Origin: Prosopocoilus inquinatus
Taxonomy: Eukaryota; Arthropoda; Insecta; Coleoptera; Lucanidae
Assembly (NCBI GenBank): GCA_036172665.1
Contig: CM069874.1
Coordinates: forward strand, 51,380,707 to 51,444,706
DNA length: 64,000 nt
Direction of reading: 5' to 3'
The notes below the pieces were generated by a model that searched no databases, was not told where the DNA came from, and saw only the letters and a list, made by a program, of their open reading frames with translations. This document shows positions 1 through 64,000 of the stretch, piece after piece (positions within the stretch are counted from its first letter, which is position 1; each line of letters opens with the position of its first letter). The position numbers were made by a program, and so were the translations under genes.

Positions 1-390
1 TTCATGTGTATTCAAAATCGTTGTACATAGTAAAGACATAATGAGCTCGAAGTGTATATTTTAACTACATTTTGGTAGTTGCAGGAGGAATTTGCTTTGA
101 CGAAACAAGTTTTGCAATTTGTTAAAGTTCTTATTGTAATGTGTTCTCAGTATCTCAGGTTTTGTTTTTCACAATATGCAATTTGCAGTTTTGATTTTCA
201 GCATCCATTTCCTGTGCACTTTATATTTGAACCAGTTCGTAAGTAGTCAAAACCAGTGTATTTATAAAGAAGTTAGTTCAGAATGTTTTTTTTTTCTTGT
301 GATTAAATAAAGTCTTAACGATATTTAAAAAAGTATTCGTCGTTTTTGTTATGTAAAAAAAAACAACGCTAGAATGCATCATATATAATT
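1..390. other. No recognisable gene, AT-rich leader
   Basis: I see no open frame of note, no RNA gene and no repeat boundary here. The sequence is AT-rich with short T and A runs. Its right edge abuts the foldback repeat that starts near 391. Confidence 0.5.
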
Positions 391-605
391 GAGTCGATGA
401 GTGCATAGTCGTGTTCAGTCCAAATTTACTGTGTTGAGAAAATAAATAACTTTCTCTAGATTTTTGTTTTAAGTAATTATTGGCTTCAGATATCCTTATC
501 TGAAATAATTGTAAGCTAATAATTCACTTAAAATAAAAATCTAGAAAGTTATTTGTTGTTTTCTCAACACAGTTAATTTGGACTGAACACGATTATGCAC
601 TCAAC
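391..605. repeat. Foldback (long inverted repeat) element
   Basis: Two arms of about 95 bp are near-perfect reverse complements around a short centre near 488-500. The left arm contains GTGTTCAGTCCAAATTTACT and CTCTAGATTTTTGTTTTAAG. The right arm contains their complements, ending in GGACTGAACACGATTATGCA. It has no coding capacity. This is the structure of a foldback MITE. I could not fix a target-site duplication because both flanks are AT-rich. Confidence 0.8.
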
Positions 606-1093
606 AATTCAATTTAAGTTTTAAAATTAATAACCTGGGATAAGAAATCGGCTCACTTGTTCCGCGAGCAGTAAGAAAATTTAGTATTGGAACTGTACTA
701 GTCCCGCCCAGAGTAATTCCTGCGAAGTGAAAACACTCGGATTGGACCCCTTCCCCTCCCACTCCAAGCAATTTAAATGCATTGGAGTCGCGGAAGGAGT
801 AAACAGTACTTTCGATGTAAAAAAGAGTCCAACACTAAATGGGCCGAATTCTTTTCCCTGCTGATAACTATTTGATCGTTGATGGAAAACCCAGTCAAAT
901 TCAAAACTCCTTGAAATTAAACGAGAATCTTAGAAATGGTTTTTCTTTTTTAATTCAATCGTTATTCCTTTGATCGTTAAATGTGAATTTGTTTGACATA
1001 AGGTGTCATAAAATTTATTAAAAGCGATCAATCACAGTCAAGTGTCAGAATTATACAAATTAATCGCGTGCAAGCTCATTTAAGTCGCAAAAA
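606..1093. other. Upstream region of the hypothetical gene
   Basis: No gene or repeat is recognised. It probably holds the promoter and 5-prime leader of the plus-strand gene at 1094, but I see no convincing TATA box or initiator. The bases just before the start codon are a run of A, a favourable insect initiation context. Confidence 0.35.
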
Positions 1094-1818
1094 ATGAATA
1101 AGGCAATGTTAAAATGGACCCCGGCTGTACCATTACCAAATAAAGACAATATCATCTCTTCAGGTGCAAAGGCCAATAACGAAAAAGGTTTCATACCTAC
1201 TTATGAGACGGTGAGCAAGCAGAGTATGATTACAACACAAAGCAGATTATTTATCGGTATATTGCAGGAAGGAAGACCAAATATGTATTGCCTTTTAAAC
1301 AATGAATACATGCGAATATGGTTTCGAGAACGGGGACTCTATGAAAAGGAAGTGTACACCAAGAAAGAGATGATGAAGGAGGAATCGAAAATAAAAAGGA
1401 GGTTTGTGCAGAAGGACCTGATTCGGAAGGAAAAGAAGAAGACCATGCCCGTTATTAAATTAAAAAGGCAATTATTACCTAATTGTGCAAAAAAAAACCT
1501 CCGTTAAATTAACTTTTAATTAATTTGCACAGGTTTCAAAATATTGCTTCGAAAACCGATAATCATCAGAATGGCAAGAGTGTGAAGGAAGAAAATGCAT
1601 CGACAATAGAAGAAAAAGAGAGTGAAAAAGAACTGAACGAAGAGGAAATTCGTGAAGAGAAAATTATAACTGAACGAACTGAATCTAAACCAACCACCCC
1701 AATTTCAGGAGGAGAACCTGTTGCTGGCGAGGAACCGAATCAAGTACGTGAAGCTGATGAAGTTGAAATGTCCGAGATACCAAAAGCACGCTGTAAAGGC
1801 TGTCTGTCACGAAAGTAA
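1094..1818 (+). CDS. Hypothetical Lys/Glu-rich protein, two open segments
   Basis: The first segment (1094-1507, 137 codons) starts with an ATG in an A-rich context. It begins with a neutral stretch (MNKAMLKWTPAVPLP) and becomes strongly basic and Lys-rich near the end. The second segment, in another frame, runs from about 1533 to a stop at 1818 and is Glu/Lys/Thr-rich (EEKESEKELNEEEIREEK), ending ARCKGCLSRK. TTTGCACAG at 1524-1532 before it is a good splice acceptor, so I infer two exons of one gene. No canonical donor in the matching phase lies in the AT-rich stretch after about 1445. The only in-phase GT is the internal GTTTGT near 1402, so the donor is unresolved or a base is miscalled in the nine-A run near 1490. 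I recognise no domain. A coiled or disordered cytoplasmic protein is possible. Confidence 0.45.
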
Positions 1819-1970
1819 CGCAATAGATAATTCCAAAATTAAAAAGTATATGAAATCTGGAATAAGTACGTCGAATGATGAATATCAGTTAACATTTCTA
1901 TTTTCAAATAATATATTGTGGAAAATTAAAAAAACGTCAATCTAAAAATTTTATTTGTATTATTATTATT

Positions 1971-2259
1971 AGGTGTGTTTGTTTTACTTTCGACTCAGAT
2001 CAGTAAATATCAGAAGTGAGGTGAGTTTTGCTGAGTTAAAACGTTGCTAAAAAATAAATTAACTCCACTGACATCGCACAAATTCAAACGAAACATTCGG
2101 CCATTACATACACATGCATTCTAACCTAAATCCCTGTTTGATTGATTCGGAGGAAGCTCACAAAATCCCACCAACGAGCATGTAAAAAAACGTACAAATT
2201 TCCAAGGTTTCTGAGTGCCGCTGAGTTACTCTGAGTTTTGCGATAAAAAGAACACACCT
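1971..2259. mobile_element. Short TIR element (MITE)
   Basis: It begins AGGTGTGTT and ends AACACACCT. The inner halves match imperfectly for about 28 bp (TTTTACTTTCGACTCAG against the complement of CTGAGTTTTGCGATAAAAAG). There is no coding capacity. Both flanks are ATT repeats, so the target-site duplication cannot be read with confidence. Confidence 0.65.
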
Positions 2260-2268
2260 ATTATTATA

Positions 2269-2599
2269 ACGAGTGTTCAATAAAAAAAACGGTCATGTAG
2301 GCTGTAGCAGGCTTTTGTTGTCAGGAACGCATGTCGTGATTAACATCATTTGAATTTCAACTTTCACAAGTTGACGGTTAACCTAACCAACAAAACTCGA
2401 AAGCTGCTCCTGCAATTTTTTTTCTAATATTTATACTTAAATAAACGGTAATAAACGTTTATTTTTGAAATGTCTCTTTGAGTTAAAGTGAGGTTAGAAA
2501 TGCAAGTGACGCTGCACGCTAGTCGTACGAAGAACCCTACGCTAGACGTTCAGAATAAATTCATGACTATCTAGACCGTTTTTTTAATTGAACACTCGT
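2269..2599. mobile_element. Tc1/mariner-type MITE, copy 1
   Basis: Terminal repeats ACGAGTGTTCAAT...ATTGAACACTCGT are flanked by TA on both sides (2267-2268 and 2600-2601), the Tc1/mariner target duplication. Inner TIR sequence includes AAAACGGTC. A second copy in the opposite orientation lies at 17854-18177. It is non-coding and sits eight bases from the neighbouring MITE. Confidence 0.85.
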
Positions 2600-2689
2600 T
2601 ACCACTAATATACCTCTAATTAAAATGCAGTGCAGTAGGTACATTCAATTCGCTAATTTGGGTCAGTAAAACGGTAAAACTAAGAATAA

Positions 2690-3470
2690 GTCATCTAATC
2701 GCTATAAATAATGACAACCAAGGATTTAATCTGTAAATATTAAAGATTGAATAAAATGAAATGTACTCAAATTGAATAAATGAATAAGAAACGAGAAAAG
2801 TTAATCTAACGGATTAAAAAATAAAAAACTTATCAAACTATCAAATAAAATCAAAGTGAAACAAAAAAACTGATGAAAATAAAAATGATAAAAAAATAAA
2901 CGTTAAATATTAAAGAAAAAACATAATTAAAAAGTAAAAACAAATCGCATAAAAGAGAAAATAGCTATGAGGATTTATCGAAGGGATAAAAATTTAAAAT
3001 AAATTCAAATGAAGTCGTCAAAAAAAAATCGATAATCAATAAATAAAATTAAATTGCGTAAAAGTGAAAAAAAAATGCCGATTGATCGAAGGGATCAAAA
3101 TGTAAAATAAATTCAAATCGAGTAAACAAAAAAAAAACAAGGACGATCAATTGATAATCAAAAGGGAAAACAAATACGGCGATCGGAGGGGTTAAAATGT
3201 AAAGTGTAAAATAAATTCAGTACATTAAGAAAAAAAACAAAAACAAAAGACGATCAGCTGATAATTAAAAAATAAAATCGCATCGAATGAACGATAAATT
3301 GACAAAATAAAAATAAATTAAATGATATCGAATAAAAGAAGAAATAAGGGTCCATCAATTAATTATACAGCGGGGAGCGAATAAATTCAATATCTTCAAG
3401 ACGATTAATTAAAAAAAAAAAAAACGCTCGGACTTGTCAGTTTTGCCTGACTAATTAAAAAAAAAACTCG
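2690..3470. repeat. A-rich, strand-asymmetric degenerate tandem array
   Basis: The plus strand is dominated by A with scattered CGATC, GATCGA and AAATTCAAATCGA words. Units of roughly 100-115 bp recur, each with a GATCGAAGGGAT-like word, TAAAATAAATTCAAAT and GATAATCAAT. No open frame looks coding. Related sequence recurs at 15080-15860. Confidence 0.6.
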
Positions 3471-6400
3471 CCCTACTTTTTATAAACATCCTGCAGTATT
3501 AAGAATAGTGTCCGGAGACAAAAAATTACAAATAAAATTTTTAAACACGTCAAATTTGTCTAAAATATCGTCCCAAACGGCGGAAGTTTGCCCAATTTGG
3601 CAACCCTGATTAGGCTGACACTGGACGCAAATTAACTTTCCTTGCCCTGGTATGTTTATCAAGTTATTTCAATTAACTAAAAAAAAATAACTCTTCTTTT
3701 ACTTGAAATTGCCCGTACATTCACGACGACTAAATTAACAGCATACAGTCAGTAACATAAGAGCAGAAATTTGAAGCATGAGAAATCTGGAATGTAATGC
3801 TGAATTTTCCGGAAACAATTCGTGTAGCTGAAAAAAACGCTGTTGTTTATTAAATATTTTTGATTTAAAAATAATCCACTTCCTTAAGAGCCGGAACTAC
3901 CTCAGAAGCGATTTTTTAAATTAATTGTACTGGTTCAGGGATGATTATAAATTGCCAAAAAGAAAAAAATATATGTTGAAGAAAGAAAGTTTTACTAAAT
4001 GACTATTGTTGTAGAATTATGATTAATGTAATTTTGTTTACTGAAAAAAATTGCTGAAAGGAGCACTAAATTTTTTTAAGAATACTTGGAGAATATGCAT
4101 CATTTGAAGTTGAAAAATGTACTAAACTGATCACTTTAAAGTTATCTAAACGATTGTTGTTTTCTTTTTTTTTAATTTTTAATACTGTATTTAAAAATAC
4201 TTATTAATTGAAATGGTTTTGAATGTGGGTGAGTAAACGTAGTATCCCTTTCCCCGCTGCCCAAATCGTCAGTCTTTCGCTGACGTTCAAGGGAGGAGCA
4301 CGCATGTTGCTTCCCTGGCTTACATAACCTTTTCTATGCGCAAGATAGAACGTTGGTTTGCAACTACGATAGACTAAAGTGCTGCAGGGATGTCACAATA
4401 CGGGCACATGTTGATGAGCAGGGCCGCCACGTTTCTGACGCATATTTGTAAAAAACAATTTGGGAACACCACGACTTTGAAATATCGCATTAAATTCATA
4501 TTTATTATATATATATTAATGCCATAAAGTCGATTAAATCACAATTTTATTAGATATTGCTGAAAAAGTAAAAGATTTTAATAAATATTTTATTTTTTAT
4601 TGAGTACTAAAAAATGTAGAAGTACGATTTTTGATAAAAAAATATGCATGTAAATTAATTTATATCATAGATTATAATTTTTGATGATTCTCTGACGTCT
4701 TCAGCAATGAGGAAATCGAATCTTCCTCTTTTTTAGTTTACCCTTTATTATTTTTTATCTTGAAAGAATGTTGACATACAGCGAAACATCGACTTTTAAA
4801 TTGCGTTTGCTCCTTGTCAAATTGTAATAACAATCTTTTGATCATTTTTATTTAATTCGCTTTAATTATTTTAAAGACTGATTTCATCTTATAGGCAAAA
4901 ACATGTAAAATAGCATCTTCTATTAACGCAAGAAAAAATTAAATCTGTCCTTTTGAATTTAGCAGAATAATTCCAACATTCTATAAAAGACTAAGTAACG
5001 TAAGCCGAACCATCAGTTAGATATAAATTCTAATTCGAACGATCCTTTTTTCTCCGGCCGATTGTTTCAATATGTCGGGTTAGTTTGCGAGACTGATCGG
5101 TCTCGCGAGAACTGTTTGCCATTCAGCGCCCGTTTGTTGCCGACGTGGCCCAGAAAGTTTTGTCGCAGAAGAGACAGACGTTCCTTAATGCTTCGAGATC
5201 CTGTTGCGCCAAGCTCTGACGCGTGTAGCTTCCGATATATGTCGATGAATCATCACAGTGTTAAGTGCTAATACGGGTGGAGTTTAAATAAATACGCGGA
5301 TAGCATTACCGTTTTACAACTTTACTGAAATATGTATGTATTATACAGTAGTTTTCCATATTTCAATCTTTCTAGGATGTTGAAATTCGAGAATGGAAAT
5401 AGGAATCATTATTTTTTACTAATGTTTTCTCCCAAGTTCAAAAAGAAGGCCACTTTGCCTACATAGACTTTGTTTCTTCTTGTGCTAATTCCGCCAGCTT
5501 GAAAACCTTTGGCGACAAATACAAATTTATTTTGCGTCAAGCAAACTTCAGCAAAACAAAAACATAAAAACAAGAAATATAAAATCTGAATTCAAAAATT
5601 TTTTGTCCATTAGGTATATGAATCACGAAGTCAATCTGGGAACACAACGTATAAAAACGAATAAAGTATTGTTTGTAAAATGCTGTTGCGCTTCAACACT
5701 AACACTATGATTTTAGTTACTTATCTAGAACTGTAGAGTGGTCGTTTGTCGTGATATAGGTTCGTTTCCGCTTTTTTGTTTGATTTTGTATTGGTTGTGT
5801 AATTGGCATATTTCTTGTATGTCTGGAATCAACTAATTTTGATAATATGTGGTCTATGCAAAAAACTTTTAATTTTTTCATCATATACTTATTCCAAAAT
5901 ATATATCATCGCGGTGAATATGTTCAACTTTCCTATTTTTATTTTCTCCTGACCATATTGCAAAGAAGCATATTTTTCTTTTGGTAACATTTGTAGGTGT
6001 AAATTATGCTCTTTTTTGGTAAAAGAGTTTTCAGATCACACCCTCATTCAACATGGTATAAAGATTTTTTACTATTATCGAAGCACAGTTTTCTATTTTA
6101 GGCTTGCCAAGAAATAAATATTAAAATCATTGTAAATCATTTAGAAAGTATTACGGCAATGAAATGGATACCAAATTACTTCTTTTATATTTTTTGCGAA
6201 ATATATCAATTTGATTTTACTTTATTTAGAAAACGAATTCGGCGCTTTTTCAACTCGACGTTTGCAATACATTGACAAAAAGGCCGCACCTCATTTTACC
6301 GCCCCTGAAAATGTCCCGCTTGAAACCGACGTATTTAGTTTACTTATTTCCTATAAGCATTCTACTTCCACTCCGAAGTTCCATACAAACAGCACTGATG

Positions 6401-7407
6401 AGGGATGTCCAGCATTGACTTAAATCGTAATATTTTGGTGCCCTCTAGATGAGACATATTTAAGTCATCTAACCTTACGGTGTTCCTGCAAAGTGGTTGT
6501 TCGCCGGGGAGGTAAATCGACATAAAAATATGAACGCACGAAACTAGCGAAATCGTAGTTCTAGCTGAGACGATTCCGGCTCTTAAGTTATGACCGTAGA
6601 CCTCAACAGGGATACCTACATAATGTTCTTTCCCCATGGCGTGTTACTTCTTTGCTTCTCTAAAAAAAAAAAATAATTTTGTGTTTACTGTACTTGTATA
6701 CACCTATAACTGCCTTTATTTATTTCTCTTCGTACATATACCTATACATTTGCTTCGCCACATTCATGGTATCACATCACACTCAATTTGATAATTATCA
6801 AACGTGTCAATTTCACTGTATTTTTGCTATGTATACTACAAGTTACAGGAACATAAAATAGTAGTCAAATAAAATATGTGTAATTCACACATCAACTTGG
6901 CGAGTAATACAACAAAGCAGTGTTATAATCAAAATAAACATTGTGTTTGATCAGATTGAACTTGAATTCTATTGAGGGCATTCGAGTATTTTTAATGTTT
7001 AAATGTGCAGAAGATTGTAACATTAGAGTGTGGTAATTATTTCTTACATAATTTGGCATAAAAGTAATAATATACAACAAATAACAAACAACCTACAAAA
7101 ACTTATATCACTTCCTATGTCATAAATAACGCATAAGAAAAAATTCCTCCTACAGATTGCATCGATGTAAAACTTTTTTCCTCTGCAAAATTAAATGAAA
7201 TGTTTGTCGTGTAAGAAGAGTTTGTTTTTTATGCATCGAATATAACTGCGTTTTTTTTTTTAATCAAATATCACTTGTCTTCTTCTCAGCGTTTTATGAC
7301 TAATATATCTAAATACCATATAATAAATCTTAAAAGATCATTATAATTTAACACGTATGTTAAGATACAAGGTATACGGGTGTGTCATACGGTTAAATTA
7401 CGTAGGC
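3471..7407. other. About 3.9 kb without a supported gene
   Basis: Open frames here are short and show no recognisable protein. Two islands with more G+C (about 4240-4440 and 5050-5275) stand out against AT-rich surroundings. The second, read on the minus strand, has an interrupted frame with a CLFCDKTF word that could be zinc-finger debris, but I cannot support it. The rightmost part lies just downstream of the SERINC stop codon, so it should contain that gene's 3-prime UTR. Confidence 0.45.
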
Positions 7408-10400
7408 TTAATTACTGAATTCACGATTGCGCAAAACGATGGGCGCTACAAGTGTCCAGGTGTACAAGCCAAGACAAAGCCAGCTGGATATCGCCTTGAT
7501 CCACATCGAAGCTGAGTTTGCGTTCAGAGTGTCCAGTGAAGAATTTGGCCTGTAAAGTTTAAGATATTATAACATTACAATAATTCAATCCAAGTAAAAC
7601 CACTACGTTAAATTAGTGTTGCAAGTCAGTTTTAATTACAGTGGATTTCCAGAGCATCCCCTAGTCAGCTCTTTTGCCCCCCCCCCCTCCCCGCCACCCA
7701 CCGCAAGTGTGCATACGTGTAATAGCACAACGCTTTCCTGAATCTTATAGGAATGTCGTACAGCGAAGTTCTGTAAGTTGATTAATTAATCGGCAAGAAC
7801 TCGGACGATATTAAACTTAAATTGAAGTTTGTTCTTGTCCGATGAAAATAGTAAGTACAAAGTTTTTTTAATCTCAAACCGGACAGAAAAATGAAGGGAA
7901 ACACACTCAACGTTTCGCTATAGATTTATAGCTGACGAAGCTATAAATCTATAGCGAAACGTTGAGTGTGTTTCCCTTCATTTTTCTGTCCGGTTTGAGA
8001 TTAAAAAAACTTTGTACTTATTAAACTTAAATGTATTAAGTGTGCTATCGTTGCGAAGCTAATAAAAAGAGCTATCCACAAGTGCAGTAATATACAGGCT
8101 CTTCCATTTAAAATAACCCAGCAATTTTACAATTTCTTGAAACGAGCCTATTTTTGTTAAAATCCCGACGATATTCAGAATTCGTAAATGACTTGAGAGT
8201 ACAGATGTTTCGAAGTGCAGATATCAATCTGCTATCATTTAAAATCATCTTCAGGCAGACGTTTGAATTTGGATGGTTTCTTACAAGAAACAAGAAATAA
8301 AATAACTCGAAAAGTACTGAAATTAGGTTAATAAATTATTATAATCATTTTCATCACCTCTTCAAGTGCTACACAAATATGAAGGGTTCCATTAAAAGAT
8401 GATAAGTTTGATGTGTAACTTAATAAAGATACAGCCTGTAATTGAAAATAATTTTAAATTCGGCAGAATATGGGCCCGCGCAACTTTCCTTAACAAAGTT
8501 TTTTTTTTTTTGATAAAAATGCCATTTTCGTACTTCCTGGGAGCGCTGGGACACCCTGTGTATGCAAAGGACATACTTACTTGTACCAATTGGTGAGGGT
8601 CATCATAACGTAGAGCGTAGCCAAGGCAAACATGCAGTGGAAGAAACTCCAGTTGTAAGCGACTTCTTCTTCTTCATTGTCCCAAACTTTAGCGCTCCCG
8701 CCTTCACCACCGTCGTTTCTGACTCCACCTGGGATAGGAACATAACCTTTGATTGGCAAAAGAAATAAAAAAAAAGATAGTAACACACAAAGCTGTACAG
8801 GAAACTAAGAATAAGAGCGTTCAAATTTTATATGTAAACAAATTCATTGCAAATTAGAAGGCGCTGTTGAGAGGCATCAAAGAAAAATCATCCACAGCAT
8901 TATGTTAGTTAGTGCCAAAACTTGAGGGTTCGATTTTTTCTTTTCTTAAATTAAAATTGCTTTACAAATACCATGCACCATTTACACCCAATACATTTGA
9001 AATTATTTTTCTTTAAAATTTACTGCGTTCCTAAACATGTACACTAAAAACTACATCATAAAACAGAGCAAAACAAAAAAAAAATAATAAAAACTAATAC
9101 TGAACGTCATACCTTCGTTGGCAACTAGGCCCGCATCAATACTGCTCTTGTCTGGATTAAAATAAATAATCATTAGTACATTAGTTATAACGTTGTAAAC
9201 AAAAAAAAAAACACTAGTACATAATGCCATGGCCAGAAAAGTGCATGCAGATAAAGAAAAAAATATTTTGAGAGTATTTACCTTCGGTATTATCCTTGGC
9301 CAAAACATGCTCAGACATTGTGATCTTTGATGAATTACTAGCGGAGCGGAATGAAGAGTACATCACGCACAAAATCCAGATAATCAAACCGATGATGCTT
9401 TCAGAGTCGAATCCCATCTGGCTGTTCTCTTTTTCAACACCAACTATGCCCAATAAGCCAGGATTACAATAAGTATCTGCAAAAATAAATTAAACGAAAT
9501 CCTGATGTTTCTAAAAGTCGCTGCTGCTGAATTCTACCAGGTTGATTTGAGACTGTAGACCAAGTAAGATAAGTCACATAGAGTGAAACAACGGAGGACT
9601 GAAGTAAGCCGGATTTTGGCAGTTTATCCTGAACTGCCGGTAAAATTGATACAACACTCACGATGACGCAGAAAATCAAATTGAACGATATGAAGAATTT
9701 GTTCAGAGCACAGGCGTCAGGCTGAAAAGTTATTATGCAGAAGAAAGAGTTGCAAATTACGTTGAGAACTTACCTTCGTGAAGAACACGTAAAGTAAGGT
9801 AATTCCCGTAATGGTCAGTGCGTAATTTATGAAAGTGCACAGCAAGAGGGCGACGTACCAGACTTTCGATTCAGTTTCCTCGTATTTTCCCACCCAGTAT
9901 TCAGCCCAGCAATGCGCAAAATCGATAATTAAGATGAGCTGAATGATTATGTAGAAGAAACCTCCTACCATACCAAAGTACATCCAGGTCCGACCAAAGG
10001 AACCTTCTGGGATGAAAAATGCTCCAATTATTCCACCGATGACAAGTAAATATTTTATTGCCCAAAACCTGAAATTAGTTTTTTTTTTTTTATTAATTTC
10101 ATATTTCATTTCATTCATTAAAGTAAACTGTCATTTACTTTACAATATATTATTGAAAATTATGAGATATTTCATTAATTCCCATGAAATAAATGGTATG
10201 CTTTTCTAATAAGAAAACTTATGTGAAGATAAATACAGATATTGGGCCTTATGAATAAAGTTTAAGCAATTGCTTTTCCTTAAAATTTACTAGTAAACAC
10301 TTAATATCGAATGAATAAAATCTTTAGCAATTACTTGACCTTGCAGCAATTGCTATGACCAAAGAGAGGATGTAAGAAAGTGATCAATCAGTCTAATATC

Positions 10401-13400
10401 GCCACGGTAACAACGCGAATATAATTCCGGAAGCCAATAACAGCTCTTTCTTGAATTTAGAAACAACAATTTAGTTGATTTGAATTAAATAGAAACACAC
10501 GTTTCTGCAGCACACTCTCTCGTGCGCATCGTGTCCGAGCATCGCAGTCAACCGCGGCATTATTGTGAATCATGCCGTCCTAACGAATGCATTATTACTT
10601 TGGCTTACCGATTGTTCACTATCAGCTAGACGCGCTGCGCCGGCAAATATGAGGCGTATACACAATCTATTTATAACATCGCACCGCTTCGTTGCAATAG
10701 TTGCAAGTTTTACACTTTTTTCTGTCCGCCATGTGGCTATGACACTAAGGAAAAGCTTATAGTAGAAGGTTTTGCTTAAAAATTTCAAGTATTTGCTTAA
10801 TGTTGTATGAATAAAAGGAACAATTGCTTTTTCTTTTAAGCATTTGCTTGAAAAATTTTAAGGCTACTCTACCTCAGCCTTGCATTTGCTTAAAGCAATT
10901 ATAGATTCCTATTCATCACATTTGCACGATAATAATTTTTACTTATTAGATACAGTCAACATCAATCTCTATGGATTATATTACGTTTGTACGTGTTGTC
11001 AAGAATCAAATGATTTTTACAATGCGATAATAAGTTATTTAGATCAATTCTTGCTATGAAATTTTTAACGCTGCGCAGTGAAAATCATTTTTTCACTTTT
11101 ATGAGTTTTATGCCGTTAAAATTCGCAAGTTTGACACGTTTGAAAGTTCAATCGAATAAAGCGATAGTTTCAAAGACAATAAAAATCTGTCAAACTAAAA
11201 TGCACAGCAAGAGTTAACCTAAATAATTTAGGCCCGGTTTCACCATCACAGTTTAACTTTAAACTTCGCTTTATTCCCATGGCAACAATTGCAAGGATAA
11301 TTGTTTCCATAGGAATAAAACTGACCTTAAAGTTCAACTGTGATGGTGAAACCGGGCCTTAATAACGCAATGTAGTTCGAGCATTTAATTTAAACTAATT
11401 CTTTTTAAAAATTTTTTCGTTGATATTAAAATGCGTTACTTTCATTTAAAAATAGGAATTATAAAAAAAATTCTTATACTACTGAAAAGAGTTGAAAGGC
11501 CTTTCAAATGAGCTATCACATGGTCCCTCATTCCATTAAAAAAATTAAGAGGTAACTGTCATTCGAAGGAGGTAGAAGCTTGTTTCAGGATTTTGCATAA
11601 AAATTGTTCATTTCGTAGAAAATGAATTTATTAAATCAAACTTTTTTTTCACTTCTCCTTTCTTATTGCTTATGTTTTACTACTTGTTTAGTAGTAAATG
11701 AAACATTAAAAATTTTCATATAATTATCAGTTATTACTTGCAAGGCTTTCTCTTTTTTATGTGATTTATTAAAGATAATTTTATTTTCTTTAAATTTTCT
11801 AGCAAAAATAATGTTTGTCTAACTCGGTCTCAATATCAACTCTCTGGACGACTAGTATCAGATATTTTATTTAAGCGAATACTACTTTGATAAAGATATT
11901 TTAGCTAAGCAGATGTGCAAGTCCGCACAATTCGAACTAGCAATTGCTTCAATGAAGCCGAAAAGATAGCAAATGCTTGAAATTTTTATTCACCTAATAT
12001 TTCAGCAATTGCTTTTTCTTAAAGCATTTGCTTTTTCAGCTTTTGCTTTTGCTAAAAAGTAAAAGCTTAAAGCAATTGCTTACTTTTTATTCATCAGGCT
12101 CATTGTCTTCCTCAAAGTCGAACATAGGAATCCAACAAACGTTTTTTGATTAATTTTTTTTCTATAAGGTCAAGTGGTGTAAAAATGAGACGCGCAAAAT
12201 TCAGGTGAAAAATGAGACAGTGAAAAAGTTAAAAAACAAAAACTCTACAGGCAGTGATGAAATACCCACAAAAGTTATAAAATTCACTCTACAGAACAAT
12301 ATTGGACCATTGGTGTATATCATAAATTCTTTAATCAACGGTTGTTTTCCTGATAAACTGAAAACCAATGAAATAATTCCTGTATTTAAAAGCGGAGATC
12401 GTACAAGCTATGAGAATTACAGGCCAATTAGTTTAATTTCCAATTTTGCTAAAATATTGGAAAGTATAATGTGTACAAGAATAAAAGATTTCTTAAATAA
12501 ATGCAATACATAACAACAATTGTGACAGCTTTGGAACGAGGTGATATGCCTTGTGGAATGTTTCTCGACCTGTCTAAGGCCTTCGACTGCGTTGACCATA
12601 GCTTACTGTTGGACAAATGGAATGTTATGGTATCCGAGGGAATGTTTTAAGATGGTTCCAATCGTACTTGACCGGCCGTAGCCACAGAACCCGAATTACA
12701 GCAAACGGTGCAAAATTTTATTCCAACTACGTTACAATCAAAACTGGGGTCCCACAAGGTAGTCTACTTGGGCCAACGCTCTTTGTCCTATATACAAATG
12801 ACTTATTTGAAGATTACCAACACAAACATATGAAAGTAGTAAACTGTGCGGACGACACTAATCTACTTGTATGGGAGAAGGATTTCATCGAACTGTCGAC
12901 AACTGTCAATTTAATATTACCAAAATTCAAAATGGTTTGAAAGGAACAAACTTACTTTAAATAATACTAAAACCTCCTGTTTAGTATTTAGAACTAATCG
13001 AGCTGGTTATGATCCACCTAAGAATATACGACTTGATGATGGCTTACTCACTATTAACTCCAATGCCAAATTTCTCGGTCTGACTATAGATCCACAACTG
13101 AATTTTAATAAACATACTGAAGAGTTGGTAATCAAGCTGCATAAGGCTTGCTTCACTATCCGGGTATTAAAAAATTCCGTAGATCTATCAGTTTTGAGGT
13201 TGGTATATTTTGCCTACTTCGGCTCCGTAGTGAGGTATGGTATGATCTTCTGGGGAAACAGTTCTTATATTCAGAAGGTATTTGTGGTTCAGAAGAGGAT
13301 CCTACGTATGATGTACAATATACCGTATCGAGAATCTTGTAGAGGACAGTTTAGAAAACATAAACTCCTAACTATACCGGCAATATTCATACAAGCATGT

Positions 13401-16400
13401 CTACTCTTCTTATATAAACATAAATGGAAATTTTGATGAAATATTTTGATGTTTCACAATACACCACAAGATATAAAAATTACAGCTTACCTATTCATAG
13501 ATTAAATATCGCAGAGAGATCTCCCTTATACTGTCCGATGGTATTCTACAATAAACTACCAATACGAATAAAATTCGAGAGTGGCAACAGAAGCTTCCGC
13601 ACAGAAATCTATAGACTGTTATTAATTTTGGAACCTTACTCGGTAGAAGAATATTTGCAACATAATTTAATTTAGTTAAACACAGATAGTTTCTGAATTA
13701 TTCCTTGTATTGAACAACAGAATTTTTGTCTGCTTTGATTCTTTTCAATTTCTGGCAATGTTTTTTTATCATTGTTCTTTTATTTTATTATTGAGACATC
13801 AAATAAAATTGGTAAAATAATATAATCCGATTCTGCCGATAGTTTTCTTATTATAAATACTTTATTATTTATTTATTAGCTTGCAGTTAATAAATGTTTC
13901 TATCCAAGACAGCATAATTTTACTTATCTATGTGTTAATTTGCTGTAGGTATTTTTCTATTAAATAAATTTTTTTAATAATTTTACTAGAGGTTGCTCAT
14001 GACTGTTAGGCCGGGTTTCTCAGTCACAGTTTCACTTTAATCTTCAGTTTTTTTTTTACATATGAACAGACGAAGCCAACTGAAGATTAACGTTAAATAG
14101 TGACTGAGCAACCGACCCTTAATACATGCATTTTGTGATATTTAACCTGGCATGGCTCACTTTTAGACTTTTTCGGGGTTAAATATGAGTTTTTATTTAT
14201 TTTCACCTTTTTAAAGGTATTTTTTGTATGTTTTTAAATTGTCAATAGTTTTTTGATCATCATTTACCTCTTACAAAAATTTCATCAATTCCGTTGAAGG
14301 ATTCTAACACCTTAAAAAATTTAAAGTTCTAAAAAGTGTCTCATTTTTACACCACTTGACCCTACTGTTTTTTTTTATAAAAATTGTTAGCAGCTTTAAA
14401 CCTAATATTTATCGTATTATTATAGAAATAATAGCTTAAACAGCGACACTCTTTTGACCTAACATTGCATTAGGAATGACGAATTGAATCCAGTTTGCTG
14501 TATAATAAGTCATCCCATACAAGGCGACCGTGCTTGCTGTCAAAGCAGAATGAAAGTTTCAAAAATTTTGTTGCAAATCGTTTTTGATTGCAATGAATTC
14601 CTCGAGCAGCCTCTGTAAGCTAAATTATAAAAATAATGTCAATGAGCCTCAGAATTGAATATACATGTTAATTGCATATGTTGCACTTTGGTGGAGTGGA
14701 CACACTAAACAAACGAAAAAATCTATACCAGGGGTTCTCAACAGTGTCGCTGAAGGAGATGATAGGAAATGAGTCGATGAACCTATAGGGGTTGATGAAC
14801 CTCTAGGACTCTTAGGAAGTCGGAGTTAGTTATGAATTCTTGTCTATGCTCCGTTTTTAATTTCGGAGTAATACTTTTGAAATTTGGGGGTAAAAACAAG
14901 CTTTGTCATTGGTAGCTGACTGAAACTGATCAATAACAAAGCTGGTTTTCAGTTCCCTCCGAAACAGTAGTACAAGCCTATCTACAGGTTATTAAAAAAA
15001 TAATATTAAATAAATGTGTGTTAATCATTGTTCAGTATCAACTTTAATAAAAGAAGAAAAAAAAGATTCATTTTAAAATAAAAATAAAATACCATCAAAT
15101 CGAATGGAAACAAAATTAAAAGACGATCTCGTCGACGACGAAAATAAAAATCGTGTGAAACTAACAATAAGTCAAATCGGCGTAAAAAATGACAAACGCA
15201 ATAAAAAAAATTATTCTACAAATATTAAAGAAAAAAGACGAACAATAAATAATAAAAGGCAAATAAATAAAGTCAAATCGAATAACAGAGAAAGAAAATG
15301 AAAACGACGATCAATCGACGGAATTTAAATAAATTGAATTCCAATCGAATAAAAGAAAGAAAAGAAAACGAAACAAAAAGCGATCGCTGGTAGTTAAAAA
15401 GTAAAACAAAATCGTGTTAAATAAAATTAAACTAAAAAAAAAGGGAGAGAACAAGAGACCGATAAATTGACAGTTTAAACAGCGACATCCTATGATCACT
15501 TTTTGACCTAACTTTGCATTAGGATTGGCAGAGGCTGCTCGAGGGGATTCATTGCAATCAAAAACGGTTTGCAACAAACTAAAATCAAATGATATCGAAT
15601 CGAAGAAGAAAACGAAGGTCGATTGATCGATTAAATTAAAAATTGAATTAAATAAAGTCGAACACGGAATAAAAAGATCGAAAAACGATCGGGAATGAAG
15701 ATAAGATGAACATAAATAATTTTTAAGTCAGATCGAATTAAACTAATATAAGAGAATAACAGAATAAAACTAATATAAAATCAAATAAAATTCAGTCAAA
15801 AAGAGAGAAAAAAAAAATGATCGGAACGGTTTACAATAATTAAAAATGAAATAAGGTCAAATAGAATCACAGATTATAATTTAAAAACAAAATATTGATT
15901 TAATGTTTCACAAATATTAATTAAATTTGAAAGGGGGTTGATGCAAATTTTTATTTTCTTGCAAAGTCTCGGTTTCCTAGGATAGCGGTACCGTAAAGTG
16001 GCGGTGAATGACGTCACATACATGTTTTTAAGTCTGTAATTTACTTTGAAATGATTTACTTGTTTTGTTTGTTTTCTATTTTGGGCTTAATAAAATGATT
16101 TTTATTATTATTATAAAATGTGCTAAGAACATTAACTCCACTTGATTTCCTAGAAAACAGCAAACGTCGCCGTCATCTAAAAATAAGTAAAGGTTTTTTT
16201 TTTTTTAAGTTTGGAATCTTCTGGAGGCTCTTCATTTTCTAAATATGTCAGTAATGTCAAATCAAGATGAAGTATTATAAAATATATAAAATAAATACAC
16301 AACGTCGTTTTTTCTTGCTTATGTACGTCATTTTTCAACGATACGCGACATCATTCACCGTCATATGGCCGCTACATTACGGGACCGCTATTTTATAGAG

Positions 16401-19400
16401 GAAACCTCAAAATTTGGGGTCGATGTTTGAAAAGGTTGGGAATCGCTGGTCTATACAAACCCATTTTGTATTCCGGCTCTGGGATCTTTCGATGTTCGTA
16501 CCCCAACCATAATTAAAGCCATCAATACAAAGAAACATGTGAAGATGAAGTATATTCTGTAAACAGCAAGATATCCTACAGCTTGAGTACAGTCGAATTT
16601 TACCGATTCAGGCAAGTAGCTGGTATCACTACAAAATGGTACCTGAAACGAAAAATGTGGTAATTGTAATTTTTAAAAATCTGAAAAAATCATGAATTTT
16701 GAATTTATGTACATTTTTAAATGTTTCAATAATAATGTTTTCATAAATTATATTTTTGTGTACCTAACAGAATTTCTTTCTCTCAGCTTTTCTTTAAGGT
16801 AAATTTTCTCATTAAGTATACAGGCCAGCAAAATTACACCTTTTATCTGGGGTTTGAATTATTTTGTGTAAATTTGTTCAGTTTGCGTTTAACATCCCTA
16901 GAACACCATCAAAAGGTTTCTATCACGTAAGAATTTGAAACCATAAGACAAAATAATAAATAGTTAAAGTCCGCAATATTTGAAGAATTTCAGCACTTAA
17001 TTTACTAGTTTAGCGTATTACATCGTTCTTAATATCTGCAGTTATATTGTTTATGAGTCATTTTTAGATACCCTTTTCTTTTTGCACCAAAAGAGTTTTT
17101 TTTTAATATTTTTCTTATGAGCAGGACCCATACCACGCTTTAAATTCCATAAAATTCATATTCCAACGGCATGAATATTGTTTTTCCTGTCTTTTTCCAT
17201 CTTGATGGAACCTTTCACCTTGCTCACTCACCACACCAAGATTTTCTGGGAAATAGTTCAAATGATAAAGTAGAAAATGAATTTTTAAGTTCCTTTTACA
17301 ATCCAAAATGGTCTCTTGGGTCATTGTCTTGTTTTCTCCAACGTAAATTATAAGTCCAGAATACTTACAAAGGAAACATGATATTTTTATAAAGCCAGAT
17401 TATTGACGTAGAAGCATTCTAGAAATTTTTAAATCGCCACTAATCTTTCAGCGACTTAATTTTATCCAACAGAAAGCTTTTGTTTTTTAAAATAAGAAGT
17501 ATATCTTACGAAATAAATACGTTTTCAAGTAGCGACATCTGGTTGCATTAGAATGACTGCCCGCTTACTTGGGTTCAGAAAATTGTAGTATGAACTTCAA
17601 AGGAGCCGACAGAAGCTGTCCCTACTGATTGATGTCTATACTGTGACAACACCACAAAGATTAATGTTTCATCAAATCAGAGCTGGGGTACTGATTACCA
17701 AATTTTACTGCAAGTAAAGTACTGATTAATTTAGTAATTGAAATACTTTACTCTCAGTAATTTTGAATTTGCGTTACCACTCGCAAAGTACTGGTACTGG
17801 GTACTGGTCGGTACATTATCTGTAATAAGTACTACTGTGTACTTGGAAATGTAACGAGTGTTCAATTAAAAAACGGTCTAGATAGCCATGAATTTATTCT
17901 GAACGTTTAGCGTAGGATTCTTCATACAGCTAGCGTGAAGCGTCACTTGCATTTCTAACCTCACTTTAACTCGACGAAGACATTTCAAAAAGAAACTTAT
18001 ATTAAGTATAAATATTAAAAAAAAAAAATTGCAGAAGCAGCTTTTGAGTTTTGTTGGTTAGGTTTAACCGTCAACTTGTCAAAGTTGAAATTCAAATGAA
18101 GTTAATCACGACATGCGTTCCCGACAACAAAAGCTTGCTACAGCCCACTTGACCATTTTTTTTTAATGAACACTCGTTACTTGCAGTACTACACGTACTG
18201 TAAACGTTACCTGCATGTAAAATTTTTCTCTTGCAAAGCTGTACTAAATATTTTTTCTTACGTCAAACAGTGAACTTTTTGTTTCGTTTATTTATATTCT
18301 ATTCAATTTAATAATATTGATATTCAAATAATCTAAATTTGACTAAATAAGCTTCAAATAATGTTGTTTAAAGAATCTAAAAAGTCACAAAAAGCTATGA
18401 AGCTAGAGTCCACATTTTAAGAAAATTTGTGCTTACCATTAAATGTTAAACACAAATTTTCAAAAGAAATGGATCCTCACTTCATGTCGACAAGTTTTTC
18501 GTTATCACCTCTGTAAAAGAGTTTTGAGCAACACTGCGTTTTGAAATTATCTCATTTTATCACATTTTTACTTCACACATTTTAACAGAACATGCTGATT
18601 TTTGTTGAGCAAGTTCTTTCGTGTTACAAATAAAAAATAATTACAATTAAATGCTTTTATTACCCACCTTACATTTTGCAGCTTTAATAAAATAAAAACT
18701 TTAAAAAAATGTTATAAGCTGTCTATCTTGGTATTATTGTATTTTAATTATATTGCAAAACAAAGAAAACAAAATAATAATTATAAATAAGTACTTTAAT
18801 TAAATCTCATAGACAGTACTAATACCGTAATAATAAGTACTATTGTTTTAAAAATTGTTGTAATAAAAATACGGTGGACTTCCAATCCAATTACAATAAT
18901 TTTTTATTTACATTAAAAGTTTCCATATGTGATTTAACTTTTCATCTCCACATAAAATTAAAAACATAATTTCATAAGCAAAACAATTTTTTGTATTTAC
19001 TAGGAATTGTTCAGGCCTGTATTCATTTAAATTCAAATCATTGAAATTATTCTATCCAATTACCTAACACAATTATGTCCGAAATAAGCAAACAGACAGC
19101 GATTTGAACATTATGACTACAGTTATTAAAAAAAATTGTATTAATAAAACTGCTAGTTTCAGTACCATAAAATACTGCAAGTATATTAAATTACTGCAAG
19201 TATATAAAGCACTGTAAGTATTATCAAGTACTGCAAGTACTGTAAAGAGTAGATATTTGATACTGGTACTGGAATTTCTCTGTCGTCAATAAAATACTTA
19301 GTACTTTAAGTACTTCAGACAAGTACTGGTACTGATACTGAATTTCAAACAAAAATTTCTGGATACTGGATACTGAGTACTGCCAGTACTTTCTCGCGGT

Positions 19401-22400
19401 ACTTGCAACAGCTCTGCATCAAATACAATTCCAATGGCAACAGAAAATTCTATAAATTTAGATTTCTTTTCAGATTTTACACAAAATTTTGAAAAATTGT
19501 TTTTTTAAAACTATGCGTGATAGAGGAAAACTATTTACAGATTTGTTAATGGTTTGTGACTCTTTCCTTAAAGCAGCAATAAAAATTCAAACCCCAGATT
19601 CATGCTGACCTGTGGTATTAAGGCAGTCTAAATTTTTTGACGATCCAGATCCAACAATACACTTGTTTACAATTAAAAAAAAAGAAAACTGGCTAAACTA
19701 TCACGCTGGGTTTCCACGCCATATGGCATCCGGTATTCGAAATCTTTGATTTAAAATTTCTGAATGTTTCAGAAATTTTATCATTCAAGTTTACTCTTGT
19801 CGGATGAAAAGTGTAAGTAAAATGTTTTTAATCTTTAACTGGATAGAATTATAAATGGAAAAGCACTCGAGGTGACACTATCGATTGCTAGCTTCGTCAC
19901 GAATAAAAAAAATAGGTGGTACAACTGGTAGTGAAATGTTGAGTGATTTTCCATTTCAGTAACTGAGAGGTACAGTTGTAAAACCAATTTTAGTATAAAC
20001 GGAGTTAAATGTGTTTTACTACTAATCAGTTACCGCTTTTTTACGTGACAACCATACCTCCCTAAGCTTCTATTCAACATGTAAGCAGTATTTGACTGCA
20101 TATTTACTTTATTGGCAAACAGTCATATGTGCACAAACTACTCTTTAAAATAAAATTGATAAAACTGGAGTTTGTTTTACGTCTGAGGCACAGATTTATA
20201 ATAGGGTACATGACAATAATATAAAATTGTTAATGAAAGCTCTCTAATCGAGACCAGAGTCAATAACACACGCGAAAACACCAAATTTGTACGCTGTCTC
20301 TATTTATTATTCTCTTAATAAATAAAATTGAAAATATTCAAATATAAATCACGTGGTTTTGAAAGGCTTCCCATTAGTTGTGACGTCAGTGTTCATACAT
20401 TGTCCTTAACATTTGTGTTGTACGCAGGCCTTTGTCAAATAGTTTGAATTTTTGCTCTTAATACGTGATGAAAAATATAGTTTTAATTTAAGCAACAATT
20501 ACGAAGTGAATATCTTAAAGAAATTATTATATTTTTTTACTTTGTTGGTGAGAAATTTGTGGTGGAAACGGGAACTTTTCGCCATTGAGAAGTAAGGTTG
20601 GTAACACTAAATTCTGTGAAACGTTTATAAATAATTTATTCGGAGTTCTTGCACAGGTATTTTTACATTATATCAGAGCACAATACTGATAATATGTTTT
20701 ACTATTTATTGTAATAAGTTTTAAGCGTTCGTATTGATGTTCACTTATTACCATTTGACAACATATGAACATTGACGTCACACGGTCAGGATCAGGAGAG
20801 AGGTTTATTTGCAATTGAAAATTTTTTCCAGGCTGTTGTAGTAACGTATTTATCCGCAGAGATGGAGCTAAGAGTAATTGTAAATTTGGCGCGAATGAAA
20901 TGTCACATGTTGTCAATGTCAACTGCTTTAGTGATGGTGGAGATCGTGATCGTTTATATCGTTTTTATTTTACCAAATTAATGGCAGTAAAATATAAATT
21001 GTTACAGATATGTGTACCAGGACATGAATGCAGGACGATTAAATTAATACGGAGATCCCACATCGTATTACCTACCGAGACAATTCATCATTTTAATAGA
21101 AATGAAAGTGCAGAAGGTAGGAGCTACAACTATGAAACAATCACTTTAAATAATTTTATTAAAGTGTAACAAATATTATTATTTGTGAGTGATTAGCTGA
21201 TTTATAAAATTTAAAGGTGGTCAAAGTACAGTATTCTGAATAAAAATTGTTAAAAAAAAGTTTAATTTGCAGTAATTTTGAAGATATTCGCACTTAAAGT
21301 CAAAAATAATGTGTACGGATAAAGAAAGACTGTATTGAATTGCAATTTTGAAAGCATTTCCATAAATTATGAACTTCATGAATAACAATGTACAAATAAT
21401 GTGTTATTACTTGCAGTTAAATATAGTAATTTGAGAATAATATGTGGTTTATTTTGTTAGCTTAAAATCTAGTAAATATCATAATTTAAGCATGGTTTTC
21501 CGTTTCTTTAGACTTTCTTCTCCATACATTTATTTAGGTAATACGTTATATTCTGTAAAGACTTGTAATGTATGTGACAGCATATTAGAGTCTTTGCAGA
21601 ATATAACGTATTACTTAAATGAATGTATGGAGAAGAAAACCTAAAGAATTATTTAAATTAAAAAGGCGCGTAAAAAAGCGCGCGTAGAATAGTAGCGCCA
21701 TCGCAACAGATAAATACGTTACTAAGTATTACTACGTCATATTACGTGGACAAAAAATTTACATGGGAATTGGCTCTCTCTCCTGGTCAGAATGTTCGTT
21801 TTGGCGGGAATTTAATCAATTCAAATTTCTTAAATTTTTTATGGTTTTAATATTTATATATGAAAAAAAAGAAATATATCTAAATTATCGTATTTTTACC
21901 TACTTTCAAATAAAATCTTAAAAAAAAAATGTTCACGTACCCTATTCTGTCTGGTTAAAGATTAAAAACTCTTTACTTAATAATTATATCATTTTACTTA
22001 TTTATTTATCATGTAATTAGCTGTCAAAGGTATGCAGATGGCGCAAGAATTAAAAAACCTGTTTCATGTTGACATTTCTAATCGATCATACCAAACTAAT
22101 CCGATTGGAATCTTTCGATGCATCATTTGCAAAGTCGATTCAACTACAAACCGAATAGATTCTGAACATTCTGATAATCTTTAAGGTTGTAACTACAGCT
22201 ATTTATTACCTTTCGTAAAAAGTCCTGCAAGTTTGGAGTTAACATGACACATGCGACTATCGTTCCAACTATCAACATTATTGCATACATTATCCTGGAA
22301 GACGTAGAATTTCGACATGTTGGACAGGCAGAACAGCATAAAGAGCAGGCTGCGCTGCCGCAACAGCAAGCAAGCTGAAAAAAATCGTGACATTTTTACA

Positions 22401-22471
22401 GGGTCATCGGGATTATTATTTCACGTTCATTTTACCTGTGCTGCAGAACATAATCCCAGAACCGCTCCCAT
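7408..22471 (-). CDS. Serinc: Serine incorporator (SERINC/TMS1), nine coding exons
   Basis: Exons on the minus strand are 22471-22436, 22374-22210, 16642-16461, 10068-9774, 9721-9538, 9476-9282, 9151-9113, 8746-8581 and 7549-7408. Together they give 1404 nt, or 467 residues plus stop, with every junction GT-AG and in phase. The protein starts [12 protein letters not shown], then a Cys-rich block ([14 protein letters not shown]), the family [11 protein letters not shown] luminal segment, GFWAIKYL, many hydrophobic membrane segments, CNPGL, the conserved [12 protein letters not shown] and an LRNREF-type end. SERINC proteins are multipass membrane proteins that distribute or scramble lipids in internal and plasma membranes. 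Length fits the family (about 450-480). The 39-nt exon 9151-9113 is a multiple of three and may be skipped. Exon 8 has an alternative in-frame CAG acceptor 18 nt further in, starting at 8728. The large introns are filled with transposons. Confidence 0.95.
7852..8020. repeat. Perfect 82-bp inverted repeat with 5-base loop
   Basis: Arms 7852-7933 and 7939-8020 are exact reverse complements around GACGA. The element lies in the last SERINC intron. Outside the arms, TATTAAACTTAAAT occurs on both sides (about 7809 and 8019), suggesting duplication or fold-back at insertion. Arm sequence GTTTTTTTAATCTCAAACCGG resembles degenerate copies at 19785-19960 and about 21945-21985 (family Y). Across the loop and right arm runs CTGACGA, then the hairpin GCTATAAATCTATAGC, then GAAACGTT, which looks like a hammerhead-ribozyme core. 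Confidence 0.85.
10244..12101. mobile_element. Harbinger-like non-autonomous element with AAGCAATTGCTT motifs
   Basis: The ends read GGGCCTTATGAATAAAG and the complement of ...TTTATTCATCAGGCTC, flanked by ATT at 10241-10243 and 12102-12104. A 3-bp duplication and GGGCC-type end fit PIF/Harbinger relatives. AGCAATTGCTT and AAGCATTTGCTT words recur near both ends and internally at 10780-10920, suggesting transposase-binding repeats. No transposase is seen. A GC-richer patch (about 10500-10760) and a foldback MITE lie inside. It sits in the SERINC intron between 16461 and 10068. Confidence 0.6.
11231..11358. mobile_element. Foldback MITE, GGCCCGGTTTCACC ends
   Basis: Starts GGCCCGGTTTCACCATCACA and ends with its complement. 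About 50 bp on each side pair around a CCATGGCAACAATTG centre. TTA/TTAA-like bases flank it. Non-coding; related in plan to 14009-14118. Confidence 0.8.
12205..13675 (+). pseudogene. Non-LTR retrotransposon reverse transcriptase fragment
   Basis: Open pieces carry classic RT motifs in order: [31 protein letters not shown] (about 12570), [14 protein letters not shown], then CADDTNLL where an aromatic-ADD is expected, and C-terminal [12 protein letters not shown] and YNKLPIRIK segments. Frameshifts, internal losses and a Tyr-to-Cys change beside the catalytic Asp pair show it is dead. It starts about 15 bases inside the left TIR of the enclosing element, so its 5-prime half is missing. CR1/Jockey-like by motif style; clade assignment is inference. 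Confidence 0.85.
14009..14118. mobile_element. Foldback MITE, GGCCGGGTTTCTCAG ends
   Basis: GGCCGGGTTTCTCAGTCAC at the left pairs with GTGACTGAGCAACCGACCC at the right, continuing inward through TTAATCTTCAGTT and its complement around an ACGAAGCC loop. Non-coding. It resembles the 11231-11358 MITE in its end motif. Confidence 0.75.
14430..14615 (+). repeat. Short repeat family X, copy 1 (internally deleted)
   Basis: Shares with the copy at 37465-37735 the words GCGACA, TTGACCTAACATTGCATTAGGAATGAC, AATAAGTCATCCCATACAAGGCG and the 3-prime word ATCGTTTTTGATTGCAATGAA, the last lying as an inverted segment. No coding capacity; SINE- or MITE-like. Confidence 0.6.
15080..15860. repeat. A-rich degenerate array, second copy
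   Basis: Same style and words as 2690-3470: AAATCGAATAAAAG, CGATCAATCGACGG, GATCGAAAAACGATCGG. It is interrupted by a family X fragment at about 15478-15585. Open frames here are composition artefacts. Confidence 0.55.
15478..15585. repeat. Family X fragment, deleted
   Basis: GCGACATCCTATGATCAC, TTTTTGACCTAACTTTGCAT and TAGGATTGGC match the 5-prime part of family X. They are followed at once by GCAGAGGCTGCTCGAGG and ATTGCAATCAAAAACG from the 3-prime part, so the middle is lost. Confidence 0.6.
17678..19416. mobile_element. hAT-like non-autonomous element with AGTACTGG arrays
   Basis: Ends CAGAGCTGGGGTACTG and, as complement, CAGAGCTGTTGCAAGTACC are flanked by a perfect 8-bp duplication CATCAAAT (17670-17677, 19417-19424). 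Both ends carry many AGTACT, GTACTGG and TACTGCAAGTA words, which suggest transposase-binding repeats. No transposase frame. The MITE at 17854-18177 is inserted inside. Located in a SERINC intron. Confidence 0.85.
17854..18177. mobile_element. Tc1/mariner-type MITE, copy 2 (inverted)
   Basis: Same family as 2269-2599 but in the opposite orientation: ACGAGTGTTCAATTAAAA at the left and the complement at the right, with TA on both sides (17852-17853, 18178-18179). Shared inner words include AACCTCACTTTAACTC and TTTGTTGGTTAGG. It is inserted into the hAT-like element, so it is the younger of the two. Confidence 0.88.
19785..19965. repeat. Family Y repeat, degenerate copy
   Basis: CAAGTTTACTCTTGTCGGATG, GTTTTTAATCTTTAACTGG and GCTAGCTTCGTCACG parallel the region around the 7852-8020 palindrome. 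On the minus strand GTGACGAAGCTAGC...GATAGTGTCAC is a decayed version of the CTGACGA hairpin. A reverse-oriented fragment (TTCTGTCTGGTTAAAGATTA) lies near 21947. Confidence 0.5.
20190..21960. other. SERINC intron segment, possible inverted-repeat-bounded block
   Basis: TAGGGTACATGAC near 20203 and its approximate complement GTTCACGTACCCTATTC near 21935, next to inverted family Y fragments on each outer side, hint at one compound insertion. Open frames at 20668-21169 show no recognisable protein and overlap on both strands. I see no gene here. Confidence 0.3.
21508..21642. repeat. Imperfect foldback hairpin
   Basis: About 58 bp on the left (CTTCTCCATACATTTATTTA, GGTAATACGTTATATTCTG) pairs with the right (CAGAATATAACGTATTACTT, AAATGAATGTATGGAGAAG), separated by about 20 bases. 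Small foldback element or hairpin-forming insertion in a SERINC intron, upstream of exon 3. Confidence 0.8.
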
Positions 22472-22860
22472 ATTATTCTCTGACTATCGTAAACAATCAA
22501 TAACGAATGAGTAATCTGTATGAAAATATCAGCGAGATGAAAGTCTTTGTTGTCTTTAATCCTGGAACATCTGATTAATAAAAAAAAAATGCACTTGATC
22601 AATTGCTCTAATACCCAACTTCACTAAACGTATATTCAACTAAAATTTAACTTAATAAGATAATTTATTACTAAAAGAATTAATACGCTTCCAGTACTTG
22701 TCAAATTTGTGGCAAATTAATTTTCGTTTATTTTCAATTTGATAGTTTCTTGGGTTTAATGATTTTGTATTTCAGCTTTAGTTATGACTTGAGTGGTATA
22801 GATGACTCTGCCTCTGCATTCAAAACTATTGTGGCGGCAACACATGCAGCACCGCTGTTT

Positions 22861-23447
22861 AAACCATTCTTGATGGTTTCTCAGCTATTTATAAGAATAG
22901 AAGAAAACCGTTTTCGCGATCCAATGCTACTTTTTCGAGGAAAAATCAATGGAGAAGACAAAAGTTAGCTATCTCGATTCGTTCGGGAAATATCGGCTGT
23001 TAGCTACAAGAAAACAAAAAATAATTAGTATCTTTGTTATTTGTGAAAATAATTATATGAAACTTTATATTTTTAAAAACCTCATTAAACAAGCAATTTA
23101 TTTGTATTAAAGCCAACTGCGGTTTCCATTTAAAATTAGAAACTTATTGTCTGTTTCGCAGAACTGGTGCAATATCTACAAAAGATAATAACGTTAGTGA
23201 AATCTACGTTAATTTCTGAATAAAATAGTTTTTGAATTTCCAAAATATCTTGTCAAACAGCTGAGATATTTTGAAAAATAATTTTTCGGAAGAATTCGTT
23301 TTCGGCCGATATTTCCCGAACGAATCGAGATAGCTAACTTTTGTTTTCTCCACTGAATTTTTCTCGAAAAAGTAGCATAGGATCGCGAAAACGGTTTTCT
23401 TCTATTCCTTTAAATAACTGAGGAACCCTGTGAAACCATCAAAAATG
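22861..23447. mobile_element. MITE with ~150-bp inverted repeats
   Basis: AAACCATTCTTGATGGTTTC...AGAAGAAAACCGTTTTCGCG...AGCTATCTCGATTCGTTCGG at the left is mirrored at 23300-23440 by CCGAACGAATCGAGATAGCT...CGCGAAAACGGTTTTCTTCT. The centre is unique AT-rich sequence. Located just 5-prime of SERINC exon 1, so it lies in or near that gene's promoter region. Confidence 0.8.
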
Positions 23448-23606
23448 GACCACACTACACCGTAAAGCCTAGTTCTCATTACATCCAAAATCCGATGTCC
23501 GACGGTTAAAACGCGTTCCTATTGGCCAATTATTTTAAAATATTTTAGCGCTAAAATTTATCCGATAGCTGTCAACGTTTGTCCGACGTCGGAAAAAGTT
23601 AAACTA

Positions 23607-25228
23607 CAGTCGGCAGCAAAAAAAAGTGGACTACAGTTTCTTGTAATCAATCTTTGCGAAAATGGTAGTGATTAGTGCTGGCAACCAAATCGGTTTTTTG
23701 GATAACCGGTTAACCGGTTTTGGATTATCCGAGGTTTTAAACAAAACCGAAAACTGGTTATCCGGATAATCGGTTATTCGAATATCCTATTACTTGGAAA
23801 ACCGGATATTCGAATAATATCGGTTTTTGAATAACCGGATATTCGAATAATATTGTTTTTTGGATTATCGGATACTCGAAAGACTATTCAAATAGCCCAA
23901 CTATTTGAAATTCAAATAACTAATTCACAATAACGTCTTTATTTTTTTCACCGATTTAAAAATAATCTTAGAAATTTGAGGCAGCAAATTTAAAACTCAA
24001 ATAAAATTGAAAGTGAGTAAAAGTAAAAAAATGAAGGTAGATCTTATCTGTTATGTTCACTACGTAAAAAAAATGTAAGTGGTCAAGTGGTACTTCTAAC
24101 CCACATATTAGAGAAGAAGTCGAGGGAGAAGAATTAAAGTAATTTTAGTTTTTGTTGTGAGTAGCCTTTTCGACCGTACCCAACCGTCTTTCGGAGAATT
24201 CAATAAAAGTTTGTTATGGTACAGATGTTGTTCGGCACCGTAATGAATTTTTACAGCATAAAATATTTTCATTACTTTTACAATTTGTTGAATTTTGTTC
24301 ATTAGATAAAACAAGAACAATTGACATTTATCTAGTATTTAACAAAAAAGAAAAAGAAAACTATTATCAGCGAGATTGTGTCACGTTTTAAATGTGTGAG
24401 TCCTTATAAATTAGAAATGCAGTTAATATTTTAAAATGGACAAGAGAAGCACAAAATTGAAATGTTTGAAAACGTCTCCATCTGAATAAAAACCAGGAAC
24501 ATTAGTTTGGCTCTTGCCTTGAAAATAACAAACTTTTAAACCGCTAGTACATCGTATTTCCTTCTGTACTATAAACTGTAACATAGCACGTAATTCATAA
24601 TTCATTTTATATTTCAAAAATATCTGGCTACTGTAAAATTGGCGTTTAGAGTTCAAATTCAGTCGAGTCTGTTTTTTATGAAACAGTTTTTGTTAATAGG
24701 TAATTAACTGATTTTCGGATAATCCAAACGGTGGTTCCTTGATTACAGATTTCGCGAATATCCGAATAGTCGGTTTCTGAATATACTCAAGTAGATAGTT
24801 TTTCAAATATCCGAATGGTCGGTTTTGGATAAAGCTCGAACTCGAATAGTCGGTTTTTCGAATATCCGAATAATCGGTTTTTGGATATCCGAATATCCGA
24901 ATAATCGGTTGTTGAATATCCGAATATCCAAATAATCGATTTTTGGATATTCGAATAGCCGGTTTTAACCATTATTTGGATAACCGGTTTTATCCAAAAT
25001 CGGTTTTTAAAGAAACCGATTATCCGGTTTCAATTTTTTCCGGTTTTTGCCAGCACTAGTAGTGATTAAAGACGATTTCACAGATAACATTTAAAAAATT
25101 TAAAAGCTTTCAAAATTAACAAGTTTCAAACTTTGGTAAAATCTGTGAGTTAGTCTTTAATCTGTGGCATTTTGAGGAAGAATAATTTTAGAAAACTGTA
25201 GTTTGTCTACTTTTTTTGCTTCCATCTG
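23607..25228. mobile_element. Tc1-like non-autonomous element
   Basis: CAGTCGGCAGCAAAAAAAAG at the left and, as complement, CAGATGGAAGCAAAAAAAG at the right, flanked by TA (23605-23606, 25229-25230). The inner halves continue with GACTACAGTTTCTTG and an inverted relative. No transposase remains. Most of its length is the hAT-like insert. Confidence 0.75.
23673..25058. mobile_element. hAT-like non-autonomous element with CGGTTATTCGAATATCC arrays
   Basis: Ends TAGTGCTGGCAA...TTGCCAGCACTA are flanked by a perfect 8-bp duplication GTAGTGAT (23665-23672, 25059-25066). Both terminal thirds are packed with variants of AACCGGTTATCCGAATATTCG in both orientations. The middle (about 23940-24660) has no recognisable protein. 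Confidence 0.88.
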
Positions 25229-25443
25229 TATTTTCAACTTTTTCCGATATTAGACGAGATTGTAACCTCACAAATTGCATTTTTCTTGTTTATCAAGGTG
25301 AATAAAGTGAATTTTAAATTTTGTGTGTTATTTAAATTATTATAACCAGTTAAACAAGTAATAAGAGTATTTTCCTTTTTCCTTTCACACCGGGATAAAA
25401 TCAGTAAAATCAGTAGATGTCAAAGTACAATTTTCAACAAAAT

Positions 25444-25770
25444 TAGCATAATGAACAGATAAAATAGCGACATCTTACTATCGCTTTTTGACTTATTAGG
25501 AGCAAATCCCGCTTCAATTTGTCTATCCTGCTGCAATGTCAGGTCAAAAAGCGATAGTAAGATGTCGCTATTTTATCTGTTCATCATTCTTACATCGCAA
25601 TTGCGAATAAATTGGGCAAGTCGTTTTTGGTCTGCAGTGGGAATGTCGAGCTACGTCTCTGCTGAAGAAGCCCCAAGCATTGCTGAAACAGCTGTACAGA
25701 GGCTGCTCGAGGTTTTCACTGCAATCAAGAACGATTTGCACAAAATTTTTCTAAAATTAGGATACATGTG
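25444..25770. repeat. Family X copy with head-to-head inversion
   Basis: Two copies of the family 5-prime end (ATAAAATAGCGACATCTTAC) face each other as a 40-bp perfect inverted repeat (about 25448-25491 and 25540-25585), enclosing an inverted middle. The normal 3-prime part follows, with GAATGTCGAGCTACGTCTCT and GAGGCTGCTCGAGG. An inversion inside a family X element explains this. Confidence 0.7.
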
Positions 25771-26209
25771 AACGAAGTCCGTTTATGTTATCCTATTCGT
25801 ACATCGGACGTCGGACATCGGATGTAATGAGAACTAGACTTAACCGTAAAAAAACCAAAACCCAAAACGAAATTAATATACCTGAAGTAACCCTAACCGA
25901 AATCGAAAACTTTCTTAGTTTTTCAGTTAATTTCGATATCGTTTCGGACACAAATTTGTATAAAAGACTTTTATTGAAATAACCTGAGGTATTACACCCT
26001 AAAGTTACGGACCGCATTTAGGAAACACCTGTATTCTTCGTATTATAAAGAGTAGAAAAATACTCCTACTAAGTAAATTGAAAAATAATAAAATAGGTAA
26101 AATAATTTTTTGCAACACATTTGTGTTATTTGACACGTTTCAATTTCTAAAATACAGCAGGACCTCTTTAATCCGAACTAATAATTGCACTGGTTGCTTC
26201 TTTCTTCAT

Positions 26210-27060
26210 TGCCAGGGCCGGAACAAGGTAAGCAAGGCATGAAAACGCAATTAAAAACGATTAAAGCGCAACTCGAACAATTTTAAGATTAACCAAACTC
26301 GATCCAATAAGTGCAAAAATCCTGAAAAAAAACTGATCCTGACCTAACTCCATTCAACCCAAGTAAAAAATTAAGAAAAAAATATTAAACAAATGAAAAG
26401 TAATAAAAATGTGAAATTGAAGCTCAACAAATCCCAAGGTCAACCTAACTCAACTGACCTGAATTCAACCTAACTGTGTTCAATTGAAGCAATAAATTTT
26501 TAAATGCAAGAAATTGATAGTAAAGAAAAACGGTTAAAGCGAGATTCAACCATTGTCAAGGTCAACCAAACTCGACGCAACTACTGAACTCCAATCCATT
26601 CGACTCAAGCAAAAAAATTTAAAATAAAAAAAAATAAAAATAAAAAAATTGATGTCAACAATTAAATGTAAAAGAATTTCGACGTCAACTCAACCTAATT
26701 CCAATCAAATAAATTGATACAAATTAAAATGAATCTCAGCAAATCTCAAGGTCAACTGAACTCTCCCAACTTGTTATATCATATTGCATTCCATTCTACA
26801 CTAAAAAAATTAAGAAATACTTCAAAAAAATATTAAAATTTATACTTGAAATACTGTTAAGTTAAATAAATCTCAATCCAATCCAACTGACATCAACCAA
26901 ACTTCATCTGACATAAGTAAAAGATTAAAAATTACTAGAAAAAATAATAGTAAAGATTAACAAAAAATTAAAAATCAAATAAATTTCAACTTCAATATAA
27001 CTCAATCTAGTTTTGTTCAGCCCAAGAAAAAAAAAAATAAAAGTAAATAACCTAAAAAAT
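26210..27060. repeat. A-rich degenerate tandem array with CAACCTAACTC words
   Basis: Units of about 110-120 bp recur with AAGGTCAACC(T/A)AACTC, ATTCAACC or CCATTCGACTCAAG, then an A-rich half. The plus strand is very poor in G and T in the conserved part. Distinct words from the 2.7-kb and 15-kb arrays but the same general form. Nothing coding. Confidence 0.55.
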
Positions 27061-27403
27061 CCGTTAAATGCGGTAAACTTAATTTTTCCATACTTTAGAA
27101 TTGTCACTCACAACAAAATAAAAATTAATTCGCCTGTTTTGGTCGTCAGTTGCTGTTTTAGAAAAAAATGTAAACCAAACGGTTACCGTGGTTTATCGTC
27201 CGTTTGGTGATAAATCGCCACGGTTGGCAACACTGTCTGTCTCTGAAATCACATACGCAATTTTTAGAAGAGGGGCGCCAATTGTCTACACGCAAACTTA
27301 AATTCTACGGAAAGGCAAAAAGATTATTGCAGGCCATAAAATATCTAGTGCTCATACAACAGATGTTATTCTTAAATAAGACGAGGACTGATACATACAT
27401 TGT

Positions 27404-27461
27404 TTCTCTTAAAGTACGATTTGTTAATGTTCCTTTAACAAAGCGTACTTTAAGAGAGACG
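27404..27461. repeat. Short perfect hairpin
   Basis: TCTCTTAAAGTACG then TTTGTTAA pair with TTAACAAA and CGTACTTTAAGAGA across a short TGTTCC loop, with one mismatch. Could be the centre of a small foldback element. A function is not evident. Confidence 0.6.
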
Positions 27462-27984
27462 ATATTTCAGAGATTTGATTTCTTTTTGACTGAATGAGGT
27501 ATGCAAATATTTCCGGATTTATATGATTGTAGATTTTACGCAGATTTTCGATAATCTGAATTCAGACTGAACTATCATGACTTAAAAAAATGAAAAATTC
27601 ACACGTTGTAAATGGCGCGTATAAATATTTACAAGTTTGAAGAATGAAAAATGTAAAGTTTAGAAATAATGGCTTGTTTAAATGTTCACAGGTTAATTTC
27701 TAAAGGCAAATTTAATTTGAATGCTTTCTCAGATAATTTCGAACGCAAAGAATATTACTATTTATTTAAAAAAATGTCAAAATTCTTTGTTTATGTTTAA
27801 AAGATGCAAGTTGTATTATAATGCATCTACTTATTTTACTTATTTTACTTACTTTTTTTTAAAGAGTGCACCCCTTGAAAACCTAAAGAAACCCTAACCC
27901 AAACCGACAGAAAACCCTAACTGAAATCGTAACAGAAATCAGCTTAAATTTAAAACGAAACCTTAACCCTAATCTTGTAGAACA

Positions 27985-28110
27985 TGCGTGTACTACGTCG
28001 CTCAACTTAAATGATACTCCTGCATACGAACCACACCCTTAAGAACGTTCAGGGTAAGAACTATGAAACTATCAAATGGTATTATTTATGGTGAGCGACG
28101 TTGTACATCC
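27985..28110. repeat. Imperfect inverted repeat
   Basis: TGTACTACGTCGCTCA at the left is mirrored by TGAGCGACGTTGTACA at the right, with partial pairing of ACTTAAATGATAC and GTATTATTTATGG further in. Likely a small decayed TIR element. Confidence 0.5.
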
Positions 28111-28369
28111 CTGGTTTAAACTTAGAATCCATATTTTTTTATAGATCTGTTGTTATCTGCGACTGAAAATCCACTATCAATAACTTGTAAAAATTTGAAA
28201 AAAAAAACAATTTTATTTATGGGAATAGAATATATCAAATACCTGCACTGCAATAAAGTCCCTAGACAGATAAAGTACCGCATATACCGCCATCTTGAGA
28301 CGAAATAAGTGCGCCAAAATTTAAAATCTTTTATTATGTAAATAACAAAATTATAGTATGCGTTCATGT

Positions 28370-30670
28370 ATATATATTATTATATTTTAGGAGTATTAAT
28401 TTACTGCTAAGTTTGTTTTGTTCCTATTATAGTATATAACTATACGGATTAACTGGAATGTCCAATTTGTTGTCAAATATTGACTGGAGCTTTATAAATG
28501 CTACCAGCGATGTAAACGTTGTTTTTAACAATTTTTTTTCTATTTTGCTCAATGCGCATAAACATTTTTTTCCCTTAAAGAAAATAAAAAGAACCTGTAG
28601 CGGGAGACCTTTGGTGAATTGGTTTACTAATCATCTACGCAAAATGAGGGATCACTTAAATTTTTTATTTGAAGTAAAAAGAAAATATCCTACATCACAA
28701 CACTTAGTATATATAAGAACTACAAATTACTTTATAGTAAACAATTAGAATTATCAAAGAAAATTGCATATGAGAAATACATAAAAAAATCGAGCAACAG
28801 TGCACGAGCAATGTGGGATGTAATTAATATGCAAAAAAAGGGTTCACTTAATGATTTGACTTTACAACATAAAATTTCAGTCAATGATTTTAATATTTTT
28901 TTCACTAGCATAGCAAAGGAAACTATGTATTTCTAAAATGGATGCACCACCAATTTCATTTGATACGTTTCTTCTCGATATCGAGAAAGTTTTTCAGTTC
29001 AAAAACGCTACATTCATAGAAGTTCGAGATATTATTGTACAAATGAAGTGTTCTAAAAGCTTAGATGTATATGGGTTAAACATTTTACTTATAAAAAAAA
29101 TCGTTAACTTATTGTATATTCCTCTCACTAATCTCATAAATAAAATATTTAAGACTGGCATATATCCTGATGTTTTTAAATTATCTTGCGTTGTGCCTAT
29201 ACTGAAAAAAGGCAACCCCGATGAATGTAGTAATTATCGACCTATTTCTTTGGTTCCAGTGCTGTCTAAAGTTATAGAGACTGTAATGAAAAATAGAATA
29301 TGTTCATTTTTTGAAACACATAACTTGTTTAGTAGACATCAGTATGGATTCCGTAAAAGGCGATCCACCGTATCAGCTATTGACTCGCTTGTCGATTATA
29401 TCACGAATGTATTTGAGAGGAGTGAATACGCCTTTTCTGCATTTTTTTGACCTTACCAAGGCTTTCGATTGTATTTCTCATGATATCCTAATATCGAAGC
29501 TCAAATATTATAATTTTGACTCAATGAGCATAAAGCTAATAGCATCGTATCTAAGCGACAGGAGCCAGGTTGTTCGATGCCAGGATAAATTTTCTGAGTT
29601 AATTGACGTTTCAGTTGGTATTCCGTAAGGTTCTGTTCTAGGTCCAATTTTGTTTTTGTTGTATATTAATGATATTGATCGATGTGTTCCCAATTTTAAG
29701 ATAACTCTATTCGCGGATGATACAACGCTACTAAACAGAGATATTAGTTTCATTAATGGATCTCAGAACTTTTCGGAAGCTGTAACAAGTATTAAAAATT
29801 GGTTCTTAAGCAACAAACTTAGCTTAAATGATGAAAAAACGCATTACATGAAATTCTCTCTGAGAAATTTGAACCTTCAAACAGATAACTTTGACAGTGT
29901 AAAGTCCATCAAATATCTAGGAGTATATTTGGATTCCACTTTACAATGGCACGAACATACAGAATACATTGCGAACAAACTCACTAAAGTAATATATCTC
30001 ATAAGACATTTAAAAACTTTTGTTCCTTGGTAGTGTTTTATCTGCTTACTACGGTCTGTTTCAATCAGTTATATCGTATGCAATTTTAGTCTGGGGCCAT
30101 TGTTCTGAGGCTAAAAGAATTTTTATACTTCAAAAAAGAATAATACGTATTATGGGTGGCTTAGGGTATAGAGATAGCTGTAAGGAAACCTTCAAAAAAC
30201 TGAAAATTAACACTTCCATCACTTTACATTTTAGAATGTTTACTCTTTATAAAATCTAATATTAATAATTTCATTGACCACCAAAAGAACCGCGAATATG
30301 ACACCAGGTTTAAATCTGATATAGTGATGCCACAACACAGATTGAATAGGTTTCGTTATGGCAGCAATTATTATGCGGTCAAACTTTTCAATAAGTTACC
30401 ACCTGAAATCCGTCAAAAATCCTTACCACAATTCAAATCTATTATCAAACAGTATTTGATAACGCATTCCTTTTATTCCATCCAGGACTTTCTTGAGCAT
30501 TCTCATGTCTTTTAAAATACCTACATGTATTATCTATGTGATTGATTTTGACTGTATAACTTTATGTTTTACATTGTTTTATACACATATGCTATATATG
30601 ACGTGTGAAATACTTTTTTGTATCTATCACAAATAAATTATTAATATTATTATTATTATTATTATAAATT
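28370..30670 (+). pseudogene. Non-LTR retrotransposon (CR1/Jockey-like), decayed
   Basis: Open blocks at 28458-28748, 28938-29450, 29460-30033, 30020-30259 and 30324-30515 join to an RT domain. Motifs run SNYRPISLVPVLSKVIE, HQYGFRKRRSTVSAID, FDLTKAFDCISHDILISKL, VGIP(stop)GSVLGPILFLLYINDI, FADDTTLL, KSIKYLGVYLDSTLQWH and a C-terminal NKLPPEIRQKSL region. A frameshift at about 29440 and a stop replacing Gln in the PQG motif at about 29627 inactivate it. FADD is intact. The 3-prime end has AATAAATTATTAATATT and a (TTA)n tail to about 30667. The 5-prime part, with the endonuclease, is missing. Confidence 0.9.
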
Positions 30671-31372
30671 AGCTATTTTTCGATAAAACAGTATGGCAAG
30701 TTGAAATTGAAGTGGAAGGATTTTGTTTCATAAACGCGTTCAGAAAATCATCAAATCATCAAATTTTTGAAAAATTAAAACAAAAAAAATCTCTTCACTC
30801 CAATACCAATAATTACGCCAATTATACCAATAATTCTGCGTAATGCTAATTGTAAAGTTTTTACTGTTTATTAAATTGATTTTAAATTATTATTTTTTAC
30901 ACAGTGTGTTTTGATTTTTAAATCAATTATTAGTTCAAAATGTGTTGCAAATAGGGTTTTATTAATGTAATTTCGTTTTTTTTTGGTAAATAGAAAAATA
31001 AGAAAATTCCACCACTTATCTTTCAGTAATTTACTATTCAAGCAGGTAGTGTGCGGTAGTGAGTTATAAAGACATTTTTGAATATTAAATTTTTGCTGCC
31101 ACCAGGTAATTTTTAAGAATTTACTTGTCTATTTAATAACTCTTTCTAACTCTTTAGAAGGCTTTCGAGGATTCTTGGCTCAGAAACTGTACAAATAAAT
31201 AAAATCCCTCATGTGCTACAATGGATTTATTCAGCACTAATGTAAATTGATACAAACAAAAATAAATAAGGACAAAAAATAAAAGAAGTAAAATTTAATT
31301 AAAAAAAAATTCATAAGAAAATGGTATTGATATATATGATAACAATTATTATACATTAATAATAATAATTAA
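30671..31372. other. Intergenic AT-rich sequence
   Basis: No gene. A segment near 31165-31215 (GCTCAGAAACTGTACAAATA, CCCTCATGTGCTAC) recurs in altered form near 38105-38150, so it is part of another low-copy repeat. Confidence 0.4.
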
Positions 31373-33624
31373 AGAGCGGATTCTATGCTAAATGCATATT
31401 GCATGCATATTTTGCATATTTGAGCATTGTGTTCAATTTTCGCATATTTCTTAAAAACGTGCATATATATGCATATTTGAAAGAATTTGTGTCGAAGTGA
31501 GTAAATTTTTTCCTGAATTCTTAATTCGTCAGAACATGTTGCTGCATTAATTAGGGTCTAGTTTGCACCCTTCTTGGGCTTAAGCAGGCAGAGTTTTCCA
31601 AGTAGTGAATTAGGGATTTCCAAGTACTTTCTTAACGATGCGGTGGGGCGTTCATGTTTGCAATATTGTTTCATCACTTCTTCACGGATTATTAGTCGGT
31701 TATTGCTGCGAACGTTTAGTTCTTCCGTAAAAGTATTTTTGTTTGTGAGAATTGCAATATGCCGAAAGACAATTCGAGCCTGATTAATTCCTGGATCAGA
31801 AGCTATCCCGAGCTTGCTTACACCAATGGAAGCGTATTCTGTAAAGCCTGTAGTAAAATGGTAAGTTTTAAGTTTGTTTTCTTCCTCCTTAGGTAAATAT
31901 TTGCTTGGTTCTTGAATATTGAAAGTTCAGACAGTTTAAAAAAATTGAAGTTCTTGTTGTAGATACCAACCCAACGAAAATTTTCGGTCACACAACATGT
32001 CGGGACAGAACTACACAAGTCAAAATGCAAGAAGATGAATGAATCGAAAACATTTCAATTACCCTTAGACAGTGGACCGTCGTTGATGACTTCATCTAAT
32101 GAACAACAAGAATTTAATGCTGATTTATGCGAGGCGATGATTTGTGCAAACATACCTTTGAAAAAACTGCAAAATTCTATTTTTAAAAGTTTTTTGGAAA
32201 AATATACCAAGAAAAATGTTCCCGATGAAAGTACGTTAAGAAAAAATTACGTGCCTCGCATCTACAACGATACTCTAAAAGAAGTCAAGAAAATCGTAGA
32301 AAATCAATATATTTATTTTATTGTGGATGAAACTACTGATTCTTGTGGGCGTTACATTGTAAATTTGTTAATAGGGTCCTTGCGGGAAGATAAACTTTGT
32401 GAATCTTATTTAATAGCCTGTACACAGTTAGACAAAACTAATCATTTAAGTATTTTAAGATCTGTTAATGAATGTTTTATGAAATTTTTCTCACCTAATG
32501 TAGTTCCTACTGAAAAATTTTTACTTATGGTATCAGATGCTGCCCCTTACATGGTTAAAGCCGGGCAGCAATTTAAAACAATTTATAAAAATTTAGTTCA
32601 CGTGAGTTGTTTAGCTCATGGATGTAACAGAGTAGCTGAACATATTAGATGTGAATTTTCTGATGTAAATCTACTAATTAGTACCATTAAAAAAATATTT
32701 GTCAAAAGTCCCCTACGAGTTCAGTTGTACAGGGAAAAATTGTCGAATGTACCTTTACCTCCCGAACCAGTGTTGACTAGGTGGGGAACTTGGTTGGAAG
32801 CGGCAATGTTTTATGCTGAACATTTTGTAGCAATTAAGGAATTGGTTGTAGAGTTTAATGCCCAAGATAGTGCTGCTATTGCAAAGGCACAAAATATTGT
32901 AACAAAAACTTCATTGGCAAATCAACTGAACTTCATCAAAATGCATTACAGTTTTGTAATACAAACTATAAACAATTTAGAAAAACCGAAAATGTCTTTA
33001 ATAGAATCCGTTAAAATTGTTAAAGAATTTAAAGAGAATATTTCAAAAGTTTCAGGTAAAATCGGCAGTTCAGTAAATAAAAAATGTTTATCCGTTTTAG
33101 ATAAAAATAGCGGCTTCAAAACCCTTGATGAAATTTGCGAAATTTTGAATGGAAACTTTGAAATTGACTTAAGTGTAGAATTTTCAGCTATGAGTCACTT
33201 TAAATATGCCCCAATTACCTCCGTGGATGTTGAAAGGAGTTTTTCAATTTATAAAAATATTTTGTCAGATAAAAGGCAAAATTTCCTGGTAGAGAACTTG
33301 GAAAAACACGTTGTAAATTATAATCGAAGATTTTTTTAGTCGTTATAATATTTACTTAATAATGTACATACATAATATACATACTTCCTTCATATAAGCG
33401 TTTACAAATAAATGTAAATAAATTGTATAAAATATAATGTTTTTTATTTGAATAAGAATGCCCATAAAACACAGTAGACCAGTTATTGCATTATTTGAAG
33501 TGTTCGGCTTATCTTGCACATATTTCGCCATATTTAGTGCATATATATGTGCATATTTCATCATTTTTTAGTGCATATATATGCGCATATTTCATCAAAA
33601 TTACTCGCATATAAATCCGCTCTC
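31373..33624. mobile_element. Autonomous-looking hAT transposon
   Basis: Terminal AGAGCGGATTCTATGC and, as complement at the right, AGAGCGGATTTATATGCG bracket a spliced transposase gene. Both subterminal regions carry many TGCATATATATGCATATTT-like words (31385-31480 and 33520-33605), as expected for transposase-binding repeats. Flanks on both sides contain ATTAATAATAATT, so the 8-bp duplication cannot be read apart from this low-complexity sequence. The element sits against the 3-prime tail of the minus-strand LINE at 33630. Confidence 0.85.
31759..33339 (+). CDS. hAT transposase, two exons, intact frame
   Basis: Exon 1 is 31759-31860 (34 codons, donor ATG|GTAAGT). Exon 2 is 31963-33339 (acceptor TTGTTGTAG). 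The phase is 0, giving 492 residues with no stop or shift. The N-terminus has a BED-type zinc finger split by the intron: FCKACSKM in exon 1, then H and C residues (QHVGTELHKSKC). The catalytic domain has FIVDETTDSC (first Asp, about residue 155), LMVSDAAPYM (second Asp, about 225) and the C-terminal hAT dimerisation block TSVDVERSFSIYKNIL with the catalytic Glu (about 459). CLAHGCNRVAEHI and TRWGTWLEA are the usual hAT insertion-domain landmarks. It is expected to excise and insert its own element with 8-bp duplications. Good candidate for a recently active copy. Confidence 0.92.
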
Positions 33625-34956
33625 TAAATTAATAATAATTCTTTATTCATTAATCATGGTGCAATGATGTAGAATTTGACAGGTATACACAGCTCACAAA
33701 AAGAAAATAGCAACACAGATCATAAGTTACTTAAAAATATCAAAATGTACATAAATATCACAAACATGATCAGATCATAGCAAGTTATTTAAAAATATCA
33801 CATGAAGAAAAGGTACATAAATACGTATCACAAACATAAGATTGCTTACGAATTAAAAATTAAATGTAATATAGAGGCGTAATGAAACATTCTCAAGAAA
33901 CATTGATATCATTTAAACACTATTGACTAAAAAATTCGTTGACAGTATAAAACACATCATTTAGAAGATATACTTTTAGTTTTTTAACATTACTCACATC
34001 CGTGATTTCGTTGGGCAGTTTATTGAAAATCTTGAAACTGTTGTAGAGAAATGATTTTTCATAAAGACTTGTTTGTGGAATCTTCAATTTGATTTGGTTT
34101 TTCTTGCGGGTTAAGTAGTCATGGGAATCAACTTTTTGTAAATCATTTCGACTGTTCGTAAATGCATAGATTGAGTTTTCATATATGTAAAGATTGATGA
34201 TCGTTAAAATACGGAGTGAAGCAAAGTGGTTTCTGCAAGATTCGCGGGGAGGCAGATTTAATATAATGCGTATGCAATGCTTTTGTAGTTTAAGAACTTT
34301 GTCTAAGTTATCTCTGTTTCCCGAAAACAGTACAGCTTAGCGTGCAATTGACTCAAAATAGCCGTGATATGACGACAGTAAAGATACTTTATTACAGATC
34401 GGTCTTAAACGCCTCAAAGCAAAAACTGCCCTTGTCAACTTCGGACATAATTTATTGAAGTGTTTGGACCAACGTAATTCGCAATCGACAACTAAGCCAA
34501 GAAATGTTGATGTAGAAGATGGTTTTATTAGCAGGTCTTTATAGTTAAAAGAAAGAGTCGATTCAAATTTTGTTGAAGGGAAAATTAAAATATTTGTCTT
34601 CTCGGTGTTTATTTTTAGATTATTGGCGGTAAACCAGTTAACAAGTTCATGAAGCCTTCGATTTTGTTCTTTAATGAGGTTTCATCCTCGCAATACACGC
34701 CTACACTGGTATCGTCGGCGTAGAGTATAAGTCGGCCATCAATATTACACGGAAGGTCATTCAATTAGGAACAGAAAAGGACCTAAAATTGAGCCCTGAG
34801 GAATACCTTTATTTACCTGGAGTAAATTCGAATTCAAGTTTTGACCAGATGTCTTGTCTGTAATCTCCGTATACTGTTTCTTGTTTTGTAAATATGAACT
34901 CAACAGTTTCAAAGGAGTACCTCTTATACCGTAAAATAACAGTTTGTTTATTAATA

Positions 34957-36484
34957 CAATGTGTCCACATTTCGATGCTCACCATTGGCATCTCGGTTAT
35001 TAGAAGACATAGAGCAACGGTTAAATGGGGAATGTTTTGCAGAATTCAATGCTCGCAACAAATCTCATTTCAAATTCACCATAACTTTTTTAAATTTTAA
35101 GATAATTTAAGAAAACCAAAATTTGACGATTTCAATATTCCTCAATAACTCGATAACACCTGATGTGACCTCTTCTGAACTTTTACATTGTTCAGACACT
35201 TTTTTAAGACAAAGTTTTTGATGCAAACAGAAACCTCCGATTGTCATTTATTTTCAAGTTATTAACGCTAACTTTTGTTTTTCATATGGCACCCATATTA
35301 GGTTTTTGATTAGTTAGATAGTCTTTAAAAAGAGCTTTTCAACGATGTATAACATACCCGAAAAATTTTTATTTACAGGGGAAATATTAACAAAAACAAA
35401 TTAATTTCCTATGAAATTAGTAGGCTATGGAATTAAACACCAGTGAGAAAGCTTAAAGATGTGCTAAGTATGCTGTAAAATAAGGAAATGATAATAAAAG
35501 TCATAAAAGAAAAAAAAAGTAAAGAAAGTGTACTAAAAGTTCAGGTTGACTTAAAGAAAGTGTTCAATATGACGACCATTCTGTTCCACACACTTTTGAC
35601 AACTTATTCTAACATAGTTTCAGACACTGCAAAGTGTGTTTTCATTTAATGATCTTAGAACATCCATAATTCTTTGTTCTAAAATTCCCCGAGCTTTTGG
35701 CGGTGCAAAATTAACAACTTCGTTTTTAGTGGTACCCCATAAATGAAAGTCAAGGGGGGTAAGGTCGGGCGATCTCGCAAACAATTGTACTGGTTCATTA
35801 TTTGAAAGTACTCTCATTAAAGTTTTCTCTCAAAAAATGTACGTCACGACTGTTATGTGCCAGGTAACCATCCTGCTGGAACCAGATGTTCTGCATGTCT
35901 TCAGGATTAATAATTTGTTTCGAAGCAGGTATTTTTCGTTTGTTAGTAGTTCCAAATATTTGTTACGTCAATATCGTTTCGTTATTTTACAGTATTGAGC
36001 TTTTAATTTCATAGCCTACTAATATCCTAAGGGATTAATTTATGTTTTTATTAATATCTCCCTTAAAAATAAAAATTTTTCGGGTACGTTATACATCGTT
36101 GACAAGCTCTTTTTAAAGACTATCTAACTAATCAAAAACCTAATATGGGTGCCATATGAAAAACAAAAGTTAGCATTAATAACTTGAAAACAAATGACAA
36201 TTGTAGGTTTCTGTTTGCATCAAAAACTTTGTCTTAAAAAAGTGTCTGAACAATGTAAAAGTTTAGAAGAGGTCACATCAGGTGTTATCGAGTTATTGAG
36301 GAATATTGAAATCGTCAAATTTTGGTTTTCTTAAATTATCTTAAAATTTAAAAAAGTTATGGTGAATTTGAAATGAGATTTGTTGCGAGCATTGAATTCT
36401 GCAAAACGTTCCCCATTTAACCATTGCTCTATATCTTCTAATAACCGAGATGCCAATGGTGAGCATTAAAATGTGGACACAGTG
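34957..36484. mobile_element. Tc1/mariner-superfamily element, ~480-bp inverted repeats
   Basis: CAATGTGTCCACATTT at 34957 and the complement of AAATGTGGACACAGTG at 36484, with TA on both sides, bound a 1528-bp element. Its arms (34957-35440 and 36000-36484) are near-identical inverted repeats. It interrupts the LINE exactly after the DHNI codons. Confidence 0.88.
35600..35960 (-). pseudogene. Transposase catalytic-domain remnant
   Basis: Between the arms, the minus strand carries a WFQQDG-type segment (NIWFQQDGYLAHNSRDV near 35870-35910) and, in another frame, FARSPDLTPLDFHLWGTTK (about 35745). These are the second and third acidic motifs of Tc1/mariner-type transposases. The N-terminal domains are gone and frames are broken, so the element is non-autonomous. 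The closest match in this window is the protein at 58447-59418. Confidence 0.8.
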
Positions 36485-37060
36485 TATATTGTGGTCGACC
36501 AAGTCGAATGCTTTGGAGAGATCACAATTCAAATAGGCCACAAGTTTTTTCTCATTAATAAGATTGTATAAATTAGATAAAAAAGATGTAAGGGCTGTAT
36601 TAACGGATCTCCCGGCACGAAAGCCATGTTGAGCACTGTTAACAATGTTATTTTTCTCTAAGAAGCTGACAACTCGGGATTTAATAGCGGACTCAAAAAT
36701 TTTTGATAAAGCCGGCAAAATTGCTATTGGCCTATAGTTTGAGACAATACATTTGTCTGATTTCTTGTGCGCAGGTAGAATTTTAGCGGTTTTAAAGCAT
36801 TGCGGGTATTTACCTGTTTCAAAACTACAGTTGATAATATTACTTATATTTGCAAGAAGATCAATATTATATTTCAAAATTTTTATAGGTATGTTATCTG
36901 TGCCAGTAGCATTCGTGTTTTTTAGTGCTTTTACGATGACTTTAATTTCTGATTCATGTACAGGTAATAGAAATAATGAATGTCGGGATGTAAAATTCGT
37001 TTTCTTTAGTTTTTCATAACACTCACCGTTGTTTACATTTCGGACAGAACTGAGGAAGAG

Positions 37061-37464
37061 AGATCTTTGGGATGCTTCGTTTGAATTCTGAGCAACGGAC
37101 TGGTTTCCTCTGCGTGTACAAACTCACACACTCACTGATGTTTCTGTGAAGGGGTTTTCTAGGAGGTTTTGGCAAAAATAACCGCATGATTAGCTTAGGA
37201 GGGTAACTTATTGGAGACTCTCGGTGAAGACTCTTGGTGGATACTCCCGATGGATACTGATTTAATTTTTCAGTCGCCCCGCCGCGGAGCCTGAATGCTT
37301 ATCTTAAGAACGTTCCCCTCTCTCGCTTATCTTACAGGCGTTACAAAGGTCGCCTAAATCAGGGGGCAACTTTAATAAGCTTTTAACATTAATTTGGCAC
37401 GACAGGGAAGGAGGGAACATAGTCGCACGGTTTCTGCGAGTAATGCGATCTCAATTATTATTAA
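37061..37464. other. Unassigned sequence
   Basis: About 400 bp with mixed composition, including GGAGACTCTCGGTGAAGACT and GTGGATACTCCCGATGGATA, which look like short imperfect duplications. No gene recognised. Confidence 0.35.
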
Positions 37465-37735
37465 CAGATAAAACAACGACATCTTACGATCGCTTATTGA
37501 CCTGACATTGCAGTGGGATAGACAAATTGAAGCGGATTTGCTCCTAATAAGTCCCCCATGCAAGGCGGCCATGCTTGCTGTCAAAGCGAACAAATTGGGC
37601 AAGTCGTTTTTGTTTGCAGTGGGAATGTCGAGCTACGTCTCTGCTGACGAAGCCCCAAGCAGGGCTGAAACAGCCGTACAGAGGCTGCTCGAGGTTTTCA
37701 CTGCAATCAAAAACGATTTGTAACAAAATTTTTCA
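37465..37735 (+). repeat. Family X repeat, best full copy
   Basis: Runs from ACAGATAAAACAACGACATC to ATTTGTAACAAAATTTTT. The 3-prime half forms a long rod: AAGTCGTTTTTGTTTGCAGT pairs with the ACTGCAATCAAAAACGATTT end. At its tip are CTGACGA, the hairpin AGCCC...GGGCT and GAAACAGCC, a hammerhead-like arrangement. Other copies are at 14430, 15478, 25444, 39733/46796 (split) and 48548. Confidence 0.7.
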
Positions 37736-38216
37736 ATTATTATTGTTATGACTGCAGTATTTCCTGTTCAGGTCGTTATCGGTTTTACTTTAAAATAAAA
37801 CAGATTAAATTCCACTCGCAGTAATCAAACTAAATTAAAATTCGAGTAAAATATAAGCTCGACTTTTCCAGGCGTTTACATCGACTTCATGTCATTATGT
37901 AAGGACTGTCTTTCTGAAACTTGTATTTACTGATGAACAAAGGATTACCTGTAATTTTTATTTTAACAGGTAGTATAGTAATCATTTTGAATAGAATTTC
38001 GCTGCTCCCACATTGCTTTATAAGTAACGAAAGGGCATTGCAACTTTCGGATTAAAATGCTGTTAAAATTGACTATTTAATTATTCTCTCGAAAGCTGGT
38101 TCTTGAACTCAGAAACTGTACTAACAAAAATAAAGTTCCTTCATGTGTTAAACGCGAATTGGACTGGAGCACCGGACTGGAGGGTGACTGGTGAGTAGTA
38201 CGCACCTTACAATTGG
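37736..38216. other. Unassigned AT-rich sequence
   Basis: No gene. A segment near 38105-38150 (CTCAGAAACTGTACTAAC, TTCCTTCATGTGTTA) repeats the motif seen near 31170. Confidence 0.35.
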
Positions 38217-38451
38217 TAGGGTTGCCATACGCCCAGATTTTTCCGAACATGTCCGGGTTTTATGGTAGTCCAGGGATGTCCGGGCGGGTTCTGAAAAATG
38301 GTCCGGGTTTTAGCAAAGTCCCAAACCCAAAAACTGACTGGCAGGATAGAAGTCAGAATCTGCCTAGGCAATTGAAATTAACTAAAATAGTAAAGGAGAC
38401 TGGTTTAAGAGATAATTGAAATTAATCTCCGCCCACAATAATTTTTATATC

Positions 38452-38494
38452 CGTAGATACGTATTTCGGCAGCTAAGCCGCCATCTTCAGTACG
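38452..38494 (-). ncRNA. Candidate type I hammerhead ribozyme
   Basis: On the minus strand CTGAAGA (38490-38484) matches the hammerhead core CUGANGA. It is followed by U and a 6-bp stem GGCGGC/GCUGCC with a UUA loop, then GAAA (38467-38464). Next comes AUACGUAU, which can close as a very short stem III ending U, then C at the expected cleavage position 38456. Flanking GCGUA and UACG pair as stem I (4 bp). Very short stem III hammerheads are known from Penelope-like elements and retrozymes. The unpaired U after CUGAAGA is atypical, and no cleavage data are available. Confidence 0.5.
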
Positions 38495-38937
38495 CTACCA
38501 ACTTAAAAACACTAAAAAAAGGATCTAAAAACAACCTAATCACACTGATAAAATCATAAAAATGATAAGTTTAGCAACAATCTAATTATCCTAAAAAATA
38601 TATATATCTAAATGTAAGTAAATATAATTAATATGTAAAAAACCTAAAAATAAACTATATATCTTATGTGTAAATCGAAAGAAAGAAAATATGTGAACAC
38701 CTAAAATTAACTGTCAGAAAACCTTACAAATAAGAACTAACCAAACAACACGGAAATGCGGAAATAAATAGTCTAAAGACCCGAAAAAACTTCTTATTCT
38801 AACGAATAAATAAGAATATAATTCCTTGTTATTTGATACCTAAAAACCTAAAAATCCTGAAAAAAATAAAATATATATATATTATGTATAAATCGTCAAA
38901 AAACAACCTACAGATGAGGGCAAACCACACCCACACA

Positions 38938-38985
38938 CCACAAGTTAAGAGCACTTTACTTTTCCTAAAGTGCTCTTTAAATTGA
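38938..38985. repeat. Short perfect hairpin
   Basis: AAGAGCACTTTA and TAAAGTGCTCTT flank CTTTTCC. It may be an end structure of the insert that carries the hammerhead-like motif. Confidence 0.5.
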
Positions 38986-39063
38986 AATTAAAAGAAAAAA
39001 TGCCATGTTCCGAGTTTTTTAAGTAGCCTTGTCCTGGTTTTCAAATTTTAGAGATGGCAACCT

Positions 39064-39732
39064 TATAAAAGGTATATTTCAGATTCGCAGGTTGACCACC
39101 GTACTAGACGATAAAAGTTTCAATTTGCATTCGTTTGTGAGTTTGCTTAGAAAGAAAAGGCAATTAATACATCAATTTCTATTTCCAGAATTTTACCGAG
39201 ACATCAGAAATTATTTTGGTCAAGTGCGCGGGGGGGGGGGACTGAAATGGAAAGGACAGTAAGTGAAATCAAGGCTTCCGATAATAATTTTAAAATACCT
39301 GTCTACCCTCGACCAAAATAATGTTTGATATCAAAGTGTTAAAAAAATGATGATAATGTTGTTGCATTGAATACTATTACATTATAGGTACTTTATGCGT
39401 ACGAAAAGTTTTAAATAAAATCTTTCTTGGAAAGCGGATTGGAAAATGTAATCTCATGTCAAACCATGGCCTCCTCGATTGCCTAGGCTAAATCTTCTAG
39501 ATTTCCTTATCAAGGCGAATGTTTATTTCGAACTTGCTGTAGTAGCTTTTTATTTACGCTGATGTAGAATTCATCAACGAAGACATGTTCACCAGAAAAA
39601 CATTCACATTTCTGCATTGCGTCATGGTAGTGTTTGCATCAAAGAAGGGGGAAACCTATTGTCACTTTTAAAGGGAAACGACAAATTTTTAGATGATAAA
39701 AACTGACCTCGGTGTCTGATAATGAAAAACAT
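39064..39732. other. No gene recognised
   Basis: Unassigned sequence with a G run of about 12 at 39228-39240. The short frame across it has no recognisable domain. Confidence 0.35.
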
Positions 39733-41593
39733 AAGTAGCGACATCCTGCGATCGCTTCTTGACTTCACATTCCATTAGGAATGACAAATTGAAGACAGTT
39801 TGCTATATACCGAGTGTATCAGAAAATCGTGTGTTAATTTTAAACCACAGAAGAATTCGCCAAGCTGACTGATTTTATTTTATGGCATTTTGAAAATATC
39901 GTCAACTTTTTCGTAATTTTTTTACCCCTATTTTTGAGCAAACGAGTCGATTGATGTTTGAACTGAACCATCTTTCGAAAAACTATGGCAACAATGGCGG
40001 ATACAATTATTATGTACAATGTGTCCACGATATAGAGAACACTGGTACGCTCACTCGCCGCCATTTCAAAATTTTGTGCAAGTTGAGTAGTTTGTAAAAA
40101 TTCGCTAGATGGCAGAACCGTATCGCGGACTGTCATTTTTATCAAATTCCGCAGCCGGTTCTTCTGAGGCTCTTGTGGTTAACACAAAACACATGGGCAG
40201 AGATAAACAGAGGTCAGTACGCAACAACTGGTTTGAGGTTAAATACTGCATTTTAAATTTTAACTATGAATTTAAAGCGAAGTTGTCAGGCGTAGAAATT
40301 TTAATTTAAAGAGGGTATGTATTGGCGAATAATTTAATTCGTTTCCTAATTTAGTTACATTGCAGTCAAAATAGAAAGACTTCTCAGAGTTAATTTGTAT
40401 TGAAGCAAGGAGATTTTAACATAAACATGAACTCATCGTAAGATTGCTAGCTAACCTAGAATATCCACCAATCCATCTGGCATTAAACTGACCGATGTAC
40501 TGATTAAAATGTACTCAATATAACGAGTGGATTTAAATTCACAAAAGTACCTATCTAGTAACATCAGTTCTGCATGCAAGTGACACCAAAAGTGCATAAA
40601 GTTAAAACACCTAAACGTTACTGCAGCTTGTTTCCTTCAAGTTTGATGACCTTGCAAATTAATTCCATCGAAGCTGAAAATATCAAGTGTTATGTGAGAG
40701 GCTCATAACCTTCTTTATATTATTTCTAATTTAATAAACATATTGTTTAATCTGATTACATCCCTTATTCCAAGATTACCGTAAGAGTAGCACTTGTCTT
40801 CATTTGCATCACAAGTTTGAAAAACTGATGATGATGACCAACGCAATGAAAGTTTATCTACGTTTCACTCTGGCTCTTTCAGAAAATAAAATGATTTATT
40901 AATCTCGAAGAAATTGACAAAAAACAGTGAAGCAAATAACATCTTCGATTCATTTGCACTGGTTGCAGTCAGTGTTTGCATCTTGTAATAACACAAGATG
41001 AAGATACTCGTCGTGCGTTGATTCAATGCCAGTGAATCAAAAACATTAGTAGATATTTAAAGCATCATTAAATTTTCAGTTAACCAGAATAAACTGCTGT
41101 TAAACCAATTTGGGTTACAGATGTAGACTTACGATTCATACCATTAATTATGAAATATTGTTAATTATAGATTTTGGAAAGGCTTCAAGAATGATCAAAA
41201 TGCAGGTGTCACAATATTAAAGCAACATTTTGTGTGCTCGATACATTTTCAAGAAAAATTGTTAAAAATCGTTAAGACAGTGGAAATGAAATCATTCAAA
41301 GCACACTGACAGATGATGCTATTCCTCAACTAAATGTATGCTCCTGCTGAACTAATGCTAATCTCACATCTGTTCTTTCTTCCATCACTACCAGATACAA
41401 GAAACAAATAATACCAATAACCTCTGAAAGGTTTGTAAAAATCAAGGCAAAACGTACTTGCTCGTAACATTAGTAAATATCTTTTTACATCTGTTTGATT
41501 GCTTGCTAAATTTGACAGTCGCCATTTATTCTTTATTTCATTACACACCAACCAAAGTTTGTTAATACACACGTAAATACTGAACATACGTCG

Positions 41594-41632
41594 CACAGTG
41601 TGTCATTTCTCGGATCTAGCGGTACAAAATTC
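41594..41632 (+). promoter_or_regulatory. 23-RSS-like transposase recognition site, left
   Basis: CACAGTG heptamer at 41594-41600, spacer 41601-41623 (23 bp), nonamer-like ACAAAATTC at 41624-41632. RAG-family recombinases recognise such a layout. The heptamer is identical to the vertebrate consensus. Confidence 0.8.
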
Positions 41633-41884
41633 AAATTAAGGACATCTGCATGATTAATGTCAAACAGGTTCTGTCATGTAGATAAAACCCTACTGTTTTC
41701 GGAAAATATAAAATTTTGGAGTATAGATTACTTGCTACCGGGCTGAATTATTTAAAATAATTCAAATGTAAGACGGTTAAAATCTAAGTAGTTTTATTAG
41801 CATTGTTTGAATCTCTGTGTTTGAAACACCCTGTGACAATAGTGGGTTTTGTCAGGTTTAGTGTTTTTATGGTACATTTCTGAG

Positions 41885-44176
41885 ATGGAGGCAAAAATTT
41901 CAAATGAAAATAAAAATTGTAAGTAGTCTTGCTGAATTTTATTAATATGTAGTGTAACTTCTAAATGAATTTTCATTTTACCAAGATGTACAAAAAAAGT
42001 TTCAAATCAATTCAACTAAATTATAATAATACATTCTTTTTCTTATAAGAACAATTAAAAATTAGCTGCGTAAACTTGCGTATCTCAATGATTCTGATTT
42101 TTATTTGCAGATGCGCACAAAATTACAAACAATATGCTGTTTGAAATATGGGAGACGTGTAAGGGTAAGGATTATTTAGAAACAATTTCGAATTGGATTA
42201 TTCAGTTTAATAACATTAATCAACCAACTGACGGTGACATGCACAAATTAAAAAATATTGTCAAATGTTTTTGTTGCAACGTGGCGAAGAGATGGAAGTT
42301 AGCGTCAAGAAATAAGCATACATTCGCAATTCAAAATAAAGGCTGGCTTGAGAGGAATATCGAGTCACCTCTTAGGCAACAGTTAATACCTTCAACGCCA
42401 AATAGTGGGCATGTAGCACCCTCTCCTAAACTGGGCGCCCAATAAAACCTTTCGAAGAATGTACTAAAAGAGTGAAAAACAGAAAAGCTGCACAGCTTCT
42501 TAAAATAAAATCGCCGCAAGAAATTTTATTGGCAGCAGAAATTACAATGAGATCGGAAGGAAAGAGAGATGCAGCTAATATATTTAAGGAAATATCAGCA
42601 TCTTCACCAACAAGAGCAACAAAATTAAAACATGCCAGGCAAAGTTCAACATCACAAAGTCAGCAAATGTCTCCAGAAAAGGCACTTTCTGTTATGGTAA
42701 ACAATAATTTGACAACACAACAATATAAAAACATTAGAAAAGAATGCAAGCAATTTGGATCGTCTACCTTTCCTTCGTATAATTTAGTTAAACAAGCAAA
42801 ACTACTTTGCTATCCACCTAAAGAGACGATCTTGATCACAGATACTTCTGCTGAAGTAAATTTACAAGATTTATTAAGTTTAACTGCACAACGCTTAGTT
42901 ATTGTACAAAAAGATGTTCTTTTATCTCTCTCAGAAGCTGAAAATAACACATTAACATTAATATGCAAATGGGGTTGTGACGGAAGTTCATCGCAAAGCC
43001 GCTATAAACAAAAAACTGGTGTCAGAGAGTAGTGATGAAGCTGTATTCTCCATAGCATTTGTACCATTACGTCTAATAACACATACCAGTAACAAACAAG
43101 ATACCATAATATGGAAGAACCAAAGACCTTCTTCGACAAGATTTTGCAGAGTAATAAAGTTTGCGTATAAGAAGGAAACAAAAGACGTGATAAACGAAGA
43201 AACTAAGGTTTTACAAGAAAAGATAAACAAGTTAACGTCAACATTAGTAAAAATTGAAGAAAGGGAATTTATAATACAGCATAAAATGTTACTTTCAATG
43301 ATCGATGGTAAAGTTTGCAGTGCACTTTCGCGATTCCAGTCTTCTCAATTGTGTTACATATGCGGAGCATCGCCGAAAGAAATGAACACTATTAAAGAAC
43401 TGACGAAAAAAAAGCCCATAGAAAGTATGTACGAGTTTGGTATTTCTCCGCTCCACTCTTGGATTAGAGCCTTCGAATTTATACTCCACCTCTCCTACAA
43501 ATTAGGAATAAAGAAATGGCAAGCTAGGAGTGAGGATGATAAGCAATGCGTAAAGCGGAGAAAGACAGAAATTCAGGACAAGTTACGAGAGGAATTGGGA
43601 TTACTTGTCGATATTCCAAAGCAATCTGCCGGCAACACAAACGATGGTAACACAGCTCGAAGGTTCTTCAGTAATCCGGCATTGACAGCGACCATAACTG
43701 GTATTGACGCAGACTTAATACATCATTTAAAAATAATTTTGCAAACTTTGTCTAGTGGCTTCCAAATCAATTCTGATAAATTTTATGAATATGCCATGGA
43801 AACCAAGGAAATATATCTATCCCAATATTGGTGGTATTATATGCCCGCAAGCATCCACAAAATCTTGATGCATGGAAAGGAAATTATTTCTTCTTGTATA
43901 TTGCCTCTTGGGGAATTAGCTGAAGACGCTCAAGAATCGCGCAATAAAGACTACAGAAATTTCCGGGAAAATTATTCCCGAAAAATATCACGAAAGGCAA
44001 CGAATGAAGACGCGTTACACAGATTTTTATTAACATCTGACCCTGTTTTATCAAGTCAAAAGATACCCACACCTAAGACATCTCAAGGATTTCATCATGA
44101 CACTTTACAACTTCTAGAATGCCCTGAGATAGGGTTCCAATCTGAATTAGAATCTTCTTCAGAAGACTCCGACTAA
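41885..44176 (+). CDS. RAG1-like Transib transposase, two exons, two 1-nt frameshifts
   Basis: Exon 1 is 41885-41918 (MEAKISNENKN, donor GTAAGT). Exon 2 is 42111-44176 (acceptor TTTATTTGCAG). The frame shifts near 42431 (GGG run, one G short) and near 43012 (six-A run, one A extra); otherwise it is open for about 700 codons, the usual Transib size. Landmarks shared with RAG1: KWGCDGSS with the first catalytic Asp; CYICGA, a CxxC zinc pair like RAG1 C727/C730; ASIHKILMHGKEII, an H-x4-H like H937/H942; and QESRNKDYRNFR aligning with the ESGNKLFRRFR region around Glu 962. Where RAG1 has LHCDIG with its second catalytic Asp, this protein has LHSWIR, so that residue seems changed or my alignment is off. 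Function: cut-and-paste transposition at the CACAGTG ends. Confidence 0.85.
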
Positions 44177-45625
44177 TACAGACAGTTTTTAACAAATTTA
44201 TTCCTGCATTTTTACAATTTCATAATAATGGTCAACAAATGAAGTGGACCTCAAACAATGTCAATGAATTGACTTCTATACACTATTTTTTCTTGATAGG
44301 CGGAAAAATATAGATTGACGTAACGTGTTACATAATTAACTACCGACCAAAAATTTCAGAGTTGACCCCAATTGTTACTAACTAGTTGCTGTTATAATAA
44401 AATTAAAAAAAGAACACAAATAACTGACTAATATAAGAGTCATATTCATTTACAACTTCGTGTCTTTCGCCTATCAAGAACAAATTGACCTGATCTGATT
44501 CAAAAAAGATTTTAATAAAAGTATGCAATAAATTATCACCATATCTCCACAGTTTGTCGAAAACTGACAAAGCCCGATAAATTCTCAAAGAATATTATAT
44601 TACATTATACTTACACTTATCTGTCCTCAAGTTCAGGCATTTGATAGATAATCGTTTGACATCATTAACACGTTTAGAAAACTTATGGTTTATGTGGAGC
44701 ATTTATTTAAAATTTGTTCGCAATTAAATTTTTTTTAATTTAATTACGTAAGCTGCAGTTATTTTATTTATTTACTTCATCGTTTAATCTATGTTTAATG
44801 CAAGTCTTTTTTAACTGGTTCAGATAATTTAGTTAATTTATTTGTTCCATATGGATTAATATACTTGAATTTTTTTTATTCTATTGGAAATACATTTTTT
44901 ATTTTAAATCGTACATAAAGATAAAATTATGTTTATTACAGTGTTTTGAATTTTACTATTTTTTTATACACAGTGTAACAGAATCACAGGCCGCTAGTTC
45001 ACATATTCTACAAATAAAAATAAAGGAAAAAGTTTATATTATACACTATTAAGTTTCTTATTTGAATTTTTACGAAGTAGCTTATTCTAGAAACGTTTCA
45101 GAAAAAAACTTCTATACAGAGTATACGCGGAAAACTGTATCGATAGCTACAAAATCGTTTTCTAGAGACGAATTTAACTAGACATCCTGAATGTAATGCA
45201 GTGGTAAAAAGCTCATATTCTCGTGAAAAATAAAAACAATTAAAAATCTCAAAAATAGTCATTTTTTTTCGATACTGCCATAAAATCAAGCGAAAAGGTC
45301 CTCAAACTTTCCTAATTTAAGTTACTTCATGAAGTTTCAAATAAAAACTTAGCTATTGCAGACATATCTCTAAACCCTGATAGTCATTTGTTTTTCCGAA
45401 ATTATCGTTAAATTGGACAGGAAAGGTCCTGAAACTTTTCTAATATAAGTTACTTCGTAAAAATTCAGATAAGAAAGTTAACTGTTGTTGCGGCTGTCAT
45501 GAACACCCTGTACACATATTTATAGAAACTTTTTTCTTTATTTTGAAGCTGTAGAATATATCCCTGGAGTAGCGGTCTATATTTTTGTTACACTCGAAAT
45601 TTTAGAAAGTGAGATGCGCCGTTTT
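44177..45625. other. Non-coding right part of the Transib element
   Basis: About 1.4 kb without a supported gene. Two diverged direct copies of a segment with AAGTTACTTC and TTTCCTAATTTAAG-like words lie at about 45295-45365 and 45420-45490. Confidence 0.5.
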
Positions 45626-45664
45626 AAATTAAGTACCGCTAGATTTAGCAAATAACACACTGTG
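45626..45664 (-). promoter_or_regulatory. 23-RSS-like transposase recognition site, right
   Basis: Read on the minus strand: CACAGTG, the 23-bp spacer ending GCGGT, then ACTTAATTT. The heptamer is perfect and the nonamer is weak. The spacer shares CTAGCGGT with the left end at the same position. Confidence 0.75.
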
Positions 45665-45794
45665 CGTCGCCTACAACCGTGCCAACAACACGTAATATAA
45701 CCTACAGGAGTACATTAATGACGTTTAGTGACAGTCCTTCATACATTGGTGTCATCTAGCGGTAAAATTTAAATCACGTAACTAGGCACTACTT

Positions 45795-46215
45795 TTGACT
45801 TCCTCGTTTTGTATGGGGAAGATAGGGAAGTGCGCGTACCAGTGTTCTGTATATCGTGAATGTGTCAAAACAGTTGTCATTTTTATAAACGTACACAACT
45901 TTTCTAATCAAGACTTAACGGATACTCTCATAGTGTATCGTAGAGTTTGTGGAAATGCTGAATGGAAGCACGAAGACTGCGGTTCGTCTTCTAATCGTAT
46001 TTTACCCAACAGACATACATTTCAATTAACTGTCCAAATTCTCCAGGGTCATGGCTCATTTCAAGTTCTAGCCCAAGACTGTGGCCGATCTCGTACTTAA
46101 TGTTGAAGAAAACATTTTGGATGCTGTAACTGTTGCTGGTACAATTACCCGAAGACATGCACTTCAGCAAGGCGTATCGCATTTGACAGTTTGGCAAATT
46201 TTAAAAGTGCAATAG
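45795..46215 (+). pseudogene. Helix-turn-helix transposase N-terminus remnant
   Basis: NHFSNQDLTDTLIVYRRVCGNAE and RHTFQLTVQILQ, then GSFQVLAQDCGRSRT, and in another frame LNVEENILDAVTVAGTITRR ... SHLTVWQILK. These match the style of DUF4817-type helix-turn-helix regions that precede Tc1/mariner-related DDE domains in insects (family recall, not a search). Frameshifted, with the catalytic part absent. It belongs to the outer element 39808-46793. Confidence 0.6.
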
Positions 46216-46960
46216 TTATGTGCAATTATTAGTTTTCTTTCCCTTTGTTTAAGGCTTATGGAAACCTACAATAATGAACAATTATTTGTTTCCGACAAAT
46301 TTAGGTGCTTTCTTTCTCTTAAAAGTTTAAATCGTGTTTCGAATAGCTTGGACCTGAATTGCAACAATTGTAGTTGTTGCAACAAACCATTTGACTTAAA
46401 TTTTTGATTAACAGTTCATTTGTAAATAAACATAATTCAATCCAGACAAGTTTTAAAAATAGAGAGATTCAAAGAAAAGAATGTCTGTTTTTCAATCAAA
46501 GCAAGTTTGGATCGCGATTTTGTGAGGGAAAGAAAGCACATTTATAAACGCAGTTTCTGTTCAAATTTAGTAAATGTGATATTACAAGGATTGACTTGTT
46601 TGTATGACTTATCGTTTCTATGACAAGAGAATTTTTTTGTCTTAACCAGAGGCGGGTATAGATTTTAATACGTTTCAATTTTTAAATCAGTTTAGAAAGC
46701 TTTAAATGAAAAATGTCAAATAGAAAAAATATTTCATTTCTCTAACTGCATTCCGTGTTAAAATTAACACACGTATTTCTGATACACCTTGCATAATAAG
46801 TCATCCCACATAAGGCGGCCTTGCTTACTGTCAAACCGTAATGAAAATTTTTGCAAAAAAATTTGTTGCAAATCTTTTTTGATTTGTTACGTCAATTCCT
46901 GGACTTCAATTTTCCTGACGAGCAGGCTTCTCGCCGTACTTTTGAACGCAGCCTATTGCT

Positions 46961-48547
46961 ACCTGCCCGTTACGGTGCTTTTTGAAACGCTGGGAAGCAG
47001 ACGTTTGTTTACACGTTAATTAATGAAGTGAGTTCTGGGTGAATTTAATGTGTTTGATTTTTGGATCAGGCGACCCGACCGTCTTCGACGGATTTATGTC
47101 TCTTCGTTATTTGTTAGGAAATAAAGGATTACACCTTTCCCATTTAATATGATTCATAAGCAAAATATTATTTGGATCATAGCTATGTTTATGGCGGGGT
47201 TGGGGGCTTCCTATGAGTATGATTTGAAGAAAATTTCTACTCTTTCTACTTTAAGCCCGCTGTTTGTGGACCCGTTCCGACGAATTTTTTTCTTGACATG
47301 GAAATCTACGTTCTGTGGTTTGCTTTCCTTTTAAGCAGGGCAGGTGCCATCTTGTTCATCTATATTTTTTTACCTCTGCCTGTTTCCACGGGCGTTTATT
47401 GTTCGCGATGTATTACGCCGTTAATTCTTTCTGGTGCAGGGCTGGTTCAGGGGCAGTTCATCTCTCTTTCTTGCTTGCCGGCTTTGTGCGTGCCTTCTTT
47501 GCGCAGCGTAGACGTTCTCTATTTTCTTCACGTGCCTTCTTAGGAGAAGTTTAAGAAGGTCGCACCGCCTCCAATTTGAGCTTGCAGCCATTTCTCCCCT
47601 TTCGTTCCGGAGGTATTTTAAAGACCAGCAAGTAAGAATTTTCCGTTTCTCGTTATACCCGTCCGCTGAGTTTGCGTGACGTCATTACCATGGGCATCCG
47701 TTCTACCATTACTGTACAGTTGTGGGCCAAGTTGCGGGAGGTTCGCCGCGCAATTGACGAGGAGGGACGTGCTATTGATACACGACGTGGTCCAAGGGAG
47801 TTCTTTTGGGGGTCACGTTATTTCTTTTTCGTATCTGAGATATAATTACCGATTGTGTCATTTTTGTGTAATTTACTTTTTTTGGCTTCCTTTTGCAATT
47901 TTATCTTTACCTTGTACTGAGTTCACTGTTTGATTTATGGTCACTTCAGTTTATTTTGTTTTATTGCTGATTTACTGATGTACCTTTTTGTAAGCAAAAA
48001 CGAGAATACCCGCGTCATTGCAGTCTTTGCTCTTAGTTTGGGCTTTGTAAGTAAGAATTTTCCTAACATAAAATTGATTGAACACTTCACTAGGGGGTAT
48101 GTACTGTTTACCAACTTTGAAATTGTGTACAACTTAATAAACGGACTATTTTGGGCCGAAATCGAATTTATCTGTTGGTTAACCTTATTGGGTAGGTCAC
48201 ATACCTGTGAGAGGGGAACTTCGAAAAAAAAATGAAGAGCACCACTGGGGCTCCTTGTCTTTGCGTTTCCTGACGAATATCAGTTGGGGTATGTCAGCGC
48301 CGAAGAGGGTTCTAAGAAGTTGTACTTTTCGGGAACAAAAAGGAAACTTTTGGGTTGCGTAACCTCTACTGGGTGGCGCCCTTAACCGTAACACTCGTCT
48401 CCAATAAGTGGGCATTGTTACGTAATTCTCCTCACCATCATAGTCTCCTACGGTTAGCGCAGACCTATTCTTGTTCTTCCTTTTAGTGTGAGTCAAAACG
48501 CGCTATGTGCCCTTTTGTTACATCTTACAAGATTGTGGTCGATCCCT
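46961..48547. other. T-rich unassigned block
   Basis: Several overlapping frames (for example 47298-47554) but no recognisable domain, and frames change often. The plus strand is T-rich with Cys/Phe/Leu codon-like content. ACTGTTT...GGACTATTTTGG with an AATAAA near 48131 could be a transcript end. I cannot assign it; an LTR or decayed retroelement is possible. Confidence 0.3.
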
Positions 48548-48640
48548 CGAGTATTCTCCGTACAGCTGTTTCAGCTCTATTTGAGGCTTCGTTAGCAGAA
48601 AAAAGTTCCGTTACAAGCCAAAACGACTTGCCTGATGATA
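48548..48640 (-). repeat. Family X fragment, minus strand
   Basis: On the minus strand GCTAACGAAGCCTCAAATAG, then AGCTGAAACAGCTGTACGGAG, TCGAGGGATCG. The hairpin arms differ from other copies, yet part of the pairing is retained (CTC with GAG). Confidence 0.5.
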
Positions 48641-49576
48641 TTTGCAATTGTGATATAAAAGTTTAATAGTAAAAATAGATGTTTTTAAAAATTTTGTCAT
48701 TTTTAAAAACTTTATAACTTTTGGGTTTATGAAAATTTCCTATTTAAGGCATTTTTAACATTTTTCTAACACGCATAGTTTTTGAGAAATAAGTTGAACT
48801 TCTGATTTTTTATTTGGAACAACCCGCGTGTTTTCACATTTTTGAACAGAAAATTTGAAATTACCTTTCCAGAAATATAAAATACACGGTATATTAATAA
48901 AGGAGTTTGCGAGATATAGGGTCTTTAATAATTTTTACAATTTTCAAGTAGGTATGGCCGTGCCTATCTGTTGAAAAAAAAAACAGGGCGTTGATGCACG
49001 AGGGACACAAAATCGTAGATATATTTCAAAGTTCAATAAAATGGTATTTTAAAAACACCTAAACGTGGGGAGAGAGCCAATAAATTAAAAAACCGTATCG
49101 TATATATAAGGCTCGCTTTAAGGTCCGAAATTTATAAAAAAAAATTACTTACGCACCTTTATGATTTAGGAGAGGCTAAAGAATTTGTCTGAGGTATCGG
49201 AATGATATGTGCGAAACCCTAGACACAAATGATATTATCAAAAATTTAGTGAACCCCGTGGTGAACCTATTCCAATTTAGGTTACATTGTTTCTTAACAT
49301 TTACTTTAAAAAGGACGGCAAATTTTTGTAATAGGGCGCATGTTGAGGCAGGCACCGCCTTGCAAGTAGGTTAGGACTGACAATATATTCATAACTTCAT
49401 ACAGTTTCATCTGTTGGTACGTTTCGGTTGCAACATGTAAGCGTGTGCTTGGTTTATAAACTTGGCAACATATCCTGGAAGTGACGTGAACAGACTTGTT
49501 TCGTTGAATGTGGAAACTTAAGTAAGATCGCGTTACGAGACTCTGCTAAGCTGTTTGACTGGAAAGAATTACATTG
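48641..49576. other. No gene recognised
   Basis: AT-rich sequence with many TTTTTAAAA words. No repeat boundary or protein that I can support. Confidence 0.35.
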
Positions 49577-49987
49577 TACGTGTTTGTTGGGGTGTTTGGA
49601 AACATCCTTTCCAACGGGTTGAAAAGATTCGTAGAATCTAAGATGCGTTTTATTGCGGGGTGTATCACTGAATATTCTGGGAACCGTTACAAGTACGGCG
49701 AATTACTGCTCTGGGCTGCAATAATAACTGTTTAACGAAGACACCCTATGTCACTGTTCGTTTTATACATTTCAGTTTCTTGAATCGAACCCCCAAAAAT
49801 GCAGGCATTACTTTTAGGCCGCCATGTATTTGTGTCGATAAAATGGGTAAAATGAATTTGATTTGCTGTGAGATGTAATAATAGGATTTAGAACTCCTAG
49901 AGCTACTAGATAAACTGGTAACAGTGTACTGCAAAATTTATTAATATAACTGAAAGAAACCCGGCGAAATATAAATTAGAACTACTA
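49577..49987. repeat. ~410-bp repeat, copy A
   Basis: From TACGTGTTTGTTGGGGTGTT to GAAACCCGGCGAAATATAAA. Copies B (53789-54027 plus 55321-55359) and C (55360-55768) are closely similar and lie head to tail. No coding frame is conserved between copies. Confidence 0.85.
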
Positions 49988-50376
49988 CACTGATGAAAGT
50001 TTTTGTGTAAATTTACTGTAATTATCGGTAGCTGCCAGTGACCACCGATAATTATAGTAAATTTCCATTCGTGTGTAAAAATACAATTTGTGTGTATATT
50101 TACATTTACACATAAATAAATAACGATTTGTGTAAAAATACATTTAGTAAAATTCCAGTGTAATATTACAGGGTAATATTGCTGATTACATTGGAATATT
50201 ACACTGGAAATTTACTAAACATTTAATACATTGTTGTAACTTTACACAAATTGTTACTATGTAAACATATACACAAACTGTATTTTTACACACGAGTGGA
50301 AAGTTACTATAATTATCGGTGGTCACTGGCAGCCACCGATAATTACAGTAAATTTACACAAAGAATTTTATCAGTG
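49988..50376. mobile_element. Palindromic TIR element (TA target)
   Basis: CACTGATGAAAGTTTTTGTG at the left and, as complement at the right, CACTGATAAAATTCTTTGTG are flanked by TA. About 190 bp on each side are inverted copies, with CCGATAATTATAGTAAATTT and TTCCAGTGTAATATTAC words. Non-coding foldback-type MITE at the edge of repeat copy A. Confidence 0.85.
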
Positions 50377-50629
50377 TAACGCATCCTGAAAAAATAAATC
50401 GAGTTATTAAGCGACAAATGTATACTTACAACTTTAATTGAGAATATTTAATTATTAGCCATTCTTTATTTATTTATTTTTCACCAATGTGACACTAACA
50501 AAATTACAAATAAAAAATATTCTGTATAAATTCGTCAATAAATAAAAGTAAAAAAGGAAAAGAAGAAATAAATAATACATGTTCTGTACAAATTCGTATA
50601 TAAGCAAAATACTTTATACCAATAAATAA

Positions 50630-50725
50630 ATAACACTTCATAAATAAATAAATAACACTTTCTAAATAAATAAATAACACTTCATAAATAAATAAATAAC
50701 ACTCTTATTAAAAATAAATAAATAG
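50630..50725 (+). repeat. Minisatellite of TAAATAAATAACACTT units
   Basis: Four units of about 22-26 bp, each AACACTT followed by CATAAATAAATAAAT or TCTAAATAAATAAAT, inside a wider AAAT-rich tract (50460-50760). Confidence 0.85.
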
Positions 50726-51032
50726 AAATCTATATGCATAAATATCATTATATAAATGATCCGTAGTAAATAAACATAACATAAACATAAAATGCTATGA
50801 AAATACATAATTGCTAAGAAACCTAATTTTTTTAACTAACAATACAAATACTAATACGTAAAAATAAAACGCAATACAACTTTTTAAAACTTGAAACTAA
50901 AATATTGTATTTTTAAACACCAAGATCCGTTTTCATAATAGATTTTTTAAAGTTGCTTTAATATGAAAACATTTTTTCTCCTTTTAAGGGTCCTTTATTA
51001 TTTCTATTATTATAAAAATATCTAACGAGACG

Positions 51033-52721
51033 CTACAGTTCTCTTAATTTATTTATTAAGGATATAACTTTTCGTTTAGATGAATTAATCTTTTTTGATT
51101 TTGTGCCTTAATCGGGATGAATTTTTAAATAGTACCTTTGCACCAATTCAAAGAATACAGATAGTTCCTTTGGGTATTGTAAGTTGAGGATGTAGTACAA
51201 ACCAAAGGAAATTTCAAAAGCTTCCATAAAAGAGTGGCACTGAATAATTTTCTGTTTTTCTGCGTATATAAAGAAAGATTCTCCTTCTGTAAGAAATTAT
51301 TTGTAATATTTATGTACAAGTATGATTCTAAACACAACATTTTAATTTGACTTACCAATACGAACGATGCTTGGATAATTACCAAATATTAGTTGGTCAA
51401 CGTTTATTTGCTCTTGCTAACAAAATATAGAGTTAATTATTACTACTACTCAAGAAAAAATGAAATTACTTACGTCACATTCGTAGTACATCCTGGAAAA
51501 GTCTTCATTGAAATACTTTGCAGAAAATCGCAACGATTGTACGTTCCTGTTTTCTTGAAAACTGTCAGTCAATACTTTCTTTCTAATACCAAATTGGATA
51601 ATTTTTTTCTGCTTTTTGTTCTAAAGATGTTGATAATACACCTAAATCAACACCCGTAAGTTTTTTAAAGAGCCACTGAATAACATGTTTTTTGAATATG
51701 ACTGGCCATTCCGTTTTTATTTCTAGCACTGTTGGCGGTTTTCGTGTATTGTTTAAAAATAATCTAATTTGTCCACAAGTGATTTCTAATAAATTATAGA
51801 ACTCTTCATTCTCCTCCGTCATTGAATTAATCAAGTCTTTGTTACTAGTTTCATTTACAGAACTTTCAACCGGTGGTTGCCAATTCTGACATCCTGCCAT
51901 AGAATTGCGTTTCCTTTTTTTTAATTTGAGGTCAGTGTCATCACTAGAAGATCCACACTTATGAGGACGATTTAAATAAGTAGCTCTCTCTCGTAGTTTG
52001 CAAAATAATGTGCAAGACCCGTCACCTAAAATAACACCATCATCATCAAGATCCATAAACGATTTAGGATATTTAGCGACGATTTTGTTAGCTAGAAGTT
52101 TTAGAGCTTTCGAGGGTATTTGAGCCCTTATTTGTCGCATATCGTTTATTATAATATGCACTATCTCTGTTGTTAAATATTTGTCTCTTTTTCCTTCTTC
52201 ACACTGTACTAACATATGCGCCGGAATGTTGTGCCATGGAATTGAAAAGTTCGACCAGATATATTCAGAATTTGTATTTACGGACAAGAATTCACTGTCT
52301 GACACATGTGCGTTCGACGTAGAAATATTTGGGATATTGAAGGTTTCTATGTTCTTTTCGGTTGATAGGTCATCATTACTTGATATGTATGTCACAGTTG
52401 TTGCTGTAGATAAATTTTGATTTAACATCTGGTCTGTAGATATCCACTGTTCATCTTTCGTTAATAAAATCAGTGTCTCCTGCTTTAACATTATCAAGAC
52501 ATCATCAGCTTCTATTGGAGTTCCGTCGTGTTCTAAGACCAATTTTGAGCCATCTATTTGTAACTTGATGCCATGAAAGACGACAGTATAAACTAAGCAG
52601 CAACTAAAAAAGATTAATTCAACTTACCATTTAAAATTAAATTTTCGTATAATTCTGGCCCTTGTAGAACTACGAAAGTTTTTTTGTCTCGATTGCGGGA
52701 CCAGATTTTAAAAAGATGCAT
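51033..52721 (-). CDS. CIDE-N / SAMD3-like protein, four exons, one frameshift
   Basis: Exons: 52721-52628 (MHLFKIWSRNRDKK, donor GTAAGT), 52592-51474, 51416-51356 and 51286 to TAA at 51108. All junctions are GT-AG and in phase. The N-terminus (KTFVVLQG...IDGSKLVLEHDGTPIEADDV) fits a CIDE-N fold. The middle (LANKIVAKYPKSF, LGDGSCTLFCKLRERATYLNR, KTEWPVIFKKH) and the C-terminus (SFMEAFEISFGLYYILNLQYP) fit the SAMD3-like proteins repeated in many animal genomes, by recall. A seven-A run near 51605 puts QFGIRKKVL out of frame by one base. The frame stays open past the TAA at 51108 to a TAG at 51033 (INSSKRKVISLINKLREL), so that TAA may be a lesion. Intron 1 is only 35 nt, unusually short. Function unknown. 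Confidence 0.7.
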
Positions 52722-53109
52722 TCTAAAAAATATATAGCTTAGTCTACGTCAGTGTGTAATTTCTGATCCATGGTGTCATCGATGGTGTCATCGATACTAA
52801 AATGCACTTTCTTCACGTAAACGTCACCCTTAAGATTTACGCTAGGCTCACAAAAACGTCAAATTGTAGCGAATGATTTTTTTTAAACTTATGTAATATC
52901 ACGGGATAGTAGAAGTATCTATTGGGACAAGTGAATAAAAAGAAGTAATGCCTGACTAGCATTTTTTAAAGAAAACCAAATACAAGGAGAAAATTGAAAT
53001 TCGATATAACAGTGCAGCTGTAAAAGGATTTGGATAATTATTTGCCAAGCACACAGACAACAAATTTTACTGACAACAACGGAAGAAATGACTATGGTGT
53101 TATTGGTGT

Positions 53110-53394
53110 TTATAAAAATTCCAGCGGTGCAGATTTAAAATAATACGTAATCTTTCCACAATCATAATGCTGCAAAACGCCTTCTGGTGTTAAGAGATTT
53201 TCATATTCAGCAAATGTAAGATTTTCATTAAGAATGTTTGAACGATCCTTAAAGCGGTTATAAGTTTTAAAATTTAGTTTGCAATTGTGCAAACACCTGA
53301 AACGGGCACCACGTATATTCCGATGATATTTTAAGTGCAAATTATATTTTTGTAACGATTTTAGAGTTCCCTCGCAAATATCACACTTATACAT
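53110..53394 (-). CDS. C2H2-type zinc-finger exon upstream of the CIDE-N gene
   Basis: Ninety-four codons starting MYKCDICEGTLKSLQKYNLH with CxxC then H-x4-H spacing (HLKYH), followed by FRCLHNCKLNFKTYNRFKD, a second, incomplete finger. Zinc-finger N-terminal exons often precede SAMD3-like bodies, so this may be the 5-prime exon of the gene at 51033-52721. No donor is fixed, and the ORF runs to its own stop. Confidence 0.5.
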   Translation of the reverse strand: MYKCDICEGTLKSLQKYNLHLKYHRNIRGARFRCLHNCKLNFKTYNRFKDRSNILNENLTFAEYENLLTPEGVLQHYDCGKITYYFKSAPLEFL

Positions 53395-53788
53395 TTTTAA
53401 TGTGGATTCTTACTTGTGATGAATTTGTTTTTCGCGTTTAATTAAGTAGGAATTAAGTATCTAGGTTCGTTAATGCTTATGACAAGTAATTCGCAATGCG
53501 CAAAACATACTCACATTGTTGGTTATAAAACGCGCAGCATCTTCGGTTACTGCTTTACTTAACTGCCATTGGTCGTTCATCACACACAGCATGCGAAATT
53601 ACATTCACATATATGTAAATTTACAACTGTAGTTTCTCTCTTGTGTAAAATCACATAAAAGATGGAAACTTACTTTTCTTTTTTACATTTTTGTTGTAAA
53701 ATTTCATTTTCTTTGTAAATACCCTATCTAATGTGTAATTTTAAAGGAAATGTATTGTATAAAATAATTTACTTGCATTTTTATGTAA
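53395..53788. other. Probable promoter side of the zinc-finger exon
   Basis: Includes AT-rich words TATGTAAATTTACAAC and TGTGTAAAATCACAT that resemble the TGTAAATTTAC ends of the element at 49988-50376. No gene. The edge at 53788 is where the 410-bp repeat copy B begins, truncated. Confidence 0.4.
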
Positions 53789-54027
53789 ATTCTGGGCTGC
53801 AATAATAACTCGTTAACGAAGGCACCCTATGTCACTGTTCGTTTTATACATTTCAGTTTCTTGAATCGAACCCTCAAAAATGCAGGCATTACTTTTGAGA
53901 CGCCATGTATTTGTGTCGATAAAATGGGTAAAATGAATTTGATTTGCTGTGAGATGTAATAATAGGATTTAGAACTGCTAGAGCTACTGGATGAACTGGT
54001 AACAGTGTACCGCAAAATTTATTAATA

Positions 54028-55318
54028 CGTGGGCTGCTGGAAAAATGTCTGGAATCTAGTAGATTTAGAATTGTTGGCGTTTATTAACTGTCATATTTGA
54101 AAAATTTTACGTTTTTCGCCTATAATTCTATTGACAGTTTCTATCCAAGTGAATTAGTTTTGTTTGTACAGCATTTCAGAAAAAGTAATTTTGTGTAAAC
54201 ATGGAAATCACGCATGAAAATTTTCGTGCCATGATTTTTTACGATTTCAAATGTGGTCTAACGCCGAAACTATGCCTCGATCGGCTTCATTTGGCTTTTG
54301 GAGATGAAGCACCACCAAAGAGCAGTGTTTATAATTGGTTTACCGAATTCCAGCGTGGACGTACCTCTCTCAGTGACGAATTTCGTGAAGGTCGTCCATC
54401 AACATCTGTTGTTGCCACTAATGTAGATGCTGTGGTAAAATGCTTGAGTGAGATCGACATGTGACATACCGTGAGATTCAAGCATCCTTACGCATTGACA
54501 TGAAAGCAATACACCAGATTTTGGATGATCGTTTGAACGTACAAAAGCTTTGCAGTCGTTGGATTCCACACAATTCAACAGAAGCGCAGGAGCAGAGTCG
54601 TGTCAAATGGTGCGAAGAAATGCTCAAAAAATTCAATGGAAGTCGTTCAAATTTAGTTTATAACATCGTTATTGGTGACGAAAAGTGGATCTATTCGTAC
54701 GAGCCAGAAAGTAAACAACAATCTACCGTTTGGGTATTTCAAAATGAACCAAAACGAACAAAAGTTGTCCGTTCACGCAGTGCTGCGCAGCAAATGATTG
54801 CTTGTTTCTTTGGTTTAACTGGACATGTAGCATCCGTGGCTTTAGAGGATCGGAAAACCGTGAATGCTGATTGGTATACTACAATTTGTTTGCCGGAAGT
54901 CATGGATCAAATAAGAAGAAACAATCGAAATCGACGAATTATTCTCCATCATGACAACGCCAGCTCTCATTTAGCCCGTCCAACAGTTGATTTTTTGTCC
55001 AACAAAAATGTTGAATTAATGAGTCACTGTCCATATATACCTGATTTATCACCTAATGACTTCTTTTTGTTCCCAAATATCAAAAATAAAATGCGTGGTG
55101 AGCGATTCTCGTCGGCTTAAACAGCGGTTGAAACATTCCGGACACTGGTTTCTGAGGTACCATCATTAGAGTCGAAAACGTGCTTTAGAAATTGGTTCGA
55201 GCGTATGCAAAAGTGTATTGACGTCAAAGGCGACTACTTCGAAAAACAATGATACCGTTTACCTAATTTCATATGCGTTTTTTCATACCGTTTCCAGAAA
55301 CTTTTCCAGCAGTCCACG
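54028..55318 (+). mobile_element. mariner transposon, 1.29 kb
   Basis: TIRs CGTGGGCTGCTGGAAAAATG and, as complement at the right, CGTGGACTGCTGGAAAAGTT are flanked by TA (54026-54027, 55319-55320). Size and layout are those of a full-length mariner. Confidence 0.95.
54201..55252 (+). pseudogene. mariner transposase, two lesions
   Basis: Starts MEITHENFRAMIFYDFKCGL. The N-terminal helix-turn-helix region includes SSVYNWFTEFQRGR. A frameshift at about 54450 separates SEIDM from TYREIQASL, and a TAA at 55118 interrupts RFSSA(stop)TAVETF. The frame then continues to the genuine end GDYFEKQ at 55252. Catalytic motifs are intact: VIGDEKWIYSYEP, HHDNASSHLA and SPNDFFLFP. There are 34 residues between the second and third Asp (DD34D), and the WVFQNEP linker and YIPDLSPNDFFLF block are typical. 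About 349 codons in all, the usual mariner length. Confidence 0.93.
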
Positions 55319-55768
55319 TATAACTGAAAGAAACCCGGCGAAGTATAAATTTGAACTTCTACGTGTCTGTTGGGGTGTTTTGTAAACATCTTTCCCAACG
55401 GGTTGAAAAGATTCGTAGAATCAAAGATCCGCTTTATTGTGGGCTGTACCTCCGAATATTCTGTGAATCGTTACAAGTACGGCGAATTACTGCTCTGGGC
55501 TGCAATAATAACTCGTTAATGAAGGCGTCCTATGTCATTGTTCGTTTTACGCATTTCAGTTTCTTTAATCGAACCTCAAAAATGCAGGCATTACTTTTGG
55601 GCCGCCATGTATTTGTGTCGATAAAATGGGTAAAATGAATTTGATTTGCTGTGAGATGTAATAATAGGATTTAGAACTGCTAGAGCTACTGGATGAACTG
55701 GTAACAGTGTACTGCAAAATTTATTAATATAACTGAAAGAAACCCGGCGAGGTATAAATTAAAATTAC

Positions 55769-56230
55769 ATCAATTAGCGCGAGTTTATCAAGAAATTAAG
55801 CGAGAAAAGCAGAACGGGAAAGTCGGAGCATTCAGGATATTAACGCCGGGCGCTCCGTGCCTGTTACATGCTATTCACAGTTAACGGCGCACCTCGATGA
55901 TGCATTGTTTTAATTGCGCGGCATCAAACTGCGATGATTATTTTAATGAATTTTACACGCTGATATTTTAATGAACGGTAGCGTAAATAATTTAGAATTA
56001 TTTCGACTTTTAATTACCTAGTCTCTCGCGCTCCGGCTGGACGTCATCATCATCATCATCATCGTAAAATAGCGGTGTGCCCGCTTGCAAGACATTGCTC
56101 CCCGATGTTTAACGTCGACCATTGGACAATAAATCAGTGGCGTGGATTTTTCGATAATTGACCACCGCTATGTTTGTGGTAAGCGGAGATTAACTTTCCA
56201 GACCGGTGAGCTCGTTAGTCAATATTAAAT
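55769..56230. other. Unassigned, compositionally distinct segment
   Basis: More G+C than its surroundings, with words such as ACGCCGGGCGCTCCGTGCC, AATTGCGCGGCATCAAACTG and a (CAT)n run at 56045-56065. No frame is supported. It could be conserved non-coding DNA, but I have nothing to compare it with. Confidence 0.35.
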
Positions 56231-56387
56231 TTGCGAAGACGAAAGTCGTTTTGGATGGTTCAGTTCACACTCTGGAAATCATGTGTCTTTATTAATGTAC
56301 AAGCTGAAATCGAAAATTACGTAAAAAATAACTCAGTGTATAAATCCGAAATGCCACAGGTTCTTTTCACCAATTACTCACTTACTC

Positions 56388-57060
56388 TCATAATCCATTG
56401 CCTCTTCAGCCAGTGGTGCTAGTGTCGAGGATTCTGCTATTTACAACGTTTCTCTTTCTATCCTCCCAGTTATGCATCTTCTCCAGATCTTTCTTGTACT
56501 GCCACCTCGTTCCAGTCCATCTTCATCTCTTTCAAATACTTTCCCACTTCGACATTCTACTTTCTGCGTGGCTTACCTTTTCTCTTTTTCTTCGGTCTTT
56601 TCATCTTCCGCATTCTCCTGGTTAACCTTTCTGAATTCAACCTTATTAGGTGTCCATACAAACGGAATACATTCTCTTTTATTCTTCAGGTACTCGGTTT
56701 TACTCCTAGTCTTTCTATGATTTCTTTATTTCTTACTTTGTCGGGCAGTCTTATAGCCGCAAATCTTCTGAGATTCTTCATTTCTCTTGCCTATAGTCCT
56801 CCTTCTCTGTTCCTTCGACAACACCCATAGTTCTGTTCCATATGTTAGTGTACGGTGGTGTAAGATGTAGTGTAGCACATTATGTATTCTTATTTTTGTG
56901 CTTTTTGACAAAGTCTTTCTTTTGAATGCCTGATAGTACAAATTAGTTGTAGCTTTCATTCGTTCCTCCTTTTCCTCTTCATTGTTTTCGTCTTCCGACA
57001 ATGTGGTTCCCAGGTATTTGAATTTGGTAACCTGCTCTTTTCGCCAATTAAAAAAGTTAT
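56388..57060 (-). pseudogene. LINE 3-prime fragment (reverse transcriptase tail)
   Basis: Minus-strand reading gives WRKEQVTKFKYLGTTLSEDE, KATTNLYYQAFKRKTLSKST and LTYGTELWVLSKEQRRR, then a frame-broken LIRLNSERL, Lys/Arg-rich tail. This is the standard end of RTE/CR1-style RT ORFs (KYLG, YGTE.W, FGHV-like). The clade is not settled. Decayed and 5-prime truncated. Confidence 0.75.
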
Positions 57061-57158
57061 ATCCTTGATTGTCGAAAATAGTACACCGCTTAGACTGTCC
57101 TAAATGGAACTATTAAATAAATCGATGCCTTTTTGCCAAAGTATCCCAAGGGCCAGGT

Positions 57159-57330
57159 GTATCAAGAAGGTTTGAACACTATGTTCAAGTGAACCAGGTT
57201 CAAAGTAAACAAATTCGCATAGAATTTTAAGAACATATGACAATATATTCATACATAGATAAAATGTGATGCGATTTTGTTCACTTTGAACCTGGTTCAG
57301 TTAAACGTAGTGTTCAAACCTTCTTGGTAC
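57159..57330. mobile_element. Foldback MITE
   Basis: GTATCAAGAAGGTTTGAACA at the left pairs with the complement of TGTTCAAACCTTCTTGGTAC at the right, continuing through GAACCAGGTTCAAAGT. About 60 bp per arm, AT-rich centre, non-coding. Confidence 0.85.
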
Positions 57331-57644
57331 AACTGGTTCCATTTTATATATCTTATAGCGTAGGAGAGAACTTTACATAAATGCTTGTTGCGATAAAGTA
57401 AATTCAGTGATTGACTTTGAATAAAAAGCATGCTTTATAACCACAGGACGGACTGTGTGGTTCCTTTCGTAGTGGACCAGCCGTGTTGTCAGAACTTACA
57501 TGCATGTTCATACACGACTATTGCGCTGGCTTGTATTCGCGCAAATAAGCAACTCTCGTCTCGAGTGTGTTTGACAGAGTGGTAGTATCCGACGCTTTAT
57601 TACACTTGATTAATATTATACTTTATTATAATTACGTTAACTCC

Positions 57645-57918
57645 TTAGACGTTACAGATGCGATACCTGCTGGCAAGTTGCGCTGAGAAGTCTACAGCTG
57701 TCTCGAAGCTAGTCTCTGAAGGAGGTGGGTCTGGGTTAACAAAACAATTAGGGTGCAAGGGAGCAATCCCAATGTGATTAAGCGTATTATGGAACCGACT
57801 TCGAAGGTTCCACAGGATGCGCTGATAACCGCAAACTTCCAGAACTTCTATCACTCGCTTGTCCAAGTTAGTGTTTGAGACACAGGAAAAGATCAAAACT
57901 TGCTTAATAATACATATA
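57645..57918 (-). other. Open frame of unknown status next to a transposon
   Basis: The minus frame gives NTNLDKRVIEVLEVCGYQRI, SRFHNTLNHIGIAPLHPNCF and a stop after RYRICNV, about 85 codons within this sequence. I recognise no family. The DD41D element inserted at 57919, right at its upstream end. It may be an exon remnant or chance. Confidence 0.25.
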
Positions 57919-60011
57919 CAGGGTGTGGATAAAGTATGGAACAAAATTCATATTTCTGTTATCTTGGGTTTGATGAAAAAATACTGAAACAGGTCGATTT
58001 TAGTTTTGTCTCGTGCATTTTATGACATAGTGAATTTCATTCTGTAGCCATCTGATTGCATCCAGGTGTAACGTCATCAGTTTTTTCAAATGGTAACATC
58101 AGACTTTTATTATCCCTTGTCGTTAAGTATTCCATTGTGCATACAACGGTATAAAAAGTTTGGTATCTTATATAACAATTTTTTGGAGAAAAACACTTTC
58201 GAATTAAAAAAAAATAAAAATTTTATTCCTATGATAAACTAATCAAAAAATGATAAACTAATCAAAAATTATCAACAAATTAGATAAAATATCAACGGAG
58301 GTGTTCAAACTGTCCACCGTTGGCCATTTGACATTGGCCAAGTGTTCAAACTGTCCACCGTTGGCCATTTGACATTGGCCAAGACGGACGTACACACTTT
58401 CTACGGAACGTCGTATTGTCTCTGGGTCAATATTGCGAATTTCCTCTTAAATGCGAGTTTTCAGGTCATCCAAGTCATGTGACTTATTTGTGTACACATT
58501 TGATTTCACATGACCCCATAGAAAAAAATCAAGTGGGGTGAGATCTGGTGAGCGGGCAGGCCAGTCAATTGTTCCCCTTCGTCCTATCCATCTCCCTGGG
58601 AAAATTTCGTCGAGATACCTGCGAACATGCTGGCCAAAATGTGGAGGTGCTCCATCTTGTTGGAACCAGATTCTGGGATGAGGCGCATCAGGATTGGCTT
58701 CGTCCGGAAACAGTATTACCAATGCTGGCACGAGGTCAAATCTTAGAAAATCTAAATATCTTTCAGCGTTTAAATTTCCCTCGAGAAAGACAGGTCCCAC
58801 AATGCGATCTCCTATTATTCCCGCCCACACATTAACTTTTTGTTGGGTTTGGGTGTGACCCTCCCGAACCCATCGAGGATTTTCGCCCGACCAATATCTA
58901 CAATTATGGCGATTCACCTGACCGTTTATTTTAAAAGTTGCTTCGTCGCTAAAAACCACATTACTGAGAAATTCGGGATTCTCATCGCATCGTAGCATCA
59001 ATTGTTCACAGAACTCGTTTCGACGGTCGAAGTCATCTTCATTCAGTTCCTGAACGAGATGGACTTTATATGGATGAAGTTTTTCCTTCTTCAAGTACTT
59101 TGCGACTGTGGAAAAGTCGACTGCATTATCTCTGGCAATGTTTCTTGTTGAAGTGTGGGGGTTGTTTTGAACTTCCAAGACAATGTTCAGCCTAGTACCT
59201 TCTTCAGTTCTTGGACGACCTTGTTTGGGTCTGTCTTTCACACTGCCAGTTTCTGTGAATTTTGCCACAATTTTGCTCACCGTTGATCGCGAAATCGGTG
59301 TTCGGTTTGCATTTTCTGCATTGAACAATTGACAGGCTTCTTCATGGCTACGTATTTTATCACCAAAACCAACCATAATAAGAATTTGAATTCTGTCTTG
59401 TTCGCTCAAATAAGCCATTTTCGTGATTCACTTTCAACACTACCAAATTTCCGTTTTAGTCAAAACGAATACTCAGGTGCAGTACTTGATATACGGTTAT
59501 AAGCTAATTGACAGTACTTTGACATTACTTTCGTCTACGCCATAGTTACTTGCGTTTTTCGGTTCTAGGAACAAACGGTAAGGCCTGCATAGGGTTTTTT
59601 TGTTTCCCTTATGTCGACTGGTCGATGTTTCGATTGAAGACAATCCGAGGTACACCTCAGACGTATCTAATTTGTTGATAATTTTTGATTAGTTTATCAT
59701 AGGAATAAAATTTTAAATTTTTTAAATTCGAAAGTATTTTTCTCCAAAAAATTGTTATGTAAGATACCAAACTTTTTATACCGTTGTATGCACAATGGAA
59801 TACTTAACGACAAGGGATAATAAAAGTCGGATGTTACCATTTGAAAAAACTGATGACGTCACACCTGGGTGCAATCAGATGACCACAGAATAAAATTCAC
59901 TATGTCATAAAGTGCATGGGACAAAACTAAAATCGATCTGTTTCAGGATTTTTTCATCAAACCCAAGATAACAGAAGTATGAATTTTGTTCCATACTTTA
60001 TCCACACCCTG
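57919..60011 (-). mobile_element. Tc1/mariner-superfamily DD41D element, 2.09 kb
   Basis: CAGGGTGTGGATAAAGTATG at the left and its complement at the right are flanked by TA (57917-57918, 60012-60013). The inverted repeats extend about 360 bp, with few mismatches. The left arm has a 20-bp tandem duplication (TGATAAACTAATCAAAAAA) missing in the right arm. Similarity of the arms implies recent activity. Confidence 0.95.
58447..59418 (-). CDS. DD41D transposase, truncated by one nonsense codon
   Basis: Opens MAYLSEQDRIQILIMVGFGD, a helix-turn-helix region of the DUF4817 type, then PISRSTVSKIVAKF, the GRPRTEEG linker, and the DDE domain: VVFSDEATF, RIWFQQDGAPPHF and DLTPLDFFLWG. I count 41 residues between the second and third Asp, the DD41D (rosa-like) spacing; the clade name is inference. 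The frame stops at TAA 58447-58449, but the next codons (EEIRNIDPETIRRSVESVYV) clearly continue the protein. A 41-bp tandem duplication (58301-58341, 58342-58382) then alters the natural end MANGGQFEHLR. The otherwise open 323 codons show it is recent. Confidence 0.92.
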   Translation of the reverse strand: MAYLSEQDRIQILIMVGFGDKIRSHEEACQLFNAENANRTPISRSTVSKIVAKFTETGSVKDRPKQGRPRTEEGTRLNIVLEVQNNPHTSTRNIARDNAVDFSTVAKYLKKEKLHPYKVHLVQELNEDDFDRRNEFCEQLMLRCDENPEFLSNVVFSDEATFKINGQVNRHNCRYWSGENPRWVREGHTQTQQKVNVWAGIIGDRIVGPVFLEGNLNAERYLDFLRFDLVPALVILFPDEANPDAPHPRIWFQQDGAPPHFGQHVRRYLDEIFPGRWIGRRGTIDWPARSPDLTPLDFFLWGHVKSNVYTNKSHDLDDLKTRI

Positions 60012-60013
60012 TA

Positions 60014-60748
60014 TTTAGGCTCACGCTAACTTAGAACAATAAATACACTAGCCTTGAGGGCTTAGAATAACCTAAATAAAGTCAAAATTACGAAAAATGA
60101 GCCCCGCGTCATTAATAACCGAAGCAAAAATCGACAAATGCTTCAGTATTATTTCCGTTTCCATGGGAAATAAGAAAAGGATAGAGTTACGTATTATTTG
60201 TCGTTTTTTTGCTTCAACTTAAACAATGAACAAACTGACCTTCACAAAACCGTGAAACGGTGATTCAATCTTCTTAAATTAAACTTGGCTTAAAATCAAC
60301 GAGAAAATGTTAAACTAGTACATAAACATGTTCCGAAAATAGGTGCTCTCTTTCGCTCACAAAAACTCGGTCCAAATGCGTTTAGTTTCAAAAACGGACG
60401 TTCTTTTGCAAACGGATTAATCCCCACTTTCCTTGAAATTTCAGTCCGGATCGATAATCCCCTTTGCTCTCAAACTGTTTTTATGTTTTGTTTGGACTGA
60501 ATTGCAGTTCTTTGCAGACGAACTGTCAATCAATAATTCAGATCTGAGGCATTTTGTTACAACATCTAAAGAATCCAGATTCAAGCTGTTCAAAATCAGA
60601 TTCAAACTTTTAAGCGAAAGAAAGCAGCTAATATTTATGAAAACAATTAAATTATGTCAATTATAAAACAGATGCGTTACATTTTTGAAGTTTCAACTGA
60701 TCGGTGAAGCAGTACGACGGTCGCAGTCAAACGTCAACGGTGAGATAC
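60014..60748. other. No assigned gene; possible downstream exon
   Basis: A minus frame from about 60632 to 60452 (SCFLSLKSLNLILNSLNLDS ... SLRAKGIIDPD) starts after an AATATTAG acceptor-like word. It does not fit the phase of the exon at 60749-60904. I leave it unannotated. Confidence 0.25.
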
Positions 60749-60904
60749 CCTCTCTCGTGAACGCGTCAAACTATTATACAAACAGTTAAGTGAGGTGAAT
60801 GCGCCACAGAAATGGTTGCTTCCGAACAGGCCATCCACAACGGGTAGTGGGGAAGAAACATTTTGAAGAAGGACAGACAGAACCAGGAAACGACAGAACT
60901 CCAT
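60749..60904 (-). CDS. Candidate first coding exon of a small secreted protein
   Basis: On the minus strand an acceptor CTCTTTAATAG is followed by AAAATGG and 52 open codons: MEFCRFLVLSVLLQNVSSPL, a good signal peptide, then PVVDGLFGSNHFCGAFTSLN and CLYNSLTRSRER with two Cys. They end at a GTATCT donor (60748). The downstream exon is not identified. No family recognised; the call rests on the signal peptide and splice context. Confidence 0.4.
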
Positions 60905-61047
60905 TTTCTATTAAAGAGTGTGCACGTGTTTTTTCAATTCTGCTTCTTGCTATAATTTTTTGACAAATAAAAGAAAAAATACAGTCCACTTTGTTATCAA
61001 ATACATAAGCAATAGTACAAGAAACACAAACTATCGTAACATCAATG

Positions 61048-61521
61048 ATCTTCGAGCAGATACGTCGTAATGGCGACCTCGAGGAAATGGAACATTCACA
61101 ACGTATATAGTCGGACATCTCCCGGTAGGGGAAATAACAGGAGAGAACGTAAAAGTGGATTCCTATGTCAAAACCAGAAAATAATTTATAAACGCTGAAA
61201 CATCGCAACTTACCTCAGGGTTTATCGCCTATCTGGTTAATCCAATCCGCTGGGAAGATTTGCTCAAAAGCAACTGAAAGGTTCTTCGAGCTGGTACGTC
61301 GTAATGGCGACCTCGAGGAAATAGAACATTCACAGCGTATGCAGTCGGACATCTCCCGGTAGGGAAAATAATTAGAGAAAACGCAGAAGTAGATTCCTAT
61401 GTCAAAACAAAGAAATAATTTACAAACGTGGCCTACGCTTAAACATCGTAACTTACTTCAGAGTTTATCGCAGAACTGGTTAATCCGTTCGAAAGATTTT
61501 CTCAAAAGCAACTCAAAGGAC
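61048..61521 (-). repeat. ~235-bp tandem duplication with splice-like sites
   Basis: 61048-61282 and 61285-61521 are diverged direct copies: GGTACGTCGTAATGGCGACC, CGGACATCTCCCGGTAGGG and TTCCTATGTCAAAAC occur in both. On the minus strand each copy has an AACC(C)TGAGGTAAGTT-like donor, and TTTTGACATAG as a possible acceptor. This suggests duplicated 5-prime non-coding exons or promoters of the small gene at 60749. Confidence 0.7.
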
Positions 61522-64000
61522 ACGTAGGGCTTACATAATTCCAGAAACACTGTTCTATAGAATTTTGCAACTCAATTCGCGACTCGTGCGATCGGTGTCA
61601 ACCGGTATTACTCGCTTTATTGAGCTTTCTTCTCTGTTTTCCTAAGCTAGCTGACTGCCGAAGAGCTGATGTTCTGTCACCGCGTGTGGATGTTAGAATA
61701 TTGAGTTGTGTATGTTAATTAAAAGCTTAAATCGGACGAGACTGCAGTGTTGATTGCTTGAGGTCTCTTTATGCTGTTTTTTTTGCGAAATTTCGGATTT
61801 TCAAGATCTTTGAAAGGACCGATTCATCCTTAGGGTTCGGTCAAAGTACGTTGGATTTCTTTAGGAGAAAAGGGAGAGAATGTTGCTTGTTGCGTTCCAT
61901 TTTTGATGTTGGTGTTATAACTGATTAAGTCACCCTTTTTATTGTGCTGTGTGCGAGTTGTGGTTCTTACGATTCGCCGATTTGTGTTCTCTTTTCTTGT
62001 TTGTTTCCCCGTGTGGTTTTCGGATTAATTACTCCTAGGCACCGGATTTCCCCGTATAAGGAACCGTTCTCGGATTTTTGTTGTATTTACCGCTGTCCAC
62101 CTGCCCGCTTGTTTTTCTCTGTTTCACGGATCATCTACGAGGTTGTAATCTTTTTGCCTCTTCCTTTTGCGCGACTGACTTCGTGTGGTATCCGTTTTGA
62201 GGTTCCTAATTTTCTTGTTTTTATCATCTTTTAGCAAACAGTATGTTACGGTTTCTCAGGAAATAACCTGTATATTAAACAGGACTCGTAATTATTCTCT
62301 GTTGCATAGTACACCTATTAGGTAACGTGTATGCGGGAAAGCGCTTCATGCCGCACCTATTTCGTCAGATTTTACTGCGTTTAAAAGCAGTTTTTTTTTC
62401 ATTTTCAAATGATCTCACGCTGTGTGTTTTGACTCAGATGCTTTTGTGCATTCGTTTCAAAATACTCCTACCAAAAAACGGTATGAAATACTCGATGCAT
62501 CGGCACTTTTTTGTCATTTTAATTAAATAATATCATTCGGAGTTTTTATTCTTAGATAGAATTGCTTCATCTTTTGAAACTGCTTTGTGAGAACCGTTCG
62601 AAATTAATATACCACGCGGTTGGACAGTCATAAAATTCCCGTCCCCGTCTATTTTTCTCTACTAGAATATGTGAATTACAATTTTTGCGATTTAATATTT
62701 AGAGAGATAGATTAAATTGGTTTCACTCTCTGTCTTTAATGCCATTCGTTTTTATTTACGTCATGTTGATACTCGTTGGTTCCTGCCGATGTTTTCGATT
62801 TGTGCAAACCTATCCTTCGTACATTTGGGAGCACGGTTAATTTTGCTTTATTAACTCGACAGCCAGTTGGTCGTTCAGCGATATCCTCAGCGACTGGTGG
62901 TGTTGTTTGTAGAGGGCGCGGCTCCATTTTCGCGTCATGGCAACCTTGTAGGTCGGTTCACATTTTGGTTTTTTGGGAGGAACCGCAGGGAGGTTTCCTT
63001 GTCGGTTCTGGTTTGGCGCTGGTGAAATAAGAACCTCGTTCTGAGTTTGTCTCAGGCCTCAGGATTTTTAGCTCCGGCTTATTTTTAGTTCCGACTTATT
63101 TTTAGCTCCGGTTTATTTATAGCTCCGGTTTATTTTTAGCTCGGGCTTATTTTGGAGTTCCAGGTTTTGTACGGCGTATTTTCTTTCGTGTAGTATGACT
63201 CCTAGCTTGGTAAATAAGCGTTGGTTGTCAGCTCATTGTTACGATCCTTCTGCCGAGCAGCGCAGCCGTATTGCGGATCCGGCTTTCGGCGAAGCTGTTC
63301 CGAACCGGATCATTTTCGTTCAATGCCGTCATACGTTATTGGTGGAGAAGTACGGAACCGACCCTACACGATGGCGATCAGGTGGAAGATATCCTTATTT
63401 GCGGCTACGGCTGTAAGCCGAATTTTATATATCATTGCTACTGTGAACATTTTACTTTGGGCGCTTCATGCCAAACTTATTTAAGCTCACGTTTGAATTT
63501 ACATGTTGTAAAACTCTCAACGGTTAATTAGCATTACCTTTGAAATATTCTTGGTGTACATTTGATACTGTTCTTTCAGTTAAAGATCATTTAACTTAAA
63601 ATTTCCTAGTTTTGGTGGTTATAGTTCTCTTGTTGAGTACGCACTTGATGGCGTTAAGCCCACCACACTTTATGCATTGTTTTGATTTTGGTTGACAATA
63701 TTAAGGATTGTTCCATAAGTCGAGTCGTTTCCTTTTCCTTCGATCTAATCCTTATCTTCGGTTAACATTAGGTGGCGCTCATTTATTTTCGCTTTAATTA
63801 ACACTCACACCCGTCACGACTGAAGCTGGCTGTGCTTGTCGTTAATTTCCTCAGCACCAATCTTGCTTCTGCTCGAGTAGGTAGCAAGTAATGGGCCTAA
63901 TTCTCGCCGTTTAGGCCCTCTGTTTAAGGCGTGGCTCGAATAGCCGGTCTAAGTTCCATTCTTGTACGCCACCGATGCTGAACCGTTAAGGCCGCCGTAC
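61522..64000. other. ~2.4 kb without a recognised gene
   Basis: T-rich on the plus strand, with overlapping frames at 61944-62234, 62776-63030 and 63195-63531 that show no domain I know. CCGTTAAGGCCGCCGTAC at the very end and the GC-richer 62800-63450 part differ from the surroundings. The style resembles 46961-48547. A decayed retroelement is possible. Confidence 0.3.
63065..63155 (+). repeat. Minisatellite, five ~18-bp units
   Basis: Five copies of TTTTTAGCTCCGGCTTAT with variants TAGTTCCGAC, TAGCTCCGGTTTATTTA and TAGCTCGGGC. Non-coding tandem repeat in the unassigned 3-prime block. Confidence 0.9.

Follow-up and report, generated by a model that had tools for sequence, protein, structure and literature searches.

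The window, that is, the whole 64,000-nucleotide stretch of DNA analysed here, contains at 41594-45664 what is almost certainly a Transib-superfamily cut-and-paste DNA transposon, present as a single insertion with a CGTCG duplication and tripartite ends and now broken in frame. Transibs are known to be related to the enzyme by which antibody genes are rearranged. The element is an ordinary Transib copy with consensus heptamers, and probably a dead one; the likeness of its ends to the cutting signals of antibody genes (RSSs) is an already known Transib property. Its ends, its duplication, the homology of its protein and its broken frame can be read directly. The reading as a Transib element, proposed in a preliminary description of this DNA, is supported.

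Boundaries and terminal inverted repeats

The limits of the element and the parts of its two terminal inverted repeats (TIRs) are as follows.

41594-45664: element, 4,071 bp, between two copies of CGTCG
41589-41593, no strand: left target-site duplication CGTCG, by direct reading
45665-45669, no strand: right target-site duplication CGTCG, by direct reading
41594-41635, plus strand: left TIR, 42 bp, 33/42 identical to the right TIR
41594-41600, plus strand: left heptamer CACAGTG, in the left TIR
41614-41625, plus strand: left copy of the block ATCTAGCGGTAC, in the left TIR
41624-41632, plus strand: left nonamer-like sequence ACAAAATTC, the 9-mer at spacing 23
45623-45664, minus strand: right TIR, 42 bp, 33/42 identical to the left TIR
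45664-45658, minus strand: right heptamer CACAGTG, in the right TIR
45644-45633, minus strand: right copy of the block ATCTAGCGGTAC, in the right TIR
45634-45626, minus strand: right nonamer position ACTTAATTT, the 9-mer at spacing 23

The preliminary description had reported CACAGTG at both termini and a perfect 5-bp duplication around them, and both statements were borne out. CGTCG fits the pattern CNNNG that Table 2 of PMC7764229 gives for the target-site duplications of Transib-type MITEs, and it is a GC-rich duplication of 5 bp, as is usual in the Transib superfamily. The TIRs start with a CAC heptamer at both ends, which is a further character of that superfamily. CACAGTG occurs six times in the window, with 3.7 occurrences expected. 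The GC content of the element is 32.4%, compared with 33.5% for the window.

When the TIRs were aligned without gaps and with both ends in one register, nine of the 42 columns were mismatched. The identical columns are 1-10 (CACAGTGTGT), 12-15 (ATTT), 21-32 (ATCTAGCGGTAC), 35-38 (AATT) and 40-42 (AAA). When columns 8-42 of the right end were shuffled 100,000 times, no shuffle reached the observed identity of 26/35 or the run of 12 identical columns. By itself, a perfect repeat of 5 bp in the flanks is weak evidence, because identical flanks were found for 5 of the 1,795 pairs of 10-bp inverted repeats lying 1.5-6 kb apart in the window, the element included. The case for the element therefore rests on the long TIRs, the duplication and the transposase combined. 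Chance as the origin of the element was ruled out by the TIR shuffles together with the statistics of the ends and flanks.

The transposase gene and the state of the copy

Two frame changes, one near 42430 and the other near 43015, break the gene, which is read in three stretches and two frames.

41885-41918, plus strand: possible short first coding exon (ATG...), suggested by splice-like GTAAGT/TTTGCAG signals and frame continuity
41919-42110, plus strand: possible GT-AG intron, suggested by the same signals and frame continuity
42111-42445, plus strand: N-terminal coding stretch, ending at the stop codon 42443-42445
42433-43032, plus strand: second coding stretch, in the other frame, with a GRPxKxF motif at its start and the first catalytic Asp (KWGCDGSS)
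42977-44176, plus strand: third coding stretch, in the first frame again, a 399-aa ORF with similarity from about 43010

In the PDB search at E<=0.001, the second and third stretches had a single sequence as their sole match, that of 6pqn and five further entries (against 6pqn, E 1.3e-22 for the second stretch and E=6.8e-99 for the third). We take this protein to be from Helicoverpa zea. Three of the six entries are named Transib in a passage of PMC11844651. The acidic positions D126, D225 and E436 given for Hztransib in PMC6941560 correspond, by our own reckoning with a single offset of 17, to D109, D208 and E419 of the 6pqn chain. All three are kept in the alignment of the element, and the third stretch holds the second catalytic Asp (MIDGK) and the catalytic Glu (DAQESRNKD). 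By these aligned positions the protein is a RAG1-like DDE transposase, as expected of the Transib superfamily.

With the Pfam RAG1 model, the third stretch scored 14.1 bits, below the cut-off of 25. Among four relatives scanned, P0052 passed with 30.8 bits, two fell below the cut-off and one was without a match at E<=0.001. A profile of the third stretch and 14 relatives reached vertebrate RAG1 at E 1.9e-10, and a profile of 67 relatives did so at E 8.5e-14. With the match to 6pqn, these profiles confirm the earlier statement that a RAG1-like protein is encoded. PF26100.1 is a precomputed label on many of the listed relatives; for the labelled P0001 and P0052, the Pfam scan returned only RAG1.

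Protein relatives at E<=0.001 numbered 1,036, of which 120 are listed. The closest among the matches listed is P0001, with 65% identity over 92% of the third stretch, and the named relatives there are from Arctia plantaginis, Spodoptera litura, Loxostege sticticalis, Sipha flava and Zophobas morio. These names suggest that the host genome is probably that of an insect. No relative of the transposase was confirmed in viral contigs (protein and alignment) or in prokaryote contigs (alignment), and the TIR pattern had no confirmed match in viral contigs.

The first stretch had no Pfam match and is 23-25% identical to the N-termini of the relatives P0003, P0005, P0006 and P0007. The second stretch opens with GRPIKPF. 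Of the 120 relatives listed, 96 reach at least 600 aa, and 82 of these have GRP within their first 220 residues. In the family profile the GRP segment is collinear with RAG1's GGRPR region; taken alone, its match to RAG1 is weak (i-Evalue 0.68 with the profile of 67 relatives and 0.85 with that of the third stretch and 14 relatives). When the segment was used for a search, two RAG1 sequences ranked first and second of 2,002 (E 0.024 and 0.13 for a set of that size), and hhalign against the RAG1 nonamer-binding domain gave a probability of 14% with E 0.0019, the latter for one comparison. The GRP segment lies upstream of the part that aligns with the solved Transib chain (6pqn).

Among the ORFs of at least 60 aa in the element, there was neither a RAG2-like gene nor a second sizeable ORF; those besides the transposase stretches are antisense only and 61-80 aa long. 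At this ORF length, a single gene without a RAG2-like gene agrees with the Transib superfamily. A RAGL/ProtoRAG identity was rejected for want of the RAG1L and RAG2L pair.

Autonomous Transibs have an uninterrupted transposase gene. Here there are two frame changes, and the copy therefore probably yields no functional transposase. Errors of assembly could account for the frame changes, one of which adjoins an A-run, and the copy could then be intact. Such an intact and active element, broken by sequencing or assembly errors only, would agree with the perfect duplication, the long open stretches and the kept catalytic residues. We consider it quite unlikely, as the frame changes are two and separate, the TIRs mismatch at 9/42 columns and repeats are nested inside. 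Judged from its sequence, the copy is a worn one, probably immobile or dead.

The repeats lie in the 3' non-coding part.

44972-45594, no strand: imperfect inverted and direct repeats

This region is perhaps a nested non-autonomous insertion or a foldback. The arms of its repeats contain AGTGTAACA and CCGCTA cores, and CCGCTA is part of the reverse complement of the CTAGCGG in the TIRs. A further CACAGTG is located at 44969-44975, at the left edge of the region.

Several other ORFs of the window resemble parts of mobile elements. A transposase-like ORF at 54461-55120 has Transposase_1 and DDE_3 matches below the cut-offs, and another at 58447-59418 has HTH_Tnp_Tc3_2 at the cut-off and DDE_3 below it. 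The 434-aa ORF at 32035-33339, with a DUF659 match above the cut-off, is presumably hAT-transposase-like. Reverse-transcriptase fragments (RVT_1) are found at 28938-29450 and 36341-36877. Of the seven ORFs scanned, the one at 9717-10118, exon-like and with a strong Serinc match, most clearly represents a host-type gene.

Heptamer, spacer and nonamer at the two ends

CACAGTG, the heptamer of the 23-RSS, is present at both ends. Its identity with the vertebrate consensus had been presented as unusual for Transib, which is not supported by the papers cited here. The likeness of Transib ends to the heptamer and nonamer of RSSs is already published: according to PMC6941560, the heptamers and nonamers of some Transib ends are the same as those that RAG recognises, with various spacer lengths, and PMC8355894 describes a few Transibs with asymmetric ends and spacers of 12 or 23 +/- 1 bp, some of whose heptamers and nonamers equal canonical RSSs. 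Symmetric Transib ends have spacers of 20-22 bp in the legend of Figure 2 of PMC8355894; the 23 bp used here are slightly above that range. TIRs are symmetric in most Transib families (PMC8289069). In the account of PMC9435367, all members of Subgroup I have asymmetric TIRs and both kinds occur in Subgroup II. PMC8289069 uses CACAGTG for the RSS in text that also covers Transib, and Transib and CACAGTG both occur in the text of PMC6620893. A published Transib end spelled CACAGTG was not found as text, apart from figures and supplements, in the matches listed.

Nonamer likeness was scored against ACAAAAACC, and the background was taken from every 9-mer on either strand of the element. The left 9-mer at spacing 23, ACAAAATTC, matches at 7/9, and only 0.36% of the background 9-mers reach at least 7/9. 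The right one, ACTTAATTT, matches at 4/9; this is chance level, with 23.8% of 9-mers reaching at least 4/9. When spacings of 8-33 were compared, 23 gave the best match at the left end (the next best being 4/9), and at the right end the best was 5/9, at 8, 28 and 29. At spacing 12 the matches are 2/9 and 3/9 at the two ends.

Between the two ends, the last part of the spacer is identical in 10/10 positions, the first part in 7/13 and the nonamer position in 6/9. The longest internal block common to both, ATCTAGCGGTAC (12 bp, columns 21-32), falls mostly within the putative spacer. The preliminary description had emphasized that an AC-starting nonamer position follows a 23-bp spacer at both ends. 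The 9-mers do start with AC, and AC is the last two letters of ATCTAGCGGTAC. The two AC starts are the tail of the common block, and they are therefore not independent evidence for a nonamer. Of the described nonamer, the AC is borne out at both ends and a convincing match at the left end only.

Two explanations of this pattern were weighed. If the ends were true equivalents of 23-RSSs, with an ancestral heptamer and nonamer recognised as in RAG1, the exact CACAGTG at both ends and the left match peaking at spacing 23 would be accounted for. The GRP segment of the transposase also fits, since PMC9435367 reports that both Transib subgroups have a domain equivalent to the nonamer-binding domain of RAG1, in which GRP positions are conserved. 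We nevertheless regard this as doubtful. The right nonamer is at chance and is surpassed at other spacings, it is the last 10 bp of the spacer and not the nonamer that are fully identical between the ends, and there is no 12-type partner end. In the text of PMC8289069, moreover, the TIRs of Hztransib resemble the heptamer and show little or no nonamer similarity.

It is a good deal more plausible, if still somewhat short of probable, that the nonamer likeness is a coincidence of AT-rich DNA and comes in addition to the family's CAC terminus. The right end behaves as chance predicts. The left match has a background of 0.0036 per position, which becomes ~0.04 when spacings of 12 and 23 (+/- 1) and both ends are allowed for. 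At the 20-22 bp given for symmetric Transib spacers (PMC8355894), the element matches ACAAAAACC at 3-4/9 on the left and 1-2/9 on the right. Against chance, PMC8355894 gives 23 +/- 1 bp for the spacers of some Transib ends, asymmetric ones, so the spacing was not freely chosen.

The claim of a full 23-RSS layout is thus half supported: the exact heptamers and a left 9-mer matching at 7/9 are there, while the right nonamer is at chance and the common block lies mostly in the spacer. The phrase "exact V(D)J heptamers with 23-bp spacers" holds literally for the heptamers, and the 23 bp holds only as the place in which to seek a nonamer. The ends are symmetric and without a 12-type end, and so lack the 12/23 asymmetry of a V(D)J-type pair of signals.

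The internal block has a further partial copy beside the element.

45754-45764, plus strand: a further exact copy of ATCTAGCGGTA, the third, starting 90 bp past the right end and outside the element

ATCTAGCGGTA is the first 11 bp of ATCTAGCGGTAC, and ~0.011 exact copies are expected in the whole window. The AT-rich tract after this copy resembles that of the TIRs. In a gapped alignment to the TIR, only the ends, the right-flank stretch and 30900 score at least 34 in the window, the latter two equally at 36. The likeness of the right flank to the whole TIR is not significant, because 2/291 null pieces reach it, both overlapping 30900; the exact 11-mer alone is unusual. At 30900-30940, CACAGTGTGTT is followed by AT-rich DNA within a two-copy tandem repeat (30876-30946), a likeness that is probably due to chance. 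CTAGCGG is found at 9338, 24541, 41616, 44991, 45636 and 45756, six times in the window with 1.36 expected, and two of these are in the TIRs.

It is very improbable that ATCTAGCGGTAC is a dual-purpose site for the transposase and a host DNA-binding protein, with the flanking ATCTAGCGGTA as a host-factor site or as what is left of an earlier, related end. The analogy is with ProtoRAG, whose TR5 is bound by YY1 (PMC7481187). No work about transposon ends was found for ATCTAGCGGTAC in the titles and abstract openings of the literature matches listed. The core of the block may resemble half of an insect CTCF motif. Scanning the window with a CTCF pattern gave one match at 63766 and none at the element, so the CTCF idea is without support from the sequence.

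For the insertion itself, we infer a mechanism from these features and from related systems. In the active period of the family, its transposase would have bound to the two ends, each made up of the extended heptamer CACAGTGTGT, the internal block ATCTAGCGGTAC and the AT-rich tract AATT.AAA. Contact with the AT-rich part is probably made by the AT-hook-like GRP segment, which would correspond to the nonamer-binding domain of RAG1. Cleavage by the enzyme next to CAC would have closed the flanking DNA into a hairpin, as has been reported for Hztransib. Insertion of the released ends at a 5-bp staggered cut in a GC-rich target would then have left CGTCG on each side.

Comparison with known systems

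As a further Transib copy, the element is a data point on the origin of the RAG recombinase and its signals. It comprises consensus heptamers, a GRP-bearing transposase and TIRs whose longest common internal block does not coincide with the nonamer. Should further genomic copies show the same pattern, this would argue for the spacer block as the inner end-recognition site in this lineage, with the nonamer likeness secondary. The accepted picture of the origin of RAG is unchanged by the element.

The element is most directly compared with Hztransib of Helicoverpa zea (PDB 6pqn), which it resembles in the sequence of the transposase and the three acidic positions. The TIRs are symmetric in both (PMC8289069), and both have a 5-bp duplication, GCTCG in Hztransib (PMC1852546) and CGTCG here. 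Hztransib is given as 3,518 bp long with a deduced protein of 489 aa (PMC1852546), whereas the element measures 4,071 bp, and most of the listed relatives (96/120) are of at least 600 aa, their N-terminal segment (GRP in 82/96) lying upstream of the first aligned residue of the solved Hztransib chain. The Hztransib transposase is active in vitro (PMC6941560), whereas the gene of this copy is broken.

ProtoRAG and other RAG-like transposons, of amphioxus and others, share with the element the CAC heptamer, the GC-rich duplication of 5 bp and a RAG1-like protein. ProtoRAG also has a second conserved block inside its TIRs, TR5 GCCATCTTG (PMC8289069, PMC7481187). Its spacers are asymmetric (27/31) and its heptamer is CACTATG (PMC8289069), whereas the element is symmetric and has CACAGTG.

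With the vertebrate 23-RSS, the element shares an identical heptamer and, at the left end, a nonamer matching at 7/9 after 23 bp. It differs from the vertebrate 23-RSS and RAG1 in being without a 12-type partner, in having its right nonamer at chance and in carrying its longest common block in the spacer, and from the vertebrate RAG system in being without a RAG2-like ORF.
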